Below the pieces are notes generated by a model. That model ran no database searches. It was not told the origin of the DNA and was given only the letters and a program-made list of their open reading frames with translations. DNA of 64,000 bases from Tubulanus polymorphus (Eukaryota > Nemertea > Palaeonemertea > Tubulaniformes > Tubulanidae), in NCBI RefSeq assembly GCF_964204645.1, contig NC_134031.1, positions 17,295,307-17,359,306 on the forward strand. Direction: 5' to 3'. How positions within the stretch are numbered: position 1 is the stretch's first letter; each line of letters starts with the position of its first letter. A program made the position numbers and the translations under genes. Shown piece after piece: positions 1-64,000 of the stretch.

Positions 1-1723
1 TGAGATTTATATCAGTTCACTACAGTCCATACGTCAGTGTTCGATCCAGACGCAGCTGAAGCCACAGGTCCGTGACTTTCGAATGAACTCCTCGCAAAAA
101 AGTTTGGTTACACTCGGTTTTGATTCGAAAGTACTATTTAACTATAACTATTAAGCTTAATACACTTACAGCTATTACAACATATTAGGGCTTTGATAGC
201 CTATATTAAATCTGCTATATAAGATTTTTATATCAGCGAACTTCGCTCGGAGGACATATTCGAGCATAACACTTTCAAAAGATTCCCAGGGAAGGCTCTC
301 AGATTCGCGTTCAGTTCGAAGCAAATCAAAAACGAACCCCGTATTCCTCGACCTGAAACCATAAACCATCAAATTTTTGAATTATATTCCTCTAATGCAA
401 TATCGTGTGATAACACTAATGTATAAATAAAATTGCAACCGTGAGAAAGTTGCGAGAATGAGACGGAAATTTTATCAAATCTCTGGGATGAGAAAATCGT
501 GAAGATATGGTTAGAGTTGATAGCTTATAATCGCATAATGATGACCTTGTGCGGTCTTATCGCTGGCATACGATCGAGACGTTGGGCTTAGCATTCACGC
601 ATTTACACTGGGATTGTCATTCGGCGCCTTTGTCATCATTTTCCTGCCGTAAGTGGCAACTTGTAAATGCCGGAAAACCATCAAAATGACGTTTGAGAAT
701 GTTTGAAGCTTATCAGAATCAAACACTATAATAGATACAAAAATTATTCGGTGGCCGTGAGAAACACGGTTTTATCTGGCACGAAATGATGTACTTTAGG
801 CCCTCCACTGATAAACTGATTTTAATGTTATTTACCTTTATCAGTTAAATCTTTGATTCTTAGCGTGAGATCTCGATTTTATATTCACAGACAATATGAG
901 AGTCAAATCTTAAAACTTAGACCTGATTATAGGGTACCTGGGACCAGTTCCACGGAACGACTCGAAGTGTCATAATTGATAATAGTGGAACTTTAAGTAG
1001 GCTCCGCAAAACTGGTTTTAGATTGGGGACGGTTCAACAGCCATGACTTGGACGTAAGATCAGCCACGATCTCGGTTCTATAGCCGAAATAATGACTTAA
1101 GTCCGGTCGTAAGATTTGAACAACTTTTTGACTTAAAGTCTATGTAAAACTATGGAAGCGCAGCTCGAACTGTAAATCAAGGCCGTTGCAATCCCATCAA
1201 AATGCAATATGTATGATCCTTCATTCACGATTATTATGTAGAATTCACTTTCCCTTGTAATTCACAGTCATTTTGAAAGGGAACTTTTCTTGATTGTTTA
1301 TGAAAATTACTGTCCCGAAATCAATCGGTTTGAAATCGCTTTTGCTGGAGCCAGTTCCAGTCTCTTTGCCTCACGATGAAATCTAGAGTCGAACTACGAA
1401 AATATGAACGGAAAATAACCAATTAATTCAGAAATAATAATTACCAGTATCTTTATTTTCACTCTTTGTTCGGTAAATGCTCGCACAAGTTTTCGCATGA
1501 TATGCATTTATTATATACAATATAATAAGCAAATATTCATTTATATTTATATTACGGTACATGGTTACAGGTATCCTGGCGCAACTTCAAGCAGGTCTAT
1601 CACACAATTTTTACAATATGTCGTTGCATATAAGTACAAGGCCGCAGGTCGGAAAAATCGCACGTTAGAAAATTGTTTTCCAGCAGATTTTTCGATTCTA
1701 ACTAAAACCTTTATATATATATA
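1..1723. other. Intergenic stretch, no gene seen
   Basis: AT-rich sequence with no ORF that has the feel of a real exon. The only structure I see is a degenerate MITE-like relic at about 941-1157, listed separately. The right part may include sequence downstream of the hes 3' end. Confidence 0.6.
941..1157. repeat. Degenerate MITE-like relic (CTTAAG-rich family)
   Basis: Begins with GGACCAGTTCCA and carries a second, internal start-like block (GGGGACGGTTCAACAGCC at about 1025). It also has the recurring GACTTAAG words of the two better copies inside PRDX6 intron 4 (40022-40310). The ends are eroded, so it looks like one or two old, overlapping copies. No coding capacity is present. Confidence 0.5.
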
Positions 1724-1729
1724 TTTATT
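1724..1729 (-). terminator. Candidate polyadenylation signal of hes
   Basis: TTTATT on the plus strand, that is AATAAA on the minus strand, about 490 nt beyond the hes stop codon. AATAAA words are common in AT-rich DNA, so this is only the nearest plausible choice. Confidence 0.35.
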
Positions 1730-2214
1730 CATCATCACAGAGATCTTTGTAATATTCATGTTTCTTTAATGATATCAATACTTAATGTGTTTAAATTTCT
1801 TTTTGTATATACAAACTTACACATATCTTACAAATTTACAATTAAAGTTCTTGTGAACTATATACATACTTTCTACACCGGACTTATTGCCATATATAGA
1901 TGGTATTATTTAAATATACATATGAAACAAAACACAACAAACTTCTTACTTAGATTACACGATAAGGCCGAATCTCGACGGAAGCCCAAAATCATACAGA
2001 TAGCACAGTTCAAAGTCAACATTCACAGATTATTCATTCATACACTCACATTCACATTAAATGCCCAAAGAAAATTAGAATATCGGTTCACGATATGATG
2101 CCGATTTAGAAAAAAGAAAAAAATTGCCATTTGCAATCATAAGTAAATGCATATAGGTATAAGTATCGACTAATCATCATTAGCTCCTCGATTAGAGCAG
2201 TGAGTAGTTCGTTT

Positions 2215-5200
2215 TTACCACGGTCGCCAACAGGGGTCGCTGGGGTCAGTGACGCGATTAGTGTCTGCTTTATCGGGTGAACCGGAACTGGAACTGGCAG
2301 CCGGACTAGTTGTGAAGCCGCTTGGCGACGAGCCAAGCGAAGCAGACGATTTCGTTGACGGTGATGTATCGGATGAGGTGACGGTTGATTTTGGCGTTTC
2401 GGGGAGGTTGCACATGTTTGAACCGCTAGGAGGCGAGCTTTCGTTCTTTATCCAGTTTATCTGGTGACTGTTGCTATTGAGCGGTGTCATGTGCAGACTG
2501 TTGGCGGAGTTAACCGGTGAATTTTCTTTCGACGAGGAATACGATTCGACCGGGGACACGGGCGAGTAACGCATAGGCATCGGGCTACAGTACATATTCA
2601 TAGGCTTTTGTTCTAATGGCGATGATTTCTGATTCACCATAGTGTTCATTACTGGCGTCTGCGGCATCGACATGGCAGGAACCCCCATCACCGGGGTTGG
2701 CGTTGCGATGCCGTTATTTTGTCCGTTGTTAAAGATTGGCAGCACGCAATTCGGTATTTGATTCGAGTTGTTCAACATTGTCTGCGGAATGACGAATGCC
2801 AGATCACCATTGGGTAACCTGGTCGGTACGAGTTGGACTCCTTGTTGACCTTGGGTCATAGGAACGTTTACGGGCATCGTTGTATTCGGTAAAATGTTCG
2901 CCGGTGTTTCGCGGTTCATCTGTCCGAGCACGTGTGGGTTTGTCGGCGGGTTCGATATTTTCTTCAAGTTGGTCATCGTATTAGCGAGATGATTCAGGAG
3001 GCGAGCTCGTATTTCTACGTCTAAGCCTTCTAACGAGCCCAGATATCGAGTCACTTCGGTGGCGCACTCGTTGAATCCTGCCGAGTATTTGCCGAGTACA
3101 GACGGATCTTGCGATACGGCACCTGAAATGATAAAAACATATGAACAATGAGTAATATGAAAACTTAAATACAGCTAATGACTGATAAATAATCAAATTA
3201 CGATGTTATCAGGCATAAACATTTTTGGCGCTTTCCCACGATTGTGTCGTTTGAAAAACATAATGGTCGAACCCGGTAATTCATCTGGGATTGGTAAGCA
3301 CTTGTGTGTACGCTGCCTGTTATAAGTTGAACAGAAAGTAAACACATTTCACTGTGTAGAGTTTGTGTCGTTCTTTGTCACCTTTTGAGCCAGGAGAGCA
3401 ACTTGGCATAGCCTAGTTCACAACGTGACGTCATCTAGATTTATATTCGATGGGAAATTATACTCTTTCTCTCTCGAGACTTTTACTACGCGCGTGAAAA
3501 GGCATTCTTTCCACAATTAGATTAGAAAATGAAAGAAAAAATACCGAGAAATCGGTTGACGCGTTGTAATCGAAAATTAGGAGAGATATTTCAAGTATTA
3601 AAGCTTTTTTTTAAAGTGCCGAACAAAGACCAACCCAAGATTTCTATTTCTTTTTCTAGACTTTTTACTTTTCATGAATTCTAACGCGACAAAAATCAGA
3701 TTTGGCGCCAGAAATGATGTTATGTTCGTAAAATGCACTTGACAATCGCTGGCAAGACGCTCGGATAGACACGATGAATAGGGTCATTCATCGCCGTGAA
3801 CACGGAGAAGAATGCAACCCGGAGGCTGAGCGTATAGAACCACCTGATTGCCTACACGACAGGTCCGAAAACTCGAATGACAGGTCCTTTTCAAGACAAT
3901 AATTGATCGCGAAGAAATGATGTTTTTAGTACGAAACCCCCTTTTCATTCAGTAATTTAAAAGTTTGCTTCACCCCGCCAGATCATTCACATCATAGAAA
4001 TTTGAAATCGTCGAAAATGCATGATGGCCAACGGTTTTTGGACGCGCTGCGCGCACTAGCTTCGTTGGGCTTCTTTTTTAACCTATGGCGGCGTCGCACG
4101 CAAAAGTTTTGAAGGCGTAGTAACCAGATTGAAAAAATCACGAGGCTTCAACGGACTGAACGAGGTAACGGATGGAGTGCTCTTGATTTTCGAGATGCGC
4201 TCAAGACCAATCCATTGACAAAAACCGGGATGCTTTTTATCGTGAGAAAATAAAAGAGTTTGGCGCGTATCGTAGGGACACGTAATCATGCCGATTTGTC
4301 GGCTCGATCGAAAAATATAAGAGACAAATTGAGTGTTGTAGAGTGTCCTTGCCGGATACTTACTAGTGAACTGTTGTCGTTGGATTTGCCGGAGATGTTT
4401 TACGCTCATTTCGAGGATATCAGCTTTCTCCATTCTATTGGCTGGTCTTCCGCCCTGAAGTGGCAAAGGTACACGATTATAATGTAGGTTGAGTTTACTA
4501 TAAGTATTTGGCTCAGGAACCCGTGAGAAACGAAGGGAGTTTGAAAAAAATATGTTTGTTAACGGAACATATCTATCCACCTGTTTGCTCAGGTTTTTAA
4601 GTCTAATACTTTAAGCGAAATGTTAGGTCAGGTGCAATCTCCAAATGAATACACGATGGCAAATAAAAAGTACGCTTTATGATAAACTGAGAATTATGAG
4701 AATGAACCGTATGTATACATATATAGAAATCAAGACTAATAGAAATCAAAATTGTCGAAGGCTTGCTTTCCCTATGTGCGGTACAATTACAGGTAATTTG
4801 GAGTTTTATTGTTGCCAATAATTGTCATTCAGACAAATGCTTGAATGCAGAGACGCCAAAAAGCGAAAATTGCTTGTCGTAGTAATTTTTGCATAGAAAG
4901 ATGAAGGCAATCATATTTAAGTATAATCGGTGTCACGCACTAATGCTCACGTCACTTTCGAGAGTTTCGTATCCGGGGCGGTCCACCTGCAGAAGTTTGT
5001 CATACCCCACACGTGCATATCTATACCAGGAAGTGTTATAGACATACCGACTCTACAAGGTGGCACCAGGAAATCCGAAACCCGACTCAAGACGACAAGA
5101 TACATATTAGAATAATAGAAAAGCGTATATTTACCTCTTTGCGCATGACCTCCAACAGAATAGCTTTCAGTTCTAATAGGCTAGCATTGATTCGAGCCCG

Positions 5201-5586
5201 TCGTTTTTTCTCCATAACCGGTTTTGAACTCTGAAAATTGTTTGGGGAAAACATAAGTTAATGCAGATCCGAAATGATCGGTTTAAGTAACAATATTCAG
5301 TTAAGTGCTATGTCATATCAAGAAAGGTTTCATCTAAAAGTTGAACAGTTTTATCTTAAGAGCTGTTGTTAAAACAACGCGGTTAATCTTTTTCTTTTTC
5401 AAAGAATCTGTTAACAAGAACTTAAGAAATAAACAATGCAAACTTTGCGTGATTTACGTAATGAAATTCGAGAAATTACAGAAATTATTCACATACCTTT
5501 CGACGCTCAGATGAACTTTGGAAGAAACCATCAGCACAGGAGTCATCTCTGTTTTCCTTCAGGTTAGAGTCAGATTCCATCTCCAT
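2215..5586 (-). CDS. hes: Hairy/Enhancer-of-split bHLH-Orange transcriptional repressor, four exons
   Basis: Exons on the minus strand: 5586-5497, 5230-5135, 4454-4364 and 3122-2215 (stop TAA at 2217-2215). They join in frame to 394 aa through GT-AG introns of 266, 680 and 1241 bp. Residues 31-92 form the bHLH. The basic part KPVMEKKRRARIN has the proline typical of Hes proteins, and helix 2 contains MEKADILEM and VKHLRQIQR. The Orange domain covers about 103-145 (GKYSAGFNECATEV, then ARLLNHLAN). The tail is rich in Ser, Pro, Asn and Met and ends in WRPW, the Groucho/TLE recruitment tetrapeptide. Known role of the family: nuclear DNA-binding repressors, usually Notch targets. ATG 5586 is the first in-frame Met; a second lies at 5580. 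The three-intron pattern matches HES1/hairy genes. Which paralogue it is cannot be decided here. Confidence 0.95.
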
Positions 5587-6200
5587 CTTATACTTCTCGT
5601 GTATCAAATGCATTCAGTATAAGCAAGTAATATAATCCAGGCCTGGTAAGAGTTCGATGAAGGTCAGTCAAAAACTGTTGTCTTCGCAAAAGTCTTCAAT
5701 TTGTCTTTCGCACGCAGCTGACGTGTCTCGCAGAGTGAGAGAGAGAGGAGCGACCGCGACCGAAATCAGTGTTGGAATGAGATGAACAGGTTGTGTCACA
5801 GGTGGATTATTACACCGGCACAGGTGGTTGCCAGTCGCTCATTCGCTCAGCCACCCGCTGACGTCATAATACACCTCCGACGCGACTTCAGGTGCATCGG
5901 CGATGGAATCTAAACCCACGTGATCGGCAGTCCGAACGAATGGCCGCCTGCATTATTCAAACTCGTTCTCTCGCTCGCTTCTATTCTACTAGGCCCCTAA
6001 TGATTGACTTTTTAAAAAGAAAATCACCACGCCCTTGGCCAGCTTACTAAAGTGTGGAAAATAAGTATTCAGACTCGATGAAGTGGGAACTGTCGTCCTT
6101 AACCCCGGCCCGAGAAGTGTCGTAAAGCGTGTCTTGAGTGTGCGTGACATCAGCACTCCACGTTCGAGCGCATTTCAGCGCCTTTCAGCTTAACTTGATA
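5587..6200 (-). promoter_or_regulatory. Likely hes 5'UTR and promoter region
   Basis: Directly upstream of the hes start. It holds a perfect CRE palindrome TGACGTCA (5859-5866), an E-box CACGTG (5917-5922), several CAGGTG E-boxes (about 5800-5895) and an imperfect Su(H)/RBPJ-like GTGGGAAC at 6083-6090. CpG content is visibly higher than in the flanks. I see no convincing TATA box, so the transcription start is not placed. Motif hits are seen directly; function is inferred from position. Confidence 0.45.
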
Positions 6201-9200
6201 TGTCGATTCAAGAGTTAAGCCGAAACCTATTTACGACAATCTAAAATTCGACGACTGCTGAAAATAAATTGAATGTGTAAACAGTATGTAGAGGCTCGCA
6301 CGTACATACGAATACGAATTGGAATGTGTGAATCTGAAAATAGATTGAAAATATTAAAGCTCATATCATAACTCAAGACTCATCTCATTGGATCACTAAA
6401 TTGTTCAAACTTAGATTTGAAATTCATCAAAGTAAACTTTATAACTGCCTTCCAATTAACTAATTACAATCATTTATGCAGTAATGAATGACACGTAATC
6501 CCACAATAAACCTTATCAATAAAATAGAAGAAGCTGATAAAGTAAGCTATGTGATTCGAAGAATCGAAAGCTCATTTTAAGCGAATTCCCATGATGACCT
6601 GTCGAACTTGAGATCTACATCAATTTCGGTATGGTCAGTCTCACGTGTCTATTGGTTATTTCAATAAATATCAATTTTTATCAAGGCAAGTTGTGAGAAA
6701 ATGAAAAACCTCATAAATGTACGTATATATATGGATTTTGAAGAGATGATGGTACACCGGTTGAACAATGTGATTTCTGCTTGGATGCTGTTCGGGAATA
6801 CAAGGAGCGCTTTTGTAATGGATGATAGAACCTATTGGCGCATTCACAGTAGCCGGTCAACAATTCATTTGGGATGAACAACTACTTTTTTGAATTCGCT
6901 AAATTCTCCGGGTCGTTGCTACCAGCCTCGAGAACAGGCCGGTAGTCGGTTGCAATTCACTTCTAGACTACGAGTGGCCCGGTAAACTCAACTATTCGGG
7001 GGTCAAGTTGAAATTGAGAATCGTGTCTGTTGATCCTTGCTCATTTTGTCGCGTCGCAAAAAATGCCCTTGTGCAAAAGTATATTCAAAATATGCATATA
7101 ATGGAGAAATGCCGTCAGGGATATTAGAATGTGAATATTAGAATATTTACTATCTAACTGGCGTTTCCAAGTTCCATAGCCCTTGATCAGAATGAAAATG
7201 AAGTTCAAATTAAGAACGTCTCGCAGAACGGTAGAAAATCCTTCATTTTCCGATCTCATTCTAAAACAGTGAAATAGTCGAGAATGCACGATGCCAACGG
7301 CCAACTATAAGACAAAGTGAAAAAGGCTTTTCTATATATTGTTTTTCGAATTTTGTATCGTCAAAAAGGTAGGGAGCGATAAAATCTTCAAAAGAAGCTT
7401 TTTGAAATAGTTTGTATAAAACCTGTTGGTATGTGGAATTTCGAAAATCTAAGAAATGATTTTCAGTACATAACGATCAAGATGGGCGTAACGGTCTCAC
7501 GCTCAGCATGATACATTTGATGTCTGGCCTCACGTCAATGCGTCAGGTAATCGAACGCTCCACCAGCGTGGACTTCAATTTTGTCACGTTCTCATTCAAA
7601 AAATTGGCATTATTCAAAGCACATTAAACTGCATTTCCTGGGATTGAGTCAGACATCACCTATGGAATGAGGAAGTATCGCCACAATAGCCGACGGTTGG
7701 ATTTCAAATCTCGGCACAAATAAAAATGTAAACTCCATGCACTTGTCGTAAGGTTGCACACATGAGGAAGTCGCGACAAAGCCATTGAATGGCTGGTGTT
7801 TTGAGAGGTCTAGTACGACGCAAACAGGTTATTCATCGGGGCTTCACCGCCGCGGGATGAATGTTCGAACGAAAGATGTTTGTCAAAGCCGTTCGGCGAT
7901 TTATGGATTCCAGCCTCAGCCGATGAATGCAACCTGTTTTGAGGATACCTACCTGCTAGGTAGATAATAGTATCGTATTGTAAGATAATACGAATCCAGG
8001 GTTTCGCGCTATAGCTTAACTCAGAGTCCGAAATAACGCAAACAAATTCAGCCAATTCAGAATGAAACATTGTAGACTTTATTCGCCGCAATTTATAGGC
8101 CTCTAGTTGACTTACGCCGAATAACCAAACATTACGTAAAAGGGAACAGATATTATATATCCGATGATTATTTGAGTTCGGGAATGCATAATTACGCGAT
8201 TGAGCGTCAAACCCGGAATATTTTGTCCCGCTTTCTTTTGGCAAAATCATATCGATTAATCTTTTATCGTTTTGGTCAAACACGATCACGAACAGATAAA
8301 GCTACCGCGTGCGTGCACACCTGGCAATGTGCAAATATCGCTGAAATATTTGTGTCATTTCTTATCATATGCTGAACATAACACGATGTCAAAGTCTAAG
8401 ATGACGTACGTACTCGGAAAAGCTGCCAAACGCATCAAGACACCATCTCGTTTTAGAACGAAACTAAAACGATAGATATTACCCGATGATTCTATGCTAC
8501 TACAGGAAAAATACGTTCAGTCAAAATATTTTGGGGCAAAACCGACATCCTTGTATGATAATCCACTGTGCGGATGTCGAAGTGGGGAAACCTTTGAACA
8601 AGAACGAACAAGGGCTATACATCCCGATTATGAATAATTGCTTAGATGCTTATAGATCTATTTTTCGAAGGGCTTCTGTACGTTTAATTCCTCTTTGTAA
8701 CAAAACCGTAGTCATTATCGTTGGGATTATGTTCGTTTCAAAATATTCTTCCTTACGTAATGACTATAGTATCAACAAATTAACAAACCAGGAAAGGGAA
8801 GCCGAAGTTCCATCAGAAAGATATTTATTTATGACACAATAAACTACATTAATGCCGATAGTTGATATTTTCATGTTTTCACTGGGGATAGAAACGAAGT
8901 TTCGAAGTATTGGAAAACCAGGGGAAAGTGGCAGGAATAATGATTAAAACGTTGATTGATATGCGATATTCGCGAATCAACTCGTTTTCGATTGTAAAGC
9001 CGTGAGAAAATGTGTACGCTTCATGATTTTGGAGCCGTCGTCGATTTGTCTTCTTTTAGATAAATTAACGTATAGGAATCAAATCGCTTGAAAATTAATT
9101 GTTGACGGCAGTATGTGGGTCTTATTCTTCATACATTAATCAAACATTTGAAAAAGCAGCGATTTACCGGCATGATTTCTAAGCGTTTAAACACGGCATA

Positions 9201-12200
9201 AAAGAACGTCAAATAAAAGATATCGGTTCTTAACAACCTTAGACCTGTATGCAGAAGTCCTATATATTCTGATGCGGGTATCATGTCATTGAATATACCA
9301 AATAATCTGATTACATTATTTGACTCTTCTCGTGCGACCATCCTAAAAAGATCGGAAAGGACTATAACGTCTAAAAGAGGCATTCATTTGATATAGGTCA
9401 AAGTTTAGATTGTAAATCGTAAAAATTGCCGCCAAGGGCAACTGCCAAATTTCATCAAAATCTACAATTAAATCTCAAAGGCCAGTTGAAAGAAAACCAT
9501 CTAAACGAATAGGTATCATTTTGATTAGATATGTGAATAAAGATTCTACTCCGTGTAGGAAATTATCAAGATTCTCAATATCTCGACATTTCAATTTCCT
9601 TTTTAGACTTTTGATAATGAAACCAGATCGTCTATAGGACGAAAATGCATTGCGAGAGACATTGGACTAATCAAACCTTGCTAGAGCCAAAGACTCAAAT
9701 TCATACATTCTTATTTTCAACTCCGAAAATACAAAGGTTTCATAATCATAACCATTGATTAAAACGGCTTGAAGGACACTTTTCGGTTTTCATCTTTCTC
9801 GTTTTATTAGTATGGGATAAGTTTCATTATCATTTCTAAAAGACTTTTAATCAAGAATCGTACTTCGACAACCGGAGCAGGTGATAAACGACCAATAAGA
9901 GCACTTGTCCATATTCAATATCAGAGTTCGTGTGGTCAGTTGGACACGATTTTTTGTCCATGTTGACTGATATATAGCACACCTACAAACTGAAGTGCAA
10001 AGTTGAGTAGATACATTCAAATCTCTTCTCAGTTGCTAAGTAAACACCTCTGTGCAAAAATCGATGCGTATTTACAATATGTCTATCATTGAAGTAAAGC
10101 GGAATCGTTCGGCGGTTGATGCAGTTGAAGCAGCTCATTTTCAGCAACCGCAGTTGCAAGAAAGCGATGCTCGTACTAAAGGAGCCTAAATCCCTCCAAC
10201 TGTTTGAGCTATTTCGAAAACAAAATCTTCGATAGGTGTTTTAGATGGGAAATTTTCAATATCACTTCACGTTGCTTTATGGGGGAGATAAGGCAAAACC
10301 GACAAATATTTTACACACGCTGGTTGGTACATATAGACATTGAATAGCTATCGCGTGGAAACCTGATATCGTGAGCCGGGGCAAAGTCGCCAGCATATAA
10401 ACACTCGATGAGACCTTGCCGACGAATTCTAGGGCAGGGCAGTATCAGTTTAATCCGAATCAGGCGACGGCGATTCACTTCAGTTGGGCTTTGCTTTTGT
10501 TCGCTTAGATTACGACCGTGTTGAAACGTGATATCTGATACGAATATCTCAATTTTCAATTCGCTTGAAGTATAGTCTGAAGTACACGGTCACATTCAGG
10601 TAATTGTCCATTTTCGCTGCTGAGATTGTATTGAGGACATTTCTACTCAAATATATGAGATATATTGTTCGACGGAGCTTATGAATTTGAATATATTTCG
10701 CCTTGTGTGATTGATGAAAAGTGACCCGACTTCAATATGCTAAAGTACACTGTCAACATCGATCTTTCTCTCATACCTCTTTCCCCCTTGATGGTCAAGA
10801 ATTCTTCAGAATCTTACTTCACAATGATCAAGTTGTTTAAAATGTATCACGTCCACGTATCCATGTACAACCAGCCCTGTCTCAATCGAATAGTTTACCA
10901 GAAAAATTGGGGTTTATTCCAATTGATATAAGGCATCAGATGTTTGCTCTCGACGCATTTGCATTTTTTGAATATCATATTCGTAACTGCTAAAAAACAA
11001 GGTCTTTCAATTCAACGTTATTTCAACTGGCCAATTCAGCATTTATCACCCAAACAAATTCACTCCACCATTTAACGAGAATGTTTGCGGTTTTTTATCT
11101 GACCAAATACCAATTATATTATGATATAACACGACACTTTTAACTTCAAGTGATGATACCTTCAAATCAGCGCTTCTAAAGAAATGTAAATAATGAAAGA
11201 TGATATCGTATGTTATGCTAGTTATGCGGGTAAAACCTTTTCTTATGATTTTTTTCTAAATCCGTTTTTAAAAGGTCAACAGTTTGAACTGGTTGTCCGT
11301 TAAATGGACCAGTGTAGAAATGCAAACTTATTCGAATTCAAAAAATCGGGGATTGGTCGAACGTTCTTTGCAAGGGGTTAAGTTGTTTGAATGAAAAGAC
11401 TCCATCTCGTCCCAGACACGGCCATAAAGGGCGCCCTGACCCCGAGCTGGTGATTATTTGAATTTCCCGGTTCTCTTGTCGCTCCCAGCTAGAAATGGGA
11501 GCAAGTTGTTGTTCTCGTTGGCTCTTTGCATTGTTCAGGTCTTAAGATGCACCGACCAACCTGCTCGTTGAGTTTCAATGCATTTCAATAGGATATTTGT
11601 CGTATGTATTGTCGACGCGAATCTACCTGTTCCCACCATCCGTAACAATGCACCATCACCACCGCCCGAGATGTAAATCAAAACTTCCATAGGATATAAA
11701 AACGTCATTGATTTGAAAAGGTCTCGAACGGTTTCAATTTAAAAAGTGCATAAGTGCTGCTGAAGTGAGATCTGGCGACGAGCCGCGCGGTCAGTCCGCA
11801 CGTTTGTAGCCCACGAGACAGGACCGCGTCCCGGCCAACATCCGAAATATCCTGCCCGCCACTCTCATGTTCATTCAAAAGATGCCAACTCAATTCTGCG
11901 CTGGATTTTTTTTTACAACTTGAACCATTTTCAACGAAATGTCATGCACAGGTGTACAACAACTACTTTTGGGCTCAGTGAGACATCAACTTAACATAAT
12001 TGATGGTGTATCTTATATCCGCATGTAAATTGTAAAAAAGCTTACATTTGAATCTGGAAGTTCGAGTTGGGCGATTATATAAGGTCTAAAAGATGTCATA
12101 TTTTGAAATCACTCAAATGTAGATGATCTCTATAAAATGAAATCTAATCGATATTCTATGTCAAATGGTATGATGAATCAAATGAATGATATCTTAAACT

Positions 12201-13470
12201 ATTACTTAAAATACTTTCATCGAACGTTTTGGTCGAAATGAAACCACCGGGCAACGGGCGAAACCCCGGTCTTGAGTTGAAGAAAACATAAAAAATATAA
12301 AGAAAACTTCGACTCATTTCTATAAGGCATTTTCCAAACTTTAAAAAATGGCTCACAAGATTCAATTTTTCTCCAACCGAATTATGCAGTCCCTTGTCTA
12401 ATGAAACTTACCCGATGCATTCATTTGACAATGGTTAATTTGACCTATGGATGCTATTTAGTCAACATGGGATATATTGAGGTATCATGATTTCGCTTAG
12501 ATTCATTTCATCTCGGATAATCGTCTGCTTATTCACCTATACGTGAAAAGTGTATCAACGTTGTAAAAAATGAACTGTCCTTCACATTTGATGTTGTGAA
12601 CAGATTTAAAAACACATAAATCTTCGCATATTTTTTTGCGACAGCATACTGAGATGCGTCTTTTGTAACGCGACTATAAGAAGGAATTCACCGCAAGTTC
12701 ATCTCAGTGTTGTTCGACGCTTACTTTTTTTCTTCTCGAGGTCATTCTTAAATCATATGAAGTCATCCTTTGATCTGTCAAAATAAACGACGATCTTTAG
12801 CATCCTTGATGGCGAAAGAAACGTCCGGGTTTCGTCGCATATTCGATTTGTGGTTTCCGCGGTAAGGTATAATACAACGTCTCCGCTATGATTAAAAAAA
12901 AACCGCTGTTAAGAACAACGCAAATAAAAGCGTTTCATACGAATCATATAGACACATTTTTTAAAGTCTTCTTGAGCTATAAGATGGATATTTCGGTGCT
13001 TGGCTTTGGCTTGGTGACTATTCCCATGGGAAAAGCAAACGCAACACATTCACTAGCTATACGTACATATTTACCCCTCTTCGGAAGTATTTCAACACGC
13101 ACAACCATAATAGCATAACACTTATATTGCATTCACAAGTAATTGTGGACGTTTTCTTATGAATATGAGAAGGTTTTTTTTTCCATTGAGCCGAGCATTT
13201 ATAGGCCCAATAAACTTAGTTCTAGCCGAATGCACCATCAGTTATTTTGTAGATAAATGTACGAAATCATAAATTCCTATATAGATACTATAAGATGCAT
13301 CTTATGATTAGATTCGAATATATCGTGCATTACGTAATCATTATAGAGAAATTATTAACAGATTATCCGATAAGACTTTGTCTATTATCAATGCTGTGGC
13401 CACCTCAGTATTGAATCAATAGATTATATACTACATTATAGTATATCATTATCAGATTTATGATGCGTGT
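6201..13470. other. Non-coding region upstream of hes, no gene seen
   Basis: AT-rich sequence. All open frames are short, lack flanking splice signals that make sense and resemble no family I know. Small imperfect foldbacks occur, for instance CTACCT...AGGTAG near 7948-7963, but nothing with clear element ends. Confidence 0.6.
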
Positions 13471-13488
13471 ATATATATATATATATAT
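13471..13488. repeat. (AT)n microsatellite
   Basis: Uninterrupted AT dinucleotide run of about nine units in AT-rich surroundings. Confidence 0.9.
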
Positions 13489-16400
13489 TATAGAAATGGC
13501 CGTATTAGATCGGCAGAGGCAATAAACTTATAGATACCGGTATCAGATAACAAACGGCCTTTGAAAACCAGTGGACTGGTGATAGAGCTTATTAGAAACC
13601 GGGCTTTCTATATAAGATACCGGCTGGTTATCTTTGTTGTCTAAAGTCAATAGGATTCTTCAATAAAGCAGGGAACTAAATACGTTTTAGTCTAAAACTT
13701 TTACGGTCTTATATTCTGAAGGATAGCTTCGGATGTATGGTCCTGGGTGTGTATTGCGTTTTGAAGTTGTCGGCGTTCTTGAGACCGGGCAGTTTTGATA
13801 AAGTTTCAAAGATCCCTAAGACGGAAATCAGCCGACAATGATTTCAGTTTCTTTTTCGGCGTTTGATGCGTCGCGTTTTTACGATCTCATAAAAGTTATT
13901 CAAGTTTACACGATGCTTGATAAATCATTAGTCCAACGACGATTCCCACGATCCGACCAAGACTTCGAATATTATGTATATTTTTGTTCACTGCTATTTT
14001 TCCCACCATATTATCATACCACTCCTAAGACGACGATAAATCATCGAAGACAACCACTGACCATCGATTAGACCATCATTACACTGAAAAGTGCATTTGA
14101 CCACGTCTTCGATCCACAAAAAGTAAACTATGACCGTGCTCAGAAGCGATGCATCTGCGATAACTGAATTGTATTCGTGTCAGAGTCTAGAGAAGAACTA
14201 CGCATAAAATCAATTGAGAAAAACTGCACTAAAAGAGGACCTTGTCGCAAATATCCGAAATAAACGACACATCTATGAACACAATGGGTGTCCGCGATGA
14301 CCACCGCCCCGACAATGTATTCGTATGCAAAATATTTTTGGCCAATCTTTTTATTTGTACTGATCTAAAGTGCGCGGTCCGAACGACTTAATCTAAATGG
14401 CCTCGCGTATTGTGTTTTTAAAATAAATAACCACCGCGAGGACATTGTGTGGTCAGCATCCGCCGGGTCTTGTGAGAACTGTCACGAGTAAACATATCAA
14501 ATTTGATAAATGTGTCAGCTCTTCCGTCGTACGTTATTTGTACTTTGAAGTGGACCGGACCGGAGCCACACGAAATCAACCTCAAATCGCTTTTTGATTT
14601 GTCCGCACGCAATTCAATTTCTTTTTGAATAACTTCTCTTCGGAAAGATTAAAGATTCAAATTGGACAATTTTTTTTGTAGCAACGACTGGACCCTGTTC
14701 GTATGCTAATAGTAAGACATTCGAAAATGAGCTTTAATGTTTAGCGCTGATACAGGAATCCTGTAATCTATCCCAGCAAAATTGCATTTATTCATAACCT
14801 ACTGATTTAATTTACAACATCAAAAATCTGTTCTTATGTCTATAATTTGAAGACACGGGGGAAATTTGTATAGACGTTTAGCATTTTAATTGCCGAACAT
14901 CGGGTGGCAACTAAAGTTTAGAATATTGTTCACACCACTTGTGTAGAGGAACCAGAAGAACACTCGTAGGGAAATTAGCCCAAACTTGTGAACAAATTAA
15001 ATCTCCCGTTTGTAGATTTCACATGAACTATCCTCCAATTAAAGCAGTCGTACTAATATAGTACGAAATAAAGCTAATTTTGCGTTATACAATCATTTAG
15101 CTTGAACTTTGGGCGTAATCAATGAACTATATTGGAGATTGTGCCATATGAAACGATTCTCAAGAAATTCCCTACTTAAGTTTATTACGTGTCAGTCATC
15201 CTTAAGTTAAAGACTGGAATTATCATTTCCAGTTCACATTTTTCTAAAGAGTTCACTTTCAAAACCTTTATTTCGAGCCGCGGTTCATACCCGGATCTAT
15301 TAATCCATAATGTTTAGCACTAATCCACGTTATCGTATCGTCTTGATCATTAAGGGATGAAGATATTAATATAATTGTTATAGATGCTCACAACTCTAAC
15401 AATGATTGCGGGGCTTTGTAAAAGTTCAAATATCCGCGATGCCATTTTGCGGACGTTATATAACCTATAGGGGCATATGTAATATATCAATGAAATCGAT
15501 CAATTATAGTAAGTGCATTTTATCGCAAAACATAATCTAAATAACATAATTAAAGTTCGAATTCTACTCATATATGCGGGCATATTTGCCATTTTGTTTC
15601 TCTGAATGAATGTGTAACGGAATTGTGGTTAAGATGCCGCAGGATAAAAGATGTGTATAAGGCATTGACGCTACAGTTATCTTTTTCGATCGAAAGTTTT
15701 GTGAAATCGTTCTTTTTTAATCGTCGGGGACCCGCTGAGCACACGACTCATCGGGGGTTCATAATTCATATTACCGAATGCATGTGACTGGCGCCGCCAA
15801 AAGACTCGAGACCAGTGGTAAAAAGATCCTCTCAAAATTATTCATGTTGTTATCAAGTTTTCAAGTGGAATCTACCTTAACTATCGCATCCCCGAAACAT
15901 CAATCAAGTTTGACCAAAATACGTTTCAATGATAATAGTAGGTCTATAAGTATTGAATACACCGAAATACTTCGTAATCTGGGATGGGTCTCGGTTAAAA
16001 GAAAACGAAATCATCTTTAAATCGATATAATGGTATCATGGAGTTAATCTGAAGCCCAGCTTCTGGTTACTATGGGCAGAAGTCAATTCCAATGCGGATG
16101 TATTTCTTACACAGGAGTTGCTCGGTATTTAATTGAACAATATGGAAATTGGCGCGTGGGAGCTGCTTTTTCGATCCGTCCATTATGAATTAAGCTATCA
16201 GGCGTGGACTGGTTACGTGATGCGGTCAGAAACCATGCGGTCCCGCGTGTGTAAATCGGGCGATGTCCGCCCTCTAGTCGCTACCAGGATCGGACAACGT
16301 ATAATTAAAGTCTAAGCCGAGGCATCAATTCTGCCAGACTGGGTAAACTATTGTAGCATAAACCGACATTTTCCTTGCAAACTCCTTTAGGTTTCTCCCT

Positions 16401-17283
16401 TAATTACATCATGAGCTCAGCGCGAATCTATCGATACAATGCGATTGCTGGCCGAATTAACAAGATTGGGCGTAAGTTGTTTGACTTTCGAATTTATCCG
16501 AGCAGAAAAGACAAGTCACACGTCAGATCAACGTTAGATAAAGTTGTCGCGAAGACGTTTGGATAACTTTAGCCAAATATTATATATATTCAGGCGAATC
16601 GCACATTTCATTTCATTCAAGGTTCTTACACATATGGACACCCAGAATTCCCTGATTATTCCCTGATTTTCCCTAATCTCTAAATTCCAAGATCCACACT
16701 AGATAATAACTGAACGACTGGTTTATTAGCGGGGACATCATGAGATTTCCAGCGGTTATTGTTGTAGCCGACAGAGTTGAACCATTCTATTTCGTTTCAA
16801 AAATGCGTAAGAATAAATCGACTTCAGTCGTTTTCATCTTCTTTTTTTTTCAATTCACTTCAATCTCCATCTAAAATCTTCCATTGACAATAAAGAGGAC
16901 AAAAACACGAACTAATACTGCGGTCACCAATTCATCATTCAGATTTTCCCAGGCTTGTTGACCATTGACCTGCGTCCGCAGAGTGGTCATTATACGCATT
17001 CAGTTCTCTCAACCTCTCCTATGACTGATTGTGTTTTGTTGTAAACAGAACAGTAGTAGAACGACGTGGCATTGATACCGACGGAATTTTTATGAATCAC
17101 GTTTTCGGCCGCATCATCAACTGAACGACGTCGTCTCCAGCATCATCCATCACCGTCCGCGCATCGCAACCGCAGCCTGACGCCGCGGGCACGTCGTCGT
17201 GCGGCCTTGTTCACCTCAAACCTGGCATGGCGTCGAGCAACAAGCGATTGTATTCGCAACAGCATAAACTATAGGTCCGTTTG
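13489..17283. other. Non-coding stretch, no gene seen
   Basis: No supportable exon. A short palindrome CCAGTGGACTGG sits near 13570. A patch of repeated TTCCCTGA words at about 16650-16690 resembles the end of a degraded DNA transposon, and a similar short patch occurs near 32330-32350. Confidence 0.55.
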
Positions 17284-17860
17284 TACATATGTATAATGCC
17301 AGTAGCAAAACCAAACAAATTAAGCAATTTCGGAAAATTTATTCATAAACAGGATGACACTACACTAATATTGGAAAATTTATTCATTCTAACATAATTT
17401 GCTATTATTGAGCACAGAATTTCGAAATATTTGCGCATTTTATGGCTTAAAGACACACCGAAGTTTACACGTTACTCGACAAACATGTGACATACAACTA
17501 ATTACAAATTTTAAGTTTAAGTTGCTATACGTAATGTATATAGCAGCAAAACCAAACAATTTTGACAATTTCTGGAAAATCAATTCATAAACAGGAAGAC
17601 ACTAACATAATTATTATGATTATCATCTTATTCCATATAAATACCAGTATGATATGTAAATTTCATCTCTTGCGCTATGCCTGAAGAGGGGATAATGTAA
17701 CTCCCGAAAACGTTCGCTATAATCAATGTATATAACGAAACAGATTTTGTCAATGCAAACTTTTTTGTGGACAATAAAATTTCTAATCTTTCTAAATCAT
17801 TGGAAAATGAGATTTTTACTGTTTTTGCTTCTATGGATTTTGACACTAACATAATTTGTA
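17284..17860 (+). mobile_element. Degraded Penelope-like relic with repeated blocks and a hammerhead-like core
   Basis: A block containing GCAAAACCAAACAA and ATTCATAAACAGGA occurs at 17284-17360 and again at 17527-17602. The trailing CTAACATAATT word appears three times (about 17389, 17603 and 17846). Between the second and third copies, 17681-17709 reads CTGAAGA, GGGG, a 10-nt loop, TCCC, GAAA. That is the conserved core and stem II of a hammerhead ribozyme. It is followed by a TTTTTTGTGGACAATAAAA stretch. Penelope-like retroelements are known to carry such ribozymes in terminal repeats. No reverse transcriptase ORF is visible, so this would be a terminal fragment. The family call is inference. 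Confidence 0.4.
17681..17709 (+). ncRNA. Hammerhead-ribozyme-like core motif
   Basis: CTGAAGA at 17681-17687 and GAAA at 17706-17709 flank a possible four-pair stem II (GGGG with TCCC, one G-U pair). Stem III and the matching stem I strands are not convincing by eye, so the motif may be decayed and inactive. Confidence 0.3.
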
Positions 17861-19966
17861 GAACTTATTCAGCCCCTCGTTTCGACTTAAAGTGAATTTT
17901 CAAATATTAGCTTATTTTCTTATCCTAGAGTTTGATTTTCAGATGCAACAATACAAACATACTTCTCGATTTTACAGCTGTTATGAACTGACCATTTGAA
18001 ATTGACTGGCCATTAAACTGGCGATAATAAAGAGATACGCCGGATGTATGATTATTTGTGTTGCAGCTCGTATGGATGTAGATAATCGGTTAACTGGTGC
18101 GCGCGTTGATCAATCAACGATTTTACGACTGGTCGGCCATTCATACGAGCATTATCTCGTTATCCTCGCGGACCTCTGACTTTCAATGGCGAATCGATAA
18201 CTAAACGGAAACATACATTTCCACATACTCGCGAGGTCGACTGTCTTTTCAGCGTTAGATTTAACAACCGTCTGTAACGAGAAGATGATTACTCGGAAAG
18301 TAATTGAAACTTTAAGGCAGGAATGACCGATCCGACGAACGATTCAATCAATCGCGAATAATCCCTTATTTATTAGTTTTTAATGATATCATCCGACCAT
18401 TCGTGTTCGGTATTCGCGCCGTGGGAATTTCATAATTTAGAGGATTATCGAGATCATAAAACTGTCCCTAAAAGACGCATTCGCGCACCTGGTCGATGCC
18501 GGCCATTACTCGTGGATCAGTGACACACAATTCTTCTTTACGTAACTTAATAACTTTTATTCAGGTTTGAAATGGGGGTAATTTAACGCATGAAGGCTCC
18601 CAAACAGCGTTTCTTTTTTTCGCTTTAATTGAAATGTTCAATATATTCGTAGTATCATTGGAATGAATAATTGGCCTATATTGTATATTTATCATTTCAG
18701 TTGCTGTATTCGTTTTAAACATTTCAATTCGTGCGTGTTTATCGTATCTGTAGGTTTCCCATATAAATCGGTTTTTCACAAAGATTCTCGCCGAAGAAAC
18801 GAAGAAAATAAAATTTTCGGTTCAAATTCAATATTGATTATTTGAATTAGCCTACATCTTATTTTTGACATGGTTCGCGAAGTCAATGGAAGATGAATGA
18901 AAAAGGTGAATCGAGAACGAAAGAAGACCTAGAAACAATGATTTATATGCGAAATCATATTGTGCCGACTTGCATTGCGATAGACGCAGCACACACATCG
19001 CTATATGATGCAGGTGCGTCGTAATTTCGGCGAATTCTATGGAACGCATCAATTCGCGACGTCTTCGTCTTTCAATGTGCGAGCATGGCGTGTATATCGA
19101 CACGCCCAAGACATATGTAGCGAAACAATCGGATGTTTTTCGCACGGAAAGTACACATAGTTATATTATCCCCCGAAATGATCGTTAAACAATACGTCGG
19201 TTGCACCTGACTCCCGATGGAGATATCTCTCCCCGTCTCGAGAGATGCGTATATATTAAGTTGTATACGTGTGAGAAATATATTTCCGTTCGCGAATTCA
19301 ATGACGACGTCACACAATTATTTTCCCGTGGACGGTTGCAAGAATAAAGAAACGTACATAACAAACAAATGATTATGGGTCGGGGTTTCGTCGGGGAAAA
19401 AAATCTAAATACATAGTGAGGTTTTCAGTCTGGCAAACTTGTATTAATTCCATAGAATTTGTATTTCTAGTCATGGAAAGATAGAAAAGCTGAAAGATAA
19501 AAATTCTATCGTTTTGATGCGATACAATACAACTTCCAGTCGAATTTCACACGGTCTCGTCTGCGATATATTGTGCAGACTGATGGAATTGCATTATAAC
19601 CCGGCTCCGTAAGCGGAAATGAAATATCAGACGCGGCTACGAACTATAGATACTTCGAATTTTTATTAATGGCCCGATGATGACGATTTTTGAGATGGGC
19701 CTATCTATGGGAACCCGGGTTAGGGTCAACATTACAAGTGGCCCATTAACTCGTTATCGCAGGTCAAATTTACCCGCATCCAAAAGCGCGCATATATACA
19801 TACATGGGAAAACAAACAACTTCGACGTACACATACGTATTTTTAAAAATTAGAATTCTTTTTTTTCACAAAAACCGCTACTCGAATTGTTTTGTGTTTT
19901 TGTTTGATGTGTAACCCAGACATGGATTCTTGACTTTATGAACTCAGACACAGTGTCACAATCCTA

Positions 19967-19999
<33 letters not shown>

Positions 20000-22269
20000 C
20001 ACATATAAATCAACGAACATCGTACAGTATCGACATACCCTCGTGGACATTATTGAAGTAGTTAATATCAAGTACGAAATACATCGAAATATATTCAAAT
20101 ATTTTTCAAAAATTAACATTCAAAGATTCTCAGTAGTGAATACTTGCAAAACGTGCCCGCCACTGAAATGTAACCGAAACTCAACGATTTCTATTTGCAT
20201 AATAGATTCTTACTATCGAAGCAAAAATGCGCGCTAGTGATTTACAAGTTACCACTGGTAACAATATACGTGTATAGAATGTGAAATGATTCAACACATA
20301 GAATCGTATTGTAGAAACTGAAAATTATCCCTATTTGACTGATAATTCTAATCGAGGAACACTATATCCTACAATGAGAAATCGTTTGAAGGACTGCATA
20401 TACAGCCTTTTCAGCGATCTCGACGTACAATGGGGATTTTTTCTGTAACCCATATTCGAAAACCGGGGAGTGCCGAAATAGGAAATGTCGTAATAAATTC
20501 AGGACACAACAACCGACATCAATGACAGCCATCTCTCCTTTTCGACGTCATCGACATGTGCGCGGAGATGCGATGTCGCCCGAGTGCCTGCGCCGAATTG
20601 AAAATAGTGACAGGAAGTAGTATCCGGAATCTCGCGCAAATACGTGACTTCCATAACAATATTTATAACTATGTGTACATATCATCAGGTTTATATTGAA
20701 AATTAGGAAACCGCAAATAGACCTCACTCCGCGTTCCTGTCGTCGGACATATTCGACAAGTATTAGCGAAACGGTCTAATGATAACCATTGTCCTCATTA
20801 TTATATTATCTCCAAGATATTAAACACTTTACACAAGATGTTTCCTGTTTATACGTTAATGAGCGATTGCTGAACTTTATTATGGGCGCCGCGGTGAAAT
20901 ACGTGATTTACCGGCAAACTGACCGCTGAGTCGATTTCAATAGCCCATCGAGACGGATGTTAGCTCTTCAAATTGAATGCTTGCCGAGAATATTGACAGC
21001 GCTTTGTTTAAAATTCATTTCAGAACGCATCTTGTTAGTATTTATTTGGGGAATCATGTCGCTCAAATCTTTCAATTAGATTCAACCGCATGATTTTATG
21101 TATATGAGACATTTTCATATGTACGGAGGGGAACATTATTATTTAATTGTCGGTTGGCTGCGCGCGACACCGTTTGATACGAGATGTTTGAAAAGACGCA
21201 CCAAAGTGTAACCAAGAAAAGAATAATACCATTTACAACACCTGACGAAAAACGTCCTGCCAAGCTTTTAAACGAATTCATCTCCAATTTCATTTTCGAA
21301 TGAATCCTCCATATTTTTCGATAGTTTTCACGAAGGGCAAATTTCGCGAAAGCAAAATCGCATACATTTTCGTTATACACGCGCTTTGATTGCGACCAAA
21401 ACCGCAAAGAAAGAGAAGATGTCGACTGCGCCCTGCTAGTGTTTGGATATAGAATCAATTTCCCTTTTTGATATACTCACTTCTATTTAGTTCGATTTTG
21501 CGGTACACTTGCGGTTAGTGATATATTTGCCTTATCGAATTCGACGATTGTAAAAGGTCCGTTACACAACGGTCGCGTTACCCATCCCGTATTTGCTGCC
21601 ACCATCAATTCCTTAGCCTATTATTGTTCCCGATTGTAGGCGTTTTCTTTTCATCTCAACATATTTTCATTTCCTATATGTTTTTTTGTCTGTGTTGACA
21701 TAAAGTATTTTAGCCCCGCCGTTTATATTATATACGCTGATTCACCATGGGGTTTTCTGCGCGTCTGCGCTTTATCCGTAATTGTGTGTAACGTATGAAA
21801 TAGAAATTCCCGTTTTTTGTTTATCCTTTTTTTTCATAAAAAGATATGAGGTCATGGTTCATCTCGAGAGAAAATCTTCCCATGCCCTCGAGTAAACGGA
21901 CAATAGAAAGTTAGCCAAGCAAATAATTGTTTTACCATGTTTTAAAGAAGTCAAAATTCGAGCCAACGTCTGAGTATGCGGGATCGGGAGGAAATGGGTT
22001 TTTTAGTAGATGCTAAACGTCCAATCCCGTCCGCATAATCTTTGCAAACGTCTTGCGTAGGATGGAGCGCTTACGCATTGATTTCATTCGAGTTTACGAG
22101 CAGCTTTTTACAAAACGAATGGTTTAAAAAGTTCGGCGCATGAATCATGCCGATGTTATGGAATTTGAAAAAAAATCTTCGGAGCATATCTCAGAACTAC
22201 TCGAAATTACGAGGCGCAAATTATCTATTGCGTATATTGCTCGATCAACGGAGGCTATAATATGAAAAT
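17861..22269. other. Non-coding stretch, no gene seen
   Basis: No supportable exon. It contains the AT microsatellite at 19967-20000. The 120-aa open frame on the minus strand at 21096-21458 has no family resemblance and no coherent splice context. Confidence 0.55.
19967..20000. repeat. (AT)n microsatellite, slightly interrupted
   Basis: AT dinucleotide run interrupted by single GT and CA steps near its right end. Confidence 0.9.
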
Positions 22270-22274
22270 CGTGT

Positions 22275-22497
22275 AATTTACCGCAGAAATCCTTGTAGAA
22301 ATGATGACTGATAAATGAAGAAATATGTATGTAACTCGCCAGGGAGGGCCAATGGAAAATTAAAAGTAAAGAAAAACTGGTTATAAAAAACGTTTAATTT
22401 GGCGTAGCAAAGAAATCCTTGTAGAAATAATGACTGATAAATGAAGAATCCTGTATAACTATAGGAAGGGTCAATGGAAAATAAAAAGTAAAGAAAA
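22275..22497. repeat. Two-copy tandem duplication, unit about 125 bp
   Basis: GAAATCCTTGTAGAAAT starts at 22285 and again at 22412. The word AATGGAAAAT with the following AAAAGTAAAGAAAAA occurs at 22351 and, nearly identical, at 22473. Spacing is 127 bp at the left and 122 bp at the right, so the copies differ by small indels. There is no coding capacity. Confidence 0.75.
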
Positions 22498-22499
22498 AT

Positions 22500-25400
22500 A
22501 CCAAAAGTTTTTTTTCAAGAAGGGGTTTGCGTACTACGTTAACCCCAACGATGAATAAAGAATCGAGTCATTTTTTAAACGACGATTTAAAATAGAATTC
22601 GGTACTGAATTAAGATTATGGGGGTTACGTAATGCCACTCGTGAGAGCTGCATGCCCCTCCCGCCGAGAGGTGCATTGACATCCGGAGCGAGTGGAATTT
22701 GCGGTCACATCGCTATAGGCACGATGTCAATCGTGAGACGAAAAGATAGACACGTTTTACTGCGGTAGGATTGTCCTTGGAGATGACGGCGGTTTAAGTG
22801 TCCCCTATGTCCCCTATAAGACGGTATTGTCCACAGGACCCGCTCGATGGCTTCATGAATGGCATCGAGCTGCACCTGACTACCAAGGGTGAAATCATAG
22901 GCACTTTTGACAGCGTATAAATTAATAGGATTGTTAGCATATTGAACGGACAATTCTAGCTCGGGAATTCAAATAAAGCGACGAAGCTGAGTGCGTTATT
23001 TACAATACATCTTAGGTTAGCGACGCCAAAGGCAACGGGTCCATCCATCCGAAAAGGTGTATAGAAAATCCGACCCGTAGAAATGCATGTTTACTGGTAC
23101 ATGATGCGAAATGATACGCAGAACATCCCCCGCGGATTTCTATGGATGTCTAACTGAACGGATTCATCTAGATTTCAATACATAATCCGCCCTTTGAAAT
23201 AACGGTTTTGACAATTGAAGAAATATATCTGCTATATGAATCTCACAGCTCCCCGAGGACAGATCATACCCAATTATCATGAAAATTAACTCAATCACCG
23301 GTTAGATTTTTGAATACGAGCTACATTAGAAATAACAATAGAGATTGAACTCTTTTTAGTGTCAAGGCGCTAATATATCGCGAAGAATCTTTTTCTTCGT
23401 CGGTTCTTCGTCAGTTCTCACGCTTCTGAAATGTAAATAGAAAGCCGTAATAAATGATAGTCTATAGCGACGACACTGGTCAACGGATCTTTTCTACGAA
23501 AATGAAAATATGACAAATAGAAAACACCCGGCGGCGAGACAATCAGTGTTTTGCAGTCTTTAGCGGGCGTTTATTTGCGCTTTTTTTGTGTGCAAACCTC
23601 GGCTCAGAAATTCCAGCCCACGCAAGAGTGATGGGTGATCTGAACCCAGAACACCCCACGCTTAGGTATTTAGCGATTTTCACGGAAGTTTCAATTGTAC
23701 GTTAAAAAACGATAATTCGGGCCGTGAGTGATCTTCAGGCTTGCGAAACAAACAAATCGGAGAATTCGTATTGTTGAAAAAGTCGGGCGAAATAGTTTTG
23801 TTCATTTTTTCGCCTCCCCGTGCTGGGAGTGTCAACATTTGTGAATACGGATTCGGGTTTCCCACGGCGGCAAAACCAACAAAAATACTGAATTCCAGGA
23901 AACTATAACCCGCAGAATAGTTTGCCCATCAAAGTATCATCAGCCAGAAAGTCGGTCAAGTTTTTTGGGCAATTCGGTCTATGTTATTATCAATATACCG
24001 TTGGTCCCAAAACGATGTTTAACATCAATATTTTATGGATTTCCGTCATCCCGCGGCTCATAGCGTAGAATTAGGTAAAATTACCAAAGCTCATATAATA
24101 TTAAAACGCCGTCGGGGATTTTTTCACGAAGCCATCGCTAATAAGGATATCTCTATCCAGCGGCCACTTTCCTGTTGGAACACAATAGATACAAGTCCTA
24201 CGGGGGTGATAGCCGTTTCCTACATCCGCCCTACAGGCAAAACAATCAATAGTCGAGTAATTCCGCGTGTAATTAGTCGGCTAAATCGAAGCCGTTGACC
24301 ATTAGAAAATGTTCAACAACCGATTAACGAAAAGAATGCTTGTAATTTGAGGTAATTGCGTTGCGTTGTTATCAATTCAAACACAAGTTCTTGTCGCGTA
24401 CACTTGTCCATTTGAGCGATTGTTTTGTGATTACGTTTGGTTTTTGATGTTGAACACAAAGTGCGCAATCTAACGCTTCGGGCCTTAATTAAGCGTCTAT
24501 ATACGCGATGCTTAAAAACCTACCATGAACCTATATTGTTACGACGGAATAGCCGCCGGCCAATTTTTCGAAAATTTTCGAAGATCACTTTTCTAGATAG
24601 TGAAAATTCAACTGCTTTTAGTTGTTTTCAGGTCCAAGAAATTGTTTCCAGGAACGTTGCAAAAAAGACTAGTTGCTTTCAGCACCCGCTGAAAATATCT
24701 GTTAGGTCTTGGCAATAAATTTTGGCCAAAGTCAGATTTAGTCTCGTTACTTTAAATCTCTCACTTAATGTAATCAGTAAAACGTAGCTCTTTGCTCATT
24801 TACTCAATGAAGCTTCTATACTGAGGTAGCGAAAGCTCGTATTGAATAAACTAGTGAACCTATTAAGTACTATCTGTCTCTACGTCCTACCGATTGATAC
24901 CAGAGAATCCTAGAATATAATGCGATTGCGTCATCATCAGAGACTTTACTCACGAAATTTTTTATTTACCCGGACTCAATTTCTTAAGGCAATAGTTTTT
25001 TTTTTTTGCAAAATGGTCGTTTTGAAATCAACTAGTTGTTATTGTGATGTGCTGAATACAACATTAAATTCCTTTATCAATCGGAGATTTTGTGGCCAGA
25101 ATCAGCCACCGTCTGTTGGCGAATCGGGTGAAAGTGGTGTCTGAAATATCACAGTCGTTTCTTTCACGTGCAGCGTCGTTGAATCCCGGAGTGACGAGCA
25201 TGTATCAATATATGTTTATACTTTATTACCTGTAGCAAGCAGACGATTTGACGAAATTTTGGCATTTAAATATTCTTTTTCGAAGAAATTTTAACATATT
25301 TTTCAAACTTATGGTTGACTTGAATGATAGTAGATTTTGTTATGGATAGACATACTACTGTGCTGCCACCTGTTTTCGAAATTGCAAATACATGCAATTT

Positions 25401-26134
25401 AGTTATAAATCAGATTTTTCTAACGAATTATATTTCGAGACAACAAATACGTATTTAAGACATGGGCCGCTACTGTGCTGGATCCAGGTGTGTTTTTCGT
25501 GAATTCATTTATTACTTGTGAAATGTTCGATTTCATTCTTCTTCACCGGAAATGTATTCAGCATTTAGAAAAAAATGTTTTTTTCTACTGCAACGAATTC
25601 ACTGTTACCGACTATTTCTGTCATTATGTGGCTCTGCGTCATTCAATTGATGAATCCAAATTACATCATATTCGCGTGTTGTTTTGCGCTTTAATGCGAA
25701 AGTCGTTTTCGAAAATGAATGCATTAAACGCGAGATAATTCGTAGATGAATGACGCCATCAAAACCAATCACTACTTCTACGTACATTCCCATAGCAACT
25801 ATGAAATAACAAGAAACATGGCGTTTAATCGACGATGCTGATGTAAAGATATCGAGTAACCATTATCCTACTGTAGGATAATGGTAGTCGGAATTGCTAT
25901 TGTCGGAATGACTATTTACAACACAAACAGATTGGTTCAGCCAATATCGAGTCTTGGGACCTGACGGGTAGATCTGCCAGTACACATAGTCATCAGCGAA
26001 TATGAATCGCTAAGTATGGGGTGAATCAGCCTGCTTTACTTGTGGGCGATTTGAAAATAGGTCGACGATTTCAAATCGTCGGAATTGTCGACAAGTCAAG
26101 TAATACCGAAATAACCCGACAATTAGTAAACTAC
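22500..26134. other. Non-coding stretch, no gene seen
   Basis: No supportable exon. Small perfect palindromes with a one-base centre lie at 25859-25885 and 26063-26081, close to the MITE that follows. Confidence 0.55.
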
Positions 26135-26270
26135 TGGGGTTGTAGTTGCTCAAAAGTTGGTTAAAGGTAACCGGAGGATAAATACTACAATTACAATGAA
26201 CTTTTAGATGTCACTATGTAAACTATCCAATGGTTAACTCTAACCATTTTTTGAGCAACTGCAGCCCCTG
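26135..26270. mobile_element. MITE with terminal inverted repeats (family B)
   Basis: The left end CTGGGGTTGTAGTTGCTCAA is matched by the inverted right end, which reads CAGGGGCTGCAGTTGCTCAA on the minus strand. The similarity continues inward for about 45 bp (GTTGGTTAAAGG versus ATGGTTAGAGTT, then GGATAAAT versus GGATAGTT). The element is about 136 bp and has no ORF, as expected for a miniature inverted-repeat element. A related half copy lies at about 58123-58170. Confidence 0.65.
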
Positions 26271-26668
26271 GTCGACAATTGGACGATGGGTTCCATCGCT
26301 CAATATCTCTGAGACCTATTCTGGAGTTGCACCGAGTGAACTGGTATTTCTCCGTTAGATATTCCCAATAAATGTTAGCGATTTTTAGCTCGTTAACAAC
26401 GATCACGTGAGCCATAAAGCGTTTATATCGATAGGCCTTAGAGATATGATCTGAAATTATCGCCATTATTTCACTTTTGGAAATCGGAAATGGCGTTCAA
26501 TACGACTTACAAACTACGACTTAGAGATAGATTTTTAAGGCATTTTGAATGGGTAAAAAACAGGATTCTAAAATTCATATGAACCAGGCGATTAGTGACG
26601 ACGAGTATGATTGTAATAGGCTTATCTGCTTATAACGCGCAATAAAGCTATCATGAACATTCAATGCA

Positions 26669-26674
26669 TTTATT
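26669..26674 (-). terminator. Candidate polyadenylation signal of the 255-aa gene
   Basis: AATAAA on the minus strand about 200 nt past the stop codon at 26873. Confidence 0.4.
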
Positions 26675-26872
26675 TTACTGAAGACAATTCAACCAGTCTC
26701 AACATTCAGGTATAACATAGAAACAGCAAAAGGGACGGATAGCGTAATATAACAATATATTCCGATGGTGTCTGCCACGATACACTTTTTCAAAAATAAG
26801 GCAGAGAAATGGGCACGCTTTGAAACTTAGATTAATATCATATACATATGTATAAAGAAATGTATATTTTGT

Positions 26873-27640
26873 TTATTTTCTAAGTGAGTAGAGTTTCTCG
26901 GAGCCGGACGCGTATAATTTATTATCAGCAGATATTTCTCGTTTAGCAGCAGGAACGATAGGAGCAAGTCCGCGGCGTCCCATGCCGGATCTAGGACGGC
27001 CGGCAGAGGGCGGTCTCGGTGATTGGGAGCAGCCCATGTGTAAATTCTCGACGGATTTCGAAAGTTCGATGCCTCCGCCGTAGACGGGTAGTTTCTGTGA
27101 TGGATCAGTTGACGCGCGTTTATGGACGTTCGGCAAAACTCGATTCGAACCAGAAATCACTGGTAGATTCTCCATTGATCGACTGCCTTTGATTTCCGGC
27201 AGTTGTACCGCCAAGAGCCTGCTACCTTTAGAAGCAGCCACCGAAGGCGAACCCTTAACCGGCAGCGTATCCTCGAAGAGCACTTGGTTTTCATCCTTTT
27301 CCTCGTTTCCACTGAAGCTTTTATTCAGATCTTGCTCGGCTTGTTTTAATTCACTACGCATTTTTCGCTTCGTCAAAAACGACGGCGATGCAGCCCTGGC
27401 GATTCCGGACGCGTTAGAATGACCACTTCGATTTTTCCCGGTTAGAACAGTCTGTTTGTACTGCTTAGCCGCACTCAGACGCGTTTGTTTAGCCTGTTCG
27501 TAGGCTATATCCGGGGGATTATCGACCTGGTCGAACTCGGCGGCTTCGAATGCGTCGACGTCGACATTAACCGTATCGGAATCGACAGAACCAGTCGACA
27601 GCCGATCGATGACGTCATCTGTTACGTCATTTTCCGCCAT
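26873..27640 (-). CDS. Uncharacterised 255-aa hydrophilic protein, single coding exon
   Basis: Continuous frame from ATG 27640 to TAA at 26875-26873. The in-frame codon at 27646 is GTG, so the ATG two codons on is the real start; its context GGAAATGG is good. I do not recognise the family. The N-terminus is acidic (MAENDVTDDVIDRL). The middle has a likely helix, KMRSELKQAEQDL. The second half is basic and rich in Ser and Pro, with a duplicated motif RSMENLPV and KSVENLHMG, and RPPSAGRPRSG near the end. There is no signal peptide and no membrane segment. Codon usage and the clean stop beside AT-rich non-coding DNA argue for a real gene. It may be a cytoskeletal or ciliary adaptor, but that is only a guess from composition. 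A non-coding first exon upstream is possible. Confidence 0.75.
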   Translation of the reverse strand: MAENDVTDDVIDRLSTGSVDSDTVNVDVDAFEAAEFDQVDNPPDIAYEQAKQTRLSAAKQYKQTVLTGKNRSGHSNASGIARAASPSFLTKRKMRSELKQAEQDLNKSFSGNEEKDENQVLFEDTLPVKGSPSVAASKGSRLLAVQLPEIKGSRSMENLPVISGSNRVLPNVHKRASTDPSQKLPVYGGGIELSKSVENLHMGCSQSPRPPSAGRPRSGMGRRGLAPIVPAAKREISADNKLYASGSEKLYSLRK

Positions 27641-28928
27641 TTCCACACGCTACTAACAGCAAACGTATATTCCGATAGTCTAGATGAAACCAAGTGTTAG
27701 TAATCCAAGTCAGCTATACTTGACGACAAGAACGAATACTTTTTACTGCGAACAATATGTATAAAAACTATAAAACACTTGGAGTATCTAAAGTGTACAG
27801 AATCTCGTGTGACAGCTCCTTCAGGTAATAGTTCGCTGTACGAATCGGAGAGCTATTTCCCGGCGAAATCCTGCTCTACTAAATTATTGACAACATTTAT
27901 TGGACGACGTTTACCACTCAATCAACGACGCTGGGATGCCATTAGAGCTGCGCTATACGCACGTGTTAGTGTATCCTGAGCTAACTGCAAATAATCGTAA
28001 ATGGCGAGTTCGAGTCGACACGAAAATGACAAACCATTAAAAGCTTTTTAATTCGTGACATGTAACACGGTATACTGTAGCGAACTATTGTCTAAAACGA
28101 ACTGAAACCTACACGTACCGCCAAATATATCGGAATCAAAGTCTTACCATTCGAGAAATCTCACGACTTACAGCAGCGTCGTTATCCTACGTCAACTGCA
28201 GCTATACCGTCTGCGATCTGAAAAAATTTGCTCGAAATAGAATGACAACGCTAACTCGCAAACATTTCAAAGCACTGAAGTTTAGATTATACACGAATCG
28301 AACACTGATAAGCCGTAATCGATACGCTTAAAAACTATCGGCGTTAATCGATACGTTTCGAAACTTTCAATCGTTCATAAATAATTCGTCGTTATCACAA
28401 CAGTTCACCGCAAATCGAATATATCGCGGTCCAATAATGCAAAGAGCTAAATTGATACGGGCCAATAAACTAAAGACATCCCTCATACTCCGGCGGTTAC
28501 CACTACATCGTTCTGACACGCTCAATTCGTCAAGAACATCAGTTATGTACTGGTAGTATTCATCATGGAAGTTCCCCCGGAGAGTTGCGGAATCGATATT
28601 CTCGTTTCACTATGGAGACACGGTCGGTTCACAGCGATAAACCACATTATATCGGATATCATTTATTTCTGCCCCGAATCCTGAATAAATGATAATACAT
28701 ACTACACCGATCGGCAGACGACAGACACGATGGGAAATTGTAGAGGGAGCAACGGGCGACTTATAGGGGTCTAATCAATTTGATCGGATACATTACTGAT
28801 TGCACAGCGATTATGCAAGTGACTGTCATGTAGTTGAATTCTGTTTAGGTAAAAGAAGTTAGATTTTTTTCGTTTATGAAGAGTAAAACACTAAAAACAT
28901 TAGACATTTTTTTAATAACGAAAAGCCA
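27641..28928. other. Upstream region of the 255-aa gene
   Basis: Presumed promoter and 5' flank of the minus-strand 255-aa gene, then intergenic DNA up to the 3' end of the next gene. The open frames inside (for instance 27779-27979 on plus) have no supporting signals. No TATA box stands out. Confidence 0.45.
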
Positions 28929-28977
28929 TTTATTGATGATAGTTTCTCTGATGATTGGTTTATTACGACATTTTATT
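28929..28977 (-). terminator. Cluster of three polyadenylation signals
   Basis: Three AATAAA words on the minus strand at 28972-28977, 28959-28964 and 28929-28934, within 49 bp and about 315-365 nt beyond the last stop (29291) of the gene at 29.3-33.4 kb. Clustering makes a real 3' end here more likely than a chance hit. Confidence 0.55.
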
Positions 28978-28995
28978 GAAATGATTGCGCGCCTA

Positions 28996-29042
28996 TACAT
29001 ACATACATACACAAAATACATAAATATATATATATATATATA
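28996..29042. repeat. (ATAC)n and (AT)n microsatellites
   Basis: An ATAC tetranucleotide run is followed after a few bases by an AT run at about 29023-29042. Both fall inside the likely 3'UTR of the minus-strand gene. Confidence 0.85.
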
Positions 29043-29290
29043 GGTCTATAGATTAAATAACATATATCACAGCAATGCTAACAAAACATAATTCATAGTT
29101 CGACGAACAGGAACATCGACACGACACCCAGGGTAACATATCTGGCCACGGAACGACGTCGCGGTGCCCACAGAAATTTCGTTCAATTTACCGATCAATA
29201 CAAATGAGAAAGAATTCGCCCATCTCGTCTGTATAGTATGCAAAAATTCGTAATTTCTGTATACATTTATGCGTTAGATATTGTGTCAAA

Positions 29291-32200
29291 TTATACACCC
29301 CAATCCGGGTGTATGGTAAAATGTCGAGAAATAATTTTCTGTGGATTGGTATAATGGGAGCTTGTGTTCTGTACATTCGCAGTTTTGTATTTGGGTAGGT
29401 GGTGCCATGTAGTATACATATCCCTGTTCTTTTTATCGTTTGGTGACACCAACTGAATGTTGCGGAACACTCTAGCGCCACCTTGCGGCTTCTCACGTTT
29501 CGATTTTGGTTGACTGACGCCGTTCGGTTTTCCGCTGAAAAGTCCAACATATTCTAGGATTATTAATCAGCGTTAAAGTCGAAAAAACTACCACAGAAAC
29601 ACCACTTTTTGCACGGATGAAATATTTCAAAATTCGGAATTTCGGTGTTTTTGAAAACTGGAGAAATTCTTACTTTTCGAGGGCTTCCAGAACCTCTTGA
29701 AGTCTTTGTTTCTTCACTTCCGTATCAATGCCCAAGAACTGAACTCCGCCAAGGGATGTGAAAAATTTCAAAGCGACATCCCGATCTAGAGAGGATAATC
29801 AGAATGGTTGAAATATCGCGTCAAAATATATGATTAAACATACGATTTAGCGGAATTCGTTATTTTACCTTCTTCGCTGGCATCTTCAAGCCACTTGCTG
29901 ACGGTTTGTTTAGCATCCGGTAAGACTGTCTTACCGAGAGCTTGATCGTAATTTTCTCCACGAGCCGCTGCCAACAGCGCCTTCTCGATTACTCTTCTTT
30001 CGCAGCTAGAAGCATTCTTCAGCATGTTTTCCGCTGTTTGCCACATGGCGGGATTAATTACACGACGAATCACCTGAAAACCGACACAAAAATTACATTT
30101 TCAATTTTGTCACAGTTTGAAAATAAGAAAAGAAGAAATCATATTCTATACCTCTTTCTTCTTGTCGTCGAGTAATGAATCTTTCCTCGGAGAAGTCGGT
30201 TTCAATTTCGTGCTTTCTCGACTGGCATTCTTCCGCGGTGAAGTGGGTTTGATGGGACTGCTTGGCTTGACCGGCGACTGAGGTTTCTCAGGCGAGGCGG
30301 GCTTCGAGTTATGTATATCGGGCACTGTCAAAAATAGGTTTATTCTGAACAAAATGTTTTCTATATTCTACGGTGGAAGCGCAAGAGTTTTTGTGCATAT
30401 ACTTACGTTGGCTTTTCTGGCTCATCGCCGTGCTTGGTTTAACTGCGATTTCTTTTTCTAATTGAATGTAATAAAATGATTTTAAAAGAATAAAACGAAC
30501 AATCTATTTTAGTGAATAGTTAAATGTCTAAATATATATAGATAGACAAGATAGGTAGATAGATAATTTTATTTTCAACAACAAAAAATATTTGTATTGA
30601 CAAAAGCAGTTTCAATGGTTAGTGCACGGTATCGATGTAAGTGTTGTAAGTAACACATTAAGGGGATTTAATAGCAGCAGCAGCTGCTGCACCAGCAGGG
30701 GCCAGTTTCACAATACCTTTCGGCGGTTCGGGAATCGGTTCCTGGTCATCTACGAGTCTGGACGGAACCTTCCAGTTCATAAACATCTGTAAAAGAGGAA
30801 GTTTAAAATGTTCAATGTTTTGACGTTGAGCTTCCTATAACTCTTTATCTTCAATACGTGTGAAATAGCGTTCGGATAATTCGTCGACGAACACTTTTCC
30901 AATTTAATTCGCATTGGTTTTTCCAGCCCATAAACGATTTTAGCTAATGAGGCAATGAGATGGTATAAACTCTAGTCTGGTCGTCCTGGTGACGAGAGAA
31001 GTAATTCAATATTGCATAAGCGGTTATACAGACATCAGACAGACCATACTCGATGGATATCAATATTTGAATCTACAAAAATATCCAAGGTAGATTTATG
31101 ATTGAACTGGCTGACGCATAGATTCAAATTAACGCATTTCTCTCATTTCTTTTTTACAGGTATTAATCAAACGATTTCGAAGTCAGTCCGGATGCACATT
31201 TCACTTCTATGCGCTCACGGCATGAATAATAAATCTTTCGCTAAAAATCAACATGGCGTGCGTAGATGCAATAAATTATCATATCAGTTTTTAAATCATT
31301 AATGATCTCAGGCGCTAATAGTCGTTTGTCCCGCGATCTAACAGCGAAAATATCGAGTACACGAAATACTTACAATACGTATATATGTCACACATGAATC
31401 ACTGCTTATGAAATATACATATATCTACATTCGATTCTGACTTCTTACCTTCGGTCTAGGACTTGAAGCATACATCTTTGAGCAGATATCTGGTATCTAT
31501 TTTGATTTTTGACCGCGACAGTGCGCACATATATGTTTGATATAGTTAGTATAGCGGCCTCTAATGTATATAATGTTATGAACCTGTTACTGGGGGCATT
31601 ATGAATTGAAGCGAGACCTGTACGGTTTAACGCCGCACAGTGGAACCTGTTACTCGCTTAGAATTTACTTAAGCGCATATCAGTGATTAAATCAAAGCTT
31701 TCGGACTGATTTTCTGCAATTAATTGTTTGTATATTGCCTAACATTACAGTGTATTACAATCTTTTGCTACAATACAAATCCTCGTTCCTTGAAATCGGT
31801 TTTATTTTCGCAAAGCTTAGTTCGAGCGAAGAATTTTCTTGACGAAACTTGCTGTTGATAAAGTATAGCTGTATTCAATTTCATTCAGAAAAATCTGATT
31901 AATTCATTTGGACGTAGAATTGAAAACTATAATCGCCCTGCCTTGTGTATAGCACCGTAGACAGTACGTGATTAGCTGGAAATTTTTTCCTGGCAGTTTT
32001 GAGCGCGTACAAAAACTGGGTTCGAAAACGCATAAAATGATTAATGATATGAATCATTAATCACAGATTTTACAACTGAAATGATGAATGAGTCTACCAA
32101 AACATAACTGCGGTCTTTTAACGAGAAATATTAAAAGTCTACCTTTAGATTTCGACCTATGTTTTCCAGACGCGTATAGTGTGAATAAATCTTTATACTA

Positions 32201-33431
32201 CCAGAGCATCGGCACGTTTTCGATACCAAAAATATTTCTTTTTTTTTGTTTTTATTAGTTTCTCAGCAACGGACCGAATAGTATCAAATCTACCTATAAA
32301 AATTACACTTTCTTGTTATACTTTCTTGTTTCCCAATTCCCTGACGATTCCCCGAAAAGAAAAAAACTATCTACCAAGGCGGTTCACATTGCAGCATTTA
32401 CGGCATTCGAATTACCTTTTATCATAGCACTGCATGTTATCTATTGAACGTCATTGTGCGTCTTGTTTCAACAACTACAATAAACCTTTGATTGCGATAT
32501 TAAGATTTTTGAAACGATTTTTTACGATCATAGATTTTGCGCAAATCGGTATTTCCAGTCCGGGTTGTCTGAGTATATTTATATCGTAACTTTGTTCGAC
32601 CTGCAAATCGGTTTATTTGTCTATGACTCTAGTGGTTATTCAGAATATAACGGAATAAAAATACGTTATTTGAATATTTTGGGGGTGATTCAAGTGTATG
32701 TACGGAATGACGCGTTATTATCTTTCTGTTATGTAGAAAAATTGAAAAAAATGATTTATCAAAGTACAAACTATTTTTCGTAAAAGAATTTTCTGTTAGA
32801 AATGGAGTAAGAAAATAACAATGAAAAGTATCGACGACATCAAAAAATATGTGAGAATGGAAAATGAAATACGTGGGAAAGGAATTGAGTTGAAATAACT
32901 CACCGCGTAATTTTGTTGTGATTGGAAATATAGTGATTAGAAACAGGAAAGTTATTTGTTATTTGAATGTAACTCTGCGAAAATTGTATCTTGATTGCTT
33001 TTTATTTACGTATTTTATCATATCATCTCGGTCATAATCGGGCTTACCTTTGGACGAACTCTTGAAGCCATCGGGTCAGATAGCAAACGACGCATATGTT
33101 TAATTCGTTCTTGGGCCTCTTCCGCATCGGACCGACTTGTTTTGGCCACGATCGTCGGAACTCCTCGATACAAATCGGACCTATCCCAATACCGGCTGTT
33201 AAAATCCACCTCGTACAGACTCAGGTACTTTTTCGGTAGCCCGTTTCGGGCGTAGTAGTCGTCCCGACTTTTAGCGCTTCTCGGAATCAGACCCGTGCTG
33301 TCCATGTTGATAAGTCTCCATTCACGGGCGATCGTGTTCCCGGCGGCGTCTCCGAATTTCGGAAATTTTACCTGCTTCGGCGGCTTCATAGTTTTCGTCA
33401 AGTCTTTCGCTGTTATCACATCGGTCGTCAT
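29291..33431 (-). CDS. Uncharacterised 412-aa protein, long isoform, seven exons
   Basis: Exons on minus: 33431-33048, 30786-30717, 30457-30407, 30324-30152, 30073-29869, 29785-29674 and 29534-29291 (stop TAA at 29293-29291). Together they make 413 codons. I do not recognise the family. Residues 1-128 contain DDYYARNGLPKKYLSLYEVD and a charged helix. About 176-223 is a run of SPxK and KPxSP motifs (SPEKPQSPVKPSSP, PTSPRK twice). About 227-331 is helical (CERRVIEKALLAAARG, then RDVALKFFTSLGG). The tail has WHHLPKYKT and ISRHFTIHPDWGV. SPxK runs and such compact aromatic tails occur in microtubule-linked ciliary proteins, so a ciliary or axonemal role is a guess. The AAAG|GTATTG donor at 30717 is the weakest splice. 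If it is unused, 30425-29291 could be a separate 250-aa gene starting at ATG 30425. Confidence 0.6.
30568..30573 (-). terminator. Polyadenylation signal for the short isoform
   Basis: AATAAA on minus, 85-90 nt after the short-isoform stop and about 110 nt before the next exon of the long isoform. Its position between the two fits an alternative last exon. Confidence 0.5.
30658..33431 (-). CDS. Short isoform of the same gene, 170 aa, two exons
   Basis: Exon 33431-33048 (128 codons) ends at a strong donor, AAAG|GTAAGC. It joins in phase 0 to 30786-30658, whose acceptor is TTTTACAG. The second exon adds MFMNWKVPSRLVDD, a proline-rich turn (PIPEPPK) and an alanine run, then stops with TAA at 30660-30658. 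An AATAAA word about 85 nt further on, at 30573-30568, would end this transcript before the long-isoform exons begin. The first exon starts at ATG 33431. No domain is recognised. The second exon reads through the donor that the long form would use, so the two products share residues 1-151 and differ after that. Confidence 0.65.
30787..33047 (-). other. Large intron 1 of the 29.3-33.4 kb gene
   Basis: 2.26 kb of AT-rich intron between the two shared exons. No exon or complete transposon is seen; a fragment with AATTCCCTGACGATTCCC near 32330-32350 recalls the patch at 16.65 kb. Confidence 0.5.
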
Positions 33432-34374
33432 GATGACACTTCAATAAGAATCGCAGACGAGGTTTTAACTAATAGCTTCTAGTCTGATAGACCGCTTACT
33501 GAGCTGTCTGCTACTGATCAGCAAAACGGCTTTTATTTTATCAATGTTGCGTGAACGAATCAGAAATTCAGACGTACATATGTGTATTACGACGACGTGT
33601 TACTCACGGCCACAACTAGTCCTCATTAACGATTATTATACAGATTTAATCCTCTCTTGAAAGACGGGACGGGAGAAAATGATTTTTCGCGTTTAGTCTC
33701 TTAGGTTTGTTAGGAAAAAAATCAACACACTATAAATCGGTACGTATTTGTAGGTTTATTCGGACCTTTGAAAGTCTTCAAGCGTGATGGCTCCGGGTGA
33801 CCGACCGTCATACATAGTCATTAATAAGATTAACCTTTCATGGCTTAATAAATAGTTATAATTAAGGCAAACAGAATACCGTACGATAAGGGGTTTATGC
33901 ATACACACCCCCGGGGACACAGCTTGCCCGTTAACAGTGCAGCGATCTACCCAGATATCAATCCCAGCTTTATCAAAACCGACTATAAGATCTTTGATTT
34001 ACTTGAAAAGCAACAAACAGGGAAAAATTTGATCGTCTTTCGTAAGACAATAAGACTTGATTAATGTAATACACCTGTATGCACAGTACATTTTCAATTA
34101 GAGCTCATGGGCATAAAATCACCGCAGACTTTGGGAAACATTATGTTTTGCTGTATATTTGCTATAAAACTCATGGGCAAAATATTTATGATTTGATTAT
34201 CATCGTTAATCCGTTGATTATGTTCAGTCATATAAACGGAATTAACACAAAAACTACGGTCACGGTGAACACACTGCGACCACCGACCGGTTAGTTGCCG
34301 TAGGCATTGGTGTTCAGCAGAGACATATCTCCGTAGATATAAGCAATAATAATAAATAAGAAAAAGTACTTGTT
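33432..34374. other. Intergenic: 5' flank of the unknown gene and 3' flank of the transporter gene
   Basis: The right part lies downstream of the transporter stop on minus. The left part is the presumed promoter of the gene starting at 33431. No TATA box or complete RFX X-box is evident. Confidence 0.4.
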
Positions 34375-34732
34375 TTTATTTACCGCCATATAATCTGTTT
34401 GAACAGTAAGCAATAGTTGAAAACATAATATGATAAATACATGATTTTGTTAATAGTTTAGCAATGCATTGGTCGAAACATAGAGCTTTAGTAATGTTTA
34501 TTCAGGCAATATATACAATTGAATTAAGTTGCAAAAGGAAATGGAAACGAAGAACTATTTACATTATGGATTGCAGTGCCTCCAAGAACTTACTGTTTGT
34601 TTGCGCCAACAAAACAAGAAATTGTTATTTCTAGCTGCAAGAAAAAGAACTTTTTCGCACGCTGTGGCTCATCAGCCACTACAGCATCGACATTTAAGAC
34701 GCTTAAAAGTCAACGTAATTCAAGTTAATTCG

Positions 34733-34738
34733 TTTATT
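34733..34738 (-). terminator. Candidate polyadenylation signal of the transporter gene
   Basis: AATAAA on minus about 105 nt past the stop codon. Further AATAAA words at 34497-34502 and 34375-34380 are alternatives giving longer 3'UTRs. Confidence 0.4.
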
Positions 34739-34840
34739 ATCCCTTATCCCTTCAACAAAGAATCGCCAACAAAATCCGAGTTCGCTGAACTGATCGAGCA
34801 TTTTCATTGAAAGCAGATTTGGAGTTCCAAATGATACGCA

Positions 34841-36920
34841 TTAATATCCTCCAGGAAGTGTTGGAGTAACAGCCTCTTTTAGTTGATCTCCGCTTTGTTC
34901 AAAGTCTGTACTTGAAGCACGCGATCCGTACGAGGAGGTCCCACCGTATTTCTTCGGGCGATCTTGATCGAAATCCAGACTAGAAGCTCGAGACCCGTAC
35001 GATGGGTATTTCTTCGGCCTGTCCTCCCTAGCTCTGAGGTTTCCACGTTCGTTACTGAACCAAATTCCATACGCGAAATATAGTAGCAGACCTAAATGTA
35101 AATAAGATACAAACGGTGAGCTACGAACATTTCATTTGAATCAGTCTCCAATCTAATCGTGGACTTACCAAATACCATCCATACACAAAATCGTATCCAA
35201 GCGCTAGAAGAAAGTTGTAACAACAAAACCACGTTCAACAGCATACTGAGTACCGGTAGAAATGGTACAAACGGCATCTGAAATAAGAATGACAATACAT
35301 GTAAAAAGGGTTCGGGGATTTCGATGGTACTGCGCATTTGTGTGTTTACCGTACCTGGAAAGTTAGGGATGAACTCGATCGGTGGTGCATCAGGATGATA
35401 CCGTAGAGGACAAGAATGAGGAATAGGAAAATAGCCAATAGAAGGAACAGCCACCAATTCGTCCAGTATTCACCGTAACGTATCAACAGCCCGATACCAA
35501 TCATCGGTAAGAGCATCAGGACACAGCACACTCCAACCAAACGTCCAGCACGAAATCTTTTGAGTCCAGGAATGCGGCTGAATTGGGGTTTTAGCTTGCC
35601 AACCTTCAAAGTGGGGTTGATCAGTTCCCGTGAGTCGTCGTCTCGTGGGTCGAGAAGGTAGCTATCGGGCTGGTCGGTAATGTATCGTAATACAATTAGG
35701 CACGCGGAGATCGTCGTAATTGCTACCAACGTACCAATAGACACGAACTCCGCAAGCGTAGAAACATCCATGATACAGGCCAAAACAGCAGCAACAAAGC
35801 TAAGGACGACTACGGCAAGGATAGGTGTCTGGGTGCTGGTGTTGACGTTGGCCATGAATTTAAAGAGCAACCCATCGCGAGACATAGCAAAGGCCGTTCT
35901 TGAAACCGAATAGATATTGCCCAAACATGTTCCTGTAATCGCCACCAGGGCAGCCACGTTGGATACGATCGATGCCCACTCCATGTCAAGTCGTTGGAAA
36001 GCTACGGCAAAGGCGGCGTTTGGGTCGACCAAGTAAAAAGGTGATAAGAAAGACAAGGCGAGAGACATCGCTACGTAAAGGATCGTAACAAACACCATGG
36101 CCGATATGTTGGCAAAGGGTAATGTCGTGGAAGGTTCGTTGGTTTCTTCAGCCGCTATGGTAATAGCGTCATAGCCGTAGAAAGCGTAGATCAGCATAGC
36201 GGTTCCTCCGAACAGGCCTTGTGCTCCAAACGGGACGTACCCACCACGTTCGGTGTTGCGGACATTCTCAACATCCGCATGCAATGCAGAAGCTACAATA
36301 ATCACGATGGCCAGAGCCGTATTGCAAACCGCTATGAAAGCAGTGATACCGACCGTCTCCCGGACTCCGAGTACGACCACGATCGCCAATAAGATTACAA
36401 TACCCATGGCAAGAAAATCCGGATATTCTTTTTCTCCGGCCAAGTAGAAAAATCCGGTCGCATTTTCTGTGGCATTGCTGAGCCATCCGCCGGTCAGAAG
36501 ATTCACAGTAGCGCTCCATGTTCGTGCCGCCACGGCAGTAGTTATGCAATGCTCCAGCAGAATATTCCAACCGATCACGAAAGCTAAGAATTCACCTACT
36601 GTCACGTAGGCGAACGTAAATGATGACCCGGATTTAGGCACCCGAGCCCCGAACTCGGCGTAAACAAGCGCCGATATCATGGATACTGCGCCGGCCATTA
36701 AGTAGGCCAGTGGTGCAGCCGGGCCAGCTTTTGCTCGTACGACTTCTCCCGTTAACACGTATATCCCAGCACCGGTCATTTGACCAATACCAAAAAGGAT
36801 CAACCACGGTGTTGAGATGCATCTTCTCAGTTCAGTCTTCAGGATGTCGTCATCTTCTAGAGTTTTCGTCCGAGTTAGTTTCTCCCAGAATTCAATCGGA
36901 GTGCAACACCTCCCCTTCAT
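34841..36920 (-). CDS. SLC7A4: Cationic amino acid transporter family protein, SLC7A4/CAT4-like, three coding exons
   Basis: Exons on minus: 36920-35355, 35277-35169 and 35091-34841 (stop TAA at 34843-34841), giving 641 aa, the usual CAT length. The fold is a plasma- or endomembrane APC-superfamily carrier with many hydrophobic segments. Family marks seen: LEDDDILKTELRRCIST before the first membrane segment, then FGIGQMTGAGIYVLTGEVV (43-61), YAEFGARVPKSGS (87-99), YVTVGEF and GWNILLEH. The N-terminal LRRC and STP words are closest to CAT4 as I remember it. Exons 2 and 3 supply the last two membrane segments and a cytosolic tail. The tail holds a tandem repeat: DRPKKY with YGSRASSLDF, then DRPKKY with YGSRASSTDF (582-624). 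Known role of the family: arginine/lysine transport, though vertebrate CAT4 transport has been hard to show. Substrate here is not known. Confidence 0.9.
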
Positions 36921-37520
36921 TGCGGCTCACCGATTTTCTGCTGCTGAAAGATTTTAACGTTCTTTCAAAATTCAAATAAGACAAAATATTCCATAATGCT
37001 CTTCGTTACTTCAACCAGGAATACCAGGATATGCAATTTGGAAAAAATCAACAGGTGGTTCTTTTGTCCGACTTTGTGCTAATTGCATAGATTTTTGCTA
37101 GAAGAATTCCAATACGGAAATCGATGGTACTTTAAAGGGCGTTGTAATTTAATCATTATAATGCATATACCTTATCTCAAATGGGCTATTGTCCTTTCGA
37201 AGAAGGGACAACCCTATTTCGACGTTTTCTTAAACCAATCTATCTATTATTTCCTTTGTCTAAGTCAATCGACGGATGAGAAATCTAAAAGACGAATAAA
37301 TTCTTTTGAAACTAAGAAATGGAATTGAGATTAAAAGAAAGTTAAACATTCTTTTGCCAAATTAATGTTTCGTGTTTAGTAAAAGTGTCGCAATGTTCAA
37401 GAAACATGAATAAGTCAAATCGAATGAAACAGACGGCTATGGTCATAATGATTATATCATTTATCGACGATTAAATAAGCAACAAAAACTTACCCGCACC
37501 GATATCCATCTTTAACAGGA
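36921..37520 (-). promoter_or_regulatory. Probable 5'UTR exon junction of the transporter gene
   Basis: An acceptor CTTTCAG ends at 36944, 23 nt before the ATG. A strong donor GGGTAAGTT lies at 37494/37493. A non-coding first exon ending at 37494 joined to 36943 is therefore likely. That exon holds an ATG (ATGGATATCGGTGCG) which, after joining, hits TGA within about 11 codons. It would be a short upstream ORF. Predicted from splice signals only. Confidence 0.4.
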
Positions 37521-38182
37521 TCAGACAAACGTAGATGAATTAGATGATGAGAAAGTGTATCAAATTACAAAAAAGCTAAACTTACTATATATATCTATAC
37601 GTTATAAGCCACCGAGGTACCTAAGTTGGTACGCTTCCCGAACGTGTCTCCAACAGAGTCTGAATTGGCCAAAACAGCTGCCGTTAACCACAATTAATTA
37701 ATTGCAAGGATGAGAAATTATCGTTGATCGATGGAATTTATTTTGGTGACAAATGTTTGACGCATTCTATATCCATGCAGGATGTATGATGTAGGATGTT
37801 ACTTGTAACGCTAACACATCGCGCATTGATTGGTGTGAAAATTTTATCCGTGCAAATCTTTTTGTGGAAAAAGATATCAATCTGTAGATCTTTCCCACAA
37901 TCGAAGACTTGGTGAGATGTGATTAAACTTTTTGTTATCAACTTATAGGTTTGAGCACCATTGAGAAGATTTCATTTCCTAGTTGGGCTAATGATACGAA
38001 AATCAATGGGGCCCTTGAAATTATACCTAGAAATACAACTATTTTGTTCTGGAAAAACTGGAAGAGATAAATGAAAACAAAGAACCAAAGACAAAATTAA
38101 TTTCGATCAATTATTGCGAAAATATACTTTCCAATAAAAGTAACTTTTGTTCCATATATAAGTGATGATTTACAAACATTTT
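37521..38182. other. Divergent intergenic region between the transporter and PRDX6
   Basis: Presumed promoter side of both the minus-strand transporter and the plus-strand PRDX6. A stretch at 37607-37640 looks vaguely tRNA A-box-like but has no B box. No other feature seen. Confidence 0.4.
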
Positions 38183-38322
38183 GTTTATATTGTATGGTAT
38201 TCGTTTCATAGTTCGATATCATTTTGTAATGCATGTACCAGTAAATGTTTAAGTTTATATTGTATGGGTTTCGTTTCATAGTTCGATATCATTTTGTAAT
38301 GCATGTGCCAGTAAATGTTTAA
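38183..38322. repeat. Two-copy 70-bp tandem repeat upstream of PRDX6
   Basis: Units 38183-38252 and 38253-38322 match at all but a few positions (for example GTATTCG versus GGTTTCG and GTACCAG versus GTGCCAG). It lies about 75 bp upstream of the CRE-like sites of PRDX6. The high identity suggests a recent duplication. Confidence 0.9.
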
Positions 38323-38395
38323 AGGTATTCCGATAGCCAATGTGCGCATCTTTGAACCGCGATGCCATCTATATCATTGTAGAAATTCCAAAAGC

Positions 38396-38460
38396 TGACG
38401 TCATGCAATTGACGTCGTTCAATGTATAAAGAGCCTGACGCGAGCCACTAGTCGTGTCAC
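38396..38460 (+). promoter_or_regulatory. PRDX6 core promoter: CRE/MARE-like sites and TATA box
   Basis: TGACGTCA at 38396-38403 sits inside GCTGACGTCATGC, which matches most of the palindromic CRE-type Maf recognition element. A second TGACGTCG follows at about 38410-38417. TATAAA lies at 38425-38430. A start about 30 bp downstream, near GTCACACT at 38455-38462, leaves a 5'UTR of roughly 30 nt before the ATG at 38487. Motifs are seen directly; factor binding (CREB/ATF or bZIP Maf/NRF type) is inference. Confidence 0.6.
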
Positions 38461-38486
38461 ACTATCACTGACGGTATACCGGCATA

Positions 38487-40951
38487 ATGGCGAAGCTAGG
38501 AGAAGTGTTCCCCAATATCAAAGCTGAAACCACCGAAGGTGCAATTGAACTCCACGATTGGATCGGACCTTCGTAAGTAGCCTACGTACATGTCCCAGTG
38601 CCCTATATGGTTTCTTTTAGCATTTAACAATTTTTAAGAACATGGATCATATCTATCGATTTGTACAGTGCACGTTCTCTAGCTGGTATAGACTATATAC
38701 GATAGTGTACAAGAGAACTCGACAGTCGTGAGAGATTCATAAATAAACACTGTGCAGATGTTCTCTGTAAATTGCATAAAAACTATAAACTAATAACTAA
38801 TTCTGTATAGGCTTACGTATCATTGTAAGCCTTTATCTAATTTTGCAAGGACTCACAATGCGAATCGAATTCTTATTTTCACAGTTGATTGTCAAATGTT
38901 CAATTAATTATCGTTTTATTCGAAAGCATTACCTGCTTCGTAAGAATGTCTTCGACTTTTGAGATGACTATAAAAAAACATATTTGAAACGTATCATTCT
39001 TTAGATGGGCAATACTGTTTTCACATCCTGCTGACTACACGCCTGTCTGCACCACTGAGCTGGCCCGAGTCGTGCAACTACTACCCGAATTTCAGAAGCG
39101 TAACGTTAAAGTCATTGCTTTGTCATGTGATAGCGTTGATTCGCATCATGGATGGTCGAAGGTAAAACTGTGGTGCATGTACTGTGATTATTTGATTTTA
39201 TTCTAGAAATAAATTATGTATTTTGCATGTTGAAGGAAGTTGTTGATATATGTATTTACATTTTCTCTTCTTTGAATCAATAAATATATTCATAATATGT
39301 CATTTTATCGTTATATAATTTTTCAAAAGAATAAAGTTTCAGAGTCAATTGTTCATTCTTTCTGATTGAAGGATGTGATCGATTATGCCGGAAAGTCTGG
39401 GTCCACCTTGCCCTACCCTATTATCGCCGATGCCGATCGAAGTATCGTTACACAACTTGGAATGCTTGACCCCGATGAGAAAGATTCTAAGGGTCTACCA
39501 TTACCAGCCCGATGCGTAAGTCGGATAAACATATGTGCATTATATATACTTCTTGAATATGCATTTTAACTCCTTGAATACGTAGCCTACATTTATTTTA
39601 ATATCAACAGGTTTACGTTATTGGGCCAGACAAAAGATTGAAACTAAGTATTTTGTATCCAGCAACGACAGGCAGAAATTTCAAGTAAGTCGTTGGAAAC
39701 CGGTATATACTGAAAAGGTCACAAAGAGCTAAACTACTTTCTGGTTTAGATAGCGTTTTACATTGTATTATTTTTGTATTACTTTGACATTTATGTTTTT
39801 TCCAGAGCTTTCATTTCATGTTTTCACTCATATCATCGTGCATAAACACTTAATATTTTCCCGATGACTTCTGCGCACCCTTCTTCAAACTGTCCCTTAT
39901 CAATAACGATAAGATAATATTGCGTCAAGTGTATATGTCTGAAATCTGGCATTACGTATGACCTCTTGGGGTTATTATTTTGAGAAATTTTAAGTTCACT
40001 AAAAACCAAACCAAAGAACCTGGGCCCGGTTCCATAGTCACGGCTTAGACTTAAGATCAGTCTAAAACCGTTTTAGTTCTATAGTTAATCTCGTAACTTG
40101 AGACCCGTCTTAAGATTCAAGACCACTTTCCGACTTTAGTAAGTCTCAATTATGGAACTGACCCCGGGGGCTGGTTGCACGCCATGACTTAAGTACAAAA
40201 GTGGTCTTAAATCTTAAGACTGGTCTTAAGTTGTTAGATTGGCTATATAGGTAGAACTAAGTTGGTCTTGTACTGGACTTAAGCTTAGACTGATCTCAAC
40301 TGGCCCCAGGACTCGAATAGCTGTGCATTCATTCTAGTTACGCACTGTAGCAGAGACCTTCAGGTTCCCGAACTTCGGGTCTCCGCTGAAGAAGGACGAT
40401 GCATTGATTATATTGGGTACAGTCACCACTTGGCTTGGTCCAAAGTTGTTACAGCCTGTGGGCTCTGTGACTGCACCCTCACTTATCGCTGTAAAAACTC
40501 TGCATTTATATTGATCACTTCATTATCTTTAAGTGAAAGAATAAAAATGATTATCATTTTGTTATATCAGGGCGATCTCTACCTTTCCCTCGTCGCAAAA
40601 GTTAACAGTGATGATTCTCACTGAAATATTTCAATCGGTGTGACTTATTTAATTTTCCAGTGAGATACTGAGGGTCATAGATTCGCTACAGTTAACCGCT
40701 ACCAAGAAAGTAGCGACCCCCGTTGACTGGAAGGTAAACTTAATTGAGTTTAGAATGATTTCCAGTCGATCAGACATTAAACCAATCATTATTTATCGAT
40801 GTATTTCGTGTGTCTATTCCAGCAAGGGGACAAATGTATGGTGCTGCCGACTATCACTGGTGAAGAGGCGAAAGAACTCTTCCCTGAAATGAAAACGAAA
40901 GCGTTGCCGTCCGGAAAAGAATACCTGCGCATGACCCCTTGCCCGAAATGA
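38487..40951 (+). CDS. PRDX6: Peroxiredoxin-6 (1-Cys peroxiredoxin), six exons
   Basis: Exons: 38487-38572, 39005-39161, 39372-39515, 39611-39684, 40661-40733 and 40823-40951 (TGA at the end). They join in frame to 220 aa, against 224 in human. The enzyme reduces peroxides, including lipid hydroperoxides, with one catalytic cysteine, usually resolved by glutathione and GST-pi; it is mainly cytosolic. Seen: [12 protein letters not shown] with peroxidatic Cys44 and His36, then [22 protein letters not shown] and [11 protein letters not shown]. The phospholipase A2 triad of the human protein (His26, Ser32, Asp140) has counterparts His23, Ser29 and Asp136. The serine motif is GPSWA rather than GDSWG, so lipase activity is less sure. 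Cys129, in place of a human Val, is an extra cysteine. Intron 4 (976 bp) carries two adjacent MITEs. Confidence 0.96.
40022..40165. mobile_element. MITE copy 1 in PRDX6 intron 4
   Basis: The left end GGGCCCGGTTCCATAGTCA is mirrored by the right end, which reads GGGGTCAGTTCCATAATTGA on the minus strand. The interior is rich in CTTAAG and AGTCT words. About 144 bp, no ORF. Confidence 0.65.
40166..40310. mobile_element. MITE copy 2 in PRDX6 intron 4
   Basis: Abuts copy 1. The left end GGGGGCTGGTTGCACGCCA is mirrored by TGGGGCCAGTTGAGATCAG read on minus. The interior has the same CTTAAGACTGGTCTTAAG type palindromic words. About 145 bp. Copies 1 and 2 clearly belong to one family but differ in sequence, so they are not a simple recent duplication. 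Confidence 0.65.
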
Positions 40952-41733
40952 TTAGATTAAAGTAAAACTACTTTTGTCGAGCTGCTGGTGATTGCTTATC
41001 TTACGCCAAAAGACATAAATATCAAAATCTGTGATATATATCAAATACGTATATACAAGCTTGAGAATTCGATTATCACTTAAATATTGGCGCATAAATA
41101 ATCTTATGTACGAATGAATAGATTTGTGAGGTTATAGTCTTCTACAAATGTTCTTCTTTGTTGTTAGTCTAGTTTATCTTCTCTACCGTCTAGGCCCTAC
41201 TATGAAACAGGGGGGAAGATTTAGCGACCTTTAGCGTGACCTTCTTTTCATCACAAAAGCAGAAAAGGGCACATTTTTACAAGACTAGATAATTTTTCAA
41301 CGAAAAGGCACGTCATTCTTCAGGATCTCGTCTTTAATGCCTATGGAAACTACATCTCAATGCAGCACTTTCCAGAAATCACCTTGCAACAGGACATTTA
41401 CAAGAGGACATTTAGTGTACCCAAGATGCAGAACGGAAAGGACCCCAAGAACCTCTTGTTTGTTGTGGATCATATGTTCTGCTACCATCAACAGTGGTCC
41501 CTGGATTCGCTTAAAAATATAGAATTTCTATGAATCTTAATCTTTAAATGACACACTATTCGAACGATAAAACCCGACCAGTCGCAAGAAATTTCTTAAT
41601 GAAATTTCCCTACGGTTCGTCTCCATTAAAGTGATTCGTGCGGCATTGACTCAAATAGATGGCGAAATAGTGATAGTTCATGAAATACGAACAACACAAA
41701 TGGTTGCAACATGGGAACCAACTAACTTCGGTA

Positions 41734-41757
41734 GACGTATAAACTAGTTTATACGTC
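41734..41757. repeat. Perfect 24-bp palindrome
   Basis: GACGTATAAACT followed directly by its exact reverse complement, with no spacer. Origin unknown; it could be a footprint of a transposon end or a chance palindrome in AT-rich DNA. Confidence 0.8.
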
Positions 41758-44700
41758 CATGCTTGGGGAAATCAGACTGTCGTCAGAATACTCCACGATT
41801 ACTCCTGCACACATTGCACGTGGGCCCAGTGCCCTCCAAGTTGTTTCTAAGTTCAGCCCGCAATTTCAAAGGCTTGCGCTGGATCCATCACTTAACATCT
41901 TTTAGTTATTCTGAATTGCGAAAATGACCTTATTTTATAAAGTAGTTAAATGAAAATGAATCATCATTATATATCAAAAGAGTGAACCGTATTTTCAGAA
42001 ATCGAGAGTAAATGATTTTGTTCATTCTCGTGTCATGCACATTCGTGAATCAAAAAAATAATGGATATGAAATGCCACGAGAAAAAGTCTAAAAAATGGT
42101 CCACAATATCCTAGTAGTCTTCTTCAGGCCCGAAATACTAGTGACAAAATGACTATCCTTTTTTCTAAGCGTGGGATTTTATACTATCGTTACAACACGA
42201 ACTGTTTCATCAATGGTTAAAAAAGATACTTGAATTTCTCCGTGCAACGAAATCCCATCAAAGAGTTTCAAAGCTTCGCGGTTGCGTGACGGGCTCGTTT
42301 TACTTCGACGTCACGTGAAATTTCATCGTTGAGAGCAAAAACCCGATTCTTTTAAACTTTATCTCAACGACGCGAAATTGATCTCGCAACAAAGCGACGC
42401 ACGAAAGACATGTAAGCCATCATCGGTATTAGTTGATCTCGCAGGCTGCGACTATAACGGAAACCCGATACGAAACGTTCCCACGTATATCCACACGATC
42501 ACGCCACTGAAAATTCGTCTACACAATAGATGTTTTCTTTTTAATTAAGTGGAAAGAGATTTTACGTAAGGAACAAATTGATGGCATTTTCTGACTCAAA
42601 TCATAAACGAAATTATCTTCAGATGGGTCTCGACGCTTGTGAGGTCAAGAGATGTGCATCGGGATATAGTTCGTGAGAGTTCCAAAGCGAAAAAGCATGA
42701 ACAGAGAACGCTAACCTCGGCCTACGAGCAATTATCTCAAATTGAGTCAAATTTTGGTTTAAGTGAAAAAATTGCTCGTAGCCTCGCCTAACTCGACAAG
42801 CTGGGCCGGAAAAATTGGTCCGAGGTAAGCGTAAATACGTAGGGAGCCAGAAAAATTATTTCCGTTTCGTCCGAGTAGGTACAAAATCCTGAGGTGGTCA
42901 TGTCCAAACAAGAAAAAAAGGTACTAATGGGTTTTTTTTGGTGGGGGGGGGGAGGGGTAAGGTATATATGCATTCGAAACCACAAAAGTTTACGATCTCC
43001 TTAATTATGAAAAATAACTCGTCGCCTCGAGGAGTAGATACGTCGGAATTACCCTTATTGTTCCTGCATTATTTCATAGCCGAGCAACGGAAAGAATATC
43101 CGTGTGTGACGTTTGCCCTTCGTACATGGTTGAACGCATTAAATTCGCTTTCATTACCGAGCATTCATGACGGCTAAATGGGGCCAAATCAGCCGGCTTG
43201 TACTTGGAAAATGCCTGCAACAGAAATTCAAGAGAAATTCTCAACAGACTGTACCCGTTGATTGGGGGACTAGGCGGATTTTTCGTTAGAGCGATTGTTG
43301 GCGCGCGCGAGACACCGGTTTTATGTATTATGTGTGTAGCCCTATGTCTACGTTCGGCTGAACGTTTTGTTAGTATTTGCTAACGAAAGAAATCCGCGCC
43401 CGAGTCCATAATGGCTTCTAATTAATCATTAAGCCCATTGAAAAGCCCCCATACGCTAATGGAGAAGTAAGAATGCCCTCTGATCAGTCCTTGTACAAAC
43501 AATCGCTAGGAATTGCTGATTAACGCTATTCACTGATCTTAGCTCGTTAAAACGAGAATGAAGTTTGATCAGTTTTGCCCAGGAGGCTTCCATGTATCTT
43601 CCTACAGTAACAGCGCGTCTTGCGCACCAATACAAGACTATCATGAGGTCAGAAAGCTCGCTTTTAAATTTCCGGGGTTGTTTTCGACAATCAGGGTATG
43701 CTTGCGCTGAAAGACTTATACAAGATTCAGCACGACCATCAGACAACTTTCTAATCTGTCACTCTTCTCTAAAAATAGAAGGAATGTAGAAATACTTAAG
43801 AACTTTTAACCATTGTTTTAGGGATATGACTTTCCTTAAATACATACATGTATATACAGTAGTGAATTACGGAGAAATAATTGTTCAGAAATTGCAGTCT
43901 TTACCACAAGATGGCGTTGCCGACGGCCGCGACTTCTCAAATAGACCGCTAATTGGTTTATTCATGTTAAGTCATATAATACTTACATACGGTTCAATTC
44001 AATTAGGAACTCGATTAGTAAATGGAAAGTATGTCTGGATATGACAACCAACGCCCAAATTGCTGGTAGAATTGACGTCAAAACCTGCTATTTATAATCG
44101 CCCGTAAAACGCAGCACACAAAACTCCATTGAATATCCATTTAGTTTTATTGAACATTTTAAACGATAATTCCAATCAAGTTGTTTTAGGCGAATGTATT
44201 GGTGTTCAGGTCTTTTGTAGATTTGTATTATACTTGTATAAGACGTTGTGTAGGATGTGCGATAACAAAAATATTCTACTTATTCTTTTAATCAGGTCGA
44301 CAGTTCGACGATCTCTGAAATATGCGGTTATTTTTTTCTAATTTATTGTTCACACATTCCGCCGTCCAAACACCTTCGCAGAACTAATCACGTGGACCAG
44401 CAGTTCATTATCTTGATTCGGTCTATTCGATTGACGGGGTGGGAGGGAAATCATTATCTTCATTCATGACTCACTAACTGACGAAGCTAATGGCTGCTTT
44501 ATCAAGCAATAGCTGCAACCGCACCAGGCTCACAACCTTCCAGTCAGCCGAGCTGTACACATCAACCGCTCTTCGTATTAATAATCGCACTTTTTTACTA
44601 CCAAATCAATGATATAAAAAAGAACGTCATTCTAGAATTTACTGGAGTTATCATAGATTCAGTGCCTGTTTTAATTTTTTCGCTTTTGGTGACGGATGAG

Positions 44701-44916
44701 TTTTCAGATTCAACAAGTTATTATCGAGTTGTCCAACCAGCTGAGTCGTGCGTTATTCCATCAAGTTCAGTGACTTATAAGAGTGGATTTAATTAGTTCA
44801 ATTGGCAGATGTCACATTCGACGAACTTAGAACAATAGGGTAAGACGTTTAAAAACTTCATTCTTTTTTCTGGAGGCTAGAGGAGTGAAAGTTCTCTAGC
44901 TCGTTACACGTGGAAA

Positions 44917-44928
44917 GGGGGGGGGGGG
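44917..44928. repeat. Poly-G run
   Basis: Twelve consecutive G residues. A similar ten-G run lies at 42943-42952. Such runs are unusual in this AT-rich window and prone to length error. Confidence 0.8.
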
Positions 44929-45538
44929 AACTAGTAGAACTATTTTCTTGATAAACTGACGATTCATTCGAATAACCAACACAGCAGTAGTGCTTATACA
45001 TACAGAATTAGGACGTCATTTTCTTGACGAGGTGCATTATTCATAATACGCAACATAAAACTATACCGAATACAATAATAACAGTGTGTACATGAGTTGA
45101 TTTATTAATAGTATATGTATATGATTTCCTGATTGCAATTAGGGTGGTTTATGTACACCGTACCGAACTGGTTTGGCCCGCCGGTAGATTTCTAGGGGAA
45201 GAGTTCTGAAGTCATTCTCCCGGCGCCGTTGTTTACTTAGCGTAGAAGTAAAAATATCTGCAGCGTTGTTGTGACTGCGTCGATAGTAAAAAGATCGCGC
45301 ATATAGACTAGTAGTGTCATTACCGGCAGTATATAGTAACGTGTGGAGTGTGGAGAAACCCATTACAGCGGTACTGCTAGCTGGAAAACGATTAGGCTAC
45401 TGACTTGCGCTGTACTTTGCATAGCTGATGGGTCTTTTAGAAGCATAACGGGGCGCGTCCACGCTATATCGGACACTCTTGGTTTGATATATTACAGCAC
45501 TTGCGCACCTGAGAAACTTGACTTGTTTTTTTGTTGTA

Positions 45539-45960
45539 GCTGTGATTCGGATAAGTCAGTACCAATGCACGCCATGGACAACCAGCTTCCTCCGCACGAT
45601 CCGTCGGACCCAAATCTAAACGGTAAGACCATTTACAATATTCCATTCCAGTGGGGGAAATGCTACAAAGCTCTCGGGATCATAGTTGAAAACTCCTTTG
45701 GTGGTGGACATTTCTACGCCATGGAACTTCACTTGTATCCATTCACTGAAATCAAAGTTTCTAGTCTCGACGTGTGCATTGAGAGAGGGGGTTCACTTGT
45801 TCGTGCATTATCTACCCGAGCCATTTCTTGAAAACAGTTGGGCCGGGTCCATTCAGTTGGCTAATACTGGAGACCCGTTGACATCTGTGGCTGGATCATT
45901 TGCATGGTTTTGCGAGGCCACAGTTGGTCGGACAACCCAATCAAGTACAAATCAAATATA
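45539..45960 (+). pseudogene. Possible broken coding remnant, function unknown
   Basis: A polypyrimidine tract and TAG acceptor end at 45538. The following frame gives MDNQLPPHDPSDPNLNG, GKCYKALGII and GGGHFYAMELHLYPF before losing sense near 45790. From there the next frame continues to look protein-like (HLFVHYLPEPF, then TGDPLTSVAGSFAWFCEA) until TAG near 45960. This pattern suggests one frameshift in an old exon or retrocopy. A donor-like GGTAAGA at 45621-45627 is an alternative exon end. I do not recognise a family. It could also be non-coding chance. Confidence 0.25.
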
Positions 45961-47550
45961 GTTCATTACATTGAGCACGAGGGAAATTTATGACCATTAG
46001 TCGGAGCAGCACTAATGATCTGACGATGACCAAGGGATGTCGCCTATATAGTAAATGCAACGCCAGGTCTTCGTCTGGATCTTGCCATACCTTTCAACCG
46101 TACTGGAACGTGTTGGAATAAAAAACACAGCGTTGAGATTTACAATATTGCGTAGCAATCAACTCAAAACTCTGTTCTTGTTTGTTCTCATAAATTATCG
46201 GTAAACATTATTAGAATAAGTGTGTATGTTTTCGTACGTGTACTTTTCATATTATATAGCGCATTGCTGTATACGCTCTGACTGAATTGGGTTAATTGGT
46301 GAGAAGCGCGAATTTTCGTGTTCAAATATTCAGGTTATTGATATTCAAAAATAGTTTTTCGAAGATGACAGTCAAGTTTAATCAGCATACACGTATAATC
46401 GGGTTCATTAATCTCTCGGCTTTTATCGCCGTTGATGAATTAATTCAGTTTATACGAATGAATCAAAATACTTGTTATAGAACATTAAGCTGAACTACAA
46501 GCCTTCGTCTGAATAAATAGCCGTAACAAAAGGCCTTAATACAGCAAGTTAATGGCATATCGTAAAATTTAATAACACTCGCTAAGTGGCATGCGGATTG
46601 ACTTCGAATCTGATGACCTCGCTTTTATACACTTCGCTTCTAATAATACCTCTTTTGAATGGATTGTGTGTTCGTCTATTGCAGTGTCTGTCGAAATCTT
46701 TAATGGGTTTTTAGAAGAGTTTAATTACTTTTTTTCGGCGGCATGATTGCCAACGAATTTCAACCGAATAGACGTTTTCAATCGGCGACCGTTAGTTCGA
46801 GATATTATACCGGGCTATTATTTTATGTCTCCGCGCTAAAATTGGACCAATTCAATGCGAGAAGTTTCCTTCGGCGCGCAGGTGGAATAATAAAGTTCTT
46901 TTTGTCGTTAGAGTCAGTCGGGTGCGATGAAAAAAATCATCATTGTTCCCTTTCAAGTCAATAGCAAACCATATATGTATTTATATACCCTCGCCACAAC
47001 GCCGAAAGGTCGTTTAGCCTATACGGATTTTATTAAGATCTGTCTGTTTGGGAAAGAGTGTTACAGTTTTAGAGATCGAGCATCCACCTAGAGAATAAAT
47101 TCAACGATAAAATGGGGCCAGAATCCCGATGAAATATTTATCATTATATCATATTTTCATACAGACATGTTCGCCTTTTAACGACTTTGATCGAGCTTTG
47201 GGAGAAGTTCATGTTCCACCAACCACCACACGCGTTCCCGGGGGTGATATTCGTTAGGCCGGACTTGGAGAGCCCTAATTTGTTCATGAGCTCTATCCTC
47301 TCAACAAAGTCATTATCGTTCAAAATATTCTCTCAAATAGCTTTTTTCCCATTATCGCCGACGACAAAACGCATTCATCGCAAATTCCTTCGAAATTCTT
47401 TGCGCAAATTGAAACCTGGTCCGTTTTATATTAAAGCACGCCACCACTTTATTAGTACAACAACGAAACGAGCGAATTGAAAGCCAACTTAACGATCATT
47501 AAGCCGAACCTATTGAAATTTGTCCATTAATTCGACTATTGTGATGGACC
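45961..47550. other. Non-coding stretch, no gene seen
   Basis: Only short open frames without splice context or family resemblance. Confidence 0.5.
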
Positions 47551-47678
47551 GGCAGCTGCGAACAGCTAGCGCGCCGAGAGGCTCGGCTTCTCAATGTATG
47601 GGAGAGCAGATCGCGCTTCATTTAATACCAGACTCATGAGATGAGCTGTCATTCAGTGAACGGAGGTAGCGCACAACG

Positions 47679-47703
47679 CACACACACACTCACACACACA
47701 CAC
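47679..47703. repeat. (CA)n microsatellite
   Basis: CA run with one CT interruption, followed by a purine-rich GAGAGGAGAGAAAG stretch. It lies inside the possible 5'UTR of the candidate exon at 47816. Confidence 0.85.
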
Positions 47704-47815
47704 GACAGATAGAGAGGAGAGAAAGCTCAAATACAGGACACTTTATGAGAAACTCTGTGCGGACGGACAGGATTTTATACGTTAGATACGGATTATTCAA
47801 ACACTCTAGACAAGA

Positions 47816-47843
47816 ATGAACGGGCTACCGATTAATATACAAG
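47816..47843 (+). CDS. Candidate first coding exon of a gene running out of the window
   Basis: ATGAACGGGCTACCG and on to CAAG|GTACGTGG: nine codons (MNGLPINIQ plus one base), then a good donor. The 260 bp before it look like a 5'UTR: higher CpG, a CA repeat, a GAGA-rich stretch and a CATTCAGT initiator-like word at 47650. The next exon was not found in the remaining 16 kb, which is TAAT-rich and could be a long regulatory first intron. This is a signal-based guess; the protein family is unknown. Confidence 0.25.
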
Positions 47844-49812
47844 GTACGTGGTGTAATGTCAGACTAATAATGTCGTCATGTCGCGTATATTGCTAAAGCA
47901 CGAGTCATTGTCAACACGCTCTTTCTCCGTTGATATTACAACAGCGTTCAGTCTCGAATGAAGATGCGCGTGTGATGCTTACAGTTTTATAATGACAAGA
48001 TCGCGCGTGTGAACGCTTACCGCATGACTTACCCTTCAATGTTTTGCATTCAGCGCCCTCTGTGGCGGCGAAAATGCACATTGCCACGAACAAGATTCGT
48101 ACCCACTTTACAATACTTGCATATACGTGCACTATTTCAGTAGTTTGAATTCGTTTGATGGGAGCACACGCCCTTTACTAATGAGAAGTCCATTTTCATT
48201 AGTATATTGATACTGATTGTGATATTTTTTTCTTTATATGTATCATTACAATGGCGTTATTTCGTAAATGGCCACGTCGTTAGTATAATACTAAACATAT
48301 CCCCAATGTACGATACGCTCCCCGTATATCGTGGTGCACACATAATGACTATAATCTACAACTACTGTGGGTTCATTAATTAATCCATTTACTAATTAGT
48401 TTCGATTGTAATCGCGGTCAAGACCGGGTAAGTTAATTCGTGGTAGCTAATGCGGACATACTTGCGCATAGTGGGCGCTATAATGCATTAAATAGAGCTC
48501 GTGACGTCAAAAAGGGGTCCATGCTTGGCGTAGGCGATTTAGGATGTATGACTTTCATGAAAGACATGTTGAGAACATGAATGTTGACAAAATGAATTCA
48601 TTATATTTGATCCCGGATGTGGGTAAATTAAGCCTTCGAATTATCAACAACACCTGGTTTTGATATTGGAGATATGGAAGGGGTTCATCATTAAGCGGCC
48701 AGTTCCACATTAATAAGGTATAGGGCAATCATTCGATTGGCCTACACGATATAACCACGCTCACGATGTTTTATGAGTTATCAGCCATCGCGCTCGTTCA
48801 TAAACCAGGCATGCAGTAAAGCTAATGAAAAACACGAAATATCGCCGTAAAGTCATCGTGAACAGCCACTTGAAAGAAATTCCCCAGGAAATAATCAGGG
48901 TTAGCTATGCCCTAACCAAATAGTAAACGCAAATCCGTATTACAGAATAGGAAATCAAGCCGGGTGTAGTTTTTTGAGTGTGTGTGTGTGGTTGCAATCT
49001 GAATAAGTCGGCCGTATATGAATTTCTAAAATTGAATGGCTGCAGGCGTTAAAAACATAGTTCAGGTAATTACCATCTCACGAAGGAAGTTAGACATCGT
49101 GCGGTGCATAGTAACTCAAGTGATTAAAACATGGATGAATTGGTCCGGTATATGTACCGTGTTTTAGATTGACAGTCGTGCCGTTCGGATAAATATTTTT
49201 TCAGTAAATACGTTTCTGTAGTTCGTATACATATTTGGGGTTTGTGATGCATGTTTTGTCATTGGTTGGCTGCAAATAATCTGAGGTTGTCACGAATTGG
49301 TCATTCTCACAGTATATATCGCATCCTATATCTATAATGTAGGCGTATTGATGTTGATAGTATAACGTCTTGTGGTTTTGGGAAATTTTCCATTTCGTTC
49401 ACGTCCGTAGTAAATTCACCGGGCATATATAAATCACAGAACGACGAAGCATCCCGCAAGTCAAAAAGATGATATAACATCGTACACGTACTATATACGC
49501 ATTCATTCTATAATGCTCGATTTTCCATTCACTCAAACTCCTCATCCTCCCTCCAAGAGGCAACTCGCAGATCAATCATTTTTTGAAAGCTCGAATAAAA
49601 ACTGTGAGCGTGCTCTCCTTGGGTTTGATTAGACGTTCGTCGAGGTAATTGTGCGCCGCCATTGTGTCCATTCTTGTCTCGACAAATAACAGCCGAAATC
49701 GAATTATGCTCGGCAGCAATTTTTGTCTTGTTAATAAAATTATGATCACGTGTTTCGTCTCACGCGGACTAGGCGCCCGAGTGCGGCGTAGTCGTTTTTG
49801 AGGGAGGAAAAG
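47844..49812. other. Non-coding stretch, TAAT-rich
   Basis: Many homeodomain-core words (ATTAAT, TAATTA, TTAATTAATCC). No exon that can be supported; a leader-peptide-like frame on minus at 48010-48132 is discussed under findings. Confidence 0.45.
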
Positions 49813-50000
49813 TTTTTTTTTTTAATAAAACCCTCAACCCGCTACGCATGGCATTATAAGCGGGTTCGATGTTTCTTTTTCCCAAAGGGGAGAGACCAGA
49901 GAAGAACCTTTGACCAAGAAACTCTGTCGCCACCAGGGTTTGAACCCATAAACCGTGGATTGACGAGACCAGAGACCAGCGGCTTCAACCACTCGAGAAA
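49813..50000 (-). mobile_element. tRNA-derived SINE
   Basis: On the minus strand the element opens with CTCGAGTGGTTGAAGCCG (A-box-like, 49997-49981), followed by GGGTTCAAACCC at 49947-49936, a match to the B box GGTTCRANNCC. The start and the GGTGGCGAC that follows resemble a Ser/Leu-type tRNA. A non-tRNA body follows (CTTGGTCAAAGGTTCTTCTC). The element ends in an A11 run, seen as T11 at 49813-49823 on plus. Length is about 190 bp. The target-site duplication is not clear, so the copy may be old. Confidence 0.65.
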
Positions 50001-50009
50001 AATTAATAA

Positions 50010-53000
50010 CCGATTAGAATATTCGTCCGTTTTGAAAAAAATGGTTGTTATGCTGAAATTGCCGCATCGGTGGTCGGGAGAGTTGATGCATTTCGATGCG
50101 CTTTCGCATAGTTCAGCTCCAGTCAATGATTGTGTTCGCTGATTGACGTCTAATGTCATCAAGAATATATCAAGTAATATATCAAACAGGGCACCTCGCT
50201 TTGTCTGATAAGTGGTGGAATTTGATTGCGTTTATGAGTTCATCGCGCGACGAGACTGTAAATTACCGCCACATAACGATTGACAGTTTCCTCCGCGCGT
50301 ATATGTGGTCATTGTAATCAGCATTTCTCGATACTGAAAGGAGTCCAGTTTCACGATTCCACAATCAACCCCCGACCTCTGCTGGTCGCAGAGATTTGAA
50401 ATTTCATTTTGGGATTAAATCCGGCAAAAAAAAATTTGGAAGCCAAATAAACCAAGTCGGATGATGGATTGGTGCCACTGGTTTCGAGGATATCCGTATT
50501 GCTGATTCGGATGCCGTAGTGGAAGTTCGCTTTCGCTTATAATCTCTCTGAAAATACGATAACCGAGTCTTCGGTTACTTCTAAAATGCAGCTTTGTGAG
50601 TAATTCGGTAAACTTCTTTATTTACCGGCGTAAAGAATGTTGTTTTGAACTGTTAACCTTGTACCGTTATAACTTTATAGAAACCACGTACATTGGACCT
50701 AGCATTCCTGTTGTCACGGTTAGGTGACATTTTTTTCGCGTTGGCCTCGAGAAAGATGTGTCTGATGCAACTTAGGATGTTTTTTGTTTACTCATTAGAG
50801 TTGCGCGAGGCCGTTTGTCTACCCTGTTTATATCGAGTAGGCAGACTGTTTTCGTCGCTATCCTTGAAAAACGTGCGGGGAGGGAATCGTTCGAGGGGGA
50901 GCACAAAGTTTGCGACCATATGTTACGAAAACCTTCGCAGGAAAAGTGTAAATTAAAACGTCCACCTTATTACATCGAGTCAAATCTAAACTAATTAAGT
51001 GGCATCGAGGGTTAGGTAAACGTGTCGTACAAGTGTACACAATCCGGCATCCAATATATGCGCCTTAATAATCATCCTGTCAGTTGGTTAATAGCTGCTC
51101 GTAGTCGGTGTCGAGACGAAGTCCTGCTTGCGTATACGGACGCTTGATAACTCGTTGATGAGTCTAATCCGTATGATTAACCATTGTATCTGTGCAGTAT
51201 TGACAACCGCCGCGATGACAACGGCCGTAATCAATTTGCGATAATTGCGGCCTGAATGCCGGCGAATTTGTCCGTAGATTCAGACGATCTCTGCCGGCAC
51301 GGAACTGCTCATCGGCCGCTGAAGCATTCTCGCGTTGCCGATGATTTGTGGAAGCTAATTTGACTTAACGTAATCAACCCGTGCATTTGTGTGGATATTA
51401 TATTTGCAGCAATTAGTCGGCGAGACCGGTTTAAAATGGCGTCTTTATGAACAGTCACGTCGTTAACCTATGTCGATAATGTCACGACGGCTTCATCGTA
51501 GCATTTGAAATGAAACTTGATGTTCGCAATGCATCCCTAGACGCCATGTTTATATTTTCCCACTACCAATGGTTGGGTTGAGCATCGTATGAAATTCATG
51601 ACGCTATTATCATCTTTCAAAAATGTCTCGTTGCATCGCTGCTTAATGAATGTTTTTTAATCTGCGACAGCTAATGCGCTTCATGATCAAGAGTATGTGT
51701 CGACACACCACAAGGACGAACGGCTCTCCAGCAGATTGAAGGTCGTTATCGAATAGCAATTGTGGAGAAGCGTTTTTCATCTTTCGTGATGATGAAAACT
51801 GAATATCATGAGATAACGTACATAGTATATTATGTTATGATATGGTGATATGGCTTATTTTTCATGTACAATTTTTACAGAAATAATGAATAAACAATAT
51901 AGATTTAAAATGTAATGATATTATCAAAACAAGGATTTACGTGTACTTGTGGTTAACAGCGATAATCTGAATGTAAAATTCCTGAAGGATATCGGTTGTA
52001 GCGGTGATAAAGTTTCGAAAAATGTTTAGCTTTTTTCGGTTCGATTCTGATCTTAGCATATTATTTAAGGCACTTGTTTATACCTGTTCCAAAGTAACCT
52101 ATGCGTCGGTTGTAATTGGCAAGAAAATGGATGGTGTTACCTGTATTCTGGGTTAACACCGCTTTCAAATACGGTAGCTCTGATGATGAATATTCGTTTC
52201 ATTATCACCTCGATTTAATACGTATACGGGTAGTCTTTTCGAACGGTTTTTAGTTTCCTTTTTGCGCGTTTGATTAGCGGGAGCTTTGATGCGGATTTCT
52301 CGTAATTACGACTCACGGAGAGAGTGATGGCCTTATAGATTTTCCACCATTAGTCACGTGTTGTAACTGTTAATGATTTACGACAAGAGAGGCTTTTAAA
52401 TAATAAATAATAACTGTCGTTCTAACAAAAAATGTCACCTCCGCTAAAAGCCATGTCTTGTAGTCGATATTGCATTCTGTACACGGCATTTCAATGAAAT
52501 AATTAGTTAATTGGGTTTTAACAACTCTTCTTGTTCGATGATTTAGCCCCAGTCCCTATTGTACGGTACAATATGTCGCACGCGGTAACATATGCTTTAC
52601 AAATATACATGTTTTGTATATCTATATTAAGTATTATATGCAAAAAGCAATAAACACAATACGAGGCACGCGTGTATAGACATTTTTTTCTCTCCTGATT
52701 CTCTATCTAATAAGAAACGAAATTACATTATGATATCAATTTAGAGCGAGGTGTACTCGTATTGACGGACGTTTTCTAATAATATTAAGAATTAATAAAT
52801 GTTCAGATATTATAAGCGTAACAGCTGCGGGGTTCCATTATAGGCAGGGGAATCCTTACCCAGGGGTCCCGGATCCGAATTGACATTATCGAAGCATAAT
52901 AACAATATTGTCTAGCAATAATATGTGTGTGTGTGTACCGGCTGATGGATATTAGGCCTATCAAACGGGTTCTGCTGATAGACGTTGCAATTGACACAAC

Positions 53001-56000
53001 ATCATTATTGTCGAAAGACTCCGCGCGCACTAGTAATTAGTATAAGAACTAGGTATGTTCAGTAGTTTATTGTGGACTATATAATAGGCTGTATTGGTCG
53101 TGTATAATTAAGTTGCACCTTATCCGGTAGGAGGCCATATACTTCGCGACGATCGCTTTTTAATTAAAATTGCTCGGTGCCGTAAGAACCGTGCGAAACG
53201 GCCAACCTGTTCTTCTTCCAGTGTATTTGGAGTAAGTGTTTAAGTGAGTGAATAATGAGCAATCACTTAGCAGATGATACCTCTTCCCGTACTGTATTAA
53301 ATGCGCCGGTGCTTTGGGGCAGCCGACCTTCGGATGTGATTTCATCATCTGGGATCTCGTTGTTGGTCTAGTCTAGAATGACGTCAATAGTACCTCGCGA
53401 AACGCGTATTCAATATTTTCACGTTTCAAAGCTACTGTTCGTTCCGAAAAATTGGATATCCTAATCTGAAGCTATCTGAGGACAACAGATTCTCCGGGTT
53501 GAAGTTGGCTCTTGGGCTCATTGGGCTGTTTCATAAAAACGACTCGCCTGTGCATCGTTCATCCATACTCAACGTCTTCCCTCTTTGTGATAAATCTCAT
53601 CGGCGGCATCGACGTAAAAGCATTTTTCTTATATTTACCGAACCGATGGCGGACTAAACATGGCCCTCGGGCAGCTATTTAATCTCCCCGTGAACGCGAT
53701 CTCTTGTGCAAAACACGTGTTCAAATTTCGACCGAATTATCCGTAAATGGCGGCCGCGCTTCGGAGAAAAACATTTTCCAGATTCCTAATTCCAATCTCG
53801 CCTTTGTAACAATGTCCGTTCGCGGCGCGGTACGTGTGAGAAAAAAGAAATGATCATTTCATTTTCATCCGTACCCGAGTTTTCAATTTAAGTACATTAA
53901 GACTTGTCAATAGCTCGCCTTGTAATAATATTTTCAACCTATAAAATTCTCATCGATTTAAAAGGCTGCAACGCGAAAAAGAAAATTGCTACGGTTGGGA
54001 ACGACGCAGATGAAAAGTGCGTCGGAATAGAATAAATGCTCGTGTAATATAAGGTGTAATTGGCGCGCTTGGGAGTGCAATATCGGCAATGTTCAGATTT
54101 AGCGACGTAATAAAGAATTATTTAATCACACACTCGATTTCGAAATCTCTGCTGAAACGTATAAGTAGAACTCCGAAAAAGACCGGCTGATCCAGACTAC
54201 ACTGTTGTATTATATACGAATTCCACTGGAAGGCGTTAAAAAACTTACCTCGACGCGCGCGCGTTCTTCGTTAGATCCCGCATTTACATATTTCCCTGAT
54301 TAATTGGAAAATTTATCAAAATCGCTATAGCAGAAAACTGACTAAAATTCCCATTTCTCAAATGCGAGCAGTACGCCAAATGAATTTTAAACAGAGGTTT
54401 CGTGTTTCATTGCTTACCGGAGACGGGTATATTATTATCGTCGCTCTTGTAATCTTTGAGATAGATTATCAACTTTGACACCTTTTTCGTGTACAATGTT
54501 AGAGATGATTTGTGGAATAGTCATTATGAACTCGACCTCAAATAGAAAAGGTCCAGTTTCTTTTGAAATCCTAAAAATAGGTTTTTACTCTGTTATTTAT
54601 TTGATTCGGTAGATTTGGTTTGATTTGTTTTGATTTGATGTCCCTTGCAGACCCATTACACTTGTCGGGAACGAAACAGTGGTTTGATCTTGAAATCGGA
54701 AATCTAAGTACAGTTGTGTGACGATCAAATTTATTGAATTTTTTTTCAATTGAAGTACCATAATTGAAAATTTCGGTTCTAGTCCCGGACTGAATGGATT
54801 TAACTTCTTAACGAACACCCTCCAATCAGATTTCAATACGCAGTTTCGCGAGGTATATCCAGATTTTTGTTTTCTATCCTAAAGAAATGCACCGCCCAGG
54901 ATTTTCTCGATGAGATATCATTTTGATGTATTGTAACTTATGGGCGCCTCGGCATGAAATGCATGCGATCATTGCTCAGACCACCGCTGCGTCGCGCATT
55001 CTTTCTCGACAACTAATCGCAGCGCCATGCAAGATCACATATCGTATTTCCATTTCGGTAATGACTTATTTTATTGGATTAATTTCACACAATATCCACG
55101 GCAAAGCGAACAGTGTAATCCAGCAATTTCATAATGGAGAGAGCACACAGTGAAGATTGGTAATGAAAAACAGTCACTTCGGGGAAATTCCTGGATGAAA
55201 TTAATTTCACCAAAAGGATCGCCGAGGAAATGAAAGCTGTCGCTGGAATGATCCTTAAAATGTCTGTCATATGAACTGGAGATGTTATTAGATAGCGCGG
55301 ATAGTGGAGTCCACAGTAATGGGATTTATCTTATACACGGCGTTGGTATTGCGAAAATACACTCGCATGCCAGTTGCAACGAGCTTACCCGTGGGATTGC
55401 ATCAACTGATTCGGCATAATCTACATATAGTAAAACTAGGCCCTGATTACTATGCCATCGGATATCATAATTTGTTTCGAAAAAAGGCATGGCTCAAATT
55501 TCCACATTCAGTAATAATGTCATAGCCGAGCAATGACTTCTATTTCGATCTACGGCATGGACTGCTCCGGGTGAACTCGTTATCGTCCTGTGAATATACG
55601 TGCTGTTGCAAAGGAATGCTCCATTCCGCTATAGTAAAACAAACTGTACTTTTAAAGCAAGCGTACGAAACACAAAACCTCTAAAGTAACCGTATAGTTA
55701 ATAATAGAAACGTTCACTAAAACAAAGGATGACGTGATTGAATATACTTGCAAAAAAGATTTGTTTATGGATCGCTCCGAATGAACATGCGTCACGAACA
55801 ACGTCAAACCCTCCCCTGCCGCAGCGCTTTCATACTTTCATCTCGTCAGCAATAAAAAATTGACTGGTGTCGTGCTCGTAGGTACGTTCTTTGCACGGAT
55901 GTCGATGACTGGTCGCTGGGCCGTTCTAATTTATTTAAGTGCAATCTCCATCACCTGATGCAGGCGTCCAATAATCCCCAGAATTCACGTGTGTTACAAA

Positions 56001-57600
56001 ATAAAAGCGGCCGCAGACCCATCGCCTAATTGACAGATTGGAATTATAAGCCATTCAATTATATAGATTGTATTGGAGTGAGGTGTTCTTGGATCGGGTG
56101 TACGAGTATTCGTTCATTGCGATATCATAAACGCCAGGGTGTGCACAAGAACACGACGAGTGCTTAATAGCCCCAGACTCCATCGAGTGGAAATAGAATA
56201 CAGCATTCATTTCACGTCGCCCTCTATCGCCTCACGTTCGCGATATGTTATAACGTTGAAAATACGAATTTTTAATTATGTTGAACGAGCTAATCTAAGC
56301 CGCACGCGTAATGATGATATGCATACATATACACGCATATTATAAACAGGTATTAACATTATGAAAACAACCGTTATCGTATTCATCGAATTATCTGAGT
56401 GGAAAATTGATTCATATCGAATTTCGGCTGGTGATCAATTCGATAAGAATGACAATAAGTAACAATTTTACGCTCATGAAGCGAATAATTCGTTTTTTTG
56501 GTCGCGATGCGCGCGTTGTTGTTGGATAATTCAATCGTAATAGCGACCCTTGTCTGATTAACGTTCAGCCGCTAATGAAAAATCCGCGAAACCGCCCATA
56601 GTCTTGTCAATATACCAAAATATACCGGTATTGAAGTAATTTAAAGCTAGTTCTTATTCATTAAAAGGTGCCTATGCTCATCCATTTGAATATGCGGTTG
56701 ATGGTGCGGCCCAACTTCCGGTTTTGCGTACACCGCGTAACATTTTACGCGCGGACTCGTCATCGGCACGAAATTCCATCGATTCGATCTCGACATCTTT
56801 TACTAAACGGTGCACCGTTATGAAGATGACAGGGCTCCGTATCAAAGACTCCATTAGCTAAGTATTTCTAGAAGTTAAAAGGAAACGCGTTTCTGATTAA
56901 AAATACGTTCGCGACGCACACCTTGACGATATAGACGATATTATTTAATGGATGCGGAGTTACGGCTTTTAAAACTAAATGGTATATTTCCTACTTTATC
57001 AATGAAGTGGGGGTAAATCTCGGAATAGTCCAATTATTAACTTTATCACGGCAACGACACTAATGCAACCGTATTTATGATAAAAGATTGACAAGTAAAC
57101 AAATCACTGATGTTTCAACCCTTCAAGCGTTAGCTTGGTCGATAGCTTTTAATAATCTTATAACCAAAGCGCCTAACCGTTATAGACGTACGTTTCCTTT
57201 CCCGAGGCGGCTGCTGGCTTGAAAATACTGTATCTTTACGTTTTGTTTATCCATTAGACTCGACAAAATAACAAGACCTTTCATTTGTGTGATATAATGA
57301 TTTTACCCTTGTTCGAATATATATTCAGGCAAAACAGCAAACACGCGAATATTAGATCCGAGCCGACCAATAAATGTGGATTGGAAATATATAAATGTCG
57401 CTTTTACGGTGTGGCGGTTAGTGAGTTCAGCTAATTGACTCGTGCCGCTAATTGCGATATCGATGCGTATTGTGCGATTGTTATTAAATTCAGAAATAAT
57501 GTGCAACCCGTATAGTGCATCGCTCGTACAGGTCTTTCTTCTCGTTTGTGTGTCTATACACGAATATTGTTTCATTGTAAATGCTTTTCTCTTGTTATAA
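50010..57600. other. Non-coding stretch with TAAT-rich blocks
   Basis: No supportable exon. Blocks such as 51060-51600 combine moderate CpG content with repeated TAAT and CAATTAG words and few stop-driven patterns, which is the look of cis-regulatory DNA. Conservation was not tested. Confidence 0.4.
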
Positions 57601-57608
57601 TTCGCCGT

Positions 57609-57653
57609 TCTCTCTCTCCCTCTACCTCTCTCTCCCTCTATCTCCCGTTCTCT
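57609..57653. repeat. CT-rich low-complexity tract
   Basis: Pyrimidine-rich (CTCTCTCCCTCTA)-like tract of about 45 bp. Confidence 0.8.
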
Positions 57654-59336
57654 AATAGCCCATTAGCGAGTCTGTGTAGTTCGCGGATGAAAAATATTTT
57701 AATGGTCCAATTTGCTTTGTGTACACATTCACAGCTGAATGCAGTGCCACGATAATCATTAGGATCCGCCGAGTTTACTAATTATCACAAGTTGTATTTG
57801 AAGGTAGTCATTAGACGTTTACTCGGGCGCATTTCGATGCTTATTACCCCTACCTCTTTCTGCGTTCGCCGCCTCGTTATTTCGGCCAATTAACCATATA
57901 CTCGTTTCCTTTGCGAACGAGAAAGAAAGCTGCCGCAAAAAGAGCAACGGCGCATTTTTAAAGCGATTTTTCATATGCGCCTCCGTCCTGCTTTTCAAGA
58001 CGTGAAGATCTTGCGTCACGATTATCAGACATTAAAAAGACAAATATAATTGTGCCCCCTTCTTTCGAAAGCATCTGTTAATTGCCTTTTCCGACCCGTT
58101 GTAATCGGTATGAATAGATCTGGGGCCCGTTGCTCAAATGTTGGTTAGAGCTAGCCAGTGGATAAATGCCATAAGAAGCTACTAATGATCGTGCGCCCAT
58201 CCCTAGCACTTCTACGACCGAGGGCTGGTGATAACACGTGCAGTCCTTATCGCACGACCGAGCTGTCGCTTTTCGGTGGCGTCTCGTTGAGCCTTTTCCG
58301 CGTGGACATTTCTCCATATAACCGCCATGTGTGAAATCAAACCGAATCGTCTGCTCGCCAGAAACCAAAGACGTGCTAATTCGATATGAAACGACGTACA
58401 TGCGGTGTTGATTTTAAGATTACGCGTTGATTATTACTACTGGAATCACAGCTGCTGGCGAGGATTAGAATTATATACCGGGTCGACATGGCTGCCGCTG
58501 CCAATATAATGGATTGAAACATCATCATCGCCCGGATCTGAGTAGATATCGTCGATCTCGACGTCGCTTCTCTCTTTCTCTTTTCGTGTGGGAATGAAAC
58601 ACGTGCGCACGGCGTCGACGACAGAACAGTGGCGCAGGTATTCCGATTGCTGCAGTGTGACAAATAAGTATATGTTTTCGCCGACGTTTTATGAATATTT
58701 AATGCGATTATGCGAGGGACATGTGTCAACTGAGAAACTGAATTCGCGATTGTGTAGAGAAGAGAGTCTGCGCGAGGCTCCCACGGGAGATGCGTTTTGA
58801 GTGGTTCGGTCATTATGTAGATTTAGTTAAGGGTTGATTTCGCGATTGACCCACTCTTGCGCAACGAGTATCACTGAGCCGAGTGCATCCAATTAAAACC
58901 CCGGTACGTACCAGATGCAATACACCTGTACAATCATTGCCAATCTAATTGATCCATTTACCATCGTCATATATGATGAGTATAAACTGTTTGTTCAGAT
59001 TAATTGATTTGTGGTGTGTAAATCAAAACGCAGGTTTTTCAGCGTCGAAAGATTTATCCGTGGCAGTGGTGTATCCAGGCGATGGTTTTGGGAGTCCAGA
59101 CCTTTACGTTGGCCGCGAAAGCCTTTTTTGTCATGACAGGGACCCATAAAACCTATGAACTCGATACTCATTCCAGGAAATTGTATTTAGGGTGAATTTC
59201 TTCAAAAACATTTTACCCCACTTGTGATCTGAAGTGCGGCTCATTCAATCAAGGAATGCTTTTCCTTTTCTTTTATACCCCTGCAGCATTCAACTTTTTC
59301 TAGATCCACCCCAGCCTTGGTCAAACCATACACATT
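57654..59336. other. Non-coding stretch
   Basis: TAAT-rich sequence without a supportable exon. A half copy of the family B MITE lies at about 58123-58170. The 145-aa minus frame at 58376-58813 has no family resemblance. Confidence 0.4.
58123..58170. repeat. Half copy of MITE family B
   Basis: CTGGGGCCCGTTGCTCAAATG followed by TTGGTTAGAGCTAGCC and GTGGATAAATGCC parallels the left end of the complete copy at 26135-26270. No inverted right end is visible nearby. Confidence 0.5.
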
Positions 59337-59471
59337 AAGACGAAAAAGAATACTTGTCTAATAGGTGAGGATATTCTTAAGATTTTGCAGTCAAATCGAT
59401 AGTCACTATCGATTTGACTGCAAAATCTTAAGAATATCCTCACCTATTAGACAAGTATTCTTTTTCGTCTT
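59337..59471. repeat. Near-perfect 135-bp palindrome: two 67-bp arms, one-base centre
   Basis: The left arm 59337-59403 and the right arm 59405-59471 are exact reverse complements over all 67 bp, with a single C at 59404 between them. Outside the arms the match stops at once. No ORF, no transposase and no known terminal motif. The identity implies a recent event, a selected hairpin or an assembly or sequencing foldback. Confidence 0.97.
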
Positions 59472-62400
59472 TTCATTACATGGACGCTTCGAAGAATAAT
59501 TCACATATCTCTCGTGGGAATCAGAAGTTTTTTATTTTACTTACGATACGTTCCTGACACGGGTGCGTGATTCTTGACTCTCGAAACGGTCGCGATCTCG
59601 CGATCCATCAGCGTTTATTGAACATTCGATGAAATCACGGTTTATACATTTTCCACTATTGATAATTGCCTGTATCAATCTTCCGCAGCTCGCTGGAATC
59701 GGGGATTTCTTCGGCGTTTTGTTCAAAATCGTTCTCTTTGAGTGACCATAAATCGTGGCCAAGTCTCCAGGGCGGCGTTCTTTTGACCATGTTATCAGAT
59801 ACGACACGCGTTTCGGCAATCTACAAACTTCAGTTTGTTCTTTCTCTCGTTCGCTCGACTGAGGGCTGCGTTACACTGTATATCCAGCAGTGTGTGTATA
59901 TCAATCACCGTCGAGACAGACACTGCGAAATTGAAAGAAATTTAATTGAATGGAGCGCGGCGTTTGGGGATTTGTTTTGTCGTTTGATACGGGAAAATGT
60001 TATCGTTTGCCTCTTAAATTATGGGACTCTGGTGGTTTCATTTGTACAAGAAGTTGATTGGATAACTTCGCGCGTGGCTGATGCCGGCCTCCATTGCGCT
60101 GTGCACTTCCGGGCAACAGACGAATCGGGATTCACAAGGTCAAGGTTGCACGCACTGATCCGACGATTTCGAACTCGGCGCGTTATTCGGGAAATCGTGA
60201 TAAAGCAGCAAATAGCGAGTCCTCGGGTGATCATAAGTTTCATAAATCCTTGACATCAGAATTTTCCTATCATTGTAACGTCCTGTCGTAGAAGCCACCA
60301 ATAATAAAGGTGTAACGATACGATGATTTAAATGTATGGTAAAGGACAAATATGATTCTCTGTAAAGCTGTACCTTTTCCTGTGTATCATCTAATAATTG
60401 ACCCAATTATCACTATTGCTTATTGATGAATGTGATGATCATCACGGTAGCAATTATCTCTACGGTATCTCAGCATTCTTCGTTAACACGGACATGGTTC
60501 TTATTATGGCGAATTCTTACGGGTTTGTTAGCGAGTAAATTTAGCTAATTGCGGTCGAATGCGATGCTCCATCGGCTTTTAGAGGAAATTCGAAAGCTTT
60601 TAAATTTCCATTACGCTAGATGCACCAGCTGGGAGCCTCGACTCTGGCGAACGGGAAACCGTTCGACGAGATAACAAGACCTTTCTGCGATGCGTGTTGT
60701 ATAATTGAACTTTGAAGAAAAAAAATCGACTTAAGGCTTTCCGCCCGTTATATTACCTCAATTAGATTATTTTAACTCTCAACTGCGTTCAGCAGAGGTA
60801 TTTCTCGTAAGGAGATTGAACTGCTTGGGCAGATTTAGAAACAACAAACAATAGCATTTTTTGCCGTTAGCCCAAGAAAGGAAACTCCAGTATGGGGCGC
60901 CGTGTGGGACATTACCTCAAGTTTTTATCCATGTTGACTTTTCTTATGTTGATAATACAAAGCCTAATAATTTATATCCCAATGCTGATTCTAAACCACT
61001 GTTGAGATTTTTGTAAATTCACTATCGAGAATTGTCTAAACCAAATTCCCAACATCATTTCGGATGATAGCTAAAATGTTAGTACAGCTGTTTTGAGCCA
61101 CTATGATTCCGAAACTTTCCAATTACCCCCATCAAACACAGTTCTCTCGTCTTCAAACTCCGACGCGAGGGTTTATCGGATATTCGAATATGAGGCGAAT
61201 TTACATTGTGTTATGTGTGCGTAATGTCTAATAAGTTTCAATTAATCAAAGTATAATATTTGTATCGCTTGTTGGACAAACATGTTGCGCACTTCGATAT
61301 TAATTTACCCCAACGATCACAGCGCATTAGTTTCGATTCGACTCAGACAGATTCCCGACAAGCCTCTGTGCCTTACAGAGATTTCGATGAAATTTCCTTG
61401 TAGTAGAGATTGGATCACGAGCATATAGGGTCTCTCCACGATTCACAGGTAAATGTTAAATACCGCTGTAAGATGTTTCTCCGACCATCCGGAAAACGTC
61501 AAATAGTTCATTCTGCTGAATGCATTTTTTCTCTAACGCAATTTTCTAAAAATCACCGATAGTGTTAGTTCTTGCTGTGTATAAGCGCCGTTCGTCATAT
61601 TTTGTTTTAGTGAATCGTGTGTATGTTTACAAGACGTAAGTATAAACATACGTCAGCGATTCAGTTCTCTACTTGAAGGGAACGACCACTTAAATCCGCT
61701 GTTTCTGTACACGATGAGTGCCTAAAACCTTCGCGAAAAGTAAGGCAATGACCGCCGTTAAGCTCGACGCGCACGACTCCAGCGAAACATGGAACAAAGA
61801 AACAGGAAACACCTGATCGATCATGTTTTATCTCGGAAACGTTGATTCCCGAATCCAAGTTCCTCGCTTCTCATAAACGCATATACGACGGGCAGTGAAA
61901 CATATTTCTGTTTCCGCGTTTTCTCTGCGTCGTATGCGTTGGGCTTTAGGCGCAAATCGGAAAGAATTTAGTGATGGAAATAAATAAAATCGGAAGAGTT
62001 TCACTGGTTAATGGTGATTGTATACTTAGCGGCACTCGGCGAGTCGAAAAAAAGCTAAAACACGTATTTCGCGCGGTAATGCTCGACCGGCGTGTTGTTT
62101 TCATGCGATAAACAGCACGTTTTCTTGATATAAAATATAGTTTAATTGACTCTACCTCCTGTCCGTTATGAGCCATTAAGTTAATTCTTCGCTAATGCAT
62201 CGCCGACAAGAAGCTGGGCTAAGGTTCTCGTTTTATCAGCTTCGCCGGTATGTGGTCGCCGATTGGATGGGAACGCAAGTTATACGGACTGTTAATGCAG
62301 TCAGGTATAATGTTCTAATAGGTAACTATTATCGTCTAGGATTTTCTCTCTATCACTTGATAAGGTGATGGACATTTTTCCATTTGAAGCGTGTATGCGC

Positions 62401-63800
62401 CTAATGGCCCGTTAATGATTTGTAAATACAGCGTCTATTTTCACGATGCTTAAATGCAGATCGGAGCGTCGTTGGAAAAACAACGTTTTAACCTTAATAT
62501 CGGAAGATCTATATCTTTATGAATCGCTTACTGTTAGATATAATATTGATACTAGTGATGATTCGGTAAGATGTTTGACGGAGTTGAGAAAGTCATTTTC
62601 CCTCGAGGTTGAAATCCCACTGACGGTAGAAAGCTTTCGACCGCGAGATGTGCTGTTGTTCTATGACGATAAAGCTCGTACTGTTTTCACTGAATCTGCG
62701 AATCGCCACTGGACGCAAACTGTTTTATTATATCAGAGCCATTTTGTTGCTTGTCCATTAATGTGCTAGCCATTACGCATATGCGCTACTAATAGGTTTT
62801 CCATTTACTTCCAATGAACAGTATGTTAAAAGGAAATGGGAGGTCGAACCATCTCCGCGGCTTAGCTTACCCTAATGTGTTACAAAGTGGAATGTTTTTA
62901 TATCAAAATGGTCATGCTTCACTATACGGGGTATACTCTCCTTGCCGTGAGAGCCGGCTTAGTGGACGTTACAATGCTAACATTTTCCACACACTCTGTC
63001 GCCGAAACCATGGAAGGCCATTTTCTGATTTGTCTTTGGAAAAAATCATTTCCGAAAATAGTCGTCATTCTGAAAAAAAAAGGTTGATGCATGTGGACAG
63101 GTATTCTGCCGTATAAAAAAATCGGTTATTTTAACCACATTGTCACGCCTTTAATATCCACTCGAATTTTTTTCTTTGCTCAATGGTTAATGACAAGTTC
63201 AATTTATATCGTCGTCTACAACGACTCGGGTGTTAGCAGCAATGACACACGCCGATCACGGGCCTAATTGATTGCCAGTTGTTTGCGTATCCACGGCGAA
63301 TTTAATATATACAACAAGCTTCGTACCGGGGAACTGAGTGTATTTTCTGGACTCTTCGGGGAGTATTCGGTTCCGATGGGTAATAGCGAAAAGCGCGCGA
63401 AATAATCGAATAATTTGTTCGGTTAGTTTGCGAGTCATGCGAGACAACGTGAATCGACGGTCGGCAGATGTAACCGGTACTCCCGGCGGTTTGACTAAGA
63501 AAAAACGAACGTTTGATAACAAGACCAATTTACGCGTGATGCGATACGAATATTCGTCGATGTCCTGTCGTTGAAGCGACCGATCAACGAAAGACAATAT
63601 TCGCGCGTATCACGATTCAGCTTCATAACAGTAAAAATCGTCCGCTCTGCAGCTTGCACAGAAATTACATTAACTTCGATTGTTCGATATAAAACGCAGT
63701 TCCCGCGCGAGATGAGTTAGTTGAAAATCCCACGATAAATCCGAAAAGACGAAATTTTCTGTAGAAAAAGGGTTGTGAATTGAAACATTTCGTCAAGTAT
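59472..63800. other. Non-coding stretch with TAAT-rich blocks
   Basis: The longest chance frame (195 aa, plus, 59666-60253) has no family resemblance, no splice logic and mixed low-quality composition. Sequence elsewhere is rich in TAATTA-type words. Confidence 0.4.
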
Positions 63801-64000
63801 CAATAGCAGTAGGCCTGGTGATGGCAAAGGCAGATTCAGGATTCTTTGAATGGGGTGGGCCTGCAAATTGAAAGGGTGCTTCATATGAAAAGGGCAGATT
63901 TAGCAATGCGAGGGCTGCTAGCAAAGCATTGGCGAGGGTTTTGGTGGCCCTACAGCAGAATATTGAAAAACAAGAGGGGACTTTTCATGCCCTTAACGGA
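63801..64000. repeat. Possible transposon fragment cut by the window edge
   Basis: Composition changes abruptly to G- and A-rich and nearly CpG-free. AAAGGG and AGGGCAG words repeat (for example GAAAGGGTGC and GAAAAGGGCAGA). A related AGAAAAGGGCAC word occurs near 41262. The right end lies outside the window. Confidence 0.35.

What the first reader, a model, noticed from the sequence alone, without database searches (positions are those of the whole stretch)
59337..59471. A 67-bp-arm perfect palindrome with a one-base centre
Two 67-bp arms are exact reverse complements around a single C. Long palindromes with almost no spacer are unstable and rare. The options are a very recent inverted duplication, a hairpin with a role (for example a double-stranded RNA source), an uncharacterised palindromic mobile unit, or an assembly or foldback artefact. 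The arms match nothing else I noticed in the window.
Basis: seen in the sequence. Interest (0 to 1): 0.7.

Follow-up and report, generated by a model that had tools for sequence, protein, structure and literature searches.

The report
Single-copy 135-bp perfect palindrome in insect
A real, exact 67-letter mirror-image repeat with a one-letter centre sits once in this (probably insect) genome, and it looks like the scar of a single DNA-copying slip in which the polymerase briefly turned back on its own strand, a known kind of mutation, not a new element.

Summary
In detail: 59337-59403 and 59405-59471 are exact 67-bp reverse complements around one C. Chance is excluded: the next-longest perfect short-spaced palindrome in the window has 13-bp arms, and the longest other one in 302.5 kb sampled from the same genome has 27-bp arms and is a high-copy repeat. 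The genome is a 268-Mb eukaryotic assembly, probably an insect. The arm occurs nowhere else in it, exactly or with up to 3 mismatches in two inner sub-windows; a third, at the arm's end, gave only hits at the control level. No clean target-site duplication, repeat family, Rfam match, reading frame or second copy supports a transposable element, microRNA or target-derived hairpin RNA. Best explanation (about 0.78): one local template-switch or foldback-synthesis event copied about 67 nt of adjacent DNA in reverse complement. Published events of this class reach 128 nt in apes and about 150 bp in yeast. The pre-event allele, raw reads and small RNAs were not available, so the event itself is inferred. 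An assembly artefact is unlikely but untested. I rate it a long example of a known mutation class, of low-to-moderate interest.

The parts
59337..59403 (+). left arm, 67 bp, 31% GC
   Evidence: exact reverse complement of 59405-59471; no other copy in the genome
59404..59404 (.). single-base centre (C); the folded hairpin has a 3-nt TCA loop
59405..59471 (-). right arm, 67 bp
59333..59337 (+). CATTA beside (and 1 nt into) the left arm, repeated directly on the right: possible microhomology, weak as a TSD
   Evidence: random places in the window give a match this long in 4.6-16% of trials, depending on flank width
59474..59478 (+). second CATTA, 2 nt beyond the right arm
59060..59312 (+). neighbouring old dispersed repeat with 65-75% identical copies on at least 3 other chromosomes, ending in GATCCACCCC; it stops 24 bp before the palindrome and is not part of it

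Best explanation
This is the product of one local template-switch (foldback) synthesis event in unique, apparently non-coding insect DNA. During replication or break repair the 3' end of a nascent strand re-primed on its own strand, or on the sister template, a few bases away. It copied about 67 nt backwards, then rejoined the original template or the other broken end. The copied piece is the exact reverse complement of its neighbour, so a palindrome with a nearly absent spacer appears in a single step. Shown: anatomy, exactness, single copy, unique non-mirrored flanks, absence of family relatives. Inferred: the event itself, which arm is the original, and recency. No selected function is needed.
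For: The arms are exact with a 1-nt centre, and there is no change in 134 paired sites. At 1e-9 to 7e-9 changes per site per generation (assumed rates), zero changes bounds a neutral age to under roughly 3-22 million generations at 95%. The arm, three sub-windows of it and both 1-kb flanks show no second copy of this locus. Template switching is known to create perfect inverted repeats and hairpin stems in one step (PMC8794818). In great apes the copied fragment has a median of 12 nt and a maximum of 128 (PMC7954356). Foldback inverted duplications at yeast DSBs range from 2 to about 150 bp and have 0-5 bp of microhomology at the capture side (PMC11724301), so a 67-nt copy is within the observed range. 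Perfect palindromes with arms of 12 bp or more are in clear excess over shuffles in this genome (27 against about 1.4 expected), although several of those are repeat families.
Against: The pre-event allele was not seen: no relative or second haplotype was available. 67 nt is far above the typical copied length. The centre would need a pre-existing inverted microhomology for an intrastrand switch, and this cannot be reconstructed. Several of the shorter palindromes recur in the sample and so look like repeat-family members, so the genome-wide excess does not itself prove template switching.
Confidence: 0.78

Rival explanations
1. A palindromic non-autonomous DNA element (MITE or foldback element) of which only one copy is present or recognisable in this genome.
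For: Other palindromes in this genome are such elements: the 27-bp-arm one in the sample has dozens of dispersed copies, and several shorter ones recur. A direct CATTA pair flanks the palindrome.
Against: No second copy at any tested stringency; end-pattern hits with 3 mismatches are at the control level. The CATTA pair overlaps the arm by 1 nt on one side and is 2 nt off on the other, and is matched by chance in 4.6-16% of trials.
Confidence: 0.08
2. A functional hairpin: a newly born microRNA or hairpin-siRNA locus, transcribed and diced.
For: The transcript would fold into a near-perfect 66-bp stem with a 3-nt loop, -111.5 kcal/mol including flanks, z -25. Template switching has founded microRNAs such as MIR633 (PMC8794818).
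Against: No Rfam match. There is no complementary target: D. [quoted passage not shown] A 66-bp perfect stem is atypical for a miRNA. No transcription data.
Confidence: 0.06
3. An assembly or library artefact (chimeric foldback molecule incorporated in the consensus).
For: Inverted chimeras are common in amplified or long-read libraries (general knowledge). Reads could not be examined.
Against: A foldback read mirrors everything up to the read end. Here only 67 bp are mirrored and unique, non-complementary flanks continue on both sides. A consensus needs agreement of many reads. Both flanks are single copy in a chromosome-scale contig.
Confidence: 0.08

Closest known systems
Short-range template-switch mutations (four-point model; Loytynoja and Goldman; great-ape survey PMC7954356; RNA-hairpin origin PMC8794818)
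   Same: An exact reverse-complement copy of adjacent sequence, forming a perfect inverted repeat in one step; single locus; length within the observed maximum of 128 nt.
   Different: Much longer than the median of 12 nt. The ancestral allele was not available here, so the four switch points cannot be placed.
Foldback inverted insertions at double-strand breaks (yeast, Pol delta plus NHEJ/Alt-EJ; PMC11724301)
   Same: A local templated inverted duplication of 2 to about 150 bp, with little microhomology at the capture side.
   Different: The yeast hotspot has a 41-nt spacer between the priming microhomologies; here the spacer is 1 nt. The break is not observed.
Palindromic MITE-like repeats of the same genome (for example L039:4867-4934)
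   Same: Perfect inverted arms with a short spacer.
   Different: Those occur in dozens of dispersed copies; this one is unique.
Hairpin RNAs (hpRNA) of Drosophila (PMC10292708)
   Same: A transcript would fold into a long perfect hairpin.
   Different: No complementary target in the genome; no evidence of transcription.

Membership tests
Short-range template-switch mutation | copied segment is an exact reverse complement of nearby sequence | tested here: met
   67 of 67 positions, 1-nt centre
Short-range template-switch mutation | derived allele absent from a close relative, whose sequence supplies the source arm | not testable with these tools
   no relatives held; flank searches find no second copy of the locus
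Short-range template-switch mutation | copied length within the range seen in other genomes | tested here: met
   67 nt against a maximum of 128 in great apes (PMC7954356) and about 150 bp in yeast (PMC11724301)
Palindromic MITE / foldback element | dispersed copies in the genome | tested here: not met
   only this locus
Palindromic MITE / foldback element | target-site duplication directly abutting the termini | tested here: not met
   CATTA pair is out of register with the arm ends and no better than 4.6-16% chance
[quoted passage not shown]
   no match with up to 3 mismatches to two 23-25-nt inner sub-windows; four 3-mismatch hits to the 22-nt end window, at the level of the reversed-pattern control (5); no BLAST match at E 10
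hpRNA (endo-siRNA hairpin) | 21-22-nt small RNAs from the arms | not testable with these tools
   no RNA data
microRNA gene of a known family | match to an Rfam model | tested here: not met
   no Rfam match in the window at gathering threshold

The most novel reading that the evidence does not exclude
A newly created hairpin locus, caught before its arms diverged, that is transcribed and diced and so represents the first step of a de novo microRNA or siRNA gene born by template switching.
Probability: 0.04. Interest if true: 0.6.

Novelty: new member of a known kind. Interest (0 to 1): 0.22.

Why it matters
If real, it is an unusually long and clean example of one-step palindrome formation in an animal germline. 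Sister-species or population data could directly place the switch points and show how fast a perfect 135-bp palindrome decays. It is raw material for hairpin RNAs and a possible local fragile or mutation-prone site, but it changes no current view.

Tried and rejected
Known RNA family: Rfam gave nothing. tRNA: none. Coding sequence: stop codons in two of the three + frames of the palindrome's first arm and no long frame across it (one search shows frames 0, 1 and 2 each interrupted), and the open frames nearby that I scanned give no Pfam match above its cut-off. Part of a bigger repeat: the left flank carries an old dispersed repeat, 59060-59312, but its paralogues end with it and do not reach the palindrome; the right flank is unique, so no paralogue shows the pre-event state. 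Viral or phage origin: no exact match of a 29-nt piece of the arm in viral contigs; only chance-level 28-nt hits in phages (E 0.5). Target-site duplication: weak and out of register. Searches for papers on palindromes in Hymenoptera gave nothing pertinent.

Full report
The window is C7:17295307-17359306 of a 267.8-Mb, 77-contig eukaryotic assembly. It carries a gene with a Hairy/Orange domain ending in WRPW at 2215-3174 (-) and an amino-acid-permease gene at 35346-36926 (-). The genome is probably an insect's; the species was not identified.

Observation. The palindrome is exact: 67 bp, one C, 67 bp. Outside 59337 and 59471 the flanks are not complementary. As RNA or DNA it folds into one uninterrupted stem with a three-base TCA loop, at -111.5 and -76.5 kcal/mol including flanks, with z-scores near -25 and -24.

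Background in the genome. I sampled 22 stretches of 10 kb from 12 contigs, plus the window and a few short loci (302.5 kb in all). Perfect palindromes with arms of 12 bp or more and spacers up to 30 number 27, against about 1.4 in second-order shuffles. The top arm lengths are 67, 27, 18, 17 and 17. The 27-bp one is a dispersed repeat with dozens of copies, and several of the shorter ones recur in the sample, which suggests palindromic MITEs. So the genome is rich in small palindromes, partly because of such repeats, but the 67-bp one is an outlier in length and is not a repeat. The sample is too small to give a genome-wide rate for long arms.

Copy number. The arm plus left flank finds only itself. 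The arm alone finds only itself at E up to 10. Two inner sub-windows of 23 and 25 nt with up to 3 mismatches find only itself. The 22-nt end gives four 3-mismatch hits against five for the reversed-pattern control, which is chance. The right flank is unique. The left flank contains an old, 65-75% conserved dispersed repeat (59060-59312, ending in GATCCACCCC) that stops 24 bp before the palindrome.

Mechanism. A near-zero spacer, perfect arms, unique flanks that are not mirrored, no relatives and no clean target-site duplication are what a single local template-switch or foldback copy leaves behind. Published work shows that such events create perfect inverted repeats and hairpin stems in one step, and have founded microRNA loci (PMC8794818). 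In great apes the copied segment has a median of 12 and a maximum of 128 nt (PMC7954356). In yeast, foldback insertions at breaks reach about 150 bp, with 0-5 bp of microhomology at the captured end (PMC11724301). A survey of 118,019 genomes finds perfect inverted repeats enriched across eukaryotes, with zero spacer commonest (PMC13155455). The present case lies within those ranges but at the long end. The direct repeat CATTA around the palindrome could be junction microhomology, but random positions give as much in 4.6-16% of trials.

Age. Without selection or arm-to-arm correction, zero changes in 134 sites puts the 95% bound at about 3-22 million generations for assumed mutation rates of 7e-9 to 1e-9. 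This is a loose limit, and quasi-palindrome correction can also keep arms identical.

Rivals. A one-copy MITE lacks copies and a proper TSD. A target-derived hairpin RNA lacks a target; Drosophila hpRNAs have one or a few highly complementary ones (PMC10292708). A newborn microRNA cannot be excluded without small-RNA data. An artefact would have to mirror just 67 bp and then continue into unique sequence on both sides in the consensus; this is unlikely but needs reads.

Stability. Strong fragility has been measured for perfect palindromes with 320-bp and longer arms in yeast (PMC8053094). Whether 67-bp arms matter in this species is unknown.

It is best read as a long, clean example of a known class of mutation, with no evidence of function.

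Noticed in passing
42722-42781: Short inverted-repeat unit with ends CTACGAGCAATTATC / its near reverse complement; the same ends occur as a 17-bp-arm palindrome on another chromosome (L008:5099-5134). Probably a small MITE family.
   Followed up: partly
41734-41757: Perfect palindrome GACGTATAAACTAGTTTATACGTC, seen again with a 3-nt spacer on another contig (L033:8282-8310); probably another palindromic MITE or its end.
   Followed up: no
59060-59312: Old dispersed repeat of about 250 bp; right end GATCCACCCC and left end GTGGTGTATCC look like decayed terminal inverted repeats. Related copies at C3:3330432, C1:23025560 and C9:15929921.
   Followed up: partly
L039:4867-4934: 27-bp-arm palindrome that is an abundant repeat in this genome (962 first-look candidates, 40 scored; other copies listed at 76-97% identity).
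   Followed up: partly
38183-38322: Two tandem copies of a 70-bp unit, 95% alike.
   Followed up: no
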